A stretch of DNA of 64,000 bases from Thermoleophilia bacterium (lineage in GTDB: Bacteria; Actinomycetota; Thermoleophilia; Solirubrobacterales; 70-9): assembly GCA_016650125.1 (NCBI GenBank), contig JAENWT010000012.1, positions 1 through 64,000 on the forward strand, written 5' to 3'. The notes beneath the pieces were generated by a model. The model was not told the DNA's origin. It did no database searches and saw only the letters and a list, made by a program, of their open reading frames with translations. The translations under genes were made by a program, and so were the position numbers. Below, in pieces: positions 1 through 64,000 of the stretch (position 1 is the stretch's first letter; each line of letters opens with the position of its first letter).

Positions 1-1181
1 ACCCCGACCAATGCGTCTTCAGTTGCCTGCTTTGCGTGCGCAGCGTTTCTCTGGGCTCGCTCAAGGACACCGCCAATCAACGCATCACCCTCAGCCGAAG
101 CGGTCCGAATCGCATGTCTTGCACCCAAGGTAATCTGGCGCCAGAACGATGGCACGTCGCGTCTGGCTTCAGCGAGCTGGGTGACAGCCTCTGTTTTGAC
201 CATCTGCAGCGTTTCGCGCGATTGCTCGGAGGCTGACCGGACAACCTGCATTGACTCCAGGCGAATATCGGAAAGTAGCTCAGACGTTGACTGCTTACCT
301 TGTGCCAAATGGCGGAGGGCCTCTCCCCTGACAGTCATTTCAAGGGTTCCTGCCATCGCCTTAACTGACTGTATGACTCTGGCAGCAAGGTTGGAAACCT
401 GCACGTAATTGGCCTTGGCCTCTGCCGTGCGTTTGGCAATGACCTGCTCGACCAGCGCCAGGTAGACCTCGGTCTTGCCCGAGCCCGTGACCCCCGCCAG
501 CAGAGCCTCGGCCATCGTTTCGGAATCGAGCCGGGCGGCCAGGTCGCTCACGGCGGCGGACTGCTCGGAGGTCAGTTCCGGCGCGTCGGCAGCTGCCGAG
601 CCGACCACGCTGCCCTCGGGCCGGCGGCGGACCCGGATCTCCTCACGCGCGATCAGTCCCCGCGACTCGAGCCGTTTCAAAGCGGCGCCGTCGGCCCCGG
701 TGCGCGCGCTCAGCTCCCGGCCGGTCATCTCACCTTCGAGCAGGGAAGTCAGGACGAGCTTCTGCTTCGCCCCCAGGCGATCTCCGCCGGAGATCGCTTC
801 GCGGCCGGCATCGGTCAGGCGGTTGAGCTTCTCGACCCGTGCCCGGGTCCGCTCGCCGCCGGTGCCGGTACCGGGCGGCAGCATCAGCCCGAGGCCACGG
901 GCGGGGGTCGAGCAGTATTCGCGGGCGATCCAAATCCCCAGATCGACGAGTTCAGGTGTCGTGCCCGAGCCGAGGATCCGGATCGGCTCGGCCAGCCGTT
1001 CGGCGGGGACCTCGCTCGTCTCGGTCAGCTCGACGACGACGCCAAGCAGCCGGCGCGGCCCGAACGGGACCTGAAGCACGTTGCCGACCTCGATCTCCGC
1101 CAGCCGTTCCGGAATCGAGTAGTCGAACGGGCCCCGGAGCGCGCGGGCTGTCGTCAGCGGCTCGACCCTGGCGATGGACAC
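1..1181 (-). CDS. priA: PriA N-terminal region fused in frame to an unrelated helical sequence (cut by window edge)
   Basis: Residues 1 to about 249 read as primosomal replication-restart protein PriA: N-terminal DNA-binding domain (FDYSIPE, GVVVELT), winged-helix part, then Walker A GVTGSGKTEVYLALVEQ near residues 229-245. A normal PriA would continue with a VPEIALTPQ-type motif. Here, after VIAKR (about position 432), the frame stays open but becomes an Ala/Gln/Glu-rich amphipathic helical sequence (EAKANYVQVSNLAARV, later ARRDVPSFWRQI) with visibly lower GC, and runs off the window. No helicase motifs II-VI are present. GTG at 1181 is the only possible start because an in-frame TAA lies 9 nt upstream. 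The gene diverges from the PH-like gene at 1262. The PriA part is secure; the second part is unidentified, and ExoVII large-subunit coiled coil is one weak guess. Confidence 0.75.
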   Translation of the reverse strand, partial: MSIARVEPLTTARALRGPFDYSIPERLAEIEVGNVLQVPFGPRRLLGVVVELTETSEVPAERLAEPIRILGSGTTPELVDLGIWIAREYCSTPARGLGLMLPPGTGTGGERTRARVEKLNRLTDAGREAISGGDRLGAKQKLVLTSLLEGEMTGRELSARTGADGAALKRLESRGLIAREEIRVRRRPEGSVVGSAAADAPELTSEQSAAVSDLAARLDSETMAEALLAGVTGSGKTEVYLALVEQVIAKRTAEAKANYVQVSNLAARVIQSVKAMAGTLEMTVRGEALRHLAQGKQSTSELLSDIRLESMQVVRSASEQSRETLQMVKTEAVTQLAEARRDVPSFWRQITLGARHAIRTASAEGDALIGGVLERAQRNAAHAKQATEDALVG

Positions 1182-1261
1182 CGGTCCACGTTACGGCCAA
1201 TGGCGGACGTGGTGTCCCGCGATATCCCGCGAGCAGTCGCGAGGCAATATGCTCCGCCCCA

Positions 1262-1768
1262 ATGGCTTTCTCTCCCAGTCCGGGCGAACAGATCATCTTC
1301 CAGGGGCATCCGTCCTGGAGAGCCATCCTCGCCTTCTACCTGAAAGGCCTGGCGATCGGCATCGTGCTCGCGATCATCGCCAAGCTGATCGGCCGCTCGT
1401 CCACCGAAGTCTTCGTGATCGTGCTGATCGTGCTGGGCCTCGCGGTCCTGATCGGGTTCATCAAGCGCATGGCGACGACCTACACGATCACCAACCGCCG
1501 CCTCAACATCAAGCGCGGAATCTTCGCCCGTGACATCCAGGAAACACGCCTCGAGCGCGTCCAGAACGTCAACTTCAGCCAGACCGTCTTCCAGCGCCTG
1601 CTGCGGATCGGCGACGTCGACTTCGACACGGCCGCCTCCGACAACGAGAACGAGTTCGTCTTCAACGGAGTCGGCGACCCCCAGTCAGTGGTGACCAAGG
1701 TCGACAAGGCCACCTCAGCCGGCGCAGCCGGTGGCCACGGCCTCGGCGAACCCAGCTCTCAGTACTAG
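1262..1768 (+). CDS. PH-like (bPH2/YdbS-type) membrane protein
   Basis: 168 aa. The order fits the bacterial PH (DUF304, YdbS/YdbT-like) family: a short N-terminal segment (GEQIIFQGHPSW), two adjacent membrane helices at about residues 20-65, then the domain TTYTITNRRLNIKRGIFARDIQETRLERVQNV. The Y-x-IT-NRRL and ETRLERVQNV patterns are typical of the family. The C-terminus is a Gly/Ala-rich tail. The biochemical role of the family is largely unknown; it probably acts at the cytoplasmic face of the membrane. ATG at 1262 starts exactly at the conserved region, although the reading frame is open further upstream across the priA start region. No strong Shine-Dalgarno sequence is visible. It is followed by a long inverted repeat, so it is probably monocistronic. 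Confidence 0.8.
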   Translation: MAFSPSPGEQIIFQGHPSWRAILAFYLKGLAIGIVLAIIAKLIGRSSTEVFVIVLIVLGLAVLIGFIKRMATTYTITNRRLNIKRGIFARDIQETRLERVQNVNFSQTVFQRLLRIGDVDFDTAASDNENEFVFNGVGDPQSVVTKVDKATSAGAAGGHGLGEPSSQY

Positions 1769-1816
1769 AGGAAGCGGCGCCCGGGAACTGCCTGAGCGGC
1801 GCCTGGCTTCGTCGAC

Positions 1817-1868
1817 GGCAGGGAATGACAGCTCAAGTACGTGAGTACGATCGCGGTCATTCCCTGCC
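1817..1868. terminator. 13-bp inverted repeat behind the PH-like gene
   Basis: The arms GGCAGGGAATGAC (1817-1829) and GTCATTCCCTGCC (1856-1868) are perfect complements around a 26-nt loop. The loop itself contains GTAC...GTAC. It begins 48 nt after the stop of the gene ending at 1768 and is followed by TTTA rather than a true T-tract. A transcription terminator or a small mobile repeat are both possible. Confidence 0.5.
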
Positions 1869-1900
1869 TTTACTCCTTGCCAGCCGCTCGCAGGCAGCCC

Positions 1901-2002
1901 CCGTGTACCACTTACGGGAGGTTTCGGAAAAGCCGAGTCTCGTAAGCCTCGGGTCGCCGAGAAACGGATGGTGGGCGTCAGATGGCCACTTTTCGTATCT
2001 CG
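1901..2002 (-). repeat. Dispersed structured repeat, type II, copy A
   Basis: Read on the minus strand from 2002, the first 77 nt match the plus-strand stretch starting at 29673 at 61 of 77 positions without gaps. The unpaired block AAAGTGGCCAT is identical. Two stems are retained: CGAGA...TCTCG, and CCGAG...CTCGG (which becomes TTGAG...CTCGG with G-U pairs in the other copy). Both copies end in CGTAAGTGG. Copy A abuts type I copy 1. Nothing in the gap looks like a protein gene. Confidence 0.6.
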
Positions 2003-2004
2003 TC

Positions 2005-2091
2005 GGCCTAACCACGTTCCGCTCACGGGTAGGCCTTTCACTGCAGCAAACATCGTGTTTTGCGATTTAGCAAAACCGATGCCTTATGCAA
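2005..2091. repeat. Dispersed structured repeat, type I, copy 1
   Basis: The 41 nt at 2011-2051 match 23733-23773 at 39 positions. This block is followed by a hairpin (CATCG/CGATG plus TTTTGC/GCAAAA at 2051-2081) and the shared tail GCCTTATGC. In the second copy the hairpin is at the same place but built of different bases (CGCCG/CGGCG plus ATTTCCCA/TGGGAAAT), so pairing rather than sequence is kept. In this copy GGCCTA (2005-2010) can also pair with TAGGCC (2030-2035). It lies 118 nt before tkt. Function unknown; an RNA element or a REP-like repeat. Confidence 0.6.
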
Positions 2092-2196
2092 AGCTGTGAT
2101 GTCTTCGAGAGGGCAAAAACCAGAAGCTTGTTCTCCTTATTCCGATTTTGCCCGCCGCCTCGGTAGACCGATATCGGAGGACTGCGCGCCTTTGGG

Positions 2197-2202
2197 TAGG
2201 AT
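2197..2202 (+). promoter_or_regulatory. Possible -10 box for tkt (near-leaderless start)
   Basis: TAGGAT fits the actinobacterial TAnnnT -10 pattern and ends 6 nt before the GTG of tkt. This is where a -10 box lies for leaderless mRNAs. However, the GGGTAGG in the same place could instead serve as a ribosome binding site, and no good -35 is visible. Confidence 0.3.
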
Positions 2203-2208
2203 GCGCGC

Positions 2209-4257
2209 GTGACCGACACCTTGTCTTCCCAGAGCCCTGACGAACTGAGCATCAACACGATTCGAACCCTTTCGATCGATGCCATCGACAAGGCGAACTC
2301 GGGTCATCCGGGTACCGCCATGGCTTTGGCGCCGTTGACTTTGAAGATGTGGCAGGAGTACCTGCGTTACGACCCGGCCGACCCGTACTGGCCGAACCGC
2401 GACCGTTTCGTGCTCTCGGCCGGCCACGCCTCGATGCTGCTCTATTCGATGATCCACCTCGCCGGGATCAAGCGGGTCGACCACGACGGCACCATCACCG
2501 ACCAGCCCGCCCTCAGCCTCGAGGACATCAAGAACTTCCGGCAGCTCAACTCGCCGACCCCGGGCCACCCCGAGTCCCACCTGACCACCGGAGTCGAGAC
2601 CACGACGGGCCCGCTCGGCCAGGGCGTCGCGACCTCGGTCGGCATGGCCGTCGCCGGCCTCTGGAAGCGCGCCGAGTACGGCGAAGAGATCTTCGACTAC
2701 GACGTCTACACGATCTGTGGAGACGGCGACATGATGGAAGGCGTCTCCCACGAGGCGGCTTCGCTGGCCGGTCACCAGAAGCTCCACAACCTGCTCTGGA
2801 TATACGACAGCAATCGCATCACGATCGACGGCAGCACCGACCTCGCCTTCACCGAAGACGTCGAGGCACGCTTCAAGGCTTACGAATGGAACGTCCACCA
2901 CGTCCACGACGCCAACGACCTCGACGAGATCGGCGCGGCCCTCGACAAGTTCAAGGCTGAAAAGGAACGTCCGACCTTGATCCTGATCCACAGCCACATC
3001 GGTTACGGCTCACCGAACAAGGTCGACACCTCGTCAGTCCACGGTGAACCGCTCGGCGCCGAAGAGACAATCCTGACCAAGGAGGTTTACGGCTGGCCCA
3101 CGGATGCCCACTTCCTGGTCCCGGACGGCGTCTACGAGAACTTCAACGACGGCATCGGCAAACGTGGCGCCGAACTCAACGCCGCCTGGAAAGAGACATT
3201 CCAGAACGCGTCCGACGAGGTCCGGACCGCCGCCGAGATGATGCTCGCCGGTGACCTGCCCGACGGCTGGGACAAAGACATCCCGACCTTCGACGCCGGC
3301 CAGGAAGTGCCGACGCGCAAGGCCTCGCAGAAGGTCCTCAACGCGATTGCGCCGAACGTCTCCTGGCTGCTGAGCGGCTCGGCCGACCTCACTGGTTCGG
3401 CCTCGTCCGGCCTGACCCCGGACGTATCCGGCGTATTCGAACCCGGCAACCGCAGCGGACACGGAATCCACCTCGGCGTGCGCGAGCACGAATCGGCGGC
3501 GATGTCGAACGGCCTCGCCCTCAGCAAACTGCGTCCCATCTGGTCGACCTACCTCATCTTTTCCGACTACGCCCGGCCGGCGATCCGCCTTTCGGCCCTG
3601 ATGGAGCAGCCGGTCGTCCACTGGTTCACCCACGATTCCTTCGGCCTCGGCGAAGACGGTCCGACCCATCAGCCGATCGAACAGCTTGCGTCGCTCAGGG
3701 CGATCCCGCAGCTCGACACGATCCGTCCGGCCGACGCCAACGAGGTGGCCGAAGCGTGGCGTGTGATCATGGCGAAGAAGAAGGGGCCGACCGCGCTCGT
3801 GCTCACCCGCCAGAACGTTCCGGTTCTGGACCGAGACAAGTACGCGGCAGCCTCGGGCCTGGCCAAGGGCGGTTACGTCATGGCCGACAGCGACGGTGAG
3901 CCAGAGGTCATCCTCATCGCCACCGGCAGCGAGGTCCACCTCGCGATCGAGGCGCACGAGATGCTGACCGTTGAAGGCATCAAGTCCCGTGTGGTCAGCC
4001 TTCCTTCCTGGCACCTCTTCGACCAGCAGACCGACGAATATCACGAATCGGTCCTCCCCTCTGCCGTCACGAACCGCGTTGCGATCGAGCAGGCCTCGAC
4101 CCTCGGCTGGGAGCGCTACATCGGCGAGACCGGCACGATGATCGGCATGACCACCTTCGGTGCCTCCGGCCCCTTCAAGGATCTGGCCAAGTTCTTCGGC
4201 TTCACGCCCGACGCCATCGTCGAAGCGGCCAAAGACCAGATCGCCGGGCAGGGCTGA
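2209..4257 (+). CDS. tkt: Transketolase
   Basis: 682 aa, full length for the family. Transfers two-carbon units between sugar phosphates in the pentose phosphate pathway, using thiamine diphosphate and Mg/Ca. Visible signatures: [13 protein letters not shown] near the N-terminus, the ThDP motif [18 protein letters not shown] near residue 170 ending in the metal-binding DSN, IDGSTD, the pyrimidine-domain REHE ([17 protein letters not shown]), and [15 protein letters not shown] near residue 475. The GTG start at 2209 gives the usual N-terminus; the only A/G-rich stretch upstream is GGGTAGG. It is followed after 4 nt by pgi and then a HAD phosphatase, forming one operon for hexose/pentose phosphate interconversion. 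Confidence 0.97.
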
Positions 4258-4261
4258 AGCG

Positions 4262-5889
<1,628 letters not shown>

Positions 5890-5893
<4 letters not shown>

Positions 5894-6588
5894 CCGGCGG
5901 CGCGGTCCCCCCGCTCGACGCGCCGATCAGGGGCATCCTCTTCGACGTCGACGGCACCCTGCTGACCACCGGCGGCGCCGGTGGGACTGCCTGGAGCAAG
6001 GCCTTCGTCGAGGTGCACGACATCCCTGTGGACATTGAGAGGGTGACCGAATCCGGCATGCCCGATGCCGAGGTGGCCTCGGCCTCACTCAAGTCGATCC
6101 TCGGCCACGACCCGAGCGAGGCCGAGGTCCAGGCGGTCACCGAGCCCTATCTCAAGTACCTGCCGGAAGCGGTCGAAAGGTCCGAGAAGTACACGATCGA
6201 GCCCGGCATCGTGCCGCTGCTCGAGCGCCTCACCAGCGAGGGCTATCTGCTCGGAATCACCACTGGCAACATCGAGCCCGCCGCCCGCATCAAGCTGGAG
6301 CGTGGCGACCTCAACCGCTTCTTCGATTTCGGCGGCTTCGGCTCCGATTCGAACATCCGCTCCGAGCTCACCCTCAAGGGCGTCGAGCGCGGCATCGAGG
6401 CCTCGGGAGGCAAGCTCGTCCTCGAAGATTTCATCGCAATCGGCGACACGCCCCGCGACATAGAGGCCGGCCACACGATCGGAATCCGGGTCGTCGGAGT
6501 AGCCACCGGCCATTTCCCCGCCAAGACCCTCGAAAAAGCAGGAGCCGACTGGGTCATCGAAACCGTGGAGAACGGCTTCCCGGTCTAG
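5890..6588 (+). CDS. HAD-superfamily hydrolase (phosphoglycolate phosphatase-like)
   Basis: 232 aa. Motif I is [15 protein letters not shown] with the nucleophile and acid Asp residues, motif II is GITTGN, a Lys in [13 protein letters not shown] may serve as motif III, and motif IV is [11 protein letters not shown] helical cap lies between motifs I and II (about residues 25-100). This is the layout of Gph/beta-phosphoglucomutase-type HAD phosphatases; the substrate cannot be read from sequence. The GTG start overlaps the pgi stop (GTGA), implying translational coupling. A perfect hairpin directly follows, so it ends the tkt operon. Its place suggests clean-up of a phosphorylated sugar or glycolate by-product (inference). 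Confidence 0.88.
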
Positions 6589-6604
6589 GTCCGCCGCGAT
6601 CCAA

Positions 6605-6629
6605 AAAACTACGACTATTTCGTAGTTTT
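6605..6629. terminator. Terminator of the tkt-pgi operon
   Basis: AAAACTACGA (6605-6614) and TCGTAGTTTT (6620-6629) form a perfect 10-bp stem with a 5-nt loop. A-run and T-run flanks make it a typical rho-independent terminator active in both directions. It starts 17 nt after the HAD phosphatase stop. Confidence 0.85.
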
Positions 6630-6711
6630 CCCGATCGGTTCGCCACAACTCCGTCCGTTGACGGTGTTTCCACCCATAGTCCAGTCGAATGGGAAGAGAA
6701 TCTTGAGCGTT

Positions 6712-6930
6712 ATGAAAGCAGCACGGGCATTCATCATTTGCGTCGCCGTTTCGGTCGCCGGAGGAGTCCTGGCCCAATCGTCGAGCGCGACGGTGCCCGG
6801 CCAGAACGGCCGGCTCAGTGCTGACGCGTACGTCGGGGGTCTCTTGACCCTGAGTCCGGTTCGCCCCCAAGGGCGCTCTGCCGAACACGCTCGAAAAAAG
6901 CATCACCCTCAGGGGCAGATAACGAAGTGA
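6712..6930 (+). CDS. Small predicted secreted protein
   Basis: 72 aa if started at the ATG at 6712. It begins with a clear signal-peptide-like stretch (MKAARAFIICVAVSVAGGVLAQSSSA), then a short polar region rich in Arg, Gly and His, ending KKHHPQGQITK. A TTG at 6703 lies at better distance from the purine run GGGAAGAG at 6691 and would add three residues. No known family is recognised. It sits alone between two hairpins, and its stop codon lies inside the second one. The evidence for a real gene is the export signal and ribosome binding site; length and lack of homology keep it uncertain. Confidence 0.45.
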   Translation: MKAARAFIICVAVSVAGGVLAQSSSATVPGQNGRLSADAYVGGLLTLSPVRPQGRSAEHARKKHHPQGQITK

Positions 6931-6972
6931 CCCGAATGAGGGCCTCTACATGGCCCTTATTCCGGTCACTTC
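6924..6972. terminator. Long bidirectional terminator hairpin
   Basis: GAAGTGACC (6924-6932) pairs with GGTCACTTC (6964-6972), and the stem continues with GAAT/ATTC and GGGCC/GGCCC, leaving a 7-nt loop. It stands between the plus-strand small gene and the 3' end of the minus-strand gene at 7009, so it can serve both converging transcripts. Confidence 0.8.
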
Positions 6973-7008
6973 TCTGTTACTCGCCGTGGCTTTCCGGTGT
7001 GACGCTGT

Positions 7009-10000
7009 CTAGCGTCGCTTCCTGTGGGGAAAACTGGCCGAAGCCGGCCGTCCTGTACGCCCCGCCGCGCTGCGCCCGGTCACAGTGACGCGAACCTTGT
7101 CCTTCTTGCCGATTCCACCGAGGCGAATTCGGGGCGACTCGACCAGCTTCAGCAGGTTCCGGCCGTCGCTGAGCCGGACCCGGACGGTGTAGGTGTCTGC
7201 GCCCTCTGAGCGTTGCCAGCGAGCTTGGATCTTCCCGCCCTTCCGTCGGAGTTTGAGGCCGCGGACCCGCGGGGGTTTGATCGGGCCCGGAGCCCGGTAA
7301 TGGGCAATCGTCTTTTTCAGGCGAGGCAAACCGTCCTGATCGACCTCGGCGACGATCGCGCGCTTGCCCGCCGGCCCGTCGCCCGCGCTGAAGGTGATCC
7401 TGCCGCTCTTCTTCTTGCTTGTTCCGATCAGGTGCCCACCGGTTCCGATCTGTTCGAAGTACCGCACGACGAGACCCTTGCGGGAGGTCGCCCGGTAAGT
7501 GAGGACCCGGCTCCTGGAGGACCGACCCTTCCGGCGCTTCACCGTCTTGATGTTGCCCGAGACCTTCGGTGGACTCAAACCCTTGCTCACGGCAACCTCG
7601 GTGATCGTCGGACCGGGGTTGGCTTCGACCTGCCAGCTTCCGCCCGCGGGCTTGAGCAGTCCGATGTGGGTTTCGTCTCCACTGGTCGCAACCGTCACCG
7701 GCTCCGTTTTTGCCGCTTCGGCGCTCACCGGGACCGGAGTGAATCGTGTGCCGGAGGGTGAAATCACCACGACGTCGGGCGGGCCACCGTCGCCCGTGAC
7801 CCTTATGCCAGCGCTAGGCAGACCGGCCGGCAGATCCAGGCCCTGCCCCGCGGCCCGGCCCGACCGCGCCGCCGTCACCGCCCGCACTTCGAAGGGACCT
7901 GTGTCGCAAGTGGGTGGGCCGAGCAGCTCTGCATCTTCACCCCAGCGGTAGCCGAATCCGATGAAGCCGCCGGCGCAGGCGGCAATTCCGGTACTGGAAA
8001 CCAGACCCTCGAATCCCGAACAGATACCGAACGGGGGCTCGCCCAGGCAACCCGAGAAGCCGGCCGAAGCGCCGAACTGGCCGTTGTTGGCATCAAAGAA
8101 GCCGTTGATCTCGGTACCCGCCGAAATGATCCCTTCGAGGTCGATTCTGCTTTTGGAGTGAACGGAGAAGTAGCCGTCAGCGTCGCCATGGAGGTGCGAG
8201 TTCGAAATCGGGAATCCCGCCAGGCTCCCCACCCCGGTCACGTCGACGGCGAACACGGGTTTAGTCGAGATGCGCAGCTTGGAGTCGATCCCGAAGGTGT
8301 AAGTGTCCGGCGGGGCGATTGGTCGCGCTCCGACGACCCCGCCCGCCTCAATGGCGAAGGGATCCAGTTCGAGTTCGCCGGAGATCTTGTTGAGGAAGAC
8401 GTCTGTAAACAGCGGTACTCCCGGAAACGGGACCGGAGTGATTTCGACCGCCCCACGGCTGAAGGCTCCATCCGTGAACTGGAGATCAGCCGAGATGACC
8501 GCACCCGCAATGAGGATGGTGCCGCTACCGGTCCAGTTCGCGCCGCCGTCCCAGTTGATGTCGAGATCGCTCAGGACAACGGGACCGAGGACCAGGTTGC
8601 CGACCCGGAAACGCATGCTCGAGACCTCGAGTCCTCCCGCGTTGCTGGCGCGCAGGGTCAGATTTCCGGTCAATCCTCCGAAGACCTTTGGCAGGCTGAG
8701 CGCGATCGGAATCTCGACCGACTTCTCCTTGAGGATCACGTCGATGTCTCCCTGAACCGGGAATCCTTCGAGGTCAACCGGGAAGTTCTTCGTGTCGAAG
8801 CTGAACAGCCGAACTCCTTCGGCCCCTGAAGGCAGCCGAACGTGAAGTTCACCATGGAACAGGTCGATCGGTCCCCCGGGTGCCCGGAGCCGGACCGTGA
8901 CCTTGCCGGTCGTATCGATCGTCCGCTCCCGGGTGCCGAGCAGGATCTTCGCGTCGGCATCGGGGATGATCTCCAGGCCGTTGAGCCGGAGCGGGCCCTC
9001 CGACACCTTGGCCGCCGACTGGCCGGCGGCACTCAGCAGGCAGCCCTGTGTGGCCAGGATCTGAACAGCTCCATAGTCGATCTCCTGGCACTTGACTTCG
9101 GTGCCGGGTGCCGCACCACTGCCTGGCCGACTGCCGAGCCCGACCGCATTCGTCGCCTCCTGCACGCCGGACGGTGTCACCTCCACCTCACCGTAAGCCT
9201 GACCATCGCCGCCGGAAACGTAGGTGGCAAATCCCCCGCCGTCGGCTGCCGCCGCGATTTCGACCTGACTGATGGCGGAACTCGACTCGGCCAGTATCCG
9301 GGGTGAAGAGAGCTTCGTTCCGTTCCGCGTGTTTCGTTCGAGCAGCCGACTCGGATTCGATGAACCATCGACCCAGGCCAGGCGCAGGGCTCCGCCCGGA
9401 TCGGCAAACAGGTCGCGCGAGCCGCTGTCAGAAGTGTCACTGACCGTGACCGGCTGTCCCCGTGATGTCCCGTTGAGCCGGCTCAACCGAAGCGGCTTGC
9501 CGAACCCGGCGCGGTCCACCAGGAACGACCCGATCGGTCCGGCGGCGAGCCGCGGTTCGATGCCGGTGGTCTGGGTCTCGGTCCAGTTGGCCGGGCTGTT
9601 GGGGCTGCCAGAGCCGTTCCACTGCCTGATGAATATCTGATTGCTCAAATCGGCGAACGCGGTGAGCGGTCGCTCGTCAACCGTCGCCAGGCTGCCGCTG
9701 TAGGCCCGGTCTGGACCGGCCGCGCCCAGATTGGCCGGATTGGCGCTGTAGGACCCGGAGGAAATCGACTGGAAGTAGGTGCCGCCGGTCTTGGTATCCG
9801 AGATCAAGCCGACTCGGGGGGAATCGACCGGTCCGAACACGGTTGCTCCGCCGGAGGGCTCGGCGTCACCGACGAGTCCCGGTCCGGTCAGAGTCTGTCC
9901 GCCGTTGTCGGATACCCACAGATAGGTTGAACTGCTTGACGATCCACCGATCGGCGTGGGTACGACGTTTGGATATCTACGGGTGATCAGGCCCAGATCG

Positions 10001-10578
10001 TCGCCGATCGCGACCACTGCGGGTCCGGAAGAATCGTCGTTGAACTGGGGGTCGTTGCCGCCTCCACCCGGCTGAACCGGAAAGACGCTCTGAGTCGAGG
10101 ACGGGTTGTCACAGGTGGTTGCCGCCCGACGAATTCGGCAGTAGCGGAGGCGATCCGGACCGGTGCCACCATCCTCGGTCCAGACCACATGAGCGGTTCC
10201 TGCGGCGTCAACGATCAGATCTGGAAAGCGGCCTGCGGTACTCAGCGTGAATGACGGCAGTGGCGGCGCCAGCCCGGTCTTCGGCGCCTTGCAGGCTCCC
10301 CGATAGCCGGGCGTCCGGTAGACCGGTCCTTTCTTCGTGGAACGGCACGGCTTCGCCCGGCGCTTCTTCTTTTTGGCTTTCTGGCCAACCCGGAACCTGC
10401 GTTCGGCCGATCCGGAACCGGCTCCACTGACCGCGTCGCCCGAAGACCCGCGATCCGCCCCGCCGGCTTGATTCGCCGTAGCACTGCGGGCCGATTGTCC
10501 CCCGAGCGCAACCGATCCGGCCAGTAGCAAAAAAGTCACTACCGCAAGCGTGAGAAGTCTAGTCTCAGCGCGGACCAT
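7009..10578 (-). CDS. Large secreted multidomain protein of unknown function
   Basis: 1189 aa. N-terminal signal peptide (TRLLTLAVVTFLLLAGSVALGG), then a basic linker (KAKKKKRRAKPC). Residues about 110-480 show spaced repeats such as VDAAGTAHVVWTED and ADPGGALRLAWVDG, as in BNR/propeller-type proteins. Residues about 520-900 are a long, glycine-poor beta-repeat region (GNLTLRASNAGGLEVSSMRFRVGNLVLGPVVLSDLDINWDG). The C-terminus holds a fibronectin-III-like domain (PPRVRGLKLRRKGGKIQARWQRSEGADTYTVRV). No membrane anchor or sorting signal is evident after the signal peptide, so it is probably released or wall-attached. The start lies 72 nt after metK on the same strand. Function not recognised; it shares the AW-type repeat style with the exported protein at 57722-59116. 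Confidence 0.85.
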   Translation of the reverse strand: MVRAETRLLTLAVVTFLLLAGSVALGGQSARSATANQAGGADRGSSGDAVSGAGSGSAERRFRVGQKAKKKKRRAKPCRSTKKGPVYRTPGYRGACKAPKTGLAPPLPSFTLSTAGRFPDLIVDAAGTAHVVWTEDGGTGPDRLRYCRIRRAATTCDNPSSTQSVFPVQPGGGGNDPQFNDDSSGPAVVAIGDDLGLITRRYPNVVPTPIGGSSSSSTYLWVSDNGGQTLTGPGLVGDAEPSGGATVFGPVDSPRVGLISDTKTGGTYFQSISSGSYSANPANLGAAGPDRAYSGSLATVDERPLTAFADLSNQIFIRQWNGSGSPNSPANWTETQTTGIEPRLAAGPIGSFLVDRAGFGKPLRLSRLNGTSRGQPVTVSDTSDSGSRDLFADPGGALRLAWVDGSSNPSRLLERNTRNGTKLSSPRILAESSSAISQVEIAAAADGGGFATYVSGGDGQAYGEVEVTPSGVQEATNAVGLGSRPGSGAAPGTEVKCQEIDYGAVQILATQGCLLSAAGQSAAKVSEGPLRLNGLEIIPDADAKILLGTRERTIDTTGKVTVRLRAPGGPIDLFHGELHVRLPSGAEGVRLFSFDTKNFPVDLEGFPVQGDIDVILKEKSVEIPIALSLPKVFGGLTGNLTLRASNAGGLEVSSMRFRVGNLVLGPVVLSDLDINWDGGANWTGSGTILIAGAVISADLQFTDGAFSRGAVEITPVPFPGVPLFTDVFLNKISGELELDPFAIEAGGVVGARPIAPPDTYTFGIDSKLRISTKPVFAVDVTGVGSLAGFPISNSHLHGDADGYFSVHSKSRIDLEGIISAGTEINGFFDANNGQFGASAGFSGCLGEPPFGICSGFEGLVSSTGIAACAGGFIGFGYRWGEDAELLGPPTCDTGPFEVRAVTAARSGRAAGQGLDLPAGLPSAGIRVTGDGGPPDVVVISPSGTRFTPVPVSAEAAKTEPVTVATSGDETHIGLLKPAGGSWQVEANPGPTITEVAVSKGLSPPKVSGNIKTVKRRKGRSSRSRVLTYRATSRKGLVVRYFEQIGTGGHLIGTSKKKSGRITFSAGDGPAGKRAIVAEVDQDGLPRLKKTIAHYRAPGPIKPPRVRGLKLRRKGGKIQARWQRSEGADTYTVRVRLSDGRNLLKLVESPRIRLGGIGKKDKVRVTVTGRSAAGRTGRPASASFPHRKRR

Positions 10579-10650
10579 GTTTGTCGACGCTACTCCCGAA
10601 CCACGACCGGGTCAAATCCGGAAACAAATCGGTACGCCGAATTGACCGAC

Positions 10651-11886
10651 TTACTTGCCTGCGGCTTCCTTCAGGGAGTCGACGCGGTCGGTGCGCTCCC
10701 AGGTGAAGTTCTCGTTGTTCCGGCCGAAGTGTCCATACGCTGCCGTGTCCTTGTAGATCGGACGGTGGAGGTCGAGGTACTTGCGGAAGGCTCCGGGGCG
10801 GAGGTCGAACTGATCCATGACGATCTGTGAGATCTCGTAGTCGGAGAGTCCCTTGCCGGTGCCGAAGGTCTCGGCCATGATCGAGACGGGCGAAGCGACG
10901 CCGATGGCGTAGGCGACCTGGATCTCGCAGCGGTCAGCGAGGCCGGCGGCGACTACGTTCTTCGCGGCGTAGCGGGCGGCGTAAGCGGCTGAACGGTCGA
11001 CCTTCGACGGGTCCTTGCCGGAGAAGGCACCGCCGCCGTGGCGGGCGGCGCCACCGTAGGTGTCGACGATGATCTTGCGGCCGGTGAGGCCGGCGTCGCC
11101 GACCGGACCACCGATGACGAAGATGCCGGTCGGATTGATCAGCAGGCTCTTGTAAAGCGCGTTTTCGTCGAGCAGGTCGCCGTATTCCTCGCTGAGGACC
11201 GGCAGGATCACGTTCTCCCAGAGGTCGGGACGGATCTGGGTGGCGCTGTCGATGTCCGGCGCGTGCTGGGTGGAGATCAGGACCTGGTCGATGCTGATCG
11301 GCACGCCGTCGGCGTAACGGACCGAGACCTGGGTCTTGCCGTCGGGGCGCAGGTAGTCGAGGGTGCCGTTCTTGCGGACCAGCGAAAGTCGCTCGGAAAG
11401 CCGGTGCGCGATCTGGATCGGCATCGGCATCAGGGCATCGGTCTCCTTGGTGGCATAGCCGAACATCATTCCCTGGTCGCCGGCACCGTCGGTGTCGAAC
11501 TCGTCGGACGAGTCGCCGACCCGGGTCTCGATGCCTTCGTCGACGCCCTGGGCGATGTCGGCGGACTGCTTGTCCATCGAGACGAGAACCGCGATGTGGT
11601 TGCCGTCGTAGCCGTACTCGCCCCTGTCGTAACCGATGTCACAGATCGTCTTGCGCACGATCTCGACGACGTCGAACTGGGCGTCGGTCGTGAGCTCGCC
11701 GGAGATGACCGCCATGCCGGTGTTGACCAGCGTCTCGCAGGCGACTCGCGAGTTCGGGTCCTGCGCGAGGCAGGCGTCGAGGATCGCGTCGGAAATCTGG
11801 TCGGCGATCTTGTCGGGGTGGCCCTCGGTGACGGATTCGGAAGTGAAAAGGTGCTCGCCCTCGACAAGCTTCAGCGAATGGGTCAT
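10651..11886 (-). CDS. metK: S-adenosylmethionine synthetase
   Basis: 411 aa, normal length. Makes S-adenosylmethionine from ATP and methionine in the cytoplasm. Signatures: [24 protein letters not shown] at the N-terminus (catalytic His and metal-binding Asp), [15 protein letters not shown] around residue 130, and the P-loop-like [23 protein letters not shown] near residue 275. ATG at 11886 is preceded by AAGGAG at a spacing of 10 nt. No SAM riboswitch could be recognised in the 93-nt leader. A 168-nt hairpin element separates it from der, so co-transcription with der may be reduced. Confidence 0.98.
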
Positions 11887-11979
11887 CTCAGCGGGTCTCC
11901 TTGGAGGTCATGTGAAAGGGGTCAGGGTTCGAATTCTCAAGTTTGTGAGTCAAAAACGGGGAGGCGACAGACTATTCAC

Positions 11980-12147
11980 CTAGAGGCCTGATGTGGGTTG
12001 ACGTGCCCACGGGGGCTTCTCAGGCCAAGCTGGGCGCCGCACGGGCTCGAAGCGGGTAGCGGTGCTACCCGCGAGAGGCCGGGTGGTGATCCAGCGCCGG
12101 CATGGGGAGCCATCCGTGGGTGCGAGAAACCCACATCAGGCCTCTAG
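11980..12147. mobile_element. MITE-like hairpin element with 20-nt terminal inverted repeats
   Basis: The ends CTAGAGGCCTGATGTGGGTT (11980-11999) and its exact complement (12128-12147) bracket 168 nt. Inner sequence pairs further (CCCACGG with CCGTGGG, GCTGG with CCAGC, and a terminal stem GCGGGTAGC/GCTACCCGC), so nearly the whole element folds into one rod. It holds no gene. If CTAG is read as a 4-bp target duplication, the inverted repeats begin AGGCCTGATG, which fits small non-autonomous elements of the IS5 YTAR-target type. The alternative is a structured RNA or strong der terminator. The der stop codon TAG lies in its edge. Confidence 0.5.
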
Positions 12148-13460
12148 TCGTCGCCACGCTTTTCGCGGGGGATGTAATCGATGATCAAAGGCACGCCGTC
12201 GAGCCCGTAGTCGTCGCGCAGCCGGTTCTCGAGGTGGAAGGCCCACTCCCTCGCGATCAGGCGTTTGTCGTTGATCTGAACCCGGAAATGCGGCGGGCTG
12301 ACCTCGATCTGGGTGCCATAGAGCAGCTTGAGGCGGCGGCCTCGCTTCGAAGGCGGCGGCGTCGTGCGCACGACGTCGGCGAGGAAACGGTTGAAAGCCG
12401 GGGTCGGGATGCGCTGGGCCGCGCGATCGGCGAGTTCGACCGCCCGCGACAGCAGTCCGGCGACGTTGCGGCCGGAAAGAGCGGAGCAGGTCACAACATC
12501 GGGACGCAGGCGCATCTTGCGGTTCACCCGGGCGCGGGTGTCGTCGATGTCGGCTTCGGTGATGTCCCACTTGTTCATGACGATGATCGTGGCGCAGCCG
12601 GCCTTCATCGCCGTCTCGCCGATCTTCAGGTCTTCGGAGCGAACGCCCTCGGATGCATCGCAGACGATCATCGCGACGTCGGCCCGCTCGATCGCCCGCT
12701 CGGAGCGCATCTGGGCGTAATGATCGACGCTGCCGGCGACCTTGGACTTGCGCCGCAGACCGGCCGTGTCGACCAGGGTGATCTCGCGGCCGTCGACCTC
12801 GATGTCGGTGTCGATCGCGTCACGGGTGGTGCCGGCGATTTCGGAGACGATCACGCGGTCGTCTCCGAGAATGCGGTTGACCAGAGAAGACTTGCCGACG
12901 TTCGGCCGGCCGATCACGGCGATCCTCACGCTCTTGATCTCGTCGGCCCGCGGCGGCCGGTCACCGAGGGCGGCGGTGATCTTGTCGAGTAGGTCACCGG
13001 TGCCGATGCCGTGGGTGGCGGAAACCGCTATCGGCTCCCCCAGCCCCAGCCCATGGAATTCGGTGGCGAGATACTCGTCGTCAGGACGATCGGACTTGTT
13101 CACCGCGACCAGAACCGGGATCGGCGAGGAACGCAGCTGCCGCGCCATGTCGGTGTCGCCGGAGCGGGGGCCGGTCTGGCCGTCGACCACCAGCACGATC
13201 GCGTCGGCCTCGGCCATGCCGAGCCGCGCCTGGCGCTGGATGTCGGTCGCCATCTCGGATGCGTCCTCGAAATCGATGCCACCGGTGTCGAGCAGATCGA
13301 ACTCGATGCCGTTCCACTCGCAGCGCACCCGCTTGCGGTCACGGGTGACGCCGGCCTCGGGGTGGACCACCGCCTCGCGTCCGCCGGCCAGGCGGTTGAC
13401 CAGGGTGCTCTTGCCAACGTTGGGGAAACCGACGATCGCGACGGTGGGCACATGCGCCAT
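12144..13460 (-). CDS. der: Ribosome biogenesis GTPase Der (EngA)
   Basis: 438 aa. Two consecutive GTPase domains followed by a KH-like domain, the layout unique to Der. First domain: P-loop GFPNVGKST, DTGG, NKSD. Second domain: GRPNVGKSS near residue 185, DTAG, NKWD. The C-terminal KH-like part runs from about residue 350 (ending IDYIPREKRGDD). Acts in 50S subunit assembly. The ATG overlaps the end of cmk by one base, so the two are translated from one mRNA, as is common in Actinobacteria. The TAG stop is inside the inverted-repeat element downstream. Confidence 0.97.
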   Translation of the reverse strand: MAHVPTVAIVGFPNVGKSTLVNRLAGGREAVVHPEAGVTRDRKRVRCEWNGIEFDLLDTGGIDFEDASEMATDIQRQARLGMAEADAIVLVVDGQTGPRSGDTDMARQLRSSPIPVLVAVNKSDRPDDEYLATEFHGLGLGEPIAVSATHGIGTGDLLDKITAALGDRPPRADEIKSVRIAVIGRPNVGKSSLVNRILGDDRVIVSEIAGTTRDAIDTDIEVDGREITLVDTAGLRRKSKVAGSVDHYAQMRSERAIERADVAMIVCDASEGVRSEDLKIGETAMKAGCATIIVMNKWDITEADIDDTRARVNRKMRLRPDVVTCSALSGRNVAGLLSRAVELADRAAQRIPTPAFNRFLADVVRTTPPPSKRGRRLKLLYGTQIEVSPPHFRVQINDKRLIAREWAFHLENRLRDDYGLDGVPLIIDYIPREKRGDD

Positions 13461-14098
13461 CAGGCGAGATTCCTCTCGCGGGCGAGATCGGCGATCCGGG
13501 CAACGACCTCGTCGAGGGTTAGTTCGGAAGTATCAATCTCGACCGAATCCTCAGCCGCCTTCAGGGCACCGTGCTCCCGGTCGGAATCACGCTTGTCACG
13601 TTCCATCTGCGCGACCAGGATGTCGCGCTCGTCGCCACCGGTCTGGTCTGCCCGCCGTCTGGCGCGCACTTCAGGCGAAGCGGTGAGGAAAATCTTCAGC
13701 GGAGACTCGGGGCTGACCACGGTGCCGATGTCACGGCCTTCGGTGACGTAGTTTCCGGATTCGATCAGGCGGCGCTGCTCGGTGACCATCGCCTCGCGTA
13801 CACCCGGATGGACGGCCACTTTCGAGGCGGCTTCGGTCACTTCGGGGCTGCGGATCTCTTCGGAAACGTCCACCCCGTCGATCAGGACGTCTTCGCCCTC
13901 GAACGAGATCTCGATCGACATCGCGGTCGAGGTCGCCTCGCCCGACTGCTCCGGATCCGCACCCCAATCAAGACAGGTGAAGGCCACACAGCGATACATG
14001 GCCCCGGAATCGAGGTAGGTGAACCCGAGTGCTTCGGCGACGCCCCGGGCCACAGACGATTTACCGGCACCGGCCGGCCCGTCAATCGCGATTACCAA
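13460..14098 (-). CDS. cmk: Cytidylate kinase
   Basis: 212 aa. Phosphorylates CMP and dCMP with ATP in pyrimidine nucleotide recycling. The P-loop IDGPAGAGKSSVAR is at the N-terminus, followed by YLDSGAMYR, GVDVSEEIRSPEVTEAASKVA, and the CMP-binding VTEGRDIGTVV; the lid has RARRRADQ. The start is TTG at 14098; an in-frame TGA 9 nt upstream rules out a longer form. It lies head-to-head with the acyltransferase gene at 14210 and directly precedes der. Confidence 0.95.
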   Translation of the reverse strand: MVIAIDGPAGAGKSSVARGVAEALGFTYLDSGAMYRCVAFTCLDWGADPEQSGEATSTAMSIEISFEGEDVLIDGVDVSEEIRSPEVTEAASKVAVHPGVREAMVTEQRRLIESGNYVTEGRDIGTVVSPESPLKIFLTASPEVRARRRADQTGGDERDILVAQMERDKRDSDREHGALKAAEDSVEIDTSELTLDEVVARIADLARERNLA

Positions 14099-14209
14099 GG
14101 TTTTGACTCACTCATCGACATCCCATCCTACGGTCTCAACTGCGGCGCGGTCGGTCAGGACGCCGTGGCGTGGATCCGCGACGGCACCCCGGCCATTTAC
14201 GATCGCCAG

Positions 14210-15283
14210 ATGCGCGTACAGACTCCAGGCCGCGGCCCCCTCTTCCCGGATCAGGGACCGCTCGGCCCCCGCATGCTCCGGCGGATCATCGGGATCACCG
14301 CCGAGGTGCTGGCCTTCGTCCTGATGACCGTCCTTTCCCCGGTGCTGATGCTGGGGGCTTTCATCGCCGATCTCTCGCTCTGGCTGAAGCGCCGCAAACC
14401 CTGGGTCGCCGTTCGCCTGATCCCCGCCCTCTGGTGGTTCCTCTTCGGCGAGATCAAGGCCCTGCTCAAACTGATCGGCATCTACGCGCTGACCGGTGGA
14501 CCGTTCGGCACCAGGGCCGGATCCGCCCGCCGGCGCCGGTGGATCTACATCCTGCGGATCGCCTGGGCCCGCAACCACCTCGGTGCGGTCCGGGTCCTCT
14601 TCGGTGTCAAGTTCGAGATCGAAGGCGAAGAGAACGTCTCGCCCGGCCCTTACATCCTGATGATCCGTCACGCCAGCATCATCGACAACCTTTTGCCCGA
14701 TGTCCTGATCGGCCACGAATACGGCATCGGAGTGCGGTTCGTGATCAAGAAGGAGATCCAGACGCTGCCGGCGATCGACATCGGCGGCCGCTGGATCCCG
14801 ACGGTCTTCATCAAGCGCGGATCGCTCGACCCGGAGACCGAGATCAAGGCGGTCCGGGACCTGACCCACGACATGAGTCCGGGCGAGATCCTCGGGATCT
14901 ACCCGGAAGGCACCCGGCCGACTCCGGCCAAAATAGCCCGGGCGCAGGAGATCATCGCCGAGCGCCAGCCAGAGATCGCTCCTTACGCAGCACGGCTCAA
15001 TCACCTGCTGCCGCCCCGGATGGGCGGGCCGCTGGCCTTGCTCGACGAAGCCGCGGCCGGGACCGACGTCGTCTTCTGCGCCCACACCGGCTTCGAAGGC
15101 CTGCGGACCGTCGCTGACATCTGGAACGGCGCGCTGGTCCACCAGACGATCAGGATCAGGTTCTGGCGCTACTCCGGGGACGAGATCCCGGCCGGCGACG
15201 AAGCCCGCACCGAGTGGCTGTACGAGCGCTGGCAGGTCCTCGACGACTGGGTCGGCGAGAACCTGGCCGCAATCCCTGACTGA
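14210..15283 (+). CDS. PlsC-type acyltransferase (1-acylglycerol-3-phosphate acyltransferase-like)
   Basis: 357 aa from ATG 14210 (336 aa if ATG 14273 is used; the latter starts directly before the first hydrophobic helix). Two or three membrane helices occupy about residues 25-105. The acyltransferase core follows: HASIID matches the catalytic HX4D, FIKRG lies downstream, and YPEGTRPTP is the substrate-binding PEGTR motif near residue 240. The family transfers acyl groups onto lysophospholipids at the inner membrane face. It is monocistronic, divergent from cmk and convergent with aroA, with a shared terminator. Confidence 0.85.
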   Translation: MRVQTPGRGPLFPDQGPLGPRMLRRIIGITAEVLAFVLMTVLSPVLMLGAFIADLSLWLKRRKPWVAVRLIPALWWFLFGEIKALLKLIGIYALTGGPFGTRAGSARRRRWIYILRIAWARNHLGAVRVLFGVKFEIEGEENVSPGPYILMIRHASIIDNLLPDVLIGHEYGIGVRFVIKKEIQTLPAIDIGGRWIPTVFIKRGSLDPETEIKAVRDLTHDMSPGEILGIYPEGTRPTPAKIARAQEIIAERQPEIAPYAARLNHLLPPRMGGPLALLDEAAAGTDVVFCAHTGFEGLRTVADIWNGALVHQTIRIRFWRYSGDEIPAGDEARTEWLYERWQVLDDWVGENLAAIPD

Positions 15284-15309
15284 AGTCCCGGGTATGCATC
15301 TTCAGGATC

Positions 15310-15348
15310 GGCAATGAAATTGGTCCCCCAGGGGACAATTTCATTGCC
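15310..15348. terminator. Bidirectional terminator between the acyltransferase gene and aroA
   Basis: GGCAATGAAATTG (15310-15322) pairs perfectly with CAATTTCATTGCC (15336-15348). TCCCC/GGGGA extends the stem after one bulged base. The stem lies between two convergent genes (stops at 15283 and 15361). Confidence 0.85.
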
Positions 15349-15360
15349 AATCTTGATTCG

Positions 15361-16689
15361 CTAGTTGTCGGCGAACAGTTTTGCCAGGTCGCCGCTGAAC
15401 CCTGGATAACTCACCGAAGCGGCGTCCATGTCGATCACGCCGACGCCGCCGGTGCTGGCGATGCCGGCGACCGCGCCGAGCATGGCGATGCGGTGATCGC
15501 CATGGGAGTCGACCGTGCCACCGGAAAGGCTGCCCGTCCCCTGGATCCTCATGCCGTCCTCGGTGGCTTCGATCTCCGCCCCGAGGCCCTTCAGGGCGTC
15601 GACCACGACGGCGATCCGGTCCGACTCCTTGCGCTTGAGCTCTTCCGCGTCGGCGATCACGGTCTCGCCTTCCGCGAAACACGCGGCCAGGGCGATCAAC
15701 GGCAGCTCATCGATGGCGAGCGGCACCTCCGCGCCGTCCACCCGGGTGCCCGTGAGTTTCGAAGAAGAGACCGTGATGTCACCGATCGCCTCACCCTCTG
15801 ATGGGAGCGAGGTGACGTCGATCTGTGCGCCCATGCGCTCGAGCACGGTCAGGATGCCGGTGCGGCTCGGGTTGATCCCGATCCGCTCGAGTTCGACCCT
15901 CGAACCCGGGACGATCAGGGCCGCGACGATGAAGAAGGCCGCCGACGACAGGTCAGCGGGGATCTCGACTTCGTCGAGCTTCAAGTCAGCGCCCGGGGTG
16001 ATCGTCACCGATCCCGGCCGGCGCTCGATGCGGGCACCGGCGGCTTCGAGCATCACCTCGGTGTGGTCCCGGGTCGGCAGGGGTTCGATCACCGTGGTCG
16101 GGCCTTCGGCTCGCAAAGCGGCAAGCAGCAGACAAGACTTGACCTGCGCGCTCGCGACCGGGAGTTCATATTCGATCCCGTGGAGCTTTCGGCCGTCGAT
16201 GCGGATCGGCGGAAAGCGACCGTCGGTCACCTCGATCTCGGCCCCCATCAGGCGCAGGGGATCAGCAATTCGATCGACCGGGCGCTTGCGGATTGAAGCG
16301 TCGCCGTTCATCCGCCAGAGACCACCCTCGTAACCGGCGATCCAGCCCGGCAGCAGTCGCATCAGCGTTCCCGCGTTACCGACGTTGATGCGACCGAGGC
16401 TGCGCGGTCCGCCCGGCCCGACGCCTTCGATCACGAAATCAGGCGGCATGTTCTCGAGCGGCTCCGGATTGACCATCGCTCCGAGGTTGGCGACGGCGCT
16501 CAGCGTCGAGCGGGTGTCATCGGAGTCGAGGAAGTTGCTGACCCGGGTCGGGCCGTCGGCGATCGCACCGATGATCGCCGCCCGGTGGGAGATCGACTTG
16601 TCGGCCGGCAGCCGGATGCGACCTTTCAGCGGTCCTTTCGGGGCGAAAGCTTCGGCCGGCGGCGGCCCGGTGCCCGACCCGCGGCTCAT
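15361..16689 (-). CDS. aroA: 3-phosphoshikimate 1-carboxyvinyltransferase (EPSP synthase)
   Basis: 442 aa. Condenses shikimate-3-phosphate and phosphoenolpyruvate, the sixth step of the shikimate pathway. Signatures: LPADKSISHRAAIIGAIADG at the N-terminus (phosphate-binding Lys-Ser), NVGNAGTLMRLLPG near residue 100, KRPVDRI, and ELKRKESDRIAVVVDALKGLGAEIE near residue 345; SHGDHRIAM closes the active site. ATG at 16689 overlaps the tyrA stop (ATGA). The operon DAHP synthase-tyrA-aroA therefore commits carbon to chorismate and tyrosine. Confidence 0.97.
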   Translation of the reverse strand: MSRGSGTGPPPAEAFAPKGPLKGRIRLPADKSISHRAAIIGAIADGPTRVSNFLDSDDTRSTLSAVANLGAMVNPEPLENMPPDFVIEGVGPGGPRSLGRINVGNAGTLMRLLPGWIAGYEGGLWRMNGDASIRKRPVDRIADPLRLMGAEIEVTDGRFPPIRIDGRKLHGIEYELPVASAQVKSCLLLAALRAEGPTTVIEPLPTRDHTEVMLEAAGARIERRPGSVTITPGADLKLDEVEIPADLSSAAFFIVAALIVPGSRVELERIGINPSRTGILTVLERMGAQIDVTSLPSEGEAIGDITVSSSKLTGTRVDGAEVPLAIDELPLIALAACFAEGETVIADAEELKRKESDRIAVVVDALKGLGAEIEATEDGMRIQGTGSLSGGTVDSHGDHRIAMLGAVAGIASTGGVGVIDMDAASVSYPGFSGDLAKLFADN

Positions 16690-17759
16690 GACGCTTCCAG
16701 CGACACCGCGTGACCGAGGTCGGAGATGCAGGCGACCGCCTTGTCCGATTCGGCCTGGCCGGCAACCCAGATCGAGATCGCACCGGAACTCATGTCGGGT
16801 GTCGGGTCGAGCGACATGTCGGTGATGTTCACGCCCGCGCGGCCGAGCGCGAGGGCCAGCTCCGCCAGGACGCCCGGCTGGTTCGGAACGAGCACCCGAA
16901 GCTGATGGGTGGCTTCGCCGGCGGTCTCGGCCCCGGAGAGCGCCGACCGCTCCGCCGCGGCACCGGTCTGCCAGGCGGCGATCCGTTCGGGGTCGGCAGA
17001 CCCGATGACGTCGGCCGCCTCCTCGAGGCCGGCGATCGACTCACGGATCGCGATGACCACCGCTTCGTGGTTGGTACTGAAGATCTCGCCCCAGATCGCC
17101 GGGTTCGACCCGGCCACCCTGGTCGCGTCACGCAGGCTTGGGGCCAGCGCACCCAGCCGTTCGGTGCCGGACCGACCCTGGGTCGCGAGCTGGTTGGCGA
17201 AGACGTGCGGCAAGTGGCTGACCACGGCCATCGCCTGGTCGTGTTCGGCGGCTTCGATCGCCATCGGCCGGGCGCCGAGGTCGGTGACCAGGCGCTGTAG
17301 CCGGTCGTAGAGCACGCCGGAAGAGCTTTCATTCGGGGTCAGGTACCAGCGGGCGCCTTCGTAGAGGTCGGCCCTCGCGTTGGCGACACCGGCGGTCTCT
17401 GCCCCGGCGAGGGGATGGCCGCCGATGAATCGCTGGTCACTGCCCACAGCCTCGACCAGCTCCTGCTTGGTCGAACCGACGTCGGTCACCAAACAATCCG
17501 GCCCCGCGGCATCGAGAGCGGCACGGGCCATGCCGGTCAGAGAACTGACCGAGGCACAGCAGACGACGATGTCGGCGTCGGCGACCGCCTCCTCGATCGA
17601 TCCGGCTATCCGGTCGACCGCCCCCATTCGCAGACACTCCTGCCTCTTGTCCGGGTTACGGACGAACCCGGTCACCTCGGCCAGTCCCCGCTCACGCGCC
17701 GCCAGCCCGATCGAACCACCGATCAGGCCGACGCCCAGAATGGCGAGGCGCTGGCTCAA
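16686..17759 (-). CDS. tyrA: Prephenate dehydrogenase with C-terminal ACT domain
   Basis: 357 aa. Oxidative decarboxylation of prephenate on the tyrosine route. The N-terminal Rossmann fold has [17 protein letters not shown]; the catalytic helical domain has [14 protein letters not shown] and the HPLAGAET motif, with a conserved His in VVSHLPH. Residues from about 285 form an ACT domain ([28 protein letters not shown]), which usually binds an aromatic amino acid for feedback control. The start is TTG at 17759, overlapping the stop of the DAHP synthase gene (TTGA), and its own stop overlaps the aroA start. Confidence 0.95.
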
Positions 17760-18781
17760 ACCCGGGAGACCGTTTTACCCACGACCTCGGCCACCACTTC
17801 GATCTTCGCGGTCAGGGCCGCGAACTCCGATGTCGGCACCTGCTGGGCGGCGTCGCAGATCGCCTTCTCCGGCTCGTTGTGGACCTCGATGATGATGCCG
17901 TCGGCACCAGCCGCGACCGCGGCCAGGGACATCGGCTCGACCCAGTCACGACGCCCCGGAGCATGGCTCGGGTCGACGATCACGGGCAGGTGCGTGAGTT
18001 CCTGGAGCGCCGGGACGGCGAGCAGGTCGAGGGTGAACCGGTAGGCGGTCTCGTAGGTACGGATACCGCGTTCACACAGCATCACGTCCTCGTTGCCTTC
18101 CTTGAGCACGTACTCGGACGCCATCAGCAGCTCTTCGACCGTGGCCGAAAGACCGCGTTTGAGCAGGACCGGCCGACCGGATTTGCCGACTTCGGCCAGC
18201 AGCGAGTAGTTCTGCATGTTCCTGGCACCGATCTGGATCACGTCGGCGACTTCGAGCACGTCGTCGATGTCGCGCAGGTCGAGCAGCTCGGTCACGATCG
18301 GCAGGCCGGTTCGCTCCTTCGATTCGGCGAGCAGGCGCAGGCCTTCCCGGCCGAGTCCCTGGAAGCTGTAGGGCGATGTCCGGGGCTTGTAGGCACCGCC
18401 ACGCAGCATGGTTGCTCCGGCTGCGGCGACAGCGTCGGCCGAGGCCAGCATCTGGTCACGGTTCTCGACCGTGCACGGACCGGCCATCAGGGCGAAGTTC
18501 GTGCCCCCGACTTTTCGCCCGCCGATCTCGAGCACCGAATCCTGGCCTTTTCGGAATTCTCTCGAAGCCAGTTTGTACGGCTTCGCGATCGGCACCAGAT
18601 GGTCGACCCCCGGTGCGCCTTCGAGGCCCAGGTCGGCGACCTTCTCGCGGTCACCGATCGCGCCGATCAGGGTGAGTATCTCGCCCTTGGAGACGTGCGC
18701 GGAACAGCCGATGTTCTCGACTCGTTCAACCACCTGGGCGATCTGATCCTCCGTCGCCCCTTCTTTCATCACGATCATCAT
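17756..18781 (-). CDS. aroF: 3-deoxy-7-phosphoheptulonate (DAHP) synthase, type I-beta
   Basis: 341 aa. First step of the shikimate pathway: phosphoenolpyruvate plus erythrose-4-phosphate to DAHP. Residues 1-70 form the ferredoxin-like regulatory domain of the I-beta class ([21 protein letters not shown]). The TIM barrel follows: [55 protein letters not shown], and [10 protein letters not shown] near the end. It starts with a double ATG (18781/18778); a purine run GAAAGG lies 12 nt upstream. A 17-codon upstream reading frame ends across its ATG. It heads the operon with tyrA and aroA. Confidence 0.95.
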
Positions 18782-19072
18782 CTTGTTTTCATGCCTTTCT
18801 TGACTGCCTCAAACTCTACTTTCCACCCCATGCAAGGCACAGTGCGGCAGGTCCTCAGGGACCCTCGTGGGAGACGGCGCCCGGCGGCTGAACTTCTATG
18901 AGAACGCGGATACGAGACCGCGTTTCCGGACGCCTAGGTAAATCGCCAATAGGAATAAAAGACGACACGGGACGAAGCGCTCTTGGCGCTGGTCGAAAGC
19001 CGCTGGGTGCGGCTGCTGGTGTCACCGTGTGACTTCACTCAAGGGCTTTGTATCAGAGGTGCCATCCCGGCG
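18782..19072 (-). promoter_or_regulatory. 291-nt leader/promoter gap before the DAHP synthase operon
   Basis: No gene of normal size lies here. Two small hairpins are visible: AACGCGG/CCGCGTT (18903-18909 with 18918-18924) and GGTCC/GGACC (18850-18863). On the minus strand a 17-codon frame, [17 protein letters not shown] (18831 to 18778), ends with TGA overlapping the start of the DAHP synthase gene; it holds one Trp and one Phe and lacks a clear ribosome binding site. A regulated leader is possible but not shown. Confidence 0.35.
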
Positions 19073-20185
19073 TCAGGAATGACGGTGGATCGAATCGCCG
19101 AGTGCGGCCAGCAGGCGGTCGTTTTCTTCCGGGGTGCCGTAGGAGATCCGCAACCAGCCGGGTCCGCCAAGAAGGCGTCCTGCACGCACCACGATTCCGG
19201 CCTCGGCGAGATCCGCGATGACGTGGTCTTCGATCTCCACCCCGTTCTCACCCAGCGAGACCCAGGAGAAATTGGCCTGGGTGTCCGCGGTCTCGAGCCC
19301 GATCGCGGCGAAGCCTTCTTCCACCCGGGTGCGTTCGGTGATCGCCGAACGGATCTGGGCCTGGATCGTCTCGCCGTGCCTCAGGGCCTCGACCGCCGCG
19401 GCCTGGGCCAGGGCGTTGACACTGAATGGTTGGCGCACGGCGTCGACCGCGGCCCGGAAGGCCGGCGAACCCATCGCATAACCGACCCGCAACCCGGCCA
19501 GCGAGTGCGACTTGCTGAAACTGCGCAGCAGGACCACGTTCTCGTACTCGGAGAGCAACGCGACGGCCGAGTCGCTCTGGTCGTGGAGCTGGAACTCGAT
19601 GTAGGCCTCGTCGATCAGAACGGTGACGTCGCTGGGCACGCGGGCGACGAAAGCCGCGACCTCCGGGAAAGGGATGTAAGTGCCAGTCGGGTTATTCGGG
19701 TTGCAGAGCAGGACCAGCTGGGTCTCGTCCGTGATCGCGGCGAGCATTGCGTCGAGGTCGTGGAGCTCACCCGGCGCGAGTGGCACCTGGATTTCGTCGG
19801 CCTGCCTCATGGAGGCCAGCATCGGATACATCGAGAAGGCCGGCCAGGCGTAGACGATGTTCGTTCCCGGCCTGAGCAGAGCCTCGGCAGCCGCGAGCAG
19901 GATCTCGCAGGAACCGTTGGCGACGGCGATCCGTTCGGGCTCGACCCCGTGGAGCTCCCCGAGGCGGCGGCGCAGCAGGGTCGCGTCCGGGTCCGGGTAA
20001 CGGTTCATCGAATCCGACGCCGCATTGATCGCCTGGACGACTTCCGGCAACGGCGGATATGGCGACTCGTTCGAGGCGAGCTGGGCCAGGGTCGATCCGG
20101 CCACGTCTTCGGCCGAGTGGCCCTTGGGCACGCCGGGCGTGTAGCCAGGGATCGACGCTAGGTGGGAGTTGAAGTTGACGCTCAT
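19073..20185 (-). CDS. hisC: HisC-type aminotransferase (histidinol-phosphate or aromatic)
   Basis: 370 aa. Fold-type I PLP enzyme. Visible: NESPYPPLPEVVQAI, RYPDPDATLLRRRL, NGSCEILLAAAEALL, CNPNNPTGTYIP with the PLP-binding Asn, DEAYIEF, and the Schiff-base Lys in SFSKSHSLAGLRVGYA. The family is histidinol-phosphate aminotransferase, but the neighbours (aroH, DAHP synthase, tyrA, aroA) and the absence of other his genes favour use as an aromatic aminotransferase (phenylpyruvate or hydroxyphenylpyruvate). That substrate call is inference. It lies 11 nt after aroH on the same strand. Confidence 0.9.
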   Translation of the reverse strand: MSVNFNSHLASIPGYTPGVPKGHSAEDVAGSTLAQLASNESPYPPLPEVVQAINAASDSMNRYPDPDATLLRRRLGELHGVEPERIAVANGSCEILLAAAEALLRPGTNIVYAWPAFSMYPMLASMRQADEIQVPLAPGELHDLDAMLAAITDETQLVLLCNPNNPTGTYIPFPEVAAFVARVPSDVTVLIDEAYIEFQLHDQSDSAVALLSEYENVVLLRSFSKSHSLAGLRVGYAMGSPAFRAAVDAVRQPFSVNALAQAAAVEALRHGETIQAQIRSAITERTRVEEGFAAIGLETADTQANFSWVSLGENGVEIEDHVIADLAEAGIVVRAGRLLGGPGWLRISYGTPEENDRLLAALGDSIHRHS

Positions 20186-20196
20186 GTGACCATCGC

Positions 20197-20574
20197 CTAC
20201 TGGGCCGCGTTCAGATCGGCCCGCAGGTTGCGGGTCTCTCCGAGGTAGATGTGTTGGGGCGAATCACCGGCCGGGATGTTGGCGTGGAGCATCACGCGGA
20301 TCACCCGGGTCATCGAGCCGGGGACCGAAATCTCACGAGCGCACATCAGGGGGACCTCGTTGAGGCCCATCCGCCGGGCCGCGACCGCCGGGAACTCGGC
20401 GTCGAGGTCGTCCGTTGTGGTGAAGATCGCGCTGATCATCGACTCGGGACCGAGGCCGTTCACCCTGATCACCTCGGTCATCAGCTCCTCGGTCGCGCTG
20501 AGGATCGCCTCGGACGAGTTCTCGCCCGCCTGGACGGCCCCGCGCACTGCCACGACTCTGGTCGGCTCACTCAT
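20197..20574 (-). CDS. aroH: Chorismate mutase, AroH class
   Basis: 125 aa from ATG 20574. Converts chorismate to prephenate. The sequence shows the monofunctional AroH fold: VVAVRGAVQAGENSSEAILSATEELM with the catalytic Arg and Glu residues, the middle FTTTDDLDAEFPAVAARRMG, VPLMCAREISVPGSM with the catalytic Arg, and the C-terminal IPAGDSPQHIYLGET with the Tyr. ATG 20574 is preferred over ATG 20583 because GGAAAG lies 9 nt before it and only 0-1 nt before the other. It overlaps the rluB stop by 8 nt and supplies prephenate for tyrA. Confidence 0.93.
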   Translation of the reverse strand: MSEPTRVVAVRGAVQAGENSSEAILSATEELMTEVIRVNGLGPESMISAIFTTTDDLDAEFPAVAARRMGLNEVPLMCAREISVPGSMTRVIRVMLHANIPAGDSPQHIYLGETRNLRADLNAAQ

Positions 20575-21265
20575 GCTCTGCATCTTTCCAGAGCCGGGCC
20601 ACCTCTTGTTCGTCCAGCAGCCGGGACTTGCCCAGTCCCAGCCGGCCCAGCTTCAGATGGCCGATCGAAATGCGCTGGAGTTCGGTCACTTCATTGCCAA
20701 TCGCTTCGGCCATGCGCCGGATCTGGCGGTTGCGTCCCTCGTGGATCGTGATGTCGAAGGAGCGGTCCCCGTTCCGCCTGACCTGGGCCGGCGCGGTCGG
20801 GCCATCCTCGAGCCGGACGCCCTTGCCCAGGTCCCGCAGCACGGCGTCGGACACCGGATGCCGTGTATGTACGCGGTAGGTCTTCTTCACGCCGTAGCGG
20901 GGATGGGTCAACCGGTTGGCAAGTTCACCGTCGTTGCTCAACAGGATGATCCCCGTCGAATCGGCATCGAGCCGACCGACCGGATAGAGCCGGGCGGAAC
21001 TGTCGACCAGGTCGACCACAGCGATGCGCTTGCCGGGCTCGTCGGCGGTCGAGATCACGTCGACCGGTTTGTTGACGACCCACACCTCGTGCCCCTCCGG
21101 CACCACCGCGTGCCCGTCGACCCGGATGTCCTGGCCGATCTCGACCCCGAATGCGGGGTCAGTCACCAGCTGGCCCTCGACCCGGACCCGGCCCGCGGCA
21201 ATGATCACCTCGGCCTTGCGGCGCGAGGCGACTCCGGAATGGGCGAGGTACTTGGCGAGGCGCAT
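20567..21265 (-). CDS. rluB: 23S rRNA pseudouridine synthase of the RluB/RsuA family
   Basis: 232 aa. N-terminal S4 RNA-binding domain (MRLAKYLAHSGVASRRKAEVIIAAGRVRVEG, residues 1-60), then the catalytic domain with PVGRLDADSTGIILLSNDGELAN, where the Asp is the conserved nucleophile, and GRNRQIRRM near residue 190. Isomerises uridine to pseudouridine in rRNA; the exact site is not readable from sequence. It stands between scpB (45-nt gap) and aroH (8-nt overlap), an arrangement seen in many Gram-positive genomes. Confidence 0.93.
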   Translation of the reverse strand: MRLAKYLAHSGVASRRKAEVIIAAGRVRVEGQLVTDPAFGVEIGQDIRVDGHAVVPEGHEVWVVNKPVDVISTADEPGKRIAVVDLVDSSARLYPVGRLDADSTGIILLSNDGELANRLTHPRYGVKKTYRVHTRHPVSDAVLRDLGKGVRLEDGPTAPAQVRRNGDRSFDITIHEGRNRQIRRMAEAIGNEVTELQRISIGHLKLGRLGLGKSRLLDEQEVARLWKDAEHE

Positions 21266-21310
21266 CGTCCAAACCTACGCCAACCACGAATCGCGGCCAG
21301 GTGTCGGCCG

Positions 21311-21913
21311 TTACTGGTCGGCGCGCTGCTCGCCGGCCGCCAGCAGGCGCTCTCGGATCTCGCGCTCGTCTTCCGGGGTCGGGTCGAACTTGGTCGGATC
21401 CGGCAAAGCGTCAACGCCTTCCAGGCCGAAAACTTTCTCGAAAAGCGCCGATGTCCGGTAGATCGTCGCGCCGAAACGCGACCGGCCCGATTCTTCGATC
21501 AGTCCGCGCTCGCTGAGGCTGGTCACGGCTGATTCCGAAGAGACGCCTCTGATGCGCGCGATCTCCGGCCGGGCCACCGGCTGGAGGTAAGCGACGATCG
21601 AAAGGGTCTCGGCCTGCGCCTGGGTGAGCGGTGGCGTGCGCGGAGCCGCCAGCAGCCGGCGGGCGGCGACTTCGGTCACCGGGTCCGTGGCCAGGATCAA
21701 CCCTTCGCCGACGCGGCGCAGGACAAGGCCCCGGCGCCCGGGCTCGAACTCGGCCTCGAGGATCCGGACGGCAGCCTGAATCTCTTCGAGCTCGACCTGA
21801 CAGGCATCGGCGAGTTCGATCTCGGTGACCGGATGGTTCGAGAGGAAAAGCAGCGCTTCGATGGTCCGGGCGAGTTCGGCGGTCTTCTCGGTGCTCAGCT
21901 GCTCGAGGCTCAC
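21311..21913 (-). CDS. scpB: Segregation and condensation protein B
   Basis: 200 aa. Two winged-helix domains: RTIEALLFLSNHPVTEIELADACQV at the N-terminus and the conserved LTQAQAETLSIVAYLQPVARPEIARIRGVSSESAVTSLSERGLIEESGRS in the second. Dimerises and binds ScpA in the SMC-ScpAB condensin complex for chromosome segregation. The GTG start overlaps the scpA stop (GTGA), so the partners are coupled. The C-terminal tail (PEDEREIRERLLAAGEQRADQ) is charged and not conserved. Confidence 0.95.
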   Translation of the reverse strand: MSLEQLSTEKTAELARTIEALLFLSNHPVTEIELADACQVELEEIQAAVRILEAEFEPGRRGLVLRRVGEGLILATDPVTEVAARRLLAAPRTPPLTQAQAETLSIVAYLQPVARPEIARIRGVSSESAVTSLSERGLIEESGRSRFGATIYRTSALFEKVFGLEGVDALPDPTKFDPTPEDEREIRERLLAAGEQRADQ

Positions 21914-22668
21914 GCGGTCTGCCTCAGCTCTGTTGTGGCAAGGCTGCGGCGCACGGTGATCGGCCCGCAGATCTCCGGCTGCTCCCAGTCGGCCTCGCCC
22001 CTGTTGTAGAGGTCGAGCAGGGCCAGGATCGTGACCGCCTGGGTGAGCCGGTCCTCCTGGCCGAATTGCTCGTCGAAATCGAAGCCGGACCGGTTCGTGA
22101 GGACAGAACGCAGGACCGAGAGCCGCCGCTGGAGCGAGACGGTGGTCCGGAGGTGGGAGAGGTCGGGCCGTGGCGGCGGTTCGAGCAGATCACCCATGGC
22201 CGCGGCCAGCTGATCCGGGTCGTAAACCGCCTCGGCGGTCTCGACGGCCACCCGGCGAAGTTCCAGCGGCAGCGGCGCCGAGCGGTAGAGGTAGCCGCGC
22301 TGGCTCTCGAAGTGGTCGGCGAGGACCCGGCCCGCATCGCGGTAGCGCCGGTATTCGAGCATGCGCGCGACCAGTTCCTCGACCGCTTCGGCCGGCTCCA
22401 TCTCGGAGAACTCCTCTTCGGCCCCGGGCAGCATGAGCCGGGACTTGAGCTCGAGCAACGAGGCGACCAGGACCAGGAACTCGGTTGCGACCTCGAGCTC
22501 CATCTCGCCTTCTTCTTCGAGCTTGGCCACGTAGCTGGCGACGATCTCGCCGAGCTCGACTTCGAGCAGGCTGACTTCCTCACGCAAGACGATGCTGAGC
22601 AGCAAGTCGAAGGGACCGACAAAGACATCAAGGTCGAGGTCGAGGTCCAAATCCAGTCTGGAAGCCAC
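21910..22668 (-). CDS. scpA: Segregation and condensation protein A
   Basis: 252 aa. Kleisin subunit bridging SMC heads. The N-terminal helix region reads FVGPFDLLLSIVLREEVSLLEVELGEIVASYVAKLE, followed by FLVLVASLLELKSRLMLP, both typical of ScpA. A short winged helix that contacts SMC occupies the C-terminus (DRLTQAVTILALLDLYNRGEADWEQ). An odd run of four alternating Leu-Asp pairs sits at residues 5-14, just before the family domain; it may be a local repeat expansion. GTG 22668 is the start. It precedes scpB with a 4-nt overlap. Confidence 0.94.
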   Translation of the reverse strand: MASRLDLDLDLDLDVFVGPFDLLLSIVLREEVSLLEVELGEIVASYVAKLEEEGEMELEVATEFLVLVASLLELKSRLMLPGAEEEFSEMEPAEAVEELVARMLEYRRYRDAGRVLADHFESQRGYLYRSAPLPLELRRVAVETAEAVYDPDQLAAAMGDLLEPPPRPDLSHLRTTVSLQRRLSVLRSVLTNRSGFDFDEQFGQEDRLTQAVTILALLDLYNRGEADWEQPEICGPITVRRSLATTELRQTA

Positions 22669-22714
22669 GAGAACAGGGTAAAGGGGTGGCCGGTCGGCAT
22701 TCGGCCGATTTACG

Positions 22715-23707
22715 CTATTTGCGGGGTGCGCTGACGCCCATCGCCGCGCGCACGTCGCTCAGCGTCTTCGATGCGAGATCACGGGCCTGTTCCGCCCCGC
22801 GCTCGAGGATCGCCTCGATCGCGCCTTCGTCGGCGCGGATCTCCGGGTAAGCCGCCTGGACCGGTGCCAGAAATTCAACCACCGATTCGGCAACGGCCTT
22901 CTTGAAGTCACCGTACCCCGCGCCTTCGAATTCAGCTTCGATCTCCGCCTCGGTCTTGCCGGTCGCCACCGAATGGATGCCGATCAGGTTGGTGATTCCC
23001 TCCTTGCCTTCACCGCGCCGGACCTCCCGTCCGGAATCGGTGACGGCACTGCCGAACTTCTTGCGGATCGCCTTCTCGTCGTCGAGCACGTAGACCCGGC
23101 CGGAGTCGGAGCCGAGGGTGGTCGACATCTTGTTGGTGGGCTCCTGCAGGTCCATGACCCGCGCCCCGACCTCGGGGATCCGATATTCGGGCACGACCAG
23201 CGTCTTGCCGAAGCGTTCGTTGAAGCGCCGCGCGATCTCGCGCATCAGCTCGACGTGCTGGACCTGGTCATCTCCGACCGGCACCTCCTGGGCCCGGTAC
23301 GCAAGTACGTCGGCCGCCATCAGCACCGGGTAGAAGAACAGGCCGGCCGAAACGAGCTCTTTTTGTTTGGCCGACTTCTCTTTGAACTGCGTCATCCGGT
23401 TGAGGTCGCCGTGGGCGGTGACGCTGCCCAGCAGCCACGAAAGCTCGGTGTGTTCGTGTACGTCCGACTGCCGGAACAGCACGCAGCGATTGGGGTCGAG
23501 GCCGGCCGCGAGGAGGATCGCGGTCGTGTCGTACAGCCGGTCACGCAATTCCTTCGGGTCGTAAGTGACGGTGATCGCGTGCAGATCGACGATGCAGAAA
23601 ATAGCCGGATCGCCCCGGTCCTGACCCTCGACGTACTGCCGAATAGCCCCGATGTAGTTACCAAGGTGCTTCCTGCCGGTGGGTTGTATGCCCGAAAAGA
23701 TCCGCAT
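22715..23707 (-). CDS. trpS: Tryptophanyl-tRNA synthetase
   Basis: 330 aa. Charges tRNA-Trp. Class I signatures: the HIGH-equivalent HLGNYIGAIRQ in the N-terminus (SGIQPTGRKHLGNYIG) and the KMSKS-equivalent NKMSTTLGS near residue 190; AHGDLNRMTQFKEKS and VPVGDDQVQH are family blocks. ATG 23707 is chosen because it starts at the conserved MRIFSGIQPTG; the frame is open 30 nt upstream without homology. A type I structured repeat lies in its leader, directly after the acyl-CoA dehydrogenase gene. Confidence 0.96.
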   Translation of the reverse strand: MRIFSGIQPTGRKHLGNYIGAIRQYVEGQDRGDPAIFCIVDLHAITVTYDPKELRDRLYDTTAILLAAGLDPNRCVLFRQSDVHEHTELSWLLGSVTAHGDLNRMTQFKEKSAKQKELVSAGLFFYPVLMAADVLAYRAQEVPVGDDQVQHVELMREIARRFNERFGKTLVVPEYRIPEVGARVMDLQEPTNKMSTTLGSDSGRVYVLDDEKAIRKKFGSAVTDSGREVRRGEGKEGITNLIGIHSVATGKTEAEIEAEFEGAGYGDFKKAVAESVVEFLAPVQAAYPEIRADEGAIEAILERGAEQARDLASKTLSDVRAAMGVSAPRK

Positions 23708-23732
23708 CTCGGCGGAGGATATTGCAAGCCAA

Positions 23733-23812
23733 ACCACGTACCGCTCACGGGTAAGCCTTTCACTGCAGCAAACGCCGAGATTTCCCAGTTGGGAAATCCG
23801 GCGCCTTATGCC
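23733..23812. repeat. Dispersed structured repeat, type I, copy 2
   Basis: It matches the copy at 2011-2091: 39 of 41 nt in the first block, a hairpin at the same position with other bases (CGCCG/CGGCG outer, ATTTCCCA/TGGGAAAT inner, 23773-23803), and the tail GCCTTATGC. On the minus strand it fills the gap from the acyl-CoA dehydrogenase stop codon (its TAA is inside the tail) to the trpS leader. Read on the minus strand, both copies also encode the peptide KGLPVSGTW with only silent differences. Confidence 0.6.
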
Positions 23813-24963
23813 AGGGACCTCGCGATGACCACGCGCTGGATCTCGTTCGTGCCTTCGTAGATCTGGGTCAGCTTGGCGTCGCGCATCATGCGTTCGACGG
23901 GGTATTCCTTGACGTATCCGTAGCCGCCGAGCACCTGGACCGCCTCGACCGTGACCTCCATCGCGACGTCCGAGGCGAAGAGCTTGGCCATGGCCGAGTA
24001 CTTGCCGAGTGCCGGATGGCTGGACTGGGCCATCGCGGCCGCCCGGTAAAGCAGCTCCCGGGCCGCGGCCGTCTTGGTCTCCATGTCGGCCAGCTTGAAC
24101 TGGATTCCCTGGAGCTGGTTGATCGGCTTGCCGAAGGCGATGCGCTCCTTGGCGTAGTCGGCCGCGTAATCAGTGGCGCCCTGGGCGATGCCGAGTGCCT
24201 GGGCACCGACGCCGAGCCGGGACCGGTCGAGCGTCTGCATGGCGACGATGAAGCCCTTGTTTGCTTCGCCAATCACGTTCTCGTCGGGCACGAATACGTC
24301 TTCGTAGAGGGGCTGGCCGGTCGGTGAGCCCTTCATGCCCATCTTGTGTTCGAGAGCGTCGATGCTGAAACCTTCGGAATCGGCCTCGACCGCGAAGGCG
24401 GTGATTCCGCGCGAGTACTTCACGTCCGGATCGGTGACCGCGAAAGTCGAATACATGTCGGCGACGCCGGAGTTGGAGATCCAGTTCTTGGCGCCGTTGA
24501 GGATCCAGCCGCCTTCGGTCTTGACCGCCCGGGTGCGCATGGCGCCGGGATCTGAGCCGGCCTCGGGCTCTGAGAGGGCGAAAGCACCGAGCCACTCGCC
24601 ACTCGCCATCTTCGGCAGCATCCGGTCCTTCAGCTCGTCTGTTCCGAAGAGCTTGATCGGCAGCGAAGCGAGGTCCTGGACGGCCAGCATCAGGGAAGAC
24701 GAGGCGCAGCCCTTGGCGATCTCCTCGATCGCGGCGACCAGCATGATCTCTCCGGTGCCGGTGCCGCCGTACTCCTCTTCGAACGGCAGGCCGAAGATGT
24801 CGTGGTCGGCGAACAGCTCGCGGATGTCCTGCGGAAACTCACCGGTCGCGTCGATCTCCGCGGCCCGCGGGGTGACCTTCTCGACGACCATCTGACGGAT
24901 CACCTCGAGGAAATCGAGCTGTTCCCGGGTCAGTCCGTACTGAGGGGCTGTTTCAACCGGCAT
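23806..24963 (-). CDS. Acyl-CoA dehydrogenase
   Basis: 385 aa. FAD enzyme that introduces the alpha-beta double bond in acyl-CoA. Visible: FEEEYGGTGTGEIMLVAAIEEIAKG, FALSEPEAGSDPGAMRTRAV (FAD/substrate motif), WILNGAKNWISNS, the C-terminal VQVLGGYGYVKEYPVERMMRDAKLTQIYEGTNEIQRVVIARSLA with the catalytic Glu in YEGTNE. The type resembles short/branched or butyryl-CoA dehydrogenases. ATG 24963 is preferred to GTG 24972 because GGAAG is about 10 nt upstream. It lies 61 nt after gcvPB on the same strand and may be read through from the gcv operon. Confidence 0.93.
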   Translation of the reverse strand: MPVETAPQYGLTREQLDFLEVIRQMVVEKVTPRAAEIDATGEFPQDIRELFADHDIFGLPFEEEYGGTGTGEIMLVAAIEEIAKGCASSSLMLAVQDLASLPIKLFGTDELKDRMLPKMASGEWLGAFALSEPEAGSDPGAMRTRAVKTEGGWILNGAKNWISNSGVADMYSTFAVTDPDVKYSRGITAFAVEADSEGFSIDALEHKMGMKGSPTGQPLYEDVFVPDENVIGEANKGFIVAMQTLDRSRLGVGAQALGIAQGATDYAADYAKERIAFGKPINQLQGIQFKLADMETKTAAARELLYRAAAMAQSSHPALGKYSAMAKLFASDVAMEVTVEAVQVLGGYGYVKEYPVERMMRDAKLTQIYEGTNEIQRVVIARSLA

Positions 24964-25024
24964 TGTCTGCACCGCTTCCTTGCCCGGCGGCGGGCAATAG
25001 ATCGTTTTTCAAAGCCACGGAAAT

Positions 25025-26541
25025 TTACCGGGGCTGGCGAATCACGGGCCGGCGGGTGGCGCCGACCTCGTCGAGCCGGCGCACCGGCGTCGTGTAAGGC
25101 GCGTTGGTGGCGATGCCGGGATCCGACTCCGCCTCTTCGAGGATCTTCTCGATCGCATCGGCAAACTCATCCAGATGTTCCTTGGCTTCGGTCTCGACCG
25201 GCTCGACCATGAGCGCCTCGTCGACCAGCAGCGGGAAGTAGACGGTCGGCGGATGGAAGCCGAAGTCGAGCAGTCGCTTGGCGAGATCCAGGGTCTTGAT
25301 GCCGAGTTCCTTCTTCATCGGCGCGCCGGAGAGGACGAACTCGTGCATGCAGTGGCGGTCGAAAGCGACCGGCAGGTATTTGCCGGCGCGGCCTTCGGAC
25401 AGGCGGTGCTTCAGATAATTGGCGTTCAGTACCGCAAGGCGCGAAGCCTCGGAAAGCCCGTCACCGCCCAGGCTGAGGATGTACGCGTAGGAGCGCACGA
25501 AGACGCCGAAGTTGCCCTGGAAGCCACGCATGCGGCCGACCGACTTCGGCCGGTCGTAGTCCAGGTCGAAGAACTCGTCCCAGCCCTCGCGCTCCGCCTT
25601 GACCACCTGCGGTCTCGGAATGAACGGCTCGACCCGGTCGGAGACGGCGATCGGCCCGGCTCCCGGTCCACCACCGCCGTGTGGCTGGGAGAACGACTTG
25701 TGGAGGTTGACGTGGACGATGTCGAAGCCCATGTCGCCTGGCCGCGCCTGGCCCATGATCGCGTTCAGGTTGGCGCCGTCGTAATAGAGCAGGCCGCCTG
25801 CCTCGTGGACCAGTGAAGCCATCTCGGCGATGTTCTCGTCGAAGACCCCGAGCGTGTTCGGGTTGGTCAGCATCAGGCAGGCGACGTCGTCGTCGATCTT
25901 CGAGCGCAGGTCGTCCATGTCGACGCCGCCGGTCTCGTTGGTCGCGACCTTGACGACCTCGTAACCGGCCATCGACACCGACGCCGGGTTGGTGCCGTGC
26001 GCGGTGTCCGGGGTCAGGACCTTGGTCGGATGCCGACCCTTGTCCTTGTGGTAGGCCCGGGTCAGCAGGAGACCGGCGAGCTCGCCCTGGGAGCCGGCCG
26101 AAGGCTGGAGGCTCACGGTCGGCAGGCCGCAGATCTCGCTCAGCGATTCCTGGAGCAGGTACATCAGCTCGAGCGCGCCCTGCGCGTCAGCCGGATCGGT
26201 CGCCGGGTGGAGCCGGGCGTGACCAGGCAGCGCCGCGACCCGTTCGTTCAGGCGCGGGTTGTACTTCATGGTGCAGGAGCCGAGCGGGTAGAAACCCGTG
26301 TCGAGGTCGAAATTGCGGCGGGAGATCCGGTTGTAGTGCCGGATGATCTCTGGCTCGGAGACCTCGGGCAGCTCGGCCGGCGTCTCGCGCAGCAGGTGCG
26401 ACGGGATCAGCTCTTCGATCGGTGTCTCTTCGACGCCTGATGGCGGCAACTGCGCGGCGCGGCGTCCGGGGACCGACTTCTCGTAGATCGTCACGGCGCG
26501 GTCGGCCTGCTGCGGGGTCTCGGTGAGGGTGGCTGCGTCGC

Positions 26542-26545
<4 letters not shown>
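25025..26545 (-). CDS. gcvPB: Glycine dehydrogenase (decarboxylating) subunit 2
   Basis: 506 aa. C-terminal half of the split P-protein; binds PLP and, with subunit 1, decarboxylates glycine and passes the methylamine to GcvH. The PLP-lysine region is DIVHVNLHKSFSQPHGGGGPGAGPI near residue 270; GSCTMKYNPRLNE and SLQPSAGSQGELAGLLL are further family blocks. ATG 26545 overlaps the gcvPA stop (ATGA). Last gene of the gcvT-gcvH-gcvPA-gcvPB operon. The lpd subunit (L-protein) is not in this window. Confidence 0.97.
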
Positions 26546-27990
<1,445 letters not shown>

Positions 27991-27994
27991 GCGA

Positions 27995-28387
27995 CTACTC
28001 CAGCGAGGCGGTGTAGGCGGCGGCGTCCATCAGCTGGTCGGCTTCGGACGGGTCGGTCAGGCGAACCTTGACCAGCCAGCCGGTCTCATATGAGTCGGCG
28101 TTGATCGCTTCTGGTGCGTCGGCCAGGGTCTCGTTGACCGCGATCACTTCGCCGGAGACCGGTGCGATCACGTCGGAGACGGCCTTGACCGACTCGACCT
28201 CCGCGTAGGGCTGGTCCTTGGTGATTTCAGCGCCGACCTCGGGACCGTCGTAGAAGACGACCTCGCCGAGGGAGTCCTGGGCGTACCAGGTGATCCCCAG
28301 GGTGGCTTCACCGCCCTCGATCCGGGCCCAGTCGTGCTCCGGGTGGTAACGCAGGTTTTCGGGGTAATTCGGCTCGGACAAGATCAT
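27995..28387 (-). CDS. gcvH: Glycine cleavage system H protein
   Basis: 130 aa. Lipoyl carrier that shuttles the aminomethyl group between P, T and L proteins. The lipoylation site is the Lys in YAEVESVKAVSDVIAPVSGEV near residue 69; the N-terminal NLRYHPEHDWARIEGGEATLGITWYAQDSLGEVVFY and the tail GWLVKVRLTDP are typical. ATG 28387 overlaps the gcvT stop (ATGA). Normal length. Confidence 0.97.
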   Translation of the reverse strand: MILSEPNYPENLRYHPEHDWARIEGGEATLGITWYAQDSLGEVVFYDGPEVGAEITKDQPYAEVESVKAVSDVIAPVSGEVIAVNETLADAPEAINADSYETGWLVKVRLTDPSEADQLMDAAAYTASLE

Positions 28388-29469
28388 TTCTCCTTGGGAT
28401 AAAGGGGCTTGGAGCTTACGCGGGCCGGACGACGCTTCCCGCGCACGTCTATTTCGACTTCGGTACCGGGTTCGGCGAGGTCAGACCGAACGTAAGCCAT
28501 GCCGATGCCGCTGTCCAGCGACGGTGAGAAGGTTCCGCTCGAGACCTCGCCGACGACCTCGTCGCCGATCATCACCGGATTTCCCTGGCGCGGGATCCCC
28601 GGGCCTTCGATCACGAACGGCGCCAGCTTCTCGTCGGTGCCGTTGGCGCGCAGCACCGCGACCTTGTCGCAGCCGATGAAGCCCGTGGCCTCCTTGCAGG
28701 CCCAGCCGAGCCCGGCCGAGATCGGGTCGATGTCGGTCGAAAGGTCGTTGCCATGAAGGTGGAAGCAGACTTCGAGGCGCAGGGTGTCGCGGGCGCCGAG
28801 TCCGCAGGGGACGACGCCGGCGTCGACCAGCTCCATCCAAATTGCCGGAGCGATCTCGGGATCGACCAGCAGCTCCACCCCGTCCTCGCCCGTGTAGCCG
28901 GTGCCGCAGACGAGAGCCGGCTTGCGGCCAACCTGCTGGGCGAGCACGCCCATGCGTGGCGGCAGTTCGATGTGAAGCTGGTCCCTGACGATCTGGCGGG
29001 CGTGCGGCCCCTGGACGGCGAGCATCGCGTAGCCGCTGCTCGCGTCCCGCACGTAGACGTCGAAGTCGGGAGCGTGCCGGCCGAACTGCTCGAGGTCCAC
29101 CTCATGGTTGCCGGCGTTGGTGATGATCAGGTAACGGTCGTTGGCCAGCCGGTAGACGAAAAGGTCGTCGATGACGCCTGCTTCTTCGTTCAGCAGGCAC
29201 GAATACTGGGCCCCTCCAATATCGATCTTCGAGACGTCGTTGGTGACCAGGCGCTGAAGATAGGCCAGTGAACCGGGGCCTTCGACCTCGATCTCACCCA
29301 TGTGCGAGGTGTCGAAGATGCCGGCGTGAGTGCGCACGGCGATGTGCTCTTCCTTGATTCCGTCGTACGAAACGGGCATCATCCATCCGGAAAAGGGAAC
29401 CATCTTCGCCCCGGCCTCAACGTGTGTGTCAAAGAGGGATGTACGGCATTCGGTTTGAGCAGTCGTCAC
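28384..29469 (-). CDS. gcvT: Aminomethyltransferase (glycine cleavage T protein)
   Basis: 361 aa. Transfers the methylene group from aminomethyl-GcvH to tetrahydrofolate and releases ammonia. Signatures: [50 protein letters not shown] at the N-terminus with the folate-binding Asp region, [19 protein letters not shown] near residue 195, and the C-terminal barrel [24 protein letters not shown] 29469 is the start. It is the first gene of the gcv operon; I looked for a glycine riboswitch in the 300-nt leader and saw none. Confidence 0.96.
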
Positions 29470-29672
29470 CGAACCAGCTTAAGGGACCGCAAGGTCCGGC
29501 GAAGATCAGAAGGATTCAGGACCGTTACACAATCAAGGGGAGAATCACCAAGGCCTTCATTCGGCAGGGTTGGCGAATCCCACTTACCAAGACGAAGCGC
29601 TGCCGGACATCGGAACACCGAGCAGCTCATTCACGCTGAACTGGGTCGCCCCGCAGTAGGCGGACGAACTAC

Positions 29673-29768
29673 CGAGATCCGGAAAGTGGCCATATATCGC
29701 TCACTATCCGGATCTCGACGACTTGAGGCACCCGAGACTCGGCCTTTCCACGGAACGTAAGTGGGTGG
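29673..29768 (+). repeat. Dispersed structured repeat, type II, copy B (also likely ftsZ terminator)
   Basis: 61 of the first 77 nt equal copy A at 1901-2002 (minus strand). The first stem here is perfect, GAGATCCGGA (29674-29683) with TCCGGATCTC (29707-29716); the loop carries the conserved AAAGTGGCCAT. It ends 4 nt before the ftsZ stop codon, so its hairpin may also end ftsZ transcription. The rest of the ftsZ-gcvT gap (29470-29672) has no gene; the minus strand there shows one further, weaker GGTAAGTGGG match at about 29577. Confidence 0.6.
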
Positions 29769-29771
29769 TGC

Positions 29772-30851
29772 TCAGTCGCGAAGGAACGGCGGTACTTCTA
29801 TGTCGCTGTCGCCTACCCGGAGGTTGCTGAGATCTGAATCGTCTCCGGCAACACGCTTGCGGCTTTCGTAGCGGCGGCGCACCCTCTGCGGTGAGCGGGC
29901 AAGTAGTTCGAATCCTTCGAACCCGGTGGCGATGACTGTTACCCGTACCTCGTCCACCATCGACTGGTCAACGACCGAGCCGAAGATGATGTTGGCGTTG
30001 GGGTCGGCCTCTTCCTGGATGAGCTGCGCCGCTTCGTTGACTTCGAAGAGCCCCAGTTCCTCCGGACCGGTGATGTTCAGCAGCATGCCGGTGGCACCCT
30101 TGATCGATTCCTCGATCAGCGGTGACGTGATCGCGGCCTTGGCGGCGTCGATCGCGCGGTTCTCGCCCTGACCGGCTCCGACGCCCATGAGCGCCGAGCC
30201 GGCGTCGCGCATGATCGTGCGCACGTCGGCGAAGTCGAGGTTGATCAGTCCGGGAATGGTGATCAGGTCGGTGATGCCCTGGACGCCCTGGCGCAGGATG
30301 TCGTCGGCCATCTTGAACGCGTCGAGGACGCTGGTCCGGCGTTCGACCGCCTGAAGCAGCTTCTCGTTCGGAACGATGATCAGCGTGTCGACGTGGTTGC
30401 GCAGCTTCTCGATGCCTTCCATAGCGTTCTGCATGCGCTTCTTGCCTTCGAACTCGAAGGGCTTGGTGACGGCGCCCACGGTGAGCGCACCGATCTCTTC
30501 CTTGGCGATCTCGGCGATGATCGGTGCGGAACCGGTGCCGGTTCCTCCGCCCTCGCCGGCCGTCACGAAGACCATGTCGGCGCCCTTGAGCGCCTCCTTG
30601 ATCTCGTCACGGGTCTCGGCCGCGGCGCCCGCGCCGATCTCCGGCCGGCCGCCGGCTCCGAGGCCGCGGGTCAGTTCCTGTCCAATTGAAATTTTGATGT
30701 CGGCGTCGCAGGCCTGCAGGGCCTGGGCGTCAGTGTTGACCGCGATGAACTCGACGCCGCGTACTCCTGCGTCGACCATGCGACTGACTGCGTTGGTACC
30801 GCCGCCGCCGCATCCGACGACTTTGATGACCGCTAGGTAAGTGGTTTCCAT
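29772..30851 (-). CDS. ftsZ: Cell division protein FtsZ
   Basis: 359 aa. Tubulin-like GTPase that forms the division ring. Signatures: [16 protein letters not shown] at the N-terminus, [24 protein letters not shown] with the tubulin G-box near residue 103, NIDFADVRT-like [22 protein letters not shown], then the C-terminal domain and a short linker ending [10 protein letters not shown], the conserved tail that binds SepF or other partners. Linker is short. It has its own promoter-like sequence and a 338-nt gap to ftsQ, so it is transcribed apart from or in addition to the dcw operon. Confidence 0.98.
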
Positions 30852-31004
30852 CTCCCGATCCGAATCCGGTTGAGGTGAGCTAAAGCCTTGGTTGACTGAA
30901 TGAGTTGAAGTGAAGCGTGAGTTTGAGTTGAAGCTTCCCGACGGCTGAGCCTGTATCCCCGGTTAAGGGTTGACGAACTGGCCCGAGTATCGGAAATTGC
31001 GCTC

Positions 31005-31033
31005 AACGTAAGGCATTTTGGCACGTCTGTCAA
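31005..31033 (-). promoter_or_regulatory. Predicted ftsZ promoter
   Basis: On the minus strand, -35 TTGACA (31033-31028), a 17-nt spacer and -10 TACGTT (31010-31005, TAnnnT type). Transcription would begin about 145 nt before the ftsZ ATG. The rest of the 338-nt ftsQ-ftsZ gap (30852-31189) shows a direct repeat of GAGTTGAAG near 30900-30935 and a weak GACCCT/AGGGTC hairpin at 31067-31095, but no gene. Confidence 0.6.
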
Positions 31034-31189
31034 CGCCCCGCAGGCCATCCTGCAGGCCATAGTCTCGACCCTGACCTGAGGGTTTCCGAAGGGTCAAGCT
31101 CTGATCGAGGGTGAAGGATGACGTACAAATGCGGTGCACCTGCCCCGTCTGGAAAGCGTGGCTCTATGCCGATTGCCGGACGACGACGC

Positions 31190-32020
31190 CTACCCGGTGG
31201 GCGGGACCGTTTCAGGCACCTCCGGAACCGCTTCCGGCTCGGGTTCGAGCGCCTCCGGACCCCTGACAGCCGGCCGCCGCGGAACCGAAAGGTCTACATA
31301 ACTCGCGTCGTAAAGGTCCGGGTCGGCGATCACGGAGGCCGCCGCGCGCCACTTTTGGTCGGCTTTCGAGGCGTCGCCGAACAGCAAAACGAGCCCGTTC
31401 GAGAGGGTCACCTCGACCCCGTCCTTGCCGAAGTCGCTCTGGATGACATAGGACCTCAACTCAGTCGGCACCGCTCCGAGCACGAGGGCCTGGACCATCA
31501 TCCGCCCCTCGAGCTGGTCTCCGGCCGGGGGGTCGCCGGCCCCGATCTTCGGCAGGTCTTCCGTCCCCTGGCCCGCGGTGCCGAGAACTGTGCCGTCGGT
31601 CGCGATCAACAGCGCGTCCGTGCCGATCCGTAAGACCGAACCGTTGCTGCGCTGGTCGAGGTTCACCGTCGCCTTGTGCGGAAAGCTTGCCTCGATGGTT
31701 GCCGAGCGGACCCGCGGGAAACGAGCCAGCTCCTCGTCCAGAAGTTCCGGCTTGAGGTGGAGCGTCGTCATCTCCCCTGCCGCAACTTCCACAGCGCTCT
31801 GGATCTGCTTGCCCTCCTCGGTATCCGTGGTGACCCCCTTTACCTGGAGGTCCCGGATCTCGACGAGGGACGAATCGCGGAACCAGTACTGATACCCGGC
31901 GTAAAGTCCGACGCCGGCCAGGAGCAAAAGGATTGCCAGGATCGTGAACCTGCGGCGGCGCCGTTCGCGCCCGCGGGCGAGCTCGGCGGTGTGCTGGACC
32001 GGTGACTTACGCCTGGCCAC
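31190..32020 (-). CDS. ftsQ: Cell division protein FtsQ/DivIB
   Basis: 276 aa. Basic cytoplasmic tail (MARRKSPVQHTAELARGRERRRRR), one membrane helix (FTILAILLLLAGVGLYAGYQYW, residues 26-47), a POTRA-like domain (VEIRDLQVKGVTTDTEEGKQIQSAVE) and the FtsQ domain (RVRSATIEASFPHKATVNLDQR), ending in a Pro/Glu-rich tail. Extracytoplasmic scaffold linking FtsL and FtsI/FtsW. GTG 32020 overlaps the end of murB by 14 nt. Last gene of the compact dcw run. Confidence 0.92.
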   Translation of the reverse strand: MARRKSPVQHTAELARGRERRRRRFTILAILLLLAGVGLYAGYQYWFRDSSLVEIRDLQVKGVTTDTEEGKQIQSAVEVAAGEMTTLHLKPELLDEELARFPRVRSATIEASFPHKATVNLDQRSNGSVLRIGTDALLIATDGTVLGTAGQGTEDLPKIGAGDPPAGDQLEGRMMVQALVLGAVPTELRSYVIQSDFGKDGVEVTLSNGLVLLFGDASKADQKWRAAASVIADPDLYDASYVDLSVPRRPAVRGPEALEPEPEAVPEVPETVPPTG

Positions 32021-32936
32021 CGCTGCCGTCCCAGTCTTCCGGCCAGTCGATCCGGCCGAGGATCTGGACCTCGGGCTCGAGCTCGATGCCGAACTCCTCC
32101 CGGATCCGGCGTTTGGCCGCGGCCATCACCGCAATCACGTCGGCCGTGGTCGCTTCACCCATGTTCTCGACGAAGTTCGCGTGCTTCTCGGCGAGACGTG
32201 CGCCGCCTGCGGTCAGCCCCCGGCAACCGGCCGCGTCGAGCAGCTGTCCGGCGCTGCGCCCCTCGGCCCGTGGATCGTCCGGGTTCTTGAAGGTCGAGCC
32301 GAAAGTCTTGATGCCCGAAGGCTGGGCCTCCTTCCGCCACTCGCGCATCTCGCCGAGCCGGGCCTTGACCTTCTCCGGGTCCTCCTCCTTCAGAAGAAAC
32401 GAAGCCCGCGAGACGACTTCACCCGGAGTCAGGTTCGATTCGCGGTAGGAAAATCCGAGGTCGGCCGGCAGCCGTCGCTCGACCCCGTCGGCGGTGCAGA
32501 TCTCGACCCACTCGAGCACTTCTTCGAGACGGCCGCCATAGGCATTGGCGTTCATTCGCACCGCACCGCCCGCCGTACCGGGGATGTTGACCGCGAACTC
32601 GAGTCCGCCCAGTCCCCAGCCGGGAGTCTTGGCCGCCACCGAGGGCAGCCGGGCGCCGCCGCCGCAGATCAGCCGGAGTCCGTCGTGTTCCGTGGATGCC
32701 AGCTCACCGGCCAGCTTGATCGCCAGCCCGCGGAATCCCTCGTCCGAGACCAGCAGATTGGAGCCCGAGCCGACCATGCCGACATCGATTTCCTCCTGCC
32801 GGGCCCACGCCAGGATGCTGACCAGCTCGTCAGCCGATTCCGGCCGGACGAAATAGTCGGCGTTGCCACCGGTTCGCACCGTCGTCAGGCGTGAGAGCGG
32901 ATGGTCACTGATGACCCCTTCCGGTGTCTCACTCAT
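32007..32936 (-). CDS. murB: UDP-N-acetylenolpyruvoylglucosamine reductase
   Basis: 309 aa. FAD enzyme that reduces the enolpyruvyl group to make UDP-MurNAc. Visible: LTTVRTGGNADYF, VGSGSNLLVSDEGFRGLAIKL, the FAD region GLEFAVNIPGTAGGAVRMNANAYGG, the Tyr/Ser region FSYRESNLTPGEVVSRASFLL, TFKNPDDPRAEGRSAGQLLDAAGCRGLTAGGARLAEKHANFVEN with the catalytic Ser/Glu motifs. Type II-like length. ATG 32936 overlaps the murC stop (ATGA). Confidence 0.96.
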   Translation of the reverse strand: MSETPEGVISDHPLSRLTTVRTGGNADYFVRPESADELVSILAWARQEEIDVGMVGSGSNLLVSDEGFRGLAIKLAGELASTEHDGLRLICGGGARLPSVAAKTPGWGLGGLEFAVNIPGTAGGAVRMNANAYGGRLEEVLEWVEICTADGVERRLPADLGFSYRESNLTPGEVVSRASFLLKEEDPEKVKARLGEMREWRKEAQPSGIKTFGSTFKNPDDPRAEGRSAGQLLDAAGCRGLTAGGARLAEKHANFVENMGEATTADVIAVMAAAKRRIREEFGIELEPEVQILGRIDWPEDWDGSGGQA

Positions 32937-34252
32937 CCCGGCACCTCGGCTGCGACCAGCCGGTCGGAGAGTTTGGTGACGTCACCGGCTCCGAGGGTGA
33001 CGAGGATCCGGCCCTCTCCGAGCCGGTCGCCAACTGCCGCTTCGGCCGAATCGAGGTCCGGCGTCCACCAGACTGTCCTGCCGCCGGCCCGGTCGGCCGC
33101 CGCACGCAGGACGTCGAGGCCGCTGACCCCTTCAAAAGGGCCGACCGGTTCTTCCCGCGCCGGATAGACGTCGAGCACGAAGATCTCGTCGGCCACGGCG
33201 AGCGCCGCGCCGAAAGCCTCGGAGAAAACCTTGGTCCTTGAATAGAGGTGCGGTTGGAACACGGCGATCAGGCGGTCGGGGCCAAGCTGCCGTAGCGCGG
33301 TCAGCGATGCCTTTACCTCGGTCGGATGGTGCGCGTAGTCGTCGTAAATCCTGGCCCCGCGGCTGGTGCCCTTGAATTCCAGGCGGCGTTTCACTCCGGG
33401 AAAATCGGACAGGGCCTTGGCGCCCGCATCGGAGTCGATCCCGGCGAGGTCCAGCGCGGCGATCGCGGCGCGCGCATCGAGCACGTTGTGGTCACCGGGC
33501 ACGACCAAGGCAATAGTTTCCGGACCGGGACTCTCGAGGTCGAACCCGGTCACCCGCTTTCCGCTCAGAGCTTCGGTCATGGCAGTCTCGGCGGACGGCA
33601 GCGCCACCCCGTCGGCCTTGGCCACGAACTCGGCGAAGGCCGACCGCAGCTCGGCCAGGCCGTTCCAGCGGGAGTGGTGATCCATCTCGATGTTCGTCAC
33701 AACGGCGACCTCGGGATCGAGGACCAGGAAGCTGCCGTCGCTCTCGTCGGCTTCGACCACCGCCCACTCCCCTTCGCCCCAGCCACTGTTGGCAGCGTCG
33801 CCATCCGTCCCGACTGCCGGCAGCTCGCCGCCGACGAAGAAGGCCGGATCCAGACCGAGCGCCTTCATCGCCCAGATCAGCATGCCGGTGGTGGTGGTCT
33901 TGCCGTGGGTACCCGCGACCGCGATCGTCCGCTTGGCCGCGCAGAGTTCGGACAGCAGGTCGGCCCGGTGGAGCACCCGCAGGCCGCGCTCGCGGGCGAG
34001 GACCAGCTCGGGATTGTCTTCGGCGATCGCGGTAGAGATCACGACTTCGGCGCCGGTTGGCAAGCCATCAGGATCATGACCGACACGTGCGTCGATGCCG
34101 GCGGCCCGGACCCGGCTGAAGTAGCTCGATTCGGAACGGTCGCTGCCGGTGACCGTGGCCCCGAGCCGGGCGCAGACCAGTGCCAGGCCGCTCATACCGG
34201 CTCCGCCGATGCCGATGAAATGGATCTGGCGCCCGGTCCAGTCGGCACTCAT
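32933..34252 (-). CDS. murC: UDP-N-acetylmuramate--L-alanine ligase
   Basis: 439 aa. Adds L-Ala to UDP-MurNAc, the first peptide step of peptidoglycan synthesis. Mur-ligase layout: N-terminal Rossmann-type domain (IHFIGIGGAGMSGLALVCARLGATVTGSD), P-loop VAGTHGKTTTTGMLIWAM near residue 115, EADESDGSFL, then the C-terminal domain with DDYAHHPTEVKASL and AVFQPHLYSRTK. ATG 34252 overlaps the murG stop. Confidence 0.97.
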   Translation of the reverse strand: MSADWTGRQIHFIGIGGAGMSGLALVCARLGATVTGSDRSESSYFSRVRAAGIDARVGHDPDGLPTGAEVVISTAIAEDNPELVLARERGLRVLHRADLLSELCAAKRTIAVAGTHGKTTTTGMLIWAMKALGLDPAFFVGGELPAVGTDGDAANSGWGEGEWAVVEADESDGSFLVLDPEVAVVTNIEMDHHSRWNGLAELRSAFAEFVAKADGVALPSAETAMTEALSGKRVTGFDLESPGPETIALVVPGDHNVLDARAAIAALDLAGIDSDAGAKALSDFPGVKRRLEFKGTSRGARIYDDYAHHPTEVKASLTALRQLGPDRLIAVFQPHLYSRTKVFSEAFGAALAVADEIFVLDVYPAREEPVGPFEGVSGLDVLRAAADRAGGRTVWWTPDLDSAEAAVGDRLGEGRILVTLGAGDVTKLSDRLVAAEVPG

Positions 34253-35337
34253 GCCGAAACCTCCGCGGCCTTGAGGACTTCGTCGGCGATCAACTTTGCG
34301 GCTTCCGGCCGGGCCAGCGAGAGCGACGCCCGGCTCATCGCCTCGAGGGTGGCGCGGTCGTCTAGCAACTCGGAAACGACTTCGCTGATCAGGTCGGCCG
34401 AAAGGTCCGCGTCACTGATAACCCGCGCCGCACCCGCCTCGGCCATCCACGCCGCATTCGCGGTCTGGTGGTCACCGGTCGCGAACGGATACGGGATCAG
34501 GACCCCGGGCCGGCCGGTGGCCGTCAGCTCGAAGATCGACCCGCCGGAGCGACCCAGCACCAGGTCGGTCGCCGCCAGACTGTCGCCGAGGTCGGGTTCG
34601 TACTCGATCAACGTGTAGCCCTCGCCGTGCCCGGCGCGCGCCAAACGGTCCTTCAGCTCTGCGTAATCACGTTTGCCGGACACGTGAACCACCTCGAACC
34701 GCCGGCCGCCGCGCTCGGCGAACGCCTCGATCGCGGCGTAGTTGATGGTTCGCGCGCCGAGGCTGCCGCCCATGACCAGCAGGGCCATCGAATCAGGGGC
34801 GATGCCGAACCGCTGCCTCGCTTTGACCCGGTCGGCGGTGAGCACCGCCCGGTTGACCGGGCGGCCGGTGACCATGAACCGCTCGCCCTCGAGGCCGTCG
34901 ATCGCGAAGGCCAGGCAGACCCGGTCGGCCTTCCGCGCGAGCAGCCGGTTGGCCAGGCCCAGGTGGCGGTCGGCCTCGGTCAGCACAAGGGGGGTCTTCC
35001 GGGTCCGGGCCGCGAGCCCGGCCGGTCCGGCGACGAACCCGCCGCCGCCCATGACTACATCTGCCCCCCTACCTTTAAGCAGGCGCCTTGCTTTCGGCAT
35101 CGCAAGTGCCGCCTGCGCCGCCGCGCGAGCCGCCTTCAAGGGGTTCTTGCGATCGATGCCGGAAAGGTCGAGCAGGTCGATCTCGTACCCGGCCTGGGGC
35201 ACGAGCTCGGCTTCGACGCGACCACGGGCCCCGAGGAATGTGACCGTTGCGCCTCTATCTCGAAGCTCGTCGGCTACGGCTACGGCTGGAACTACGTGTC
35301 CCGCCGTTCCGCCCGCCGCTATAACGACTCTGGGCAC
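34249..35337 (-). CDS. murG: UDP-N-acetylglucosamine--lipid I transferase
   Basis: 362 aa. Membrane-associated GT-B enzyme converting lipid I to lipid II. N-terminal glycine loop AAGGTAGHVVPAVAVADELRDRGA, acceptor-domain VVMGGGGFVAGPAGLAA, and the donor-domain VMGGSLGARTIN and LVLGRSGGSIFELTATGRPGVLIPYPFATGDHQTANA. An open frame reaches 35400 but GTG 35337 begins right at the family N-terminus and has AAGGA 6 nt upstream. This start leaves an 83-nt overlap with the 3' end of ftsW, unusually long for this cluster, because ftsW carries an extra basic tail. Confidence 0.94.
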   Translation of the reverse strand: MPRVVIAAGGTAGHVVPAVAVADELRDRGATVTFLGARGRVEAELVPQAGYEIDLLDLSGIDRKNPLKAARAAAQAALAMPKARRLLKGRGADVVMGGGGFVAGPAGLAARTRKTPLVLTEADRHLGLANRLLARKADRVCLAFAIDGLEGERFMVTGRPVNRAVLTADRVKARQRFGIAPDSMALLVMGGSLGARTINYAAIEAFAERGGRRFEVVHVSGKRDYAELKDRLARAGHGEGYTLIEYEPDLGDSLAATDLVLGRSGGSIFELTATGRPGVLIPYPFATGDHQTANAAWMAEAGAARVISDADLSADLISEVVSELLDDRATLEAMSRASLSLARPEAAKLIADEVLKAAEVSA

Positions 35338-36625
35338 TGCCGGCCGTCCTTCGGGTAGGTGTTCTGCCTCGCTGGGGTTCAACCAGCCGCAGTTTCGCAA
35401 GTTGTCCGTTGCCGCGATTCGGGACCGTTCCGCGCGCTTCGGCGAGGTGACCGCCGCGCGCGACGTTGAGGATCAGGCCGACCGCCATCAGCGTGACGAT
35501 CAGGCTGTTGTTGCCGTAGGAAACGAGCGGCAGCGGGATCCCGGTGAGCGGCGCCATGCCCATGACCGCGTAGAGGTTGAGGCAGGCCTGGACCAGGATC
35601 AGTCCGGTCAGGCCGGCGGCGAGGATCCGGCCGTAGTCGTCCTTGGCCTTGCGGGCGATCTGGAACCCGGCGTAGCCGAAGAGGCCGAAGACCAGGATCA
35701 GCATCCCGAAACCGATCAATCCGAACTCCTCGCCGATTACGGCCGAGATCATGTCGGTGTGCGCTTCCGGCAGGTAGAAGGCCTTCTGCACGCCGTTGCC
35801 GATGCCGACCCCGCTGAAGCCGCCGGACCCGATCGCGATCTTCGCCTGGATGATCTGGAAGCCGGAACCGGTTACGTCGGAGTCGGGGTGGAGAAAGGTC
35901 AGCAGGCGGTCGCGCCGGTACGGGGCGGCCAGGGCCATGATCAGTCCGATTGAAGCGATCCCGCCGAGCAGCAGGCCGAGGTCCCGCGGCCGTGCCCCGG
36001 CGGAGAAGAGGGTGATGCCGACCGCGAACAGGGCGACCATCATCGTGCCCATGTCCGGCTGCATCATCACCAGGGCGCAGGCGGCCCCGGTGAACAGCAG
36101 GTACGGCCTCATCTCCTTGACCGACCGCAGCCGGTCGGGACGATTCGCGAAGAAATAAGCGCCATAGAGGACCAGGGCCAGCTTGAGGAACTCGGCCGGC
36201 TGAATCTGGATCGGGCCGGCAATGAACCAGCCCTTCGTTCCGTTGACCGCGGTGCCGACCAGCAGCACGGCGGCCAGCCCGGCGATCGTGACGCCTAAGA
36301 AGAGCGGCGTATTGTCGTGGACGAACGAGAGCTTGCGCCGGGCGATGAAGTGCATCAGCACCAGGCCGATCACCGCCACGATCAGGGTCTTCTTCAGGTA
36401 GAAGGCGCTGTCCGAAAGGCCGCCGTCAGAAAGGATGCGGGTGGTCGAGCTGGCCGAGAACACCATCACGGCGCCGAAGGCCAGAAGGATCAGGGTCGCC
36501 GTGAGCATCAGGTTGTACTCGACCGAAGTCGGGGCCTTCTGCTTCTTCGCTCCCTGCCGCTTCGCCGGCGGGCGCCGGTCCTGCTTCGGGCGAAGTACCG
36601 TCTTCTTCTTGCGGCGGTCAGGCAT
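35255..36625 (-). CDS. ftsW: FtsW/SEDS peptidoglycan glycosyltransferase
   Basis: 456 aa. SEDS polymerase acting with FtsI at the septum. Basic N-terminal tail (about 40 residues), then about ten membrane helices; conserved features include VNGTKGWFIAGPIQIQPAEFLKLALVLY with the catalytic-loop region, PDMGTMM, GVGIGNGVQKAFYLPEAHTDMISAVIGEEFG, and GIPLPLVSYGNNSLIVTL. ATG 36625 overlaps the murD end by 8 nt; the longer open frame upstream lies within murD. The C-terminus has an Arg/Ser-rich tail of about 50 residues (ending SSSRSRSRRASR) that overlaps murG coding sequence. Confidence 0.95.
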   Translation of the reverse strand: MPDRRKKKTVLRPKQDRRPPAKRQGAKKQKAPTSVEYNLMLTATLILLAFGAVMVFSASSTTRILSDGGLSDSAFYLKKTLIVAVIGLVLMHFIARRKLSFVHDNTPLFLGVTIAGLAAVLLVGTAVNGTKGWFIAGPIQIQPAEFLKLALVLYGAYFFANRPDRLRSVKEMRPYLLFTGAACALVMMQPDMGTMMVALFAVGITLFSAGARPRDLGLLLGGIASIGLIMALAAPYRRDRLLTFLHPDSDVTGSGFQIIQAKIAIGSGGFSGVGIGNGVQKAFYLPEAHTDMISAVIGEEFGLIGFGMLILVFGLFGYAGFQIARKAKDDYGRILAAGLTGLILVQACLNLYAVMGMAPLTGIPLPLVSYGNNSLIVTLMAVGLILNVARGGHLAEARGTVPNRGNGQLAKLRLVEPQRGRTPTRRTAGSAQSRYSGGRNGGTRSSSRSRSRRASR

Positions 36626-37988
36626 TGATCCGGCCCACCAGTTCCCGGAAACGCTCGCCGCGCTCTTCGTAGTCGGCGAACTGGTCGAAGCTGGCACAGG
36701 ACGGCGAGAGCAGCACGGTTTCACCGAGCAAGGCGTCCTTTGAAGCCTTCTCTACCGCCGCCGCCAGGTCACCGCAGTCATGAACCGCGGTCCCGGTCGC
36801 GATCGCCGGCTCGAGCGCGGTCCGCAGCTCGGGTGCCGCTTCGCCGATCAGGTAGACCGCACGACAATGCGTGGAGACTGCCGGCGAGAGAAGACTCAGG
36901 TCCTCGCCTTTCAGGCTGCCGCCGAGGATCAGGTGGACGCCGCCTTCGAAGGATCCGAGCGCCGTTCGGGTCGCCTCGACGTTGGTCGCTTTGGAGTCGT
37001 TGATGAACCTGACGCCACTGAACTCGGCGATCGGCTCGAGCCGGTGGGCGACGCCGCCGAAGCTGCGAAGGCCCTGGGCGACCTGGTCCGCCGGCAGGCC
37101 GAGGCTGAGCGCGCCCGCGGCGGCCGCCATCGCGTTGGCGACGTTGTGCCGGCCGAGCACCTGGAGCTCGGAGACGTCCAGCAGGTCTACACCGTCCACC
37201 CGGATCGTGTCGCCGGACAGGCTCAGCTCGAAACCGGCCTCGCCTTCGGCGGCGTGGAACCGGATCACCGCGGCGTCGCCGGGAGGATCGATCGCCGCAA
37301 GGCGCGAGTCGCCCGCGTTCAGCACGGCGACGTCACCCTCGACCTGGTTCCTGAAGATCGCGAGCTTGGCATCGGCGTAGGTCTCGAGGTCGCCGTGGCG
37401 GTCGAGGTGGTCGGGCGCGAGGTTGAGGAAGACGGCGACTTCGGGCGAGAACTGAAGCGTGTCTTCGAGCTGGAAGCTTGAGCATTCACAGACGATCGTG
37501 CGCTCACCGGCCCCGGCCGGCACGGCCGAGAGCGGGCTGCCGACGTTGCCGACCGCTTCCACGGGCAGACCTGCGGAGCGGAAGATGTGGGCGGCCATCT
37601 CGGTCGTGGTGGTCTTGCCGTTGGTGCCGGTGACCGCGAGGAACCGGCCTTCGACCAGCAGCCAGCCGAGCTCGAGTTCACCGATGACCGTCAGCCCCTG
37701 GCGGCGCGCTTCAACGATGACCGGGGCTTCGTTCGGCACCCCCGGGCTCTTGACGAGGACCGACACGCCTTCGAGGTGTCCGATGCCGTCCGTTCCGACC
37801 TCGTATCCGACCCCGGCCGAATCGAGGTCTCCGAGGCCCTCCGGGTGACCCGAGTCCACGCCGAAAACGGCTTGTTCAAGCGATTTGAGGGCGAGTGCCG
37901 CGGCGATTCCGGATCGGGCGAGCCCAACGACCAGAAACGGTCCTGAAGGGAGTGGTGGGCGCACCTTCGATGAGTGGACGAATTCCAC
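36618..37988 (-). CDS. murD: UDP-N-acetylmuramoyl-L-alanine--D-glutamate ligase
   Basis: 456 aa. Adds D-Glu to UDP-MurNAc-L-Ala. N-terminal domain FLVVGLARSGIAAALALKSL, P-loop VTGTNGKTTTTEMAAHIF near residue 115, LNLAPDHLDRHGDLETYADAK, RFINDSKATNVEATRTALGSF near residue 315, and the closing SPSCASFDQFADYEERGERFRELV. GTG 37988 is preferred over GTG 37994 because AAGGAG is 5-6 nt before it. It is 63 nt after mraY and overlaps ftsW. Confidence 0.96.
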   Translation of the reverse strand: MEFVHSSKVRPPLPSGPFLVVGLARSGIAAALALKSLEQAVFGVDSGHPEGLGDLDSAGVGYEVGTDGIGHLEGVSVLVKSPGVPNEAPVIVEARRQGLTVIGELELGWLLVEGRFLAVTGTNGKTTTTEMAAHIFRSAGLPVEAVGNVGSPLSAVPAGAGERTIVCECSSFQLEDTLQFSPEVAVFLNLAPDHLDRHGDLETYADAKLAIFRNQVEGDVAVLNAGDSRLAAIDPPGDAAVIRFHAAEGEAGFELSLSGDTIRVDGVDLLDVSELQVLGRHNVANAMAAAAGALSLGLPADQVAQGLRSFGGVAHRLEPIAEFSGVRFINDSKATNVEATRTALGSFEGGVHLILGGSLKGEDLSLLSPAVSTHCRAVYLIGEAAPELRTALEPAIATGTAVHDCGDLAAAVEKASKDALLGETVLLSPSCASFDQFADYEERGERFRELVGRINA

Positions 37989-38051
37989 TCTCACTCCTTC
38001 TACTCAAACAGCGTGAAACCTGCTCCGGAATGCGGAAAATCGCCGGTCGAG

Positions 38052-39026
38052 CTATCCGCCTATCGACTGTTGGTAAATTGAGAAACCAATGCCGCTGCAG
38101 ACCGCCGCGATGATCCAGAAGCGCAGCATGATCTTGGTCTCGGACCAGGCCATCATTTCGAAGTGGTGATGGAGTGGCGCCATCAGCAGGACACGCTTGC
38201 CGAACGACTTGAAACTGAAGACCTGGATCAGCACCGAAAGCGCCTCGATCACGAAGATGCCGCCGATGATGATCAGCAGGATCTCGGTCTGGGTCATCAC
38301 CGCGAGCGCACCGATGGCTCCGCCGAGGCCCAGTGATCCCGTATCCCCCATGAAGATCGAGGCCGGGAATGCGTTGAACCAGAGGAAGCCGACGCAGGCT
38401 CCAACCAGGCAGACCGCGAGGATGGCAAGGTCGTGCTGCCCCACTGTGATGAAGCAGATCGCCGTATAGGTCAGCAGGACGATCGCGCAGGACCCGGCGG
38501 CCAGGCCGTCCAGTCCGTCGGTCAGGTTGACGCCGTTGGTCGCACCAGCGATCACCAGGAAGACGAGCACGAAATAAGCGACCGGGCCGATGTCGAGGCT
38601 GAGGTCCGCGATGCGGAACAGGACCACCGGTTCGAGGCCGACCTCGTGGCGGGCAACCCACCAGAGTCCGAGTGCGAGGAACACTTGCCCAAGCAGCTTG
38701 TAACGCGCCGAAAGCCCCAGCGAGCGCCTTTTGACGATCTTGATGTAGTCGTCGGCGAACCCGAGAGCGGCGCAGCCGATGGCGACGAAGAAGACGGTCA
38801 TCGCCGCGACGCCTTGGTCGGAGAGCACGAGGAAGGGCACGATGATCGCGGTGAAGATGATCAGGCCGCCCATGGTCGGCGTGCCGGCCTTGGTCTGGTG
38901 GCCGGCCGGACCTTCTTCGCGGATGTGCTGGCCGAACTCCCGGCCCCGCAGGAAGACGATGAACCGGGGCGAGAGGAACAGGCAGATCAGCATCGAGGCG
39001 AGGGCACCAATGACGATTTCTCCCAT
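38052..39026 (-). CDS. mraY: Phospho-N-acetylmuramoyl-pentapeptide-transferase
   Basis: 324 aa. Integral membrane enzyme making lipid I from UDP-MurNAc-pentapeptide and undecaprenyl phosphate. About ten membrane helices. Signatures: KAGTPTMGGLIIF, the Asp pair FADDYIKIVKRRSLGLSARYK, NLTDGLDGLAAG, FNAFPASIFMGDTGSLGLGG, and the histidine loop MAPLHHHFEMMAWSETKIMLRFW near the C-terminus. ATG 39026 overlaps the murF stop by one base (TGATG). Confidence 0.97.
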   Translation of the reverse strand: MGEIVIGALASMLICLFLSPRFIVFLRGREFGQHIREEGPAGHQTKAGTPTMGGLIIFTAIIVPFLVLSDQGVAAMTVFFVAIGCAALGFADDYIKIVKRRSLGLSARYKLLGQVFLALGLWWVARHEVGLEPVVLFRIADLSLDIGPVAYFVLVFLVIAGATNGVNLTDGLDGLAAGSCAIVLLTYTAICFITVGQHDLAILAVCLVGACVGFLWFNAFPASIFMGDTGSLGLGGAIGALAVMTQTEILLIIIGGIFVIEALSVLIQVFSFKSFGKRVLLMAPLHHHFEMMAWSETKIMLRFWIIAAVCSGIGFSIYQQSIGG

Positions 39027-40384
39027 CAGGCAACCGTACCCTGATCCTGGCGCTCGGCCATCAGCCGCTCGGCCACGACTTCCAGCCCGGCGGAACGTGA
39101 TCCCTTGACCAGCACCGCATCACCGGGCTGCAGGATTTCACCGAGCAGTCCGGCGGCAGCCTCCGGAGTGTCGACGAAACGGTCCGGTCCGTATCCGGCA
39201 GTGACCTCGCCCACCGCGATCACGAGGTCGATCCCCGCCGCGCGCGCGAATTCACCGATCTCCCGGTGGAACTTGTCCTGATCGGGCCCGAGTTCAGCCA
39301 TGAGGCCCAGCACCGCGATCTTCCGCGGCCGGTTGAGGCCGGCGAGGTAACTGAGTGCGGCCCGCATCGAGAGCGGATTGGCGTTGTAACAGTCATTCAC
39401 GACCAGCACATCAGGTTCAAGCATGAGGTGCTCGCCGCGCAGCTTCGAGAAAGTGATCGACCCGGCCCGGACCGAGAGCTCGTTCAGCGCCGCCCCCGAG
39501 GCCAGGCCGGCGGCGATTGCGGCCAGGGCATTGGTGATGTTGTGCGGCTCCGCGAAGGGGAACTCGAAGACTTCGGTGCCGGCCCCTGTCGAGACCGTGA
39601 CCCGGGAACCTCCGTCGATCGGTTCAACTTCGACCGCCTCCACGTCCCCGCCCGGACCGAAACGCGTGACGCCTGGCAACTCGCCCAGGTGCGGCTCGAG
39701 GTGGCCCGCTTCTGACGGCACGACCAGCTGCCCGCCCGGCGCGAGGCCTCGGATCAGTTCGGCCTTGGCCGCCGCCACCGCCTCGATCGAGCCGAGCAGT
39801 TCGACGTGAACAGGGCCGACGTTGGTGATCACGCCGATGTCCGGCTCCGCAATCTCGGTAAGTTCGGCGATCTGCCCCGGGCCGCGCATCGCCATCTCGA
39901 GCACCAGGGTCCCGGTTCCGGCCGGCGCCGAAAGGACGGTCAGCGGCAGGCCGATCTCGGTGTTGAAGTTTTCGGCCGAGGCGTGAACGCTGCCCGGCAG
40001 GAGCGCGGCCAAGATGTCCTTGACCGAGGTCTTGCCGACCGAACCGGTGATGCCGATCACCTGCGAAGCGAGTTCGCGGCGCCAGGCGCGGGCCAGCCGC
40101 TGGAGCGAAAGCAGGGGATCTTCGGTGATGAACACCCAGCCATCGGCCCCGGCCAGATCGTCTTTCCATCCGGGGCCCGCAACCACCCCCCACGCACCGT
40201 CATCCAGGACTCCGGCCGCGAACCGGCCGCCATCGTCGTTGGCGCCGATCAGCCCGAAAAACAGCTCCCCGCCTGTGATCTGGCGCGAGTCAATCGCCCC
40301 TTCAGCCGGGAATCCGCCCGGTCCGCGCGAAACGATTTCGGCGCCCATCGCCGCCGCCATCCGTTCAGCCGTAAGCTCGATCAT
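39026..40384 (-). CDS. murF: UDP-N-acetylmuramoyl-tripeptide--D-alanyl-D-alanine ligase
   Basis: 452 aa. Adds D-Ala-D-Ala to the tripeptide precursor. N-terminal substrate domain with DSRQITGGELFFGLIGANDDGGRFA, P-loop GITGSVGKTSVKDILAALL near residue 110, the family-typical TEIGLPLTVL, LEMAMRGPGQIAELTEIAEPDIGVITNVGPVHVE, VNDCYNANPLSMRAAL near residue 335, and VLGLMAELG. ATG 40384 overlaps the murE stop (ATGA). No ddl gene is in the window. Confidence 0.97.
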   Translation of the reverse strand: MIELTAERMAAAMGAEIVSRGPGGFPAEGAIDSRQITGGELFFGLIGANDDGGRFAAGVLDDGAWGVVAGPGWKDDLAGADGWVFITEDPLLSLQRLARAWRRELASQVIGITGSVGKTSVKDILAALLPGSVHASAENFNTEIGLPLTVLSAPAGTGTLVLEMAMRGPGQIAELTEIAEPDIGVITNVGPVHVELLGSIEAVAAAKAELIRGLAPGGQLVVPSEAGHLEPHLGELPGVTRFGPGGDVEAVEVEPIDGGSRVTVSTGAGTEVFEFPFAEPHNITNALAAIAAGLASGAALNELSVRAGSITFSKLRGEHLMLEPDVLVVNDCYNANPLSMRAALSYLAGLNRPRKIAVLGLMAELGPDQDKFHREIGEFARAAGIDLVIAVGEVTAGYGPDRFVDTPEAAAGLLGEILQPGDAVLVKGSRSAGLEVVAERLMAERQDQGTVA

Positions 40385-41841
40385 CGGCCTCCACCGGCCC
40401 GCTCGAGCAGAAACGACCGGGCAACGTCCCGGTCGTCAAAGGGGATCTTCCGCCCGTTCTCGAATTCCTGGCCCTGCTCGTGGCCCTTGCCCGCGATCAC
40501 GATCGTGTCGCCGGCTTCGGCCATGGAAACGGCCAGCGCGATCGCGGCGCTGCGATCGAGTTCGACCCGGACCGATTCGAGATCGGTGATGCCGTCGAGC
40601 ACGTCTTCGACGATCGCGGCCGGGTCTTCGGACCGCGGATTGTCCGAGGTGATGATCGCGACATCAGCCAGCTCGGCCGCGGCCTGCCCCATGAGCGGCC
40701 GCTTGGCGCGGTCGCGGTCGCCACCGGCGCCGACGATTGCCAGCAAACGGCCGCTGGTCAGGTCGCGGGCCGCGCGCAGCGCGTTCTCCACCGAATCCGG
40801 CGTGTGTGCGTAGTCGACCAGCACGGCGAAGTCCTGGCCCTCGTCGATCGGCTCGAAGCGTCCCGGCACACGCTTCGCCCCGGCCAGTGCGGCGACGGCT
40901 TCGTCCGGCTCGACCCCGAGGTTGATCGCGGCGGCCAGCGCGGCCAGCGCGTTGGCGACGTTGAAACGGCCCGGCAGGCCGGTGCTCACGATCAGGTCGC
41001 CGTGTTCGGACTCGACCAGGAACTTCGCCCCGGAAGCGTCGAATTCGACTTCGGAAGCCGTGTAGTCGGCGGCGGTGCCTTCGGCCGAATAGGTGATGGT
41101 CTCGAACTCGGAGGCCAGTCGCTGGCCATAGGAATCATCGATGTTGACCACGGCAGCTCCGGGTTCGGTGGCGAAGAGCAGTCGCTTGGCCGCGAAATAG
41201 TCCTCCATGTCCTCGTGGAAGTCGAGGTGGTCCTGGGTCAAGTTGGTGAAGACGGCGACGTCGAAGTCGATCGAGTCGGCGCGGTGCATGACCATCGCGT
41301 GGGAGGAGACCTCGATCACGCAGGCCTCGTCACCGGCATCGGCCATACGGCGAAAGGCCGCCTGGAGGTCCAGGGCTTCAGGCGTGGTGCGCTCGACCGA
41401 TTCCTCCTCCCCGCCGACAAGCTGCTTGACGGTCCCCATCAGGCCCGAGTGGATGCCGGCGTACTCGAGGATGTCGTGGAGCAGGAAGGCCGTGGTCGTC
41501 TTGCCGTTGGTCCCGGTGATTCCCGCGACCCGTAGCTCGGCAGTCGGGAAGTCGTAGAACGTGGCCGCGACCGGTGCCATCGCGGCCCGGGAATCGGGCA
41601 CGATCACCTCAGTCACTCCGAGGCCGAGCGGCCTTTCGCAGACCAGCGCCGCGGCGCCGGCTTCGACGGCGGACGGGGCGAAGTCGTGACCGTCGGCGGT
41701 GAGCCCGCGCACGCAGAAGAAAAGCGCTCCAGGAGCCACTTTCCGGTTATCGAAAGCCAAAGAGGTGATCTCCGTGCCGGGATCACCATTGAGTTCGGAC
41801 GATTCGAGGCCCGGGAGGATTTGGTCCAACCGCATGGCCAT
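40381..41841 (-). CDS. murE: UDP-N-acetylmuramoyl-tripeptide synthetase (mDAP-adding type)
   Basis: 486 aa. Adds the third residue to the peptide stem. Domain order is that of MurE: substrate domain (SLAFDNRKVAPGALFFCVRG), P-loop GITGTNGKTTTAFLLHDILEY near residue 110, EVSSHAM, FTNLTQDHLDFHEDMEDYFAAK, and VDYAHTPDSVENAL. The substrate-selecting motif is DNPRSEDP near residue 405; DNPR is typical of enzymes using meso-diaminopimelate rather than lysine. ATG 41841 (or ATG 41835). Stands 12 nt after ftsI. Confidence 0.96.
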   Translation of the reverse strand: MAMRLDQILPGLESSELNGDPGTEITSLAFDNRKVAPGALFFCVRGLTADGHDFAPSAVEAGAAALVCERPLGLGVTEVIVPDSRAAMAPVAATFYDFPTAELRVAGITGTNGKTTTAFLLHDILEYAGIHSGLMGTVKQLVGGEEESVERTTPEALDLQAAFRRMADAGDEACVIEVSSHAMVMHRADSIDFDVAVFTNLTQDHLDFHEDMEDYFAAKRLLFATEPGAAVVNIDDSYGQRLASEFETITYSAEGTAADYTASEVEFDASGAKFLVESEHGDLIVSTGLPGRFNVANALAALAAAINLGVEPDEAVAALAGAKRVPGRFEPIDEGQDFAVLVDYAHTPDSVENALRAARDLTSGRLLAIVGAGGDRDRAKRPLMGQAAAELADVAIITSDNPRSEDPAAIVEDVLDGITDLESVRVELDRSAAIALAVSMAEAGDTIVIAGKGHEQGQEFENGRKIPFDDRDVARSFLLERAGGGR

Positions 41842-41853
41842 GATGTTAGATGC

Positions 41854-43506
41854 CTACTCGGTGGGCACGCCGAGGTAGGGCAACGTGAAGGAGGCGAGTT
41901 CGCCGAACGCGGGCGCGGCGACCTCGCCACCGGTGTGCGGGCCCTCGGGTTCGTTGACCACCACCGAAACGGCGATCGCCGGGTTGTCGGCCGGGGCGAT
42001 ACCCATGAAAGAAGCGACGTAGCGGCTGTCGGAATAGCCGCCGTCGGTGGCGATCTGGGCGGTGCCTGTCTTGCCCGCGAGCGTGTAGCCCGGAACCGAC
42101 ACTTCGGATGCCGTCCCGCCGGGTGCCAGTACGCCTTTCAGCATGTCCCGCACTTCCGTCGCCACTTCCGGTGAAACGATCTGGTGCCCGGGATCGATCG
42201 GCGTCTTGACGCCACCGATCGACTTGATCAGTTTCGGCTGGCGCAGGACACCGCCGTTGGCCAGCGCGCCGTAGGCGGCCACCATCTGGATCGGGGTCAC
42301 CGCGAGGCCCTGACCCATCGGCACGTTGCCGATGGTCGAGCCGGACCAGTCCTTGTAGGGCAGCACGATTCCCTGCTCCTCGCCCGGGTATTCGATTCCG
42401 GTCGGCTCGCCGAAGCCGAACTTGCCGATCCACTTGCTGAGTTTCCGGCCGCCCATCTCCAGGCCGATCGTCACCGCGCCGACGTTCGAAGACTGGGCCA
42501 GGATGTCGCCGACGCTCAGGGTCACGGTCCCGCGGGCATGCGACTCCTCGATCGTGCGGTCGTAGACCTGGATCGAGGGCGCGAGTGTGAAGCTGCTTTC
42601 CGGAGTGACCGTGCCGGTCTCGAGGGCAGACGCGATCGTGATCGCCTTGAAGGTCGAGCCCGGTTCGTAGGTGTAGGAAGTGCCGATGTTGAGCAGCGAA
42701 TCGCTGGAGGCGTCTTCGAGGTGGTCGAGGTCGACCGGCGGCCAGTTGGCCATGGCCAGGACCTGGGAAGTGCGGGTGTCCATCACAACGGCCGAGGCGT
42801 TGACCGGCGAGTAGGTATCGCCGACCTCGGCGAGGACACGTTCGGCTTCGGCCTGGATCGAGGCGTCGAGGGTCAATTCGACCGGCTTGCCGTCGCTGGA
42901 GTCGCCCAGGTGGTCGAGCCGGATCGGATCGCCGAGCGCGTCCTTGACGATGCGCCGCTTGCCGTTGATCCCCTTGAGGGTGCTGTCCTCGGCTGCCTCG
43001 AGCCCGCTCAGTCCGTCGCCTTCTTCGTTGACAGCGCCGATCACCTGCGACGCGAGGTCACCCTGAGGCCGGGTGCGGATCGTGTCCGGGTGCTGGCCGA
43101 TTCCTTCGAGGCCCAGCTTCTCGACTCTGCCGGCGTGAGCGAGGTCAACTTTCTTCGCGACGTACGAGAAACCGCCCGGCTGGGTGATCGCCTCGTAGAC
43201 GTCGTCCTGGTTCGCGTCCAGGGCCTTGGCCACCGCTTCAGATTCGGCGTTCGGATCCTTGATCTGGTACGGCGTGGCGTAGATGCTCGCGCCCGGTTCC
43301 GAGCCGGCGAGCTGCCGGCCGTTGCGATCGAGGATCGCGCCCCTCAGGCCGGGCACTTCGATGATGTCCTGCTGCTGGCCCACCGCCTGAGATGCGTACG
43401 ACGAGCCCTGTATCCCCTGGAGGTAGAAAGCCCGGACCATGATCCCCATGAGCATGAGAAGGCAAAAGAAGAACAGCAGTCCGACGCGTTTCTCCAGGCG
43501 CGGCAT
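41854..43506 (-). CDS. ftsI: Penicillin-binding protein, FtsI/PBP2-type transpeptidase
   Basis: 550 aa. Class B PBP for septal cross-linking. One N-terminal membrane helix (VGLLFFFCLLMLMGIMVRAFYLQ), the PBP dimerisation domain (RGAILDRNGRQLAGSEPG, LASQVIGAVNEEGDGLSGLE), then the transpeptidase domain with all three motifs: SxxK in EPGSTFKAI near residue 285, SSN in AQSSNVG, and KTGTA in LAGKTGTAQI near residue 478. ATG 43506 overlaps the ftsL stop (TGATG). No PASTA domains. Confidence 0.96.
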   Translation of the reverse strand: MPRLEKRVGLLFFFCLLMLMGIMVRAFYLQGIQGSSYASQAVGQQQDIIEVPGLRGAILDRNGRQLAGSEPGASIYATPYQIKDPNAESEAVAKALDANQDDVYEAITQPGGFSYVAKKVDLAHAGRVEKLGLEGIGQHPDTIRTRPQGDLASQVIGAVNEEGDGLSGLEAAEDSTLKGINGKRRIVKDALGDPIRLDHLGDSSDGKPVELTLDASIQAEAERVLAEVGDTYSPVNASAVVMDTRTSQVLAMANWPPVDLDHLEDASSDSLLNIGTSYTYEPGSTFKAITIASALETGTVTPESSFTLAPSIQVYDRTIEESHARGTVTLSVGDILAQSSNVGAVTIGLEMGGRKLSKWIGKFGFGEPTGIEYPGEEQGIVLPYKDWSGSTIGNVPMGQGLAVTPIQMVAAYGALANGGVLRQPKLIKSIGGVKTPIDPGHQIVSPEVATEVRDMLKGVLAPGGTASEVSVPGYTLAGKTGTAQIATDGGYSDSRYVASFMGIAPADNPAIAVSVVVNEPEGPHTGGEVAAPAFGELASFTLPYLGVPTE

Positions 43507-44006
43507 CAGCCGCCTTCTGCCGCCAGCCGCTGGGCTGCCGCCGCGATGTCACCGGGCTTGAAGTGGAGGTAGCGCAGTTCCTGGGGATCCGGAACGGCCA
43601 TGCCGGCGGCCACGGCCGTGTCGTGGACCCGCGGCATCGAAAGCACTTCGGTCTCGGTCGACTTGAGGATCGCGTTCCGCCGCTCGAGTGACTGGATCTG
43701 GGCATCGACCTTGCTCGACGACGCCCCGTAGCTGACGGTCATGACGTTGATCGAGACCAGACCGGTCAAGAGGACTCCGATCACCGCGATCCAGACACGC
43801 GAGCGCGAGATGCCGACGACCGGACGGGTCTCGGGAAGGTGGGTGACGGCGTGGGCCGTGCGGCCGACCAGCCGGCGGCCGCCATGGCGCTGTCGCCTCT
43901 GGGGTGAGGGTCGGCGTGCCGGCGTGCTCCTGGGGCGCCGCCTGCCTGGTGCCGGCAGGACCGCGGGCAGGGCCGAAGCCGACATCTGACGGGCGGACGC
44001 TGCCAT
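43506..44006 (-). CDS. ftsL: FtsL-like division protein
   Basis: 166 aa. Long basic, Pro/Arg-rich cytoplasmic tail (about 68 residues), one membrane helix (VWIAVIGVLLTGLVSINVMTVSYG), then a periplasmic coiled-coil segment (SSKVDAQIQSLERRNAILKSTETEVLSMPRVHDTAVAAGM). Size, topology and place between rsmH and ftsI identify it as FtsL, although sequence conservation in this family is low. Overlaps both neighbours with TGATG joints. Confidence 0.85.
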   Translation of the reverse strand: MAASARQMSASALPAVLPAPGRRRPRSTPARRPSPQRRQRHGGRRLVGRTAHAVTHLPETRPVVGISRSRVWIAVIGVLLTGLVSINVMTVSYGASSSKVDAQIQSLERRNAILKSTETEVLSMPRVHDTAVAAGMAVPDPQELRYLHFKPGDIAAAAQRLAAEGG

Positions 44007-44956
44007 CAGACGGCCGGCCTCTCGGCAAGCTTGAGGGCACCCCGCAGCCGCGCGGAGCGCGAACGGGGGTTGGCTTCGAGCTCGGATTCTTCGGCAGTGA
44101 TCGAGCGACGGGTCAGAAGCTTGGCTTCAGGTTCGTGGCCACAGATGCAGATCGGCAGGTCCGGCGGGCAGATGCAGCCAACCGCGAGGCCGGCGAAGAA
44201 CTGCTTGACCCGCCGGTCCTCGAGCGAATGGAAGGAGATCGCGGCCATGCGGCCGCCGACGTCAAGGGTGTCCCAGGCGATCGGCAGCGCCGCGTCGATC
44301 GCGTCGAGCTCGCCGTTGACCGCGACCCGCAGGGCCTGGAAACTGCGGCGTGCCGGATGACCGCTGCCGAAGCGCGCGGCCGTGGGCATGCCGGCCTTGA
44401 TCGCGTCGACCAGGTCGGAAGTCGTGTTCAGCGGGCGGCGGCGGACGATCTCACGGCTGATGGGGCCGGCGTACCGCTCTTCGCCGTAGATCTGGAGGAC
44501 CTGCTTGATCCGGCTTTCGGGCCACTCGTTGAGGATCTCGCCGGCGGTCAACTCCTGCCTCGGATCCATTCGCATGTCGAGGGCGGCTTCGTGGGAGTAG
44601 GAGAAACCGCGTTCGGCGGCGTCCACCTGAAGTGAAGACATACCAAGATCCATATACAGCCCGGCCGCCCGAATACCTTCATTTTGCAGGTCTTTAAGCG
44701 CTTGGCTGAACTCGACGGGCAGGAAGCGGGTATGGCATGAAGCGGTCGATTCGAATTCCTGGAACCGGGCCCGGGCGACCGGATCACGGTCGATCGCGAT
44801 CAACGTGCCTTCGGAGCCGATCATCTCCCCCACCAGCCGGGCGTGGCCGCCGGCGCCGAAGGTGCAGTCGACCACGGTGTCACCGGGCTGCGGGCCGATC
44901 AGGTCGACCAGTTCCTGGGCAAGGACGGGGATGTGATCCTCGGGCGAGTGGCTCAT
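44006..44956 (-). CDS. rsmH: 16S rRNA (cytosine-1402 N4)-methyltransferase
   Basis: 316 aa. SAM-dependent methylation of 16S rRNA C1402. Signatures: HIPVLAQELVDLIGPQPGDTVVDCTFGAGGHARLVGE with the SAM-binding glycine loop, GLYMDLGMSSLQVDAAERGFSY, ILNEWPE, FQALRVAVNGELDAIDAALP, and SFHSLEDRRVKQFF. The CICPPDLPICICGHEP block is a family feature. ATG 44956 is preceded by GGGAGC at about 7 nt; the longer open frame upstream overlaps mraZ in another frame and lacks homology. Confidence 0.96.
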   Translation of the reverse strand: MSHSPEDHIPVLAQELVDLIGPQPGDTVVDCTFGAGGHARLVGEMIGSEGTLIAIDRDPVARARFQEFESTASCHTRFLPVEFSQALKDLQNEGIRAAGLYMDLGMSSLQVDAAERGFSYSHEAALDMRMDPRQELTAGEILNEWPESRIKQVLQIYGEERYAGPISREIVRRRPLNTTSDLVDAIKAGMPTAARFGSGHPARRSFQALRVAVNGELDAIDAALPIAWDTLDVGGRMAAISFHSLEDRRVKQFFAGLAVGCICPPDLPICICGHEPEAKLLTRRSITAEESELEANPRSRSARLRGALKLAERPAV

Positions 44957-44994
44957 GTGCTGCTCCCAGGACCGGTGAGCGCGCTCGGCGGCGC

Positions 44995-45432
44995 TCACTC
45001 CGGTGCTCCTGACAGTCCTTCGGCAATTTCGGCGAAGGAACCCTTGAGTCGCTCGTCTTCCTTCTTCCAGGCTTCTGCGTTCCAGATCTCGACGTAGTCC
45101 CCGGCGCCGATCACGGCGCATTCGCCCTCGAGGCCGGCGTCCTTGATCAGATTCTTCGGGATGCGAACGCGGCCGGCGGAATCGAGCTCGCCTTCCTCGG
45201 CGCTCGAGTTGAAGACGCGGCGCAGGTCGCGGGCTGTCGCACCGAACGGGCTGTGCGTCTTGATGTAGTCGTCCTCGATCTCCTGGAAGGCCTGGTCGGT
45301 CATCATCCAGAGGCAGGCATCCGGTCCCTTTGAGAGAACCACACCTTCAGCGAGCCCTTCGCGGAACTTGGACGGCACGGTGAGGCGGTCCTTCGAATCG
45401 AGGCTGTGTTCGTGCTGGCCTCTGAACGCCAC
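44995..45432 (-). CDS. mraZ: MraZ transcriptional regulator
   Basis: 145 aa from GTG 45432. Two SpoVT/AbrB-like halves: FRGQHEHSLDSKDRLTVPSKFRE (residues 2-24) and FNSSAEEGELDSAGRVRIPKNLIKDAGL (about 73-100), each with the D-x-x-G/K-R hallmark. Forms ring-shaped oligomers and represses the dcw operon in other bacteria. GTG 45432 has AAGGA 8 nt before it; a TTG at 45450 would add six residues not found in the family. First gene of the dcw cluster; matching binding boxes lie upstream. Confidence 0.94.
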   Translation of the reverse strand: MAFRGQHEHSLDSKDRLTVPSKFREGLAEGVVLSKGPDACLWMMTDQAFQEIEDDYIKTHSPFGATARDLRRVFNSSAEEGELDSAGRVRIPKNLIKDAGLEGECAVIGAGDYVEIWNAEAWKKEDERLKGSFAEIAEGLSGAPE

Positions 45433-45488
45433 CGCTCCTGTCCTTTCCAAGTTGAGTCGAGTTGATGTATTGCCGGAAGAAAAGAGTT

Positions 45489-45531
45489 GGACCGAGGTGA
45501 TGAAGTGGGAGGAACCTCATCACCCCGGTCC
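45489..45531 (-). promoter_or_regulatory. Hairpin with T-rich tail in the mraZ leader (possible attenuator)
   Basis: GGACCGAGGTGATGA (45489-45503) pairs with 45517-45531 over 15 positions with one G-U/A-C difference. Read on the minus strand it is followed by AACTCTTTTCTTCC, as in an intrinsic terminator, yet it lies 57-100 nt before the mraZ start and not at a gene end. It may control how much transcript reaches the dcw operon. Confidence 0.5.
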
Positions 45532-45558
45532 TTGGCTTCAACTCGATTTGAAACTTAC

Positions 45559-45593
45559 CCCACTTTCTCCCACTTTGCAACACGATGTCCCAC
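45559..45593 (-). promoter_or_regulatory. MraZ-box cluster upstream of mraZ
   Basis: On the minus strand GTGGG occurs at 45563-45559, 45573-45569 and 45593-45589, that is at 10-bp and 20-bp steps on one helix face; the middle part reads AAAGTGGGAGAAAGTGGGG. Tandem TGGG repeats with 5-nt gaps are the known MraZ operator. Supports autoregulation of the dcw cluster. Confidence 0.8.
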
Positions 45594-45686
45594 AGCGCCG
45601 ATATTTCCTGGCGCCAGGGTCATGTGCTACCGGTTGAGTGCGCGCCGTCACATCCAGCAACCATGCGTATTTGGCTCCCTGTATAC

Positions 45687-45700
45687 GAACATACGTCCGT
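45687..45700. promoter_or_regulatory. LexA-like (SOS box) palindrome
   Basis: CGAACATACGTCCG differs from the Gram-positive/actinobacterial SOS consensus CGAACNNNNGTTCG at one base. It overlaps a second palindrome, CATACGTCCGTATG (45691-45704). It lies 57 nt before the gene at 45758 and between plausible -35/-10 elements for leftward transcription towards mraZ (TATACA at 45687-45682). Confidence 0.45.
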
Positions 45701-45744
45701 ATGGGCAAATGACCCACCGCAATTCGGCGTGCAGGAATCGGTTG

Positions 45745-45750
45745 TAGATT
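45745..45750 (+). promoter_or_regulatory. Possible -10 box of a leaderless promoter
   Basis: TAGATT (TAnnnT) ends 7 nt before the ATG at 45758, and no Shine-Dalgarno sequence is present between them. This spacing is the usual one for leaderless transcripts in Actinobacteria. Confidence 0.45.
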
Positions 45751-45757
45751 CCACCGC

Positions 45758-46594
45758 ATGTCCGAGATAACTCACGCCAACCAAGTCCGCGGTGCCGAGT
45801 TCAAGCGCCTCATGAAGAAACCCCTCGTCTGGATCCTGATTCTGGGGTTAACCGTGGCCGCGGGGGCGATCTTCGGGATCATGGCCGCTCCCGCCGCGGG
45901 GGCAGCGGCCGCCGCAATCGTGTTGGTACTCGGAGTCGGGATCGCCTTTGGCGTCGCGGACCACAACGCCGAACAGGCCTTCTACGCTGCCTACGCCGAG
46001 TCGAGGGGGCTTACCCGGAGCGAAACCCAGCTGGGTGCCTTGACTCCGCTCCTGGGCAAGGGCGACAGCCGGAAGACCGACGTGATGTTCACCGGCAACC
46101 TCGAACCGGGTCTCGAGGGATCACTCGCCCTCTTCACCTACACGATCGAGAGCCGCGACTCGGACGGCGACCGGACCGAGACCGACTACCCCTTCACACT
46201 CGTCCTGTTCAACCTCCCCGACACCGCTGCACACCTGCCGGAGCTGCTGGTCCAGAACCAGTCCGGTTTCAAGTCCTGGGAAGGACTCGAAGACAAGTTC
46301 CGCGGCGACCACGAGCGGGTCACCCTCGAGTCCGAGGCGATGCGTGATCGCTACGAGATCTTCGTCCAGAAGCAGCAGGACCCGGTCTGGGTCCGCCGCC
46401 TCTTCTCCCCCTCTTTCATCGTGTGGCTGACCGACTCACCGCCGAAGAAGTTCGCTTTCGAACTGGTCGCCGGCACCCTGGTCACCTACGTGCCCAAGCA
46501 CCGCGACAGCGCCGAAGGCCTCGACGAGATGATCACGCTCGGCAGCGCCGTCGCCAAGCGCCTGGCAGAAGAAGCCGCAGAGACCAGCAGCTAG
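45758..46594 (+). CDS. Membrane protein of unknown function
   Basis: 278 aa. A short cytoplasmic start (SEITHANQVRGAEFKRLMKK), two neighbouring hydrophobic helices (about residues 24-40 and 45-66, Ala/Val-rich), then a soluble domain of about 210 residues with ADHNAEQAFYAAYAESRGL right after the helices and mixed alpha/beta pattern (YPFTLVLFNLP, FIVWLTDSPPKKFAFEL). Resembles in layout the uncharacterised two-helix membrane proteins with a cytosolic domain; no family was recognised with confidence. A LexA-like palindrome and a leaderless -10 lie upstream. Its TAG stop shares the CTAG tetranucleotide with the tadC stop on the other strand. Confidence 0.75.
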   Translation: MSEITHANQVRGAEFKRLMKKPLVWILILGLTVAAGAIFGIMAAPAAGAAAAAIVLVLGVGIAFGVADHNAEQAFYAAYAESRGLTRSETQLGALTPLLGKGDSRKTDVMFTGNLEPGLEGSLALFTYTIESRDSDGDRTETDYPFTLVLFNLPDTAAHLPELLVQNQSGFKSWEGLEDKFRGDHERVTLESEAMRDRYEIFVQKQQDPVWVRRLFSPSFIVWLTDSPPKKFAFELVAGTLVTYVPKHRDSAEGLDEMITLGSAVAKRLAEEAAETSS

Positions 46595-47415
46595 ACCAGG
46601 CCGGCGCTGAAGATCGCGTCGCTGTTGGCCACGAGGCCCGCGACTATCAGCATCAGGACCGACGGCACCAGGACCAGCGCGATCACCAGCTGGATCTTCG
46701 GGGCCGCCCGTGCGGCTTCCTCTTCGATCGCGCGACGCTGGTCCTGGCGCAGGCCCGCCGACTGGCGGCGCAGCTGGTCGGCGAGCGGTGATCCGAGCTT
46801 CCTCGAGCGTTCGAGGCTGGCGGTGAGGGAAGCGATCTCCTTGCCGGCGATCCGGTACCTCAGTCCGTCCAGGGCCAGCCGCTGGCCCGTGCCCCAGGCC
46901 ATGTCCTGGCCGGCTCTTGCCAGCTCGCCGGCCAGCGGTCCGCGCCCAGACACCGACAGCTCGCTCAGGCTGGCGCCGAGGCTGCGACCGGTCGCGACCG
47001 ACACCGAAAGCAGGTCGAGCGCGTCGGGCAGGGCGGTGACCATTCGGCGGTGCCGTTGCCGGGCCGCGCGCTCAAGCATGAGGTCCGGGCCGAAGAAGCC
47101 GCCGAGGCCCGCGGCTATGACGACCGGCGGACCCAGCCGTGGCGGCAGCAGCGAGACCATCGTGAGGCCCGTCATTACGCCGGCCGCGGCTGCGAAGGCC
47201 TTCGCCAGGAGAACTGAGCGTAGGTTGACCGTTTCCCGGCCGGCTCGCCGGAGGCGATCCGGAAGTCCCAGGTTCTTTGCCGCCGCAGGAATCGTTCCGG
47301 CCCGCGAGGTTTCATGCTCGGACGTAGGACCCGCCATGGAACGCAGAAGGTCCCGGCCCGCCGCGATCAGAAGGCCGCCGGCCAGCAGGCTCACGATGAG
47401 CGCGGTCGCGGTCAC
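46591..47415 (-). CDS. tadC: TadC-like type II secretion/pilus membrane protein
   Basis: 274 aa. T2SSF fold: N-terminal helix (ALIVSLLAGGLLIAAG), a helix pair near residues 70-110, the cytosolic domain with RMVTALPDALDLLSVSVATGRSLGASLSEL, and a C-terminal helix (IQLVIALVLVPSVLMLIVAGLVA). The RR-x-x-x-ALPDALDLLSV block is typical of TadB/TadC. GTG 47415 overlaps the tadB stop (GTGA); a much longer open frame covers this and part of tadB in another frame but is not the gene. Inner-membrane platform for Flp-type pilus assembly. Confidence 0.88.
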   Translation of the reverse strand: MTATALIVSLLAGGLLIAAGRDLLRSMAGPTSEHETSRAGTIPAAAKNLGLPDRLRRAGRETVNLRSVLLAKAFAAAAGVMTGLTMVSLLPPRLGPPVVIAAGLGGFFGPDLMLERAARQRHRRMVTALPDALDLLSVSVATGRSLGASLSELSVSGRGPLAGELARAGQDMAWGTGQRLALDGLRYRIAGKEIASLTASLERSRKLGSPLADQLRRQSAGLRQDQRRAIEEEAARAAPKIQLVIALVLVPSVLMLIVAGLVANSDAIFSAGLV

Positions 47416-48269
47416 GACTCCCCGACCTGGGCCAGCTTCGAGATTGCCAGAAAGCCCGCCGCCTGGAGCGCGGCCGAGAGCGAAAGCAGGACCAATGCGG
47501 GCCGGGAACCGAAGAGCGAGCCGATGAACCCGTGGCTGATCAACTCGGTGAAGAGTGCCGCCCCGACCGGCATCGCGACCACCAGGTATCCGGTGAACCT
47601 CGCCTGAGCGGTCGCCGAGCGTGCGTCTTCGGCCACCCGATCGCGCTCCGCGGCTCCGTCGGCGAACCGCCGGAGCAGAGCAGCGAGATCGCCGCCGGCT
47701 GTCCGCTGGCTGATCAGGGCGGTGGCGAAAGCGTCGACCCGTTGCGACGCGAACCGCTCGGCCAGGGCCTGAACGGCAACGCTGGTCGAATGGCCGAGGT
47801 CGAGGGCGTGGCGCAGATTCGCAAACTCGGTCGCCGCCGGACCTTCGAGCGAAGTAGCCGCAGTAGCCAAGGCCCCACGGGGGGAATGTCCTGCCGAAAG
47901 GCTGTCCGCAATCGCGCGAGCTACATCCGGTAGCGCACGCTCGACCGCCCGGCGATATCTGCCACGGCTGCGCTTGACCATGTAGAGCGCGACCAGCGGC
48001 CCAAGGGCAGCGAGAACCAGTGCCAGGGTGGGGCTGCCGAGGTACCAGCCGGCGCCGATTGCGAAGAGGCCACCGAGCAGGGCCAGCCGCGCCCGCTCCT
48101 TCGTCGTCGGCAGATATCCCTCCCCCTTGACCCGGCGCAGTGGTTCGACCGTCATCCGGATCCACCCCGGCAGGGCCGGGCTGACGACGACCAGCTCGCG
48201 CAGAGCAAGGGCGACCAGACAACCGGCAACAGCGCCGAGCAGCAGTGGCACCGGTCCGATCCCGCTCAC
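47412..48269 (-). CDS. tadB: TadB-like type II secretion/pilus membrane protein
   Basis: 285 aa. Second T2SSF-type protein: two N-terminal helices, YRRAVERALPDVARAIADSLSAGHSPRGALATAA, then two C-terminal helices (GYLVVAMPVGAALFTELI, LVLLSLSAALQAAGFLAI). Forms the inner-membrane platform with TadC above the TadA ATPase. GTG 48269 overlaps the tadA stop (GTGA). Confidence 0.88.
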   Translation of the reverse strand: MSGIGPVPLLLGAVAGCLVALALRELVVVSPALPGWIRMTVEPLRRVKGEGYLPTTKERARLALLGGLFAIGAGWYLGSPTLALVLAALGPLVALYMVKRSRGRYRRAVERALPDVARAIADSLSAGHSPRGALATAATSLEGPAATEFANLRHALDLGHSTSVAVQALAERFASQRVDAFATALISQRTAGGDLAALLRRFADGAAERDRVAEDARSATAQARFTGYLVVAMPVGAALFTELISHGFIGSLFGSRPALVLLSLSAALQAAGFLAISKLAQVGES

Positions 48270-49360
48270 GGATCGACCTCGAGGATCGTCTCGACCTTTC
48301 GCGAGCCGTCGGCGCACCTCGTGAGGTGCACGATCAGGTCGATCCCGCGACGTAACTGGGCGGCGACGACTTCGAGCGGCAGGCCGATGCCGGCCATCAG
48401 GGTCAGTACCTCGAGGCGCCGCAAAGCGTCCTCGGCCGAACTCGCGTGGACGGTCGAGAGTGCCCCGTCGTGACCGGTGTTGAGGGCGGTCAGCAGATCG
48501 AGCGCCTCCGGCCCCCGGACCTCGCCGATCAGGATGCGGTCCGGTCGCATCCTGAGGGCGTTCTTCAGCAGATCACGGATCGTCACCTCGCCCCGGCCTT
48601 CGATGCTCGGCGGCCGGGATTCGAGCCGGACCACATGTGGCTGGTCGAGATTGAGCTCGGCTGCGTCTTCGATGGTGATGATGCGCTCCGCCGGATCGAG
48701 GAACTGCGACAGGGCGTTCAGCAGCGTGGTCTTGCCGGAGCCGGTGCCGCCGCTGATCAAAACGCTGCGCCGGTCACTGATCGCAATCTCCAGCATTTCG
48801 GCCTGTTCCACGGTGAGGGTGCCCAGCTCAATCATCTTCCGCGGTCCGGGCCGTTCGATCGAGAAGCGCCGGATCGAGACGGTCGGACCATCGACCGCGA
48901 GTGGCGGGATCACCACATTCACCCGCGAGCCATCCGGCAGCCTCGCGTCTGCCATCGGGCTCAGTTCGTCGACCCGCCGGCCAAGCGGCGCCAGGATCCG
49001 CTCGATCGTGTTGAGCAGCTGATCGTCATCGGCGAATCGGACCGGCACCGCCTCGATCCGACCACGGCGCTCGACAAAGACCCGCTCGCACCCGTTGACC
49101 ATGACCTCCTCGATCTCCGTGTCCTCGAGCAACTCCTCCAGAGGCCCCAGTCCGGTTGCCTCCCGAGTGATTCGCTCGATGACAAGTTCCCGGCTGTCAT
49201 CCGAGAGCACCATGGCGATTTCGTCAACCGCCCCGCGAATCGCCTGATCGATCGTCTCGTCGGTTACCGGCGCTGAGTGGCGCCGTTCGACCAGGGTGCG
49301 ATGAATCGCCAGAGCGAGCTGATCGACGAGCTCCCGATCCGGTTCGGGTCCTTCAGTCAA
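48266..49360 (-). CDS. tadA: TadA/CpaF-type secretion ATPase
   Basis: 364 aa. PilT/VirB11-like hexameric ATPase. N-terminal domain with GLGPLEELLEDTEIEEVMVNG, then SPMADARLPDGSRVNVVIPPLAVDGPTVSIRRF, Walker A SGGTGSGKTTLLNAL near residue 205, Asp box ITIEDAAELNL, and the Walker B/His region RPDRILIGEVRGPEALDLLTALNTGHDGALSTVHAS. Shorter than many CpaF proteins at the N-terminus. TTG 49360 overlaps the stop of the upstream cpaB gene (TTGA). Confidence 0.94.
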   Translation of the reverse strand: MTEGPEPDRELVDQLALAIHRTLVERRHSAPVTDETIDQAIRGAVDEIAMVLSDDSRELVIERITREATGLGPLEELLEDTEIEEVMVNGCERVFVERRGRIEAVPVRFADDDQLLNTIERILAPLGRRVDELSPMADARLPDGSRVNVVIPPLAVDGPTVSIRRFSIERPGPRKMIELGTLTVEQAEMLEIAISDRRSVLISGGTGSGKTTLLNALSQFLDPAERIITIEDAAELNLDQPHVVRLESRPPSIEGRGEVTIRDLLKNALRMRPDRILIGEVRGPEALDLLTALNTGHDGALSTVHASSAEDALRRLEVLTLMAGIGLPLEVVAAQLRRGIDLIVHLTRCADGSRKVETILEVDP

Positions 49361-50007
49361 GGTGAGGTTCCGGGCAGGATCGTCACCCGGCGGGCAAAAC
49401 TCTCTGCTTCAACCAGGTCGATCGCCTGTTGACGGCTCAGCCCCAGGGTGACCTGGGTCAATCCGACTCCGGCATCGCTCGCCCCGGTCCGGCCGATCGC
49501 GATCAGCGGTACCTGCCGGGCCGCGACATAAGTCCGGCCATCGCCAGAGCCTGCCCGCGCCTCGGTAGTCACAAGCACGTCGACCCGGCCCGAAGTACCG
49601 GTCAGGGCTCCCGCCCCGGAAACCGAGATCTCGACCGCGTGGCGGCCACGCCCGGGTGCAATCGGTTCCTGGCGCTTCGATTCAGGCGGGCGCAACAAGT
49701 TCGAAGTCAGATAGCTGCCGATATACAGCGGGCCGGCCGTCTCGAGCCCGACCGCCTGATCGGCTCTGCTCACCGCCCCCGCCGGGGCGAACCGCACCGG
49801 GATCCGGCGGACCTCGAACTTCTGCGAGGCCATCTCCGGCGACACTTCCTTGCCCTGGCCGATCGCCGAGGTGACCACCAGGACCGGCCGCATCGCGCCG
49901 TAGCTGTCGACGAGTGAAGTCGAATATCCGTTGACCAGAGTCACGGCCAGGCCCGCCGCGGCCAGCGCAAGCACGGTGAGCAGCAGAGCCCGCCGGCGGC
50001 GGCTCAC
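49357..50007 (-). CDS. cpaB: CpaB/RcpC-like SAF-domain protein
   Basis: 216 aa. One N-terminal membrane helix (ALLLTVLALAAAGLAVTLVNG) followed by a SAF domain (RPVLVVTSAIGQGKEVSPEMASQKFEVRRIPVRFAPAGAVSRADQAVGLE) and a second domain with SGRVDVLVTTEAR. This is the layout of CpaB/RcpC, which assist the Flp pilus channel in the periplasm or wall zone. GTG 50007 overlaps the kinase stop (GTGA). Pilin (flp), TadE/F and prepilin peptidase genes are not in this window. Confidence 0.82.
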   Translation of the reverse strand: MSRRRRALLLTVLALAAAGLAVTLVNGYSTSLVDSYGAMRPVLVVTSAIGQGKEVSPEMASQKFEVRRIPVRFAPAGAVSRADQAVGLETAGPLYIGSYLTSNLLRPPESKRQEPIAPGRGRHAVEISVSGAGALTGTSGRVDVLVTTEARAGSGDGRTYVAARQVPLIAIGRTGASDAGVGLTQVTLGLSRQQAIDLVEAESFARRVTILPGTSP

Positions 50008-50759
50008 CAGTTCACCCGGATGGGCGATCTCCGCGCGGGGGCCGATGACGAAGCGGGCAGAGTGAGTACCACTTTCGAGCCGTCGCCAGACAGATCGACG
50101 TCCAGCCTCCCGTTATGGTCCTGGGCCACCCGCCGGACCAGATCGAGCCCGTGTCCGTGACGACGGCGGTTCGCAGCCCCAGTCAGAAGGCGCTGGGGAG
50201 CGGCACCTTTGTTTTGCCGCCCCCGGGACCTGCCGCTGTCGATCACCTCGACCTTCACCCAGCGCCCGACCGCGAGGCCGTTCACAGTAATCGTCGATCC
50301 GCCATGTTCGATCGCGTTGAGGATCAGGTTCTCGACCGCCCCGGAGATCGCGGTACCGTCACCGCGGACCAGTGCGTCGGGGCCGGCCCACCGCAGGCTG
50401 ACTTCGGAGCCACCGAGCCGGGCCCGAGACTGCCAGCGACGCACGCAGGCGTCGACCATCAAGCGGCAGGCGAGCAGCTCCCGGCTATTGCTACCGCCGG
50501 GGAGTCCGTTCAGTTGCCGGTCCAAGTCACCGAGCGCTCGGATCGCCTGCCAGACCGAGCCGGTAGTCGGAGCCGGTCCGGGTCGCATCGGCTCGGCTGT
50601 CGCCAGCGCCAGGGCCTGGAGCGGCCGCCGGACCTCGTGGAGCGCCCGGTTGAGAGCGGTCCGCCGATGGGTCCACCGCCAGGACTGGGCGGCGAGTATT
50701 AGCAAAAGGAAGAGCGGGGCCAGCCAACCGGATCCGGGTGGGTTGACCAGCTCGGTCAC
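50004..50759 (-). CDS. Sensor histidine kinase without sensor domain
   Basis: 251 aa from GTG 50759. A single N-terminal membrane helix (GWLAPLFLLLILAAQSWRW), then the H-box HEVRRPLQALALA with the phospho-acceptor His, the N-box AVENLILNAIEHGG, a reduced G1 (VIDSGRSRGRQ) and G2 GHGLDLVRRVAQDHNG. No periplasmic sensing domain is present. The GTG overlaps the stop of the response-regulator fragment (GTGA), so this was a two-component pair placed ahead of the tad genes. Input signal unknown. Confidence 0.82.
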   Translation of the reverse strand: MTELVNPPGSGWLAPLFLLLILAAQSWRWTHRRTALNRALHEVRRPLQALALATAEPMRPGPAPTTGSVWQAIRALGDLDRQLNGLPGGSNSRELLACRLMVDACVRRWQSRARLGGSEVSLRWAGPDALVRGDGTAISGAVENLILNAIEHGGSTITVNGLAVGRWVKVEVIDSGRSRGRQNKGAAPQRLLTGAANRRRHGHGLDLVRRVAQDHNGRLDVDLSGDGSKVVLTLPASSSAPARRSPIRVNW

Positions 50760-51049
50760 GGTGACACCAGGCGATAGCCGACTCCCCAGCAGTTCACGAT
50801 GAAGCGGCCGTCGTCGGGGTCGAGCTTGCGCCGCAAGCGACTGGCGTGCGCTTCCAGTGTGCGGGTGTGACCGAGGGAGCGATAGCCCCACACGTCCCGC
50901 AGCAGTTCTTCCTTCGAGTAGACGCGGGTCGGCTGCTCGGCCAATGCACCGAGCAGGGCGAACTCCTTGCTGGAAAGCTCGATCGGCCGGCTGCCGACCT
51001 TGACCGTGCGCTCGGCCCGGTTGATCGTGATCTCGCCGGCCCGCAGCAC
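50756..51049 (-). CDS. OmpR/PhoB-type response regulator reduced to its DNA-binding domain
   Basis: 97 aa from GTG 51049. Typical winged helix: AGEITINRAERTVKVGSRPIELSSKEFALLGALAEQPTRVYSKEELLRDVWGY, RTLEAHASRLRRKLDPDDGRFIVNCWGVGYRLV. The frame upstream (51112-51050) still reads TLLARISAVLRRRSGERVDV, the normal receiver/linker end, but is closed by TGA at 51115-51113 and the receiver domain is missing. GC drops at the same point. So the gene was cut on its 5' side, probably when the accessory region formed. The fragment may still be translated, as its stop is coupled to the kinase. Confidence 0.75.
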   Translation of the reverse strand: MLRAGEITINRAERTVKVGSRPIELSSKEFALLGALAEQPTRVYSKEELLRDVWGYRSLGHTRTLEAHASRLRRKLDPDDGRFIVNCWGVGYRLVSP

Positions 51050-51285
51050 GTCGACGCGCTCGCCGGACCGCCGCCTGAGTACGGCGCTGATCCGCGCCAG
51101 GAGGGTGCGATTTCAGATCAGACGCCCTTATATAGAGGGAAATATTAGGGGGCGGTTTTCGTTATCCCCTCTTTTTCCGATTTTCGCGGATTCTTATCCC
51201 TAAATTCCCTGATCGTTCTCACCCGGGCGTGGACCTTGACAGCGGTCACAGCATTTCCTTTCAATGTCGGGTCTAGAATGAGGTC

Positions 51286-52158
51286 ATGAAAGTGGAAGAA
51301 GTGGCGGAGTCGTTGGCCGCCGCTCTGGGAGGCGTGGAAGGCCTTGAGCACCTGGACGATGGCGGTCAGGGGCTGGTCTGGCGTTTTCAGGAGGGCGGCG
51401 AGGATCTGGTCGTGAAGGTCATGAAGGCCGAGAACGATCCGCGGATTGAAAAGGAGATTGCCGCGCTCGGGTCGATTGACAGCCCGTTCGTGATGAAGTT
51501 CTCGGGATCGTTCGAGTTCGAGCACCGAGGGAAGGTGCTCCACGCGATCAAAGGCGAGTTCGTTCCGGGCGGCACAGTCCAAGACAAGCTCGTTGCAGAC
51601 GGACCTCCCTCGTCGACCGAGGCATTTCACTTCGTCCACGGTGCCCTTCTGGGCATCAAGGCAATTCATGATCACGGTCGCATCCACCGGGATTTGAAGC
51701 CTCAGAACATCGCGTTGCGCGACGGGGACTGGGCGACTCCCGTAGTCCTCGATCTGGGCCTCGTTCGGAACTTGGATGAGACCTCGATCACGATCTACCC
51801 ACAACTGCTCGGCACGCTCCCCTTCATGGCTCCGGAACAGCTGCGGCAAGAGCGCGCCGTGAAGAGGACCGATGTATTCGGCATCGGGGCGGTGCTCTTC
51901 TACGCGATGACGGGAACGCACCCTTTCTTCGATCCCGTGACTGACGCGGAGATGTCCACCGATGATTTGCGGCTCAAGATGATCGAACGCGGTGACGAAC
52001 TCGGCTGGCCTCGATGGTCCAACCTCCCGGTCGCCCTTGACGAAGATGTCGCGGCCTTCGTCGGGTCGCTGATAGCGGCGGATGCCTTTGAACGGCCGAG
52101 CGTCGAGGCGGCACTGGCTGAATGCGAATCGCTGTTGCGCGCTCGGGGCGAGGCATGA
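51286..52158 (+). CDS. Serine/threonine protein kinase
   Basis: 290 aa, kinase domain only, no membrane segment or PASTA repeats. A loose glycine loop DDGGQGLVWRF, the ATP-binding Lys 44 in DLVVKVMK, the catalytic loop IHRDLKPQN (Asp 136), DLG 156-158 in place of DFG, and MAPEQ (181-185) as the APE motif. All key catalytic residues are present. ATG 51286 has GAGG 3 nt before it, and TAGAAT (51274-51279) could be a near-leaderless -10. It overlaps the next gene by 4 nt (ATGA), so kinase and partner are coupled. Kinases of this small soluble type occur in defence and conflict loci; the target is unknown. Confidence 0.88.
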   Translation: MKVEEVAESLAAALGGVEGLEHLDDGGQGLVWRFQEGGEDLVVKVMKAENDPRIEKEIAALGSIDSPFVMKFSGSFEFEHRGKVLHAIKGEFVPGGTVQDKLVADGPPSSTEAFHFVHGALLGIKAIHDHGRIHRDLKPQNIALRDGDWATPVVLDLGLVRNLDETSITIYPQLLGTLPFMAPEQLRQERAVKRTDVFGIGAVLFYAMTGTHPFFDPVTDAEMSTDDLRLKMIERGDELGWPRWSNLPVALDEDVAAFVGSLIAADAFERPSVEAALAECESLLRARGEA

Positions 52159-53306
52159 GTCTCCCTATCTCACCGGTGCTCTTGCTCGCGCAGGGCGCGC
52201 ATCACGGCGGCGAGCTTGTCACGGTGGGCCAAGCTCGGAAAGATTCTGGCGCCCGGCCCCCGGGGCTGGCCCTGGACTGGGGACACAATCATGCCGAGGG
52301 CGTTGACGCTCTCGGCAAAGCTGCGGGACCCCTGATGAGTCCGATTTTGGCTCACCCGGGCGCTGACACGGACAGGTACGGCAAGGAAAAGTTCGGCCCG
52401 CACAAGGCCGCCGCCCCATGGACGCAACGGGCTGTTCCGAAGACAGTGGAAGAGTGGGACCTGACAATCCGGGAATCTGTCGAAGCCCAATCCCGACTCC
52501 CCCTCGACGCGGTCATGCTGCCCACAAGGCCGATCACGGGAACCGACTGGCCTGACGACTTCCAAGTGTTGGCTGACGTAGCCCGCCGAGCTTGGACTAC
52601 TCTCAATCTCGGCTCGGCCCCTTTTATTACCCTGAAGGTCAGCGAGCGGTGGGTCACCGAGAGGAAAATGCGCCGCACTCTCCTGAATCAGCTGACTGAC
52701 CTACCGCCTGACTTCAACGTGGCCATCGACGTTTCGTGGAACTCCATGGCCAGTTACACCGACGAATCAGCTCTTCACGACCTGGCCACAATCGTCAGCG
52801 CCCTGGCCAACGACAACCGGAAGGTCCTCCTCCTTGAATCAGGCCTGATCGGATGGCTCTCGATCGCTTGGGGTGGATGGGGATTCTCGGCGGGTCTCTC
52901 GAACGCAAGTTGGTTCCGGCAGAACGCGGTGATCCGTCGAGCGAAGGGTCAGCCGGGGCCGCCGCGGATCAAACGGTACTTTGAGAAGCAGCTCCTGAAC
53001 CGAGTCCGGCAACCACAGCATGTTCGGCTGAAAGCCCAGCCCGGATATCAGGCGTGCGGTTGTCCGTCCTGTGTTCAGCTTGGCCCGGATTCCCCGAACC
53101 CATGGGATTTTCTGGAGGCCGACAAGCATGCCCTGTTCAGCCTCGCCGCCCTCACCGACGAAATCTCCGCTCCCAGGCTGGCCGAACGCGCCAACCGCGT
53201 GCGGAAACGTCTCGACGACGCGATCGCTTACAACAAGTCATTGCCGTTCGAACTACCCGGCGACTCTAAGCCCGTCCATCTCGAAGCCTGGCGTTCGGTC
53301 GCCTGA
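52155..53306 (+). CDS. Unknown protein coupled to the kinase, with CxCxxC site (possibly TGT-like barrel)
   Basis: 383 aa from ATG 52155, overlapping the kinase stop. Alternating strands and helices suggest a TIM-barrel-like fold: LALDWGHNHAEG, LDAVMLPTRPITG, FITLKVSE, FNVAIDVSWNSM, KVLLLESGLIGWLSIAWGGWGFSAGLSNASWFRQ. Near the C-terminus Cys 301, Cys 303 and Cys 306 form CGCPSC with a His at 325. A late CxCxxC after a barrel is reminiscent of tRNA-guanine transglycosylase zinc sites, but spacing to the His is shorter and no catalytic motif was matched. Treated as unknown. The 3' end overlaps the convergent gene at 53253 by 54 nt. Confidence 0.7.
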   Translation: MSLPISPVLLLAQGAHHGGELVTVGQARKDSGARPPGLALDWGHNHAEGVDALGKAAGPLMSPILAHPGADTDRYGKEKFGPHKAAAPWTQRAVPKTVEEWDLTIRESVEAQSRLPLDAVMLPTRPITGTDWPDDFQVLADVARRAWTTLNLGSAPFITLKVSERWVTERKMRRTLLNQLTDLPPDFNVAIDVSWNSMASYTDESALHDLATIVSALANDNRKVLLLESGLIGWLSIAWGGWGFSAGLSNASWFRQNAVIRRAKGQPGPPRIKRYFEKQLLNRVRQPQHVRLKAQPGYQACGCPSCVQLGPDSPNPWDFLEADKHALFSLAALTDEISAPRLAERANRVRKRLDDAIAYNKSLPFELPGDSKPVHLEAWRSVA

Positions 53307-54032
53307 GCGAACCGGAGCGGACTCGAAAGAACCGGCCGAAAGAGCCCGACCGTAGATCTGCTCGGATGCCCATGCGGCAGCAAACTCGTCACCCGGCGAT
53401 CGAGTATTGACCGCCCGGACGATGCGATGGAGCGTCCCCTCGCTGGAAAGTAAAGCGAGGCCGATCCCCAGAGACCGAGCAGCTTCCACAGCCTGAACGT
53501 TCGGCTCTCGGCTCAAGATCACCCAAGAACTGTTTGCCCATCGCGAATATGCTGCCGCTTGTCGAATGGCTCCTTGCCAGTTCGAGAGTTTGAGCTCGAC
53601 GGCCACAACCCGAGCCGCCACCGACGACCACCCCGGATGGGTCAGATACCGGTGTTTGGGCTGCTTGCGGATCGCACCTACTTCCAACCCCAAGCTGAGC
53701 GCGTTTGATGCTGCGGACCGAGAGATACGAAACTGGTCGGCCACTTCTGCTGAAGTCACCGGATTGTCCCGAGCAAACATCAGGACCTGAAGTGCCAGAG
53801 CGTTCGTGACCGGACCGATTCCCTCTCGAAGGCGCGTTTCAACTGGCCCGCGAGCGAACCTGATCGCGGCTAAGTCGGCAACCGCATCCGGTCCCACTAT
53901 CTCCCCGGCGATGAAGTCAGGATCCTGCTTCGACCCCCACCAAGAGCCATTCGCAGCGATCGCGGGCGAGGTCATCTCGCTTTCCCAGCGAAAGTCTGTC
54001 ATCCGATGAAGGTAACGGATCGCTTGCATCAT
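53253..54032 (-). CDS. Winged-helix protein with PD-(D/E)xK nuclease-like domain
   Basis: 259 aa from ATG 54032 (AGGA 5 nt upstream). The middle has a winged helix: ALALQVLMFARDNPVTSAEVADQFRISRSAASNALSLGLEVGAI. The following part reads VAVELKLSNWQGAIRQAAAYSRWANSSWVILS, where E-x-K after a strand and the QAAAYSRWANSSWV helix/strand fit restriction-endonuclease-like folds found in actinobacterial wHTH proteins. The last 60 residues are variable. It could be a DNA-binding regulator with a dead nuclease fold or an active nuclease. Divergent from the HEPN-like gene; a perfect palindrome lies between them. Overlaps the 52155 gene tail to tail. Confidence 0.72.
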   Translation of the reverse strand: MMQAIRYLHRMTDFRWESEMTSPAIAANGSWWGSKQDPDFIAGEIVGPDAVADLAAIRFARGPVETRLREGIGPVTNALALQVLMFARDNPVTSAEVADQFRISRSAASNALSLGLEVGAIRKQPKHRYLTHPGWSSVAARVVAVELKLSNWQGAIRQAAAYSRWANSSWVILSREPNVQAVEAARSLGIGLALLSSEGTLHRIVRAVNTRSPGDEFAAAWASEQIYGRALSAGSFESAPVRSGDRTPGFEMDGLRVAG

Positions 54033-54087
54033 GCTCGTCCTTTTCGCATATCTCGCAACTAAGTAGTCAGCCGCCACCGGGGAATCC

Positions 54088-54107
54088 CTCAGTTCGATAG
54101 AACTGAG
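54088..54107. promoter_or_regulatory. Perfect palindrome between divergent genes (operator candidate)
   Basis: CTCAGTTC (54088-54095), GATA, GAACTGAG (54100-54107): 8-nt arms with no mismatch. It ends 2 nt before the ATG at 54110 and lies 55 nt upstream of the gene starting at 54032. A dimeric winged-helix protein, such as the divergent gene product, could bind here. Confidence 0.55.
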
Positions 54108-54109
54108 CC

Positions 54110-54820
54110 ATGAGCCCAGAAGTGCGCGACTTTGCTGATCCCCTCGAAGGACTCGAAGCTCAACTCACCAGGTTACGAGGACTTATCGGCATAGTCCCGC
54201 CGCTCATCGAGGCAGATCGCGATCGAAGATGGAACGAGATCAACTCCCGACCCAGCGACGGAGAAGACGGAGACACCATCGACATCTTCGGAGAGGAAGC
54301 TGGATTCGGAGAAGAAGGTGGTTTCGCAGAGTTCAATCGAACCATCTACGAATCAGCGATCGTTTTCGGTTGGGCCATCTTCCATGACTTTCTTGTACAG
54401 GAGCTCAAACACAACTTCCTGAACTTCGACCTCTCAGAACACCCTTCCCTCCAGATCCTCGTTGAGGAGGACGTTCGTAACTGGGATCGGCGCTTCGATC
54501 GAGTCAGGGACCGCTTCCGAGATTTTGCCGATATCAGGTTGGCTGAGTTAGAAAGCTGGCAAATGGTGCTTCATGCCCAGGCGTTACGCAACGCCCTGGT
54601 TCACAATCAAGGCCTCTACACCCGGAGCTACCTGAACGCTCCCCTCGCTTACAGGCCGACTAAAGAGGATCTTCAAGGCTTTGAGCCACCCACGGATGAA
54701 GCACGGTTGATCGATCATGAGCCAATCCCGCTCTCGCTCGACTTCACCGAGAAAGTGATCACCGGATTGAGCGCCGCCGCCGTGGAGATCCGCGACGCGG
54801 TCGAGAACCCAGTCCGATAG
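54110..54820 (+). CDS. HEPN-like protein
   Basis: 236 aa, mostly helical. An acidic low-complexity insert lies at about residues 50-75 (SDGEDGDTIDIFGEEAGFGEEGGF). Helices follow: RTIYESAIVFGWAIFHDFLVQELKHNF, then SWQMVLHAQALRNALVHNQGLYTRSYL with Arg 160 and His 165, the R-x4-H motif of HEPN ribonucleases. HEPN proteins act as RNases in abortive infection and toxin-antitoxin modules. The assignment rests on this motif plus helix pattern, so other helical families remain possible. Next to a nuclease-like regulator gene and followed by a decayed gene tail. Confidence 0.62.
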   Translation: MSPEVRDFADPLEGLEAQLTRLRGLIGIVPPLIEADRDRRWNEINSRPSDGEDGDTIDIFGEEAGFGEEGGFAEFNRTIYESAIVFGWAIFHDFLVQELKHNFLNFDLSEHPSLQILVEEDVRNWDRRFDRVRDRFRDFADIRLAELESWQMVLHAQALRNALVHNQGLYTRSYLNAPLAYRPTKEDLQGFEPPTDEARLIDHEPIPLSLDFTEKVITGLSAAAVEIRDAVENPVR

Positions 54821-54822
54821 GC

Positions 54823-55020
54823 CGTGAATATTTCGTGGGACCCGGCGACGACGAGTATCGGCATGTCATGCCGGAGGATGTTCCAATCTCGACCCGGAGT
54901 TCACGGTTAACGTTGCGCTCCCTGCGAGCCGGGGCGTTCGACTATTTTCGTCCGTCAGCGAACTCGCAGGTAAATGACGGTCATACTATTTTCGGCGAGA
55001 TTCGAGTTAGGGCCCCGATT
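54823..55020 (+). pseudogene. Decayed duplicate of the 3' end of the gene at 55089
   Basis: Nucleotides 54823-54902 align with 55851-55926 of the intact gene, both encoding REYFVGPG(N/D)DEYRH(A/V)MPEDV(S/P)ISTR. A second match, ATTTTCGG(C/T)GA plus TTCGAG-TAGG-GCCC, lies at about 54975-55015 and corresponds to the last 80 nt of the intact gene with an internal deletion. There is no start codon or continuous frame for a protein. It directly follows the HEPN-like gene. Confidence 0.7.
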
Positions 55021-55088
55021 GGGACCCGGCCTCAGGCCCAGTCGCAAAACGAGAAATCGAGCTGCCGATTCAGCGATAAGATAAGCGC

Positions 55089-56078
55089 GTGATCGTCCCT
55101 GCGTTTACGCCCGGTTTCGGAGAGTTCTGGCAAGGAGCTGCAACCGTGGTGGCCGCAGCGTTGATTGTTCTGGGAATAGCCGCAATCGTGGTGATCGTCA
55201 TGGTCCTGCTGGACAGCGACTCTGACGGCGAGTCCTTCGGGTTCAGAAGCTCCGAATGGGACGACGATCCCAAGGTCGGCATCTTTTTGTTTATCGCAGA
55301 AGATCCGATCATGGGGATGATCGAACAGGTGAATAGATCCGAGCCGGTGGAACGAGAGGTAACTCGTCGGAAGAAGGGAACTCTCTCAGCTGGCACCCAA
55401 GGAATCGGAGCCGGTGTTGAAGCGGGGGCCGAGACTCGCGAGCTGTTCAATGATGCGAACCAGCGGATCGAGGCGAAATGCCTCCCCCTCGTCCAGCATC
55501 TGGAGGGAGCAGGGAAGGTTTGTTCTCGTCCCGATTCGTTTCTCTTGGACAGCAGCTTGGTCCCCACTTTGCAAAACCGTCCGGCTCAATTCATTAAGGA
55601 ATTTCTTGACGAGCGCTATCCGGATGGCTTGGAGGGTGTCGGGTCGTCAGAGATCGCCGAATCCCTCGCATCTCATACTGAGAACCGGGATTTTCACCTC
55701 TCCGACTCTGAGGCGCGTAAGCGCCTGCTCGAACATCTGGCCTGGGTCGATGAGAGCGAGGAGGGAAATTTTGTGCTGGTGAGTGATGCCTGGGTTGTCG
55801 CTGAAGATGGAGACCACATCGAGTTGAGCCGACCCGATTTTCACATTCGACGTGAATATTTTGTGGGTCCCGGCAATGATGAGTATCGGCATGCCATGCC
55901 AGAGGACGTTTCAATATCGACTCGAATTCGAATCGAGGACCTTCTTGACCATGGTCGGGATCGGCTCATCGGTCTGGATCGAAATACCCGCCTCACCATT
56001 TTCGGTGAAATCTTGGGTTTCGACCCTGATCACAATAGGTTCGAGATAGGGGCCCTGCTCGTTTATACGGAGAGTTAG
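55089..56078 (+). CDS. Membrane-anchored protein of unknown function
   Basis: 329 aa from GTG 55089. One strong N-terminal membrane helix (GAATVVAAALIVLGIAAIVVIVMVLL, residues 16-41), then an acidic cytosolic or external region. Residues 195-250 look like a winged-helix-type fold (GVGSSEIAESLASHTENRDFHLSDSEARKRLLEHLAWVDESEEGNFVLVSDAWVV). The C-terminal 75 residues (REYFVGPGNDEYRHAMPEDVSISTR...TIFGEILGFDPDHNRFEIGALLV) exist a second time as a decayed copy 1 kb upstream. No family recognised. Its stop overlaps the stop of the minus-strand gene at 56075. Confidence 0.68.
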   Translation: MIVPAFTPGFGEFWQGAATVVAAALIVLGIAAIVVIVMVLLDSDSDGESFGFRSSEWDDDPKVGIFLFIAEDPIMGMIEQVNRSEPVEREVTRRKKGTLSAGTQGIGAGVEAGAETRELFNDANQRIEAKCLPLVQHLEGAGKVCSRPDSFLLDSSLVPTLQNRPAQFIKEFLDERYPDGLEGVGSSEIAESLASHTENRDFHLSDSEARKRLLEHLAWVDESEEGNFVLVSDAWVVAEDGDHIELSRPDFHIRREYFVGPGNDEYRHAMPEDVSISTRIRIEDLLDHGRDRLIGLDRNTRLTIFGEILGFDPDHNRFEIGALLVYTES

Positions 56079-56491
56079 GCTCGCTGAAGACGCGAAAAAC
56101 GACTCTCGATTGGGTTTTTCTTTTTTCCGGCATTAGATCGCTGCGAATCCCGCCGCTGGGCTAGATGGATACGCAACACTCGTTCCTCCAACCGATCCAA
56201 CACGTCATGCTCCTCGGCCGTTGCGTTTCCTTGGTCGGCAAGAGCGAGCATCTCTTCCAATCTCTCGTAAACCTTGATGCCGCATTTTTGAACCGCATCC
56301 GAGAGATCGTCGCCTTCGACCAGCAGATCGAATTCTAGCCCTCGCAGAAACGTTGTCTCGTTTTCAGTCCAATACTCAACACGTGTCAGCGGAAGCGACT
56401 CTCCGTCTGCGGTGATCACGATGAGAATCTCTTCTCGACCGTCAATTCCAGTTGGCTGGGTTTGGGTGGCTTGAGCTTTCGTTGTATTCAT
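56075..56491 (-). CDS. Small HicB-like protein of unknown function
   Basis: 138 aa. The middle reads TTFLRGLEFDLLVEGDDLSDAVQKCGIKVYERLEEMLA, similar in pattern to the HicB-type fold (E-F/L-D, E-GDDLSDAV) but without a ribbon-helix-helix or HTH tail; the C-terminus is basic (QRRDSQRSNAGKKKNPIESRFSRLQRA). Starts at ATG 56491, with a 171-nt gap to the next upstream minus-strand gene. The HicB resemblance is weak, so unknown is the safe call. Confidence 0.5.
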   Translation of the reverse strand: MNTTKAQATQTQPTGIDGREEILIVITADGESLPLTRVEYWTENETTFLRGLEFDLLVEGDDLSDAVQKCGIKVYERLEEMLALADQGNATAEEHDVLDRLEERVLRIHLAQRRDSQRSNAGKKKNPIESRFSRLQRA

Positions 56492-56662
56492 CTGTGGAGG
56501 CTGAATTTCAGACTATTGGGATCTATCTCTGATCGCATCCTTCGAGAAACCATGGTACATGGGAGCCTACTCGGACTCCCGCTTTTCGCAAGGTTGGCGC
56601 CGATCCATCTTTGGGTGTCGTGGCGCGTGCATGCCATCAGGCCTGGGCAAGATTTGGCTTTT

Positions 56663-57082
56663 CTAAACCGAGGACGCATCCTGAGGAGGTTCGTCACGCA
56701 TCTGTCCCGCTGCCCGTCTCAGCTCGCGATCCAGAGAATCGACGATCGACTCATCAAAATTTCCGATATTGATGACTCTGGTCATCCTGGTCTCCTTTGG
56801 CAGTTTCGCGTAGAAGCTCACCGGCGGCGGTTCTCGACCTTCCATGACAATCTCAAGGCCTTTCGGCACTGAGTCAGGCCGTCTTGCGACATTGGTGATG
56901 ACGGTCAAGTCCGCGGGCCCATAGCCGCCCAAATGACCCACTAGCTTCTCGGCTCTCGCCCAAGCCATGTTGATCAGGTCCCGAGGCTCAGGAGAATCGA
57001 CCACCGTGCCATCGCTAAACCAGGCGCCTATCCCGACCGTTCCCTCCCAAGATGCTCGCACTATCCACGACTCTTGAATCAC
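56663..57082 (-). CDS. Hypothetical protein, coupled to the gene upstream
   Basis: 139 aa from GTG 57082, overlapping the stop of the 57079-57303 gene (GTGA). Contains ESWIVRASWEGTVGIGAWFSDGTVVDSPEPRDLINMAWARAEKLVGHLGGYGPADLTVITNVAR, an alpha/beta pattern that could be a small catalytic or binding domain, then a Pro-rich loop and a charged helix. No family recognised. The coupling suggests that the two proteins function together. Confidence 0.5.
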   Translation of the reverse strand: MIQESWIVRASWEGTVGIGAWFSDGTVVDSPEPRDLINMAWARAEKLVGHLGGYGPADLTVITNVARRPDSVPKGLEIVMEGREPPPVSFYAKLPKETRMTRVINIGNFDESIVDSLDRELRRAAGQMRDEPPQDASSV

Positions 57083-57303
57083 ATATCTAAGGCGGCTACG
57101 AATATCAAAATGATCGTGCGGACCCGAGTCGAAAGAAATGAAAATGAATCTTGTTGTTGGATGAGTCTTCGATCTTCCGGTTCTGTATCTGGAAGAGTCT
57201 CCGCGGCCTCGATGATGTGATTCCGCATTTTTTCACTGAACAAGACGGAAGAGATGTCGGGATTAGAGCGGTTTCGCGCCGCGATCCCAAGTCCAAATGC
57301 CAT
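57079..57303 (-). CDS. Short hypothetical protein with C-terminal hydrophobic segment
   Basis: 74 aa. No recognised domain; polar N-terminal two thirds and a hydrophobic end (RTIILIFVAALDM). It starts 9 nt after the stop of the short gene at 57313 and its stop overlaps the GTG of the gene at 57082. The tight spacing is the main support; it has no good ribosome binding site. Confidence 0.35.
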   Translation of the reverse strand: MAFGLGIAARNRSNPDISSVLFSEKMRNHIIEAAETLPDTEPEDRRLIQQQDSFSFLSTRVRTIILIFVAALDM

Positions 57304-57312
57304 AGATCGGTT

Positions 57313-57492
57313 CTATTTCCAATCAGGAACTTCGATTACGAAGCGGGCTGCGTCTCCGGAGGAGAGCAGCGATATTTGTCTGGCTTGCCTTCCGCGCTCC
57401 CTCGCTTTTCGAAGCAACCACCATTTAGCATGAAGCGAAACAGGTACGCGAGTCATGAACTTCCCTGAATGGTCCTTATTTTCGTCCGTCAT
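57313..57492 (-). pseudogene. Ribbon-helix-helix (HicB/CopG-like) gene, apparently frameshifted
   Basis: 59-aa frame from ATG 57492 with a strong AAAGGAGAG ribosome binding site. It begins MTDENKDHSGKFMTRVPVSLHAK, which fits the GKF-x-x-RVP-x-SLH start of a ribbon-helix-helix antitoxin domain. The expected continuation (helix with an EG turn and ALL end) is found in the +1 frame, MVVASKSEGARKAS...TNIAALL, so one base appears to be lost after the codon for Ala in SLHA (near 57425). The frame as read ends at TAG 57313. It heads the small minus-strand gene group 57492-56663. Confidence 0.45.
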
Positions 57493-57721
57493 GCCTCTCC
57501 TTTTGTGTTGTCCGGTGTGGGAATACTCTCGTGAGGCTGGCTATCAGCCTTCCAGCGTGGTCCGGTCACTCCTTTTGGGGTTGGAGCATTCGATGTCCTC
57601 TTGCGCTATCTGACGGTCGATCCTGGCCCGGAAAGCTGGGTCCTTTTCGTAGAGCTCAAGTTAGCTCAGATTGCGGACACCTTCACCGCGGAGCGATACT
57701 TTCAGGACACCGCGACTGGCG

Positions 57722-59116
57722 TCAGTCTCGCTCTGTTACGAAGAGGGTCCCGTTATGGCCCGCGGCGGGCGGCACCGACCAGATCAAGAGATAACGACCG
57801 TCAGGAGTCACTGCGCCTGAAGCTTCGGGCAAGGATGTTGAAGCGAGCTGGTTCGAGAACACGGACTCTGACTCAAACGGCCGCTGGGCTGATCGTTTCA
57901 AGTAAATATCGATACTGAACGCAACCAGATTCTCAGTTGCAAAGCCGACGGCCCCCGAAGAATTCCCAGCGAACGTCCGATCTAGGAAGATCACCCTTGT
58001 CGATTCTTTTCGCTCGCGAAGCATCACAGGCTTGGAGACCGGCGCCGAGGCGGAGGTCGCTCCAGCGGGCCTTCCTGATTGCACTTGCGATGCGACCGCG
58101 GTAACCATTCCCTTTCTACTGATGTTCGCCGACGCGAAACTCATCAAGGACCCAGGCGGAGAGACTCTGACTGCCTTTCCGAACGACCGGTGGGTCATAC
58201 GGGCTTGCCGAACGACATAATGCTGGAGATAACCGTTGATCATGAGGACTCCCTGTCCCCGATCGTTGAGATCAAGGTCAAGACCAGCGTGCGAGCATTT
58301 TGAGCTCCTAACAGATCTGGTTCTTCCATAGGTAATGCTGTTCTGGTGCTGCGATCGGATCCGAACGTGCTGGTATCGCGTCGGCTGAGAGCGCGCCACG
58401 GTAGTTTGTGATCGGCAAGATTGGGCCCAAGCTACTAGGCCTCGTCCGCGCGTCCGAGCTGCTACGGAAACGAAGAGACCTGATCTCTGAGAAACCGCCA
58501 CCGTCTTGGGCAGACGAAATCGGCTGCTGCGCGGTGGTTTCACAGCGACGTAAGTGGAACCCGTCGACAGTCCGTAGTTTTGACTCCAAGCTAAGATCGC
58601 TGTCCCGTCTCTGGCCACGTCGATGTCCAAGGCGCTGACCGTCAAGCTCCGACCTGGCGGCACCAGTTTTTGGACCTTGGACCAGGATCTAGAAATGCTC
58701 CGGGTCCTGACCGCAATCTTTCGGTCCGGCGTAACCCAGGCGAGCACGGTCTCACCTGCCTCGCCGACATCCAACGTGGGTAGTCCGGCCGCCGACGCTG
58801 TGACTTGATTCGGCGCCCCAAAAGCGTCGTCGTTCGCGGCACGCACACTTGTAAACACTTGCGTCGTGGACCCCGGAGCCTCGGGTCCGTAGATCGGTGC
58901 CGACCCCCATGCCGCCACGGCATAGTCATTTGGACCAGCCCCAATCATAGGACTGTCGATTCCGTTTTCGAGCGCCGCGATGCGGGACGTAGTGGGAGCA
59001 GCAAGCGAAGATGGTGCCCACGCTGCCCAACTACAGACGACTAAGCCGACCCCTAAGGTGAGCCGCATCAGCTTTGTCAAAATCCTAATTTCAGGCTTCA
59101 AGATCATGCTCAACAT
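57722..59116 (-). CDS. Predicted secreted propeller-like protein
   Basis: 464 aa. Signal peptide MRLTLGVGLVVCSWAAWAPSSLAAP after a short extension (start at ATG 59116, or the inner ATG just before MRLTL). Repeating units with AW/WSQ-type strands follow: GEAGETVLAWVTPDRKIAVRTRS, ARDGTAILAWSQNYG, TRGRGLVAWAQSC, NDRGQGVLMINGY, TPDGRYLLIWSVPP, about one per 55-60 residues, in keeping with a beta-propeller. Same repeat style as the N-terminal half of the 1189-aa protein at 7009. Divergent from the secreted protease gene. Function unknown. Confidence 0.7.
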   Translation of the reverse strand: MLSMILKPEIRILTKLMRLTLGVGLVVCSWAAWAPSSLAAPTTSRIAALENGIDSPMIGAGPNDYAVAAWGSAPIYGPEAPGSTTQVFTSVRAANDDAFGAPNQVTASAAGLPTLDVGEAGETVLAWVTPDRKIAVRTRSISRSWSKVQKLVPPGRSLTVSALDIDVARDGTAILAWSQNYGLSTGSTYVAVKPPRSSRFRLPKTVAVSQRSGLFVSVAARTRGRGLVAWAQSCRSQTTVARSQPTRYQHVRIRSQHQNSITYGRTRSVRSSKCSHAGLDLDLNDRGQGVLMINGYLQHYVVRQARMTHRSFGKAVRVSPPGSLMSFASANISRKGMVTAVASQVQSGRPAGATSASAPVSKPVMLRERKESTRVIFLDRTFAGNSSGAVGFATENLVAFSIDIYLKRSAQRPFESESVFSNQLASTSLPEASGAVTPDGRYLLIWSVPPAAGHNGTLFVTERD

Positions 59117-59194
59117 TCTTTGTGCTCGACGGTGCCTCGAAAGGAAATGCCTCGGTTCTTCACTGGACGCGAGAGCTCCCTCCTTTGGAATTGG

Positions 59195-59224
59195 TTGACA
59201 TAGCCTAGCCGAGCGGGGTAGGTT
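59195..59224 (+). promoter_or_regulatory. Predicted promoter of the secreted protease gene
   Basis: -35 TTGACA (59195-59200), an 18-nt spacer and -10 TAGGTT (59219-59224, TAnnnT). GGAGG follows before the ATG at 59258, so a leadered transcript of about 27 nt is expected. Confidence 0.6.
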
Positions 59225-59257
59225 TGAAGCAATTTCTCGTTCAACACGGAGGTCACA

Positions 59258-60520
59258 ATGGCGGTACGATTCGTAGGATTCGTCGCAACTCTCGCGCTGA
59301 TACTCGCATTCGGAACCCCTGTTGCTCAGTCTTCGATACCGAAGCTGGAGACTTCTTCAGGCGGCTGGGAGTATCAAGAGGAGGAGCACCTCCCTTACTA
59401 CTTTGGAGAGGCCCCCACGGACCTTGAGCGGGAAATCAGTCAGTTGAAGATCAAAGCTCTAGAGTTGTGGCCCAACACCTACGCTGGCTTCTGGAAAATC
59501 GACGGCGACCCTTCGCGCGGAATCTTCGCGGCGTTCACTGCGGACGCACAAGAAAAGGTGGATCGCCTCGCGGAGGGCTTCAGTAAACCCGAACTCCTCC
59601 GACCAGTCACGCATCGGTACTCGAACGTTGAACTTGGCTCCCTGCTGGATGAAGTGGTTGACAAGAGAGATCTCGCCAGAGACGGGAAGCTAGACCTTCC
59701 GGGCGTGGATCGAAATCGGATGGACGTGAGGGTCGACGAGGTCAACAACCGTGTGGACGTGATTGCACCCCATCCCACCGAAGGTACCGTGTCCTACTTT
59801 GCTGAAAGTTTCCCTCAGTATTCCCGCGATACTTTGCGTGTAGTGGAAGGACCGATCATGGAGCCCGAGGCCTGTATCAATCGCACGCAATGTGGTTATG
59901 TTCTTCGGTCTGGACTAGAAACCGTTAACAACTACAACGGGTGTAGCACAGCCTTCGCAGTTACAAAAACCGACGCCGACGTCCCGTCACAACTCCTCTC
60001 CGCAGCGCACTGCGGGAACCCCTCAGGCAGTAGTGTCGGTGACCCCGTATACCACGGTTCCAACCCGTATACGACAGGGGACCGCTACGGATGGGTTCGA
60101 GGCGAAACGCAACTCGGTGTTCTGGACGTGGAGCGGCACAGCGTCCAGAACGGCTTTTACACCATTCCCCGGATCTATGGAAACCTCACCAATCAGCAAA
60201 TGCCGGTCTACTACGTAGCCTCTTACGCCGGGACCATGCAAGGGGACCCTGACTGTAAAGCTGGCGTGACGACCGGTCTTACTTGCGGTACGGTCACCTC
60301 GGTGAATTTCGCACCAAGCTACGTAGCTAACTCGGCCAACTTTATCTCGACGAATACCTGTTCCGATCCTGGGGATAGCGGAGCCGGACACTTCTGGGGA
60401 ACTATGGCTCTCGGAGTTCATTCTGGAGGGGCAGGTACAGGTTGCGGCGCCTTTTTCAGCCACATTCAATACGCCGAAATCTTCATGGGGCTCACCGTCA
60501 ACAAGCTGCCAATCCCATGA
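59258..60520 (+). CDS. Secreted chymotrypsin-like serine protease (S1 family) with propeptide
   Basis: 420 aa. Signal peptide MAVRFVGFVATLALILAFGTPVAQS, a propeptide of about 190 residues that resembles S1E pro-regions (GIFAAFTADAQEKVDRLAEGF, LDEVVDKRDLARDGK), then the protease domain. Catalytic triad: His in LLSAAHCGN, Asp in LGVLDVERHS, Ser in CSDPGDSGAGHFWG; paired cysteines around His and Ser (SAAHC with NGCSTAF; DCKAG/LTCGT; TNTCSDPG/GCGAFF). The layout matches streptogrisin/alpha-lytic-type proteases exported by Actinobacteria. ATG 59258 has GGAGG at about 6 nt. Divergent from the propeller-like secreted protein, which may be a partner or substrate (inference). Confidence 0.88.
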   Translation: MAVRFVGFVATLALILAFGTPVAQSSIPKLETSSGGWEYQEEEHLPYYFGEAPTDLEREISQLKIKALELWPNTYAGFWKIDGDPSRGIFAAFTADAQEKVDRLAEGFSKPELLRPVTHRYSNVELGSLLDEVVDKRDLARDGKLDLPGVDRNRMDVRVDEVNNRVDVIAPHPTEGTVSYFAESFPQYSRDTLRVVEGPIMEPEACINRTQCGYVLRSGLETVNNYNGCSTAFAVTKTDADVPSQLLSAAHCGNPSGSSVGDPVYHGSNPYTTGDRYGWVRGETQLGVLDVERHSVQNGFYTIPRIYGNLTNQQMPVYYVASYAGTMQGDPDCKAGVTTGLTCGTVTSVNFAPSYVANSANFISTNTCSDPGDSGAGHFWGTMALGVHSGGAGTGCGAFFSHIQYAEIFMGLTVNKLPIP

Positions 60521-60706
60521 GCCCCCTTTCGAAACGCATTCCGATTACCGTCCGATAGCTCGAATGTGAAGGTCAGGGACCCGAAGAGTAGGCAGCGACA
60601 AGGGGTTATGTCTGAGAGGTCGGCACCAGGGATCCGATGATGAGGATGCGGATCCCGGCGAAATCGTCAACAGGAAGTTCTGGCTCTATCTGCCAGCAAG
60701 AAGAAT

Positions 60707-60934
60707 TCATGCCCGCGCCACGACTTCCTGAGACAAGCGCTGAATGAGACCTGCGGCAAGTAGAATGAAAATGGCGCAAGCGGCCATGGAGACGGGAGCG
60801 GATCTAGACGGTCCGGGACAGATGTAAGTTGGAGACCGAGATCGGTTCCGAGTAAGCACTCGCTTCCGAGGGAATTGGTTCCACCTGGCGAAGGTGATTA
60901 CCGCGCACAAAGCCAAGGTAACGACGGCACACAC
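60707..60934 (-). CDS. Small protein with two membrane helices
   Basis: 75 aa from GTG 60934. Two hydrophobic helices (VCAVVTLALCAVITFARW and MAACAIFILLAAGLIQRL) joined by a basic linker. It starts 8 nt after the stop of the gene at 60943, so the two may form a unit. A longer frame upstream lies inside that gene. No family recognised. The gap 60521-60706 holds nothing I could identify. Confidence 0.4.
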   Translation of the reverse strand: MCAVVTLALCAVITFARWNQFPRKRVLTRNRSRSPTYICPGPSRSAPVSMAACAIFILLAAGLIQRLSQEVVARA

Positions 60935-60942
60935 TCGCCCGA

Positions 60943-61392
60943 TCAGGACGGACCGGCGACGCCAGGAATATCTACTTCGAGCACGGTGAGTTTGTGGGTG
61001 TGCTCTGAGACTTCGCTCGCAACGCTCTCGGCGTTGGCCCTCCATCCCTTTGGAACCGCCAAGCGCAACGCCAATCCATCGGATCTACTGGCAACGAGAA
61101 GAAAGTCTTCGATCTGCTCCTTCGAATGGTCAGAAGTGAGATCAGGACCTATTTTGGCTTCCCCGATAACGGTGCCTCGGGCCTCATTGGTTGCAACTAC
61201 GTCTGGGCGATGCCTGCCTATCTTGGGAGGACGAGGTAACGCTCCTACGTTTTCGCCGGACACCACCTTCCCGAACTTCATAGCGAGATCGTGAACCAAC
61301 ATGTCGACCAAGGTCCTGTGCGTGTGGCTCTCCGAGCTCGTCTTCTCAACGCCCGGCGTGCCCTCGGCAGGTGTCGCGTCGGCGTTGAGCAC
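60943..61392 (-). CDS. PD-(D/E)xK nuclease-like protein
   Basis: 149 aa from GTG 61392. Middle block GRHRPDVVATNEARGTVIGEAKIGPDLTSDHSKEQIEDFLLVA has the order D-x(n)-E-x-K with flanking strands and a following helix, as in small restriction-endonuclease-like domains. The frame is open upstream to the left end of the IS element and reads VRTIVNALDVLNAD, so the original start may have been removed by the insertion. Unknown role; in this place a defence-related nuclease or a Holliday-junction-type protein are possible. Confidence 0.6.
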   Translation of the reverse strand: MLNADATPAEGTPGVEKTSSESHTHRTLVDMLVHDLAMKFGKVVSGENVGALPRPPKIGRHRPDVVATNEARGTVIGEAKIGPDLTSDHSKEQIEDFLLVASRSDGLALRLAVPKGWRANAESVASEVSEHTHKLTVLEVDIPGVAGPS

Positions 61393-61488
61393 ATCAAGAG
61401 CGTTGACAATTGTCCTGACTGGAACTCCCCCGCTATTTCGGACACCTAAAGGCTTTCAAACAAAAGCCGCGAAAGACAGGTACCGAAG

Positions 61489-61776
61489 ATGCCAAGAACA
61501 CGAAACGCATACCCGGAGGAGTTCAAAGATGAGGCCGTCCAGATGGTGCGTGCCGGCCGATCGGCCGGCGACGTCGCAAGATCGCTCGGCTGCTCACCGC
61601 AGTCGGTCGCAAACTGGACCCGCACCTACGAGCGCGACCAGGGGATCCGCGCCGACGGTCTGAAGACCGAGGAGCGTGAGGAGCTAAAAAGGCTCCGAAG
61701 AGAGGTCGTCAGGCTAAAGCAGGAGAGAGACCTGCTCAAACGAGCCGCGGCCTTCTTCGCAGCCGACCAGTCGTGA
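61489..61776 (+). CDS. IS3-family transposase OrfA
   Basis: 95 aa. Helix-turn-helix typical of IS3 OrfA (YPEEFKDEAVQMVRAGRSAGDVARSLGCSPQSVANWTRTYERD) and a C-terminal leucine-zipper-like helix (ELKRLRREVVRLKQERDLLKRAAAFFA) for multimerisation. Binds the element ends. OrfB lies in the -1 frame and overlaps its stop (GTGA); fused OrfAB may also be made by frameshifting, with an A5 run at about 61686-61690 as one possible slip site. Confidence 0.93.
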   Translation: MPRTRNAYPEEFKDEAVQMVRAGRSAGDVARSLGCSPQSVANWTRTYERDQGIRADGLKTEEREELKRLRREVVRLKQERDLLKRAAAFFAADQS

Positions 61777-62669
61777 CCAGATTCCGGCTTGTTGAAGCGG
61801 AGAAGGCCCTGACCCCGGTGAAGGTGAGCTGCGAGCTGCTCGGGGTTTCCCGCTCCGGCTACTACGCCTGGGAGGGGCGCTCTCCCTGCCAGCGTGAGCT
61901 GACCGACGCCTGGATCTTGGAAAAGATCAAGGAGATCCACCAGGAGAACCGGGGCGTCTACGGCGCCCCGAGGATCCACGCCGAACTCCGGATGGCCCAC
62001 GGGGTTCGGGTCGGCCGAAAGCGGGTCGAGCGGCTGATGAAAGCCGCCGGCATCTCAGGACTGGTGAAGAAGAAGCGTGGCAAGACGACGATCCGGGTTC
62101 CCGGGGTTCGGGTCGCCGACGACCTCCTGCTCCGCGACTTCACAGCAACGGAGCCGAACACCAAATGGGTTGCCGACATCACCTACCTGAGGACCTGGCA
62201 GGGCTGGGTCTACCTCGCCGCGGTTCAGGATCTCTACTCGCGACGGATCGTCGGCTGGTCGATGGCCGACCACATGCGTTCAGAGCTCGTGACCGACGCG
62301 CTCGAGATGGCGATTAGGAGACGAAGACCTGACCCCGGCCTGATTCACCACTCCGACCAGGGCAGCCAATACGTCTCGCTCGCCTTCGGCCAGACCGCCC
62401 GGATCAACGGCATCGCGAGATCGATGGGGAAGGTCGGAACCGCCTACGACAACTCGGTCGCCGAGACCTTCTTCGCGACGCTCAAGAAGGAGCTGATCTA
62501 CCGGCGAAAGTGGCCCGAAAGGCAGGAGCTCCGGACCGAGGTCTTCGAATACATCGAGTCCTTCTACAACCGCAAGAGACGCCACTCACGGCTCGGCTGG
62601 GTTTCACCCGTTGAGTTCGAGGAGACCCGCCAACCTACATCGAGAGTTCAGGCGCTAAGTTCTGCCTGA
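61773..62669 (+). CDS. IS3-family transposase OrfB (DDE integrase)
   Basis: 298 aa. Integrase-core transposase. HTH-like start (LLGVSRSGYYAWEGR), the IS3 block YGAPRIHAELRMAHGVRVGRKRVERLMKAAGI, and the DDE triad: D in TKWVADITYL, D in LIHHSDQGSQYVS, E in DNSVAETFFATLKKELI, then ESFYNRKRRHSRLGWVSPVEFE. All catalytic residues are present, so the element may be active. GTG 61773. Confidence 0.95.
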   Translation: MTRFRLVEAEKALTPVKVSCELLGVSRSGYYAWEGRSPCQRELTDAWILEKIKEIHQENRGVYGAPRIHAELRMAHGVRVGRKRVERLMKAAGISGLVKKKRGKTTIRVPGVRVADDLLLRDFTATEPNTKWVADITYLRTWQGWVYLAAVQDLYSRRIVGWSMADHMRSELVTDALEMAIRRRRPDPGLIHHSDQGSQYVSLAFGQTARINGIARSMGKVGTAYDNSVAETFFATLKKELIYRRKWPERQELRTEVFEYIESFYNRKRRHSRLGWVSPVEFEETRQPTSRVQALSSA

Positions 62670-62950
62670 AAGAGAAACCATGTCCGCGGAAGCGGGGGAG
62701 TTCCATTTGGAATCTGAGCGGTCTCCTGATAAGCCCTGGATTCGTCCAGCTCCTGCGAAGTTGGAAGCGGAGGAATGTTTGAACCTTCGCTTCGGTGGGG
62801 ATCCACCTCCACGTCGAAAAACTGCTCAACCGATGGCACATTTCCGGACGCGTCAGCTTGCCCAGTCCTTGACGACTCAAGTTCCATAAGGAATATCGCC
62901 AGAGCAGGGACCAGAAGCCAGTAGCGAAAATTACGAACCAAAGTCCCCAT
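62648..62950 (-). pseudogene. Exported/membrane protein truncated by the IS element
   Basis: 100 aa from ATG 62950 (GGGAGA about 9 nt upstream). N-terminal helix LVRNFRYWLLVPALAIFLMELESS, then a polar region (GQADASGNVPSVEQFFDVEVDPHRSEGSNIPPLPTSQELDESRAYQETAQIP). From about 62705 downwards the coding sequence is the right end of the IS, so the last 19 residues (NGTPPLPRTWFLFQAELSA) and the stop come from the insertion. The remainder of the gene is not found on the other side of the IS in the same frame. Confidence 0.55.
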
Positions 62951-62970
62951 CCAAATCATCTCTCCCTAGT

Positions 62971-63873
62971 TTGATCTGCCTTGCCTCCCAGAATCGGCGC
63001 CAACGTATCAGGCTGAGCGGAGAGATTGCAAATAATCATTTTCTCCAGGGTTCCGCCGCTCCGTATAAAAGGTTCACCGTGCGCGCTATAAACGAACACA
63101 TCCGGCGGAACCCGAATCACATTCTGGTCCTATCTACTTCGTACGTAAAAACTGCTTCACGGTTCCTGACCGGAGGCGACAAGGCAGGGCGGCTCAACAA
63201 GTTTGTTGCTCTTCACGAGAATGACCGCGAAATTCACCCGTATGACCCGCGCCAAGATCGCGTGTCCTACACGGAACTGCAATTGCTCCTGGGGAATGCG
63301 CTTAGGTCAGCCCGTGTTCTTGATAAGGAGATCTCCCGTGGATTGAACAGGGGAAGAGACTGGTGGCAGGACTCACCCCTGGGGTTCTTGGTCCCGGCTA
63401 TGAGGTTCGCGAGGAATGTGACAGAGCACGAAGGTGCCGAGTTGATGCGTTGGGCTTCCCGTGGAGAGCAAGAGATGCGACGAGAATGGATCTCGGAAGT
63501 GACTTGGGCACCATTTGATGCCGGACAGCGCGGCCGATTTGGTGAAGCCGAATACACCCAATGGCTCAATGGCCAAGGCATTGCCATGATCCTCTGGATC
63601 CTTGCGACGCCACTGCTCACGGGCACCATCTGGACGATGGGTGACGAGCTCCCTCGGTCGAATCCGCCACTGCATCGCGAAGCAGGCAAGATGGAGATCG
63701 ACTTCAAGTTTTGGACCGCCGCCCAGAGATTCCTCCCTCAAGATGTCTGGGTGCGCATCATGTCCCAGAAGTTCGTCGACTCGCAATTCTGTCCTGCGAA
63801 GATGTCTGCGTATCTTGGATCGCTGATTAGTTCACGAACTCTCGAAGATTGGCACGAACCACTGTACGTCTAA
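62971..63873 (+). CDS. Hypothetical protein
   Basis: 300 aa if started at TTG 62971; an inner GTG at 63079 would give 264 aa and begins at VRAINEHIRRNPNHILVLSTSYVKTAS. A hydrophobic helix lies near residues 205-222 (GQGIAMILWILATPLLTGTIW). Many Arg and Trp residues (RGRDWWQDSPLGFLVPAMRFARNVTEHEGAELMRWASRGEQEMRREW); the RNVTEHEG stretch is a weak R-x4-H-like pattern, as in HEPN helices. No family recognised. Divergent from the IS-truncated gene. Confidence 0.55.
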   Translation: MICLASQNRRQRIRLSGEIANNHFLQGSAAPYKRFTVRAINEHIRRNPNHILVLSTSYVKTASRFLTGGDKAGRLNKFVALHENDREIHPYDPRQDRVSYTELQLLLGNALRSARVLDKEISRGLNRGRDWWQDSPLGFLVPAMRFARNVTEHEGAELMRWASRGEQEMRREWISEVTWAPFDAGQRGRFGEAEYTQWLNGQGIAMILWILATPLLTGTIWTMGDELPRSNPPLHREAGKMEIDFKFWTAAQRFLPQDVWVRIMSQKFVDSQFCPAKMSAYLGSLISSRTLEDWHEPLYV

Positions 63874-64000
63874 CCGCGGCGGCTACTGATCACCGGTGCT
63901 TCTTGTCGCCACTCAAAGATGAGCAGTCGCAACAGGTAGCGACAGGCGAACTTGGTGGCCCGGGGTCGGGGACATAACGTTGCGTGAGTCGGTGCTGACG
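63874..64000. other. Right-edge sequence without recognisable feature
   Basis: No gene, hairpin or repeat could be supported in these 127 nt. The sequence is GC-richer again near the edge, which may mark the start of another gene outside the window. Confidence 0.4.

Follow-up and report, generated by a model that had tools for sequence, protein, structure and literature searches.

In this study, we found that the winged-helix nuclease gene next to the HEPN gene in the window (the whole stretch of 64,000 nt of DNA that was analysed) is almost certainly one part of a three-gene set, which also encodes a kinase and a protein with the predicted fold of tRNA-guanine transglycosylase (TGT). The best reading of this trio is an undescribed candidate anti-invader module, the mechanism of which we infer. 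The original prediction had covered positions 53253 to 54820 and had joined the winged-helix protein and the HEPN protein in a self-regulated toxin or abortive-infection module. Both genes, their motifs and the palindrome between them are present, but the HEPN/repressor module is not supported, as the conserved partners of the nuclease are the kinase and TGT-fold genes. These lie on the other side of the nuclease gene from the HEPN gene, outside that interval. The features of the locus are given in Table 1.

Table 1. Genes and inverted repeat at the nuclease locus (positions in the window).
Feature	Position	Strand	Remarks
Hanks-type Ser/Thr kinase gene	51286..52158	+	290 aa; catalytic motifs intact
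TGT-fold protein gene	52155..53306	+	about 383 aa; ORF open from 52122 gives 394 aa
PD-(D/E)XK nuclease gene	53253..54032	-	259 aa; winged helix between D53 and E146-x-K148
Perfect inverted repeat (8+4+8)	54088..54107		CTCAGTTC-GATA-GAACTGAG; exact, 2 nt before the HEPN ATG
HEPN protein gene	54110..54820	+	236 aa; ATG at 54110; R160-x4-H165; not a conserved member of the module

The kinase, TGT-fold and nuclease genes were found together in 21 loci, a number reached when genomes and viral contigs had been scanned with patterns and profiles and the neighbourhoods of the hits analysed. Besides the window, these loci are L004, L006, L008, L009, L010, L021, L022, L024, L028, L029, L031, L032, L033, L034, L035, L037, L043, L044, L045 and L047; L024, in which the nuclease gene is cut by the contig end, is counted among them. 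The trio is found on plasmids and prophages and in several bacterial phyla, its hosts and carriers being actinobacterial plasmids, a Polaromonas plasmid, Proteobacteria, a myxococcal MAG and phage contigs. In the window, the stop of the kinase gene and the start of the TGT-fold gene can be read as an ATGA overlap at 52155–52158, and the nuclease gene is convergent with the TGT-fold gene, with overlapping 3' ends. The gene order varies, with two arrangements among the 21 loci. On plasmids of Kineococcus, Dietzia, Arthrobacter and Kocuria, the nuclease gene is convergent to two others, one for a Ser/Thr kinase and one for a protein of about 390–465 aa, as in the window, while the three genes of the Polaromonas plasmid are co-directional in one operon. 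On the Kocuria plasmid (L009:5430-7454), the kinase and the TGT-like protein are fused into a single chain of 675 aa. The third proteins form one family, with leave-one-out profile E values of 3e-27 or lower in all 21 loci (4e-50 for the window protein).

Two-gene variants, in which a VExK nuclease is followed by a TGT-like protein, were also observed (L030:5830-7648, L038:7757-9599 and L049:4863-6525). No kinase was detected beside the pair in these three loci, and the third protein of L049 matched the leave-one-out profile with E=2.7e-12. A Rhodococcus locus (L005) was rejected as a module locus, as it had been picked up by a chance HTH match and its protein looks like a regulator of the IclR type.

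The kinase of the window matched Pkinase with E=3.5e-32, and the motifs VVKV, HRDLK, DLG and APEQ are all present. A Pkinase domain with the Lys, HRD and DFG/DLG motifs identifies it as a Hanks-type kinase. It shows 36% identity to its counterpart in the module of Kineococcus.

The nuclease gene starts with the ATG at 54032 on the minus strand, and a GTG at 54077 is also possible. Its product had been described as a winged helix plus a VELKL endonuclease-like core, and this agreed with our AF2 model (pLDDT 85), in which a NucS/EndoMS fold flanks an inserted wHTH. The model has strands at residues 40–46 and 51–59, the wHTH at about 61–131, a further strand at 139–148 and a helix at 152–164. In the VIA comparison it matched NucS (2vld) with a Z of 11.2 over 100 residues at 2.6 A, and EndoMS and PaqCI were matched too; the NucS/EndoMS alignment covers both flanks of the inserted MarR/ArsR-like winged helix. 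Foldseek placed winged-helix proteins and AF2093 on top, none at E <= 0.001, and the nuclease fold was recovered by VIA. A MarR_2 match (E=1e-4) is below the cut-off of Pfam. An alignment of 19 members of the nuclease family showed no variation at E146, K148, W152, A155 and Q158, while E44 and D53 are kept in at least 90%. The pattern E..D..ExK..Q on an alpha-beta core was thus found in the alignment, in the AF2 secondary structure and in the matches to NucS, EndoMS and PaqCI, which places the protein among the PD-(D/E)XK nucleases.

The C-terminal domain of NucS/EndoMS and other PD-(D/E)XK enzymes (PaqCI, MmcB-like) have the catalytic fold and the E..D..ExK..Q residues in common with the window nuclease. 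Unlike NucS/EndoMS, however, the window nuclease carries a winged helix that separates its D strand from its ExK strand, and it is without the NucS N-terminal domain; no NucS match was obtained in Pfam, and the part of NucS that aligns is limited to the C-terminal nuclease region. In the long members of the family, the winged helix sits between the catalytic D and ExK strands. In the short members (about 140–170 aa), the spacing is the canonical D-(about 12)-ExK and the winged helix is missing, and members without it were found at L010, L022, L028, L034 and L047.

The third protein showed no convincing family in Pfam, NCBIfam, PADLOC or PHROGs and no sequence relative in the PDB, and a viral structure library gave only weak matches, partly named as TGT. 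Its AF2 model is of moderate confidence (pLDDT 67, pTM 0.73), with residues 24–67 mostly below 50. Foldseek nevertheless returned TGTs at all of ranks 1 to 12 (best E=2.2e-4), and the best 50 matches of a PDB search with VIA were all TGT, with Z of 14.6–16.3, 256–296 aligned residues and rmsd of 3.6–4.5 A; the best Z, 16.3, was obtained with the TGT structure 6h62. This moderate-confidence model therefore has the (beta/alpha)8-barrel fold of TGT. The hhalign comparison with TGT was weak (global E=8e-4, probability 10%; local alignment of low probability). Since the sequence profiles alone are weak, the TGT assignment rests mainly on the fold and on a motif. Before structure prediction, a CxCxxC...H pattern had suggested the TGT zinc site, and it lies opposite the TGT motif in the weak global profile alignment. 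CxCxxC is found in 6 of 22 members, including the window protein (residues 312–317), and the His column holds H in 14 of the 22.

The TGT nucleophile is D280 in the Z. mobilis enzyme, and the general base of TGT is D102 in the motif D-S-G-G-Y/F, which runs through position 106. The column that aligns with the nucleophile, by an equivalence taken from the weak global profile alignment, is S/G/A/T or similar and never D in all 22 members. D62 is D in 21 of the 22 and E in the other, and most members have D-P-x-x-Y there, with the spacing of the TGT motif; this stretch has low pLDDT and the equivalence of D62 to D102 is uncertain. The likeness to TGT/DpdA consists of the predicted fold, a putative zinc-site motif in a subset and a D-x3-Y/F reminiscent of D102-S-G-G-Y/F106, whereas the module protein differs in having no Pfam TGT match and no nucleophile Asp in any of the 22 members. 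As the nucleophile column is never D, the third protein has the predicted fold of TGT and yet is probably not an ordinary transglycosylase. The host genome carries a separate canonical TGT (G000:C22).

A nuclease fold like that of NucS/EndoMS next to a partner fold like that of TGT would fit a DNA repair or DNA modification pathway. Damaged or modified bases would then be dealt with by the TGT-fold protein, and the NucS-like nuclease would make an incision beside them. We regard such a pathway as improbable, given the patchy distribution of the trio (1 of 61 close genomes), its mobile and defence contexts and its kinase partner.

The divergent ORFs of the original prediction (259 aa on the minus strand and 236 aa on the plus strand) are present where it placed them, and the HEPN identity of the second was confirmed by profile and motif. 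It matched the PADLOC profile RTasHEPN with E=5.3e-7 over residues 96–172, and this profile match together with the R-x4-H motif marks it as a HEPN RNase. A six-frame genome scan with RTasHEPN gave E=2.1e-6 here, and 2 of 198 genomes of the phylum matched, namely this one and one other. No homologue was found in 60 relatives, in plasmids, in viral contigs or in the first genome-contig scan, and a sampled search of the phylum gave one distant match (genome G163), which has R160-x4-H165 in common with the window protein. This sole relative found (L041:7659-8375; L003:1312-2031) lies upstream of a NYN-domain-like ORF (L003:2181-2930). RTasHEPN belongs to DRT (reverse transcriptase) loci; unlike in those loci, no reverse transcriptase was recognised among the neighbouring window ORFs inspected.

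HEPN relatives are absent from all 20 other trio loci, so that the adjacency of nuclease and HEPN on which a toxin–antitoxin pairing would depend is not conserved, and HEPN was ruled out as a conserved partner of the nuclease. A scan of the module neighbours for the motif [RK]N-x3-H likewise gave no HEPN candidate. The palindrome was predicted correctly and is exact, and it is a single copy in the genome. Perfect inverted repeats with arms of 8 and loops of 0–10 number 40 (in 25 places) in the window, against 11–31 in six local shuffles, and the palindrome by itself is not beyond chance in the window. In the 15 relatives checked, the region upstream of the nuclease gene showed no counterpart. 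As it is not conserved in the nuclease relatives, the palindrome probably does not belong to the module; it might act locally in regulation in this single genome, but this is unsupported.

These findings bear on the proposed two-gene module for toxicity or abortive infection, whose wHTH protein would repress and/or neutralise the HEPN RNase through the palindrome. The divergent genes, the palindrome 2 nt before the HEPN start and the HEPN profile match fit such a module. We nevertheless judge it very unlikely, as neither the pair nor the palindrome is conserved, the nuclease has other conserved partners, and the wHTH, which relatives can dispense with, is inserted in a nuclease whose motifs are intact. 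Since the partners differ, the palindrome is not conserved and winged-helix-free members exist, the winged helix is more readily understood as an insert by which the nuclease recognises DNA than as a HEPN repressor.

Two copies of a direct repeat of 74 nt, with 85% identity, were observed at 54823-54896 and 55851-55924, the first of them beginning 3 nt downstream of the HEPN stop codon. A 329-aa ORF lies at 55089-56078, and the first copy resembles a leftover of its C-terminal part, such as would remain if the gene had once been duplicated and the second copy overwritten. Because the 3' end of the HEPN gene abuts this broken duplicate of an unrelated ORF, a separate insertion of HEPN is suggested. 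It has been documented that HEPN RNases often accompany defence loci (PMC12839542; PMC3710099), and the HEPN gene is immediately adjacent to the nuclease gene and divergent from it; HEPN could thus be a genome-specific back-up effector, joined to the trio in a four-gene defence unit in the window. With no second case among the 20 other trio loci and the signs of a separate insertion, we consider this unlikely. The HEPN gene is best read as a bystander, an independent neighbour in the accessory island and possibly a defence or toxin gene, or at most an optional back-up effector.

The module of the window lies in an accessory region (about 51150–60900) directly downstream of a Tad pilus operon. 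Synteny with 7 genus relatives extends through the Tad operon up to about 51.15 kb; the accessory region is absent at the site in these relatives, and its G+C drops from about 0.68 to 0.54–0.63. An ORF at 61773-62669 resembles an IS3-type transposase (OrfB) in its sequence. In L043, the module stands with a phage integrase, an ImmA/IrrE-like peptidase and a CI-like repressor, in the int-cI slot of a prophage, and integrase-like ORFs were read from the sequence near the modules of L034 and L035. Defence-gene neighbours were seen in a handful of loci: a Type ISP R-M enzyme in L022, an N6/N4 methylase and a SNF2 helicase, one on each side of the module, in L037, a NERD protein in L004 and an annotated N-6 DNA methylase in L006.

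The frequent occurrence of the trio on plasmids and in prophages raises the possibility of an addiction, stability or regulatory module of mobile elements, acting in plasmid maintenance or in prophage control through kinase signalling. This is conceivable but doubtful, because the trio is also chromosomal and found beside R-M genes, and a PD-(D/E)XK nuclease without an obvious antitoxin would be unusual for addiction. On balance, we favour, with some reserve, a defence module directed against phages or plasmids. In such a defence module, the TGT-fold protein may recognise (or remove) certain bases of DNA or tRNA. The kinase may sense infection, or phosphorylate a partner and so license the response, and the outcome would be cleavage of DNA by the nuclease. 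This chain of recognition, kinase trigger and DNA cleavage is put forward only tentatively. It would amount, equally speculatively, to a base-reading restriction from a tRNA-modification fold, built of a nucleophile-less TGT-fold protein, a Hanks kinase and a winged-helix PD-(D/E)XK nuclease. In this new class of anti-phage system, the TGT-fold protein would, under kinase control, find or excise a specific or modified base in tRNA or phage DNA, and the nucleic acid so marked would be destroyed by the nuclease.

The nuclease and the TGT-fold protein gave no convincing match to known defence models. TGT-family proteins are known from Dpd systems and from a capture system related to BREX (PMC12839542), and the trio resembles these in having such a protein at a locus of restriction-like or defensive character. 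Unlike them, it has no recognised DpdB/DpdC, PglZ or HerA and contains a Hanks kinase instead, and its TGT-fold protein is without the nucleophile. Kinases are reported as defence components in BREX (PglW; PMC12839542), in KKP (PMC11341870) and as CapK/CapS (PMC13373217), where CapK resembles anti-sigma-factor kinases and not Hanks kinases; those of MADS and PD-T4-6 are represented in the PADLOC models. A kinase is thus common to PglW of BREX, Mad6 of MADS, PD-T4-6, KKP, CapK/CapS and the trio, but the partners differ. The Mad1-Mad8 set of MADS was not found, with only a general kinase likeness to Mad6 and an HTH match of 0.038 to Mad1, and the TGT-fold proteins match no Mad model. No description of a trio of kinase, TGT-fold protein and PD-(D/E)XK nuclease was found in the open-access literature or in the profile libraries, although absence there is not proof.

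Taken together, the data correct the reading of this locus, in that the nuclease belongs with the kinase and TGT-fold trio and not with a HEPN toxin module. The trio is a compact three-gene unit and directly testable. If it is defensive, the immune repertoire would gain a TGT-fold component linked to phosphorylation, which is found across phyla and carried by prophages and plasmids, and it would form a new tie between a base-exchange enzyme family of tRNA modification and restriction.
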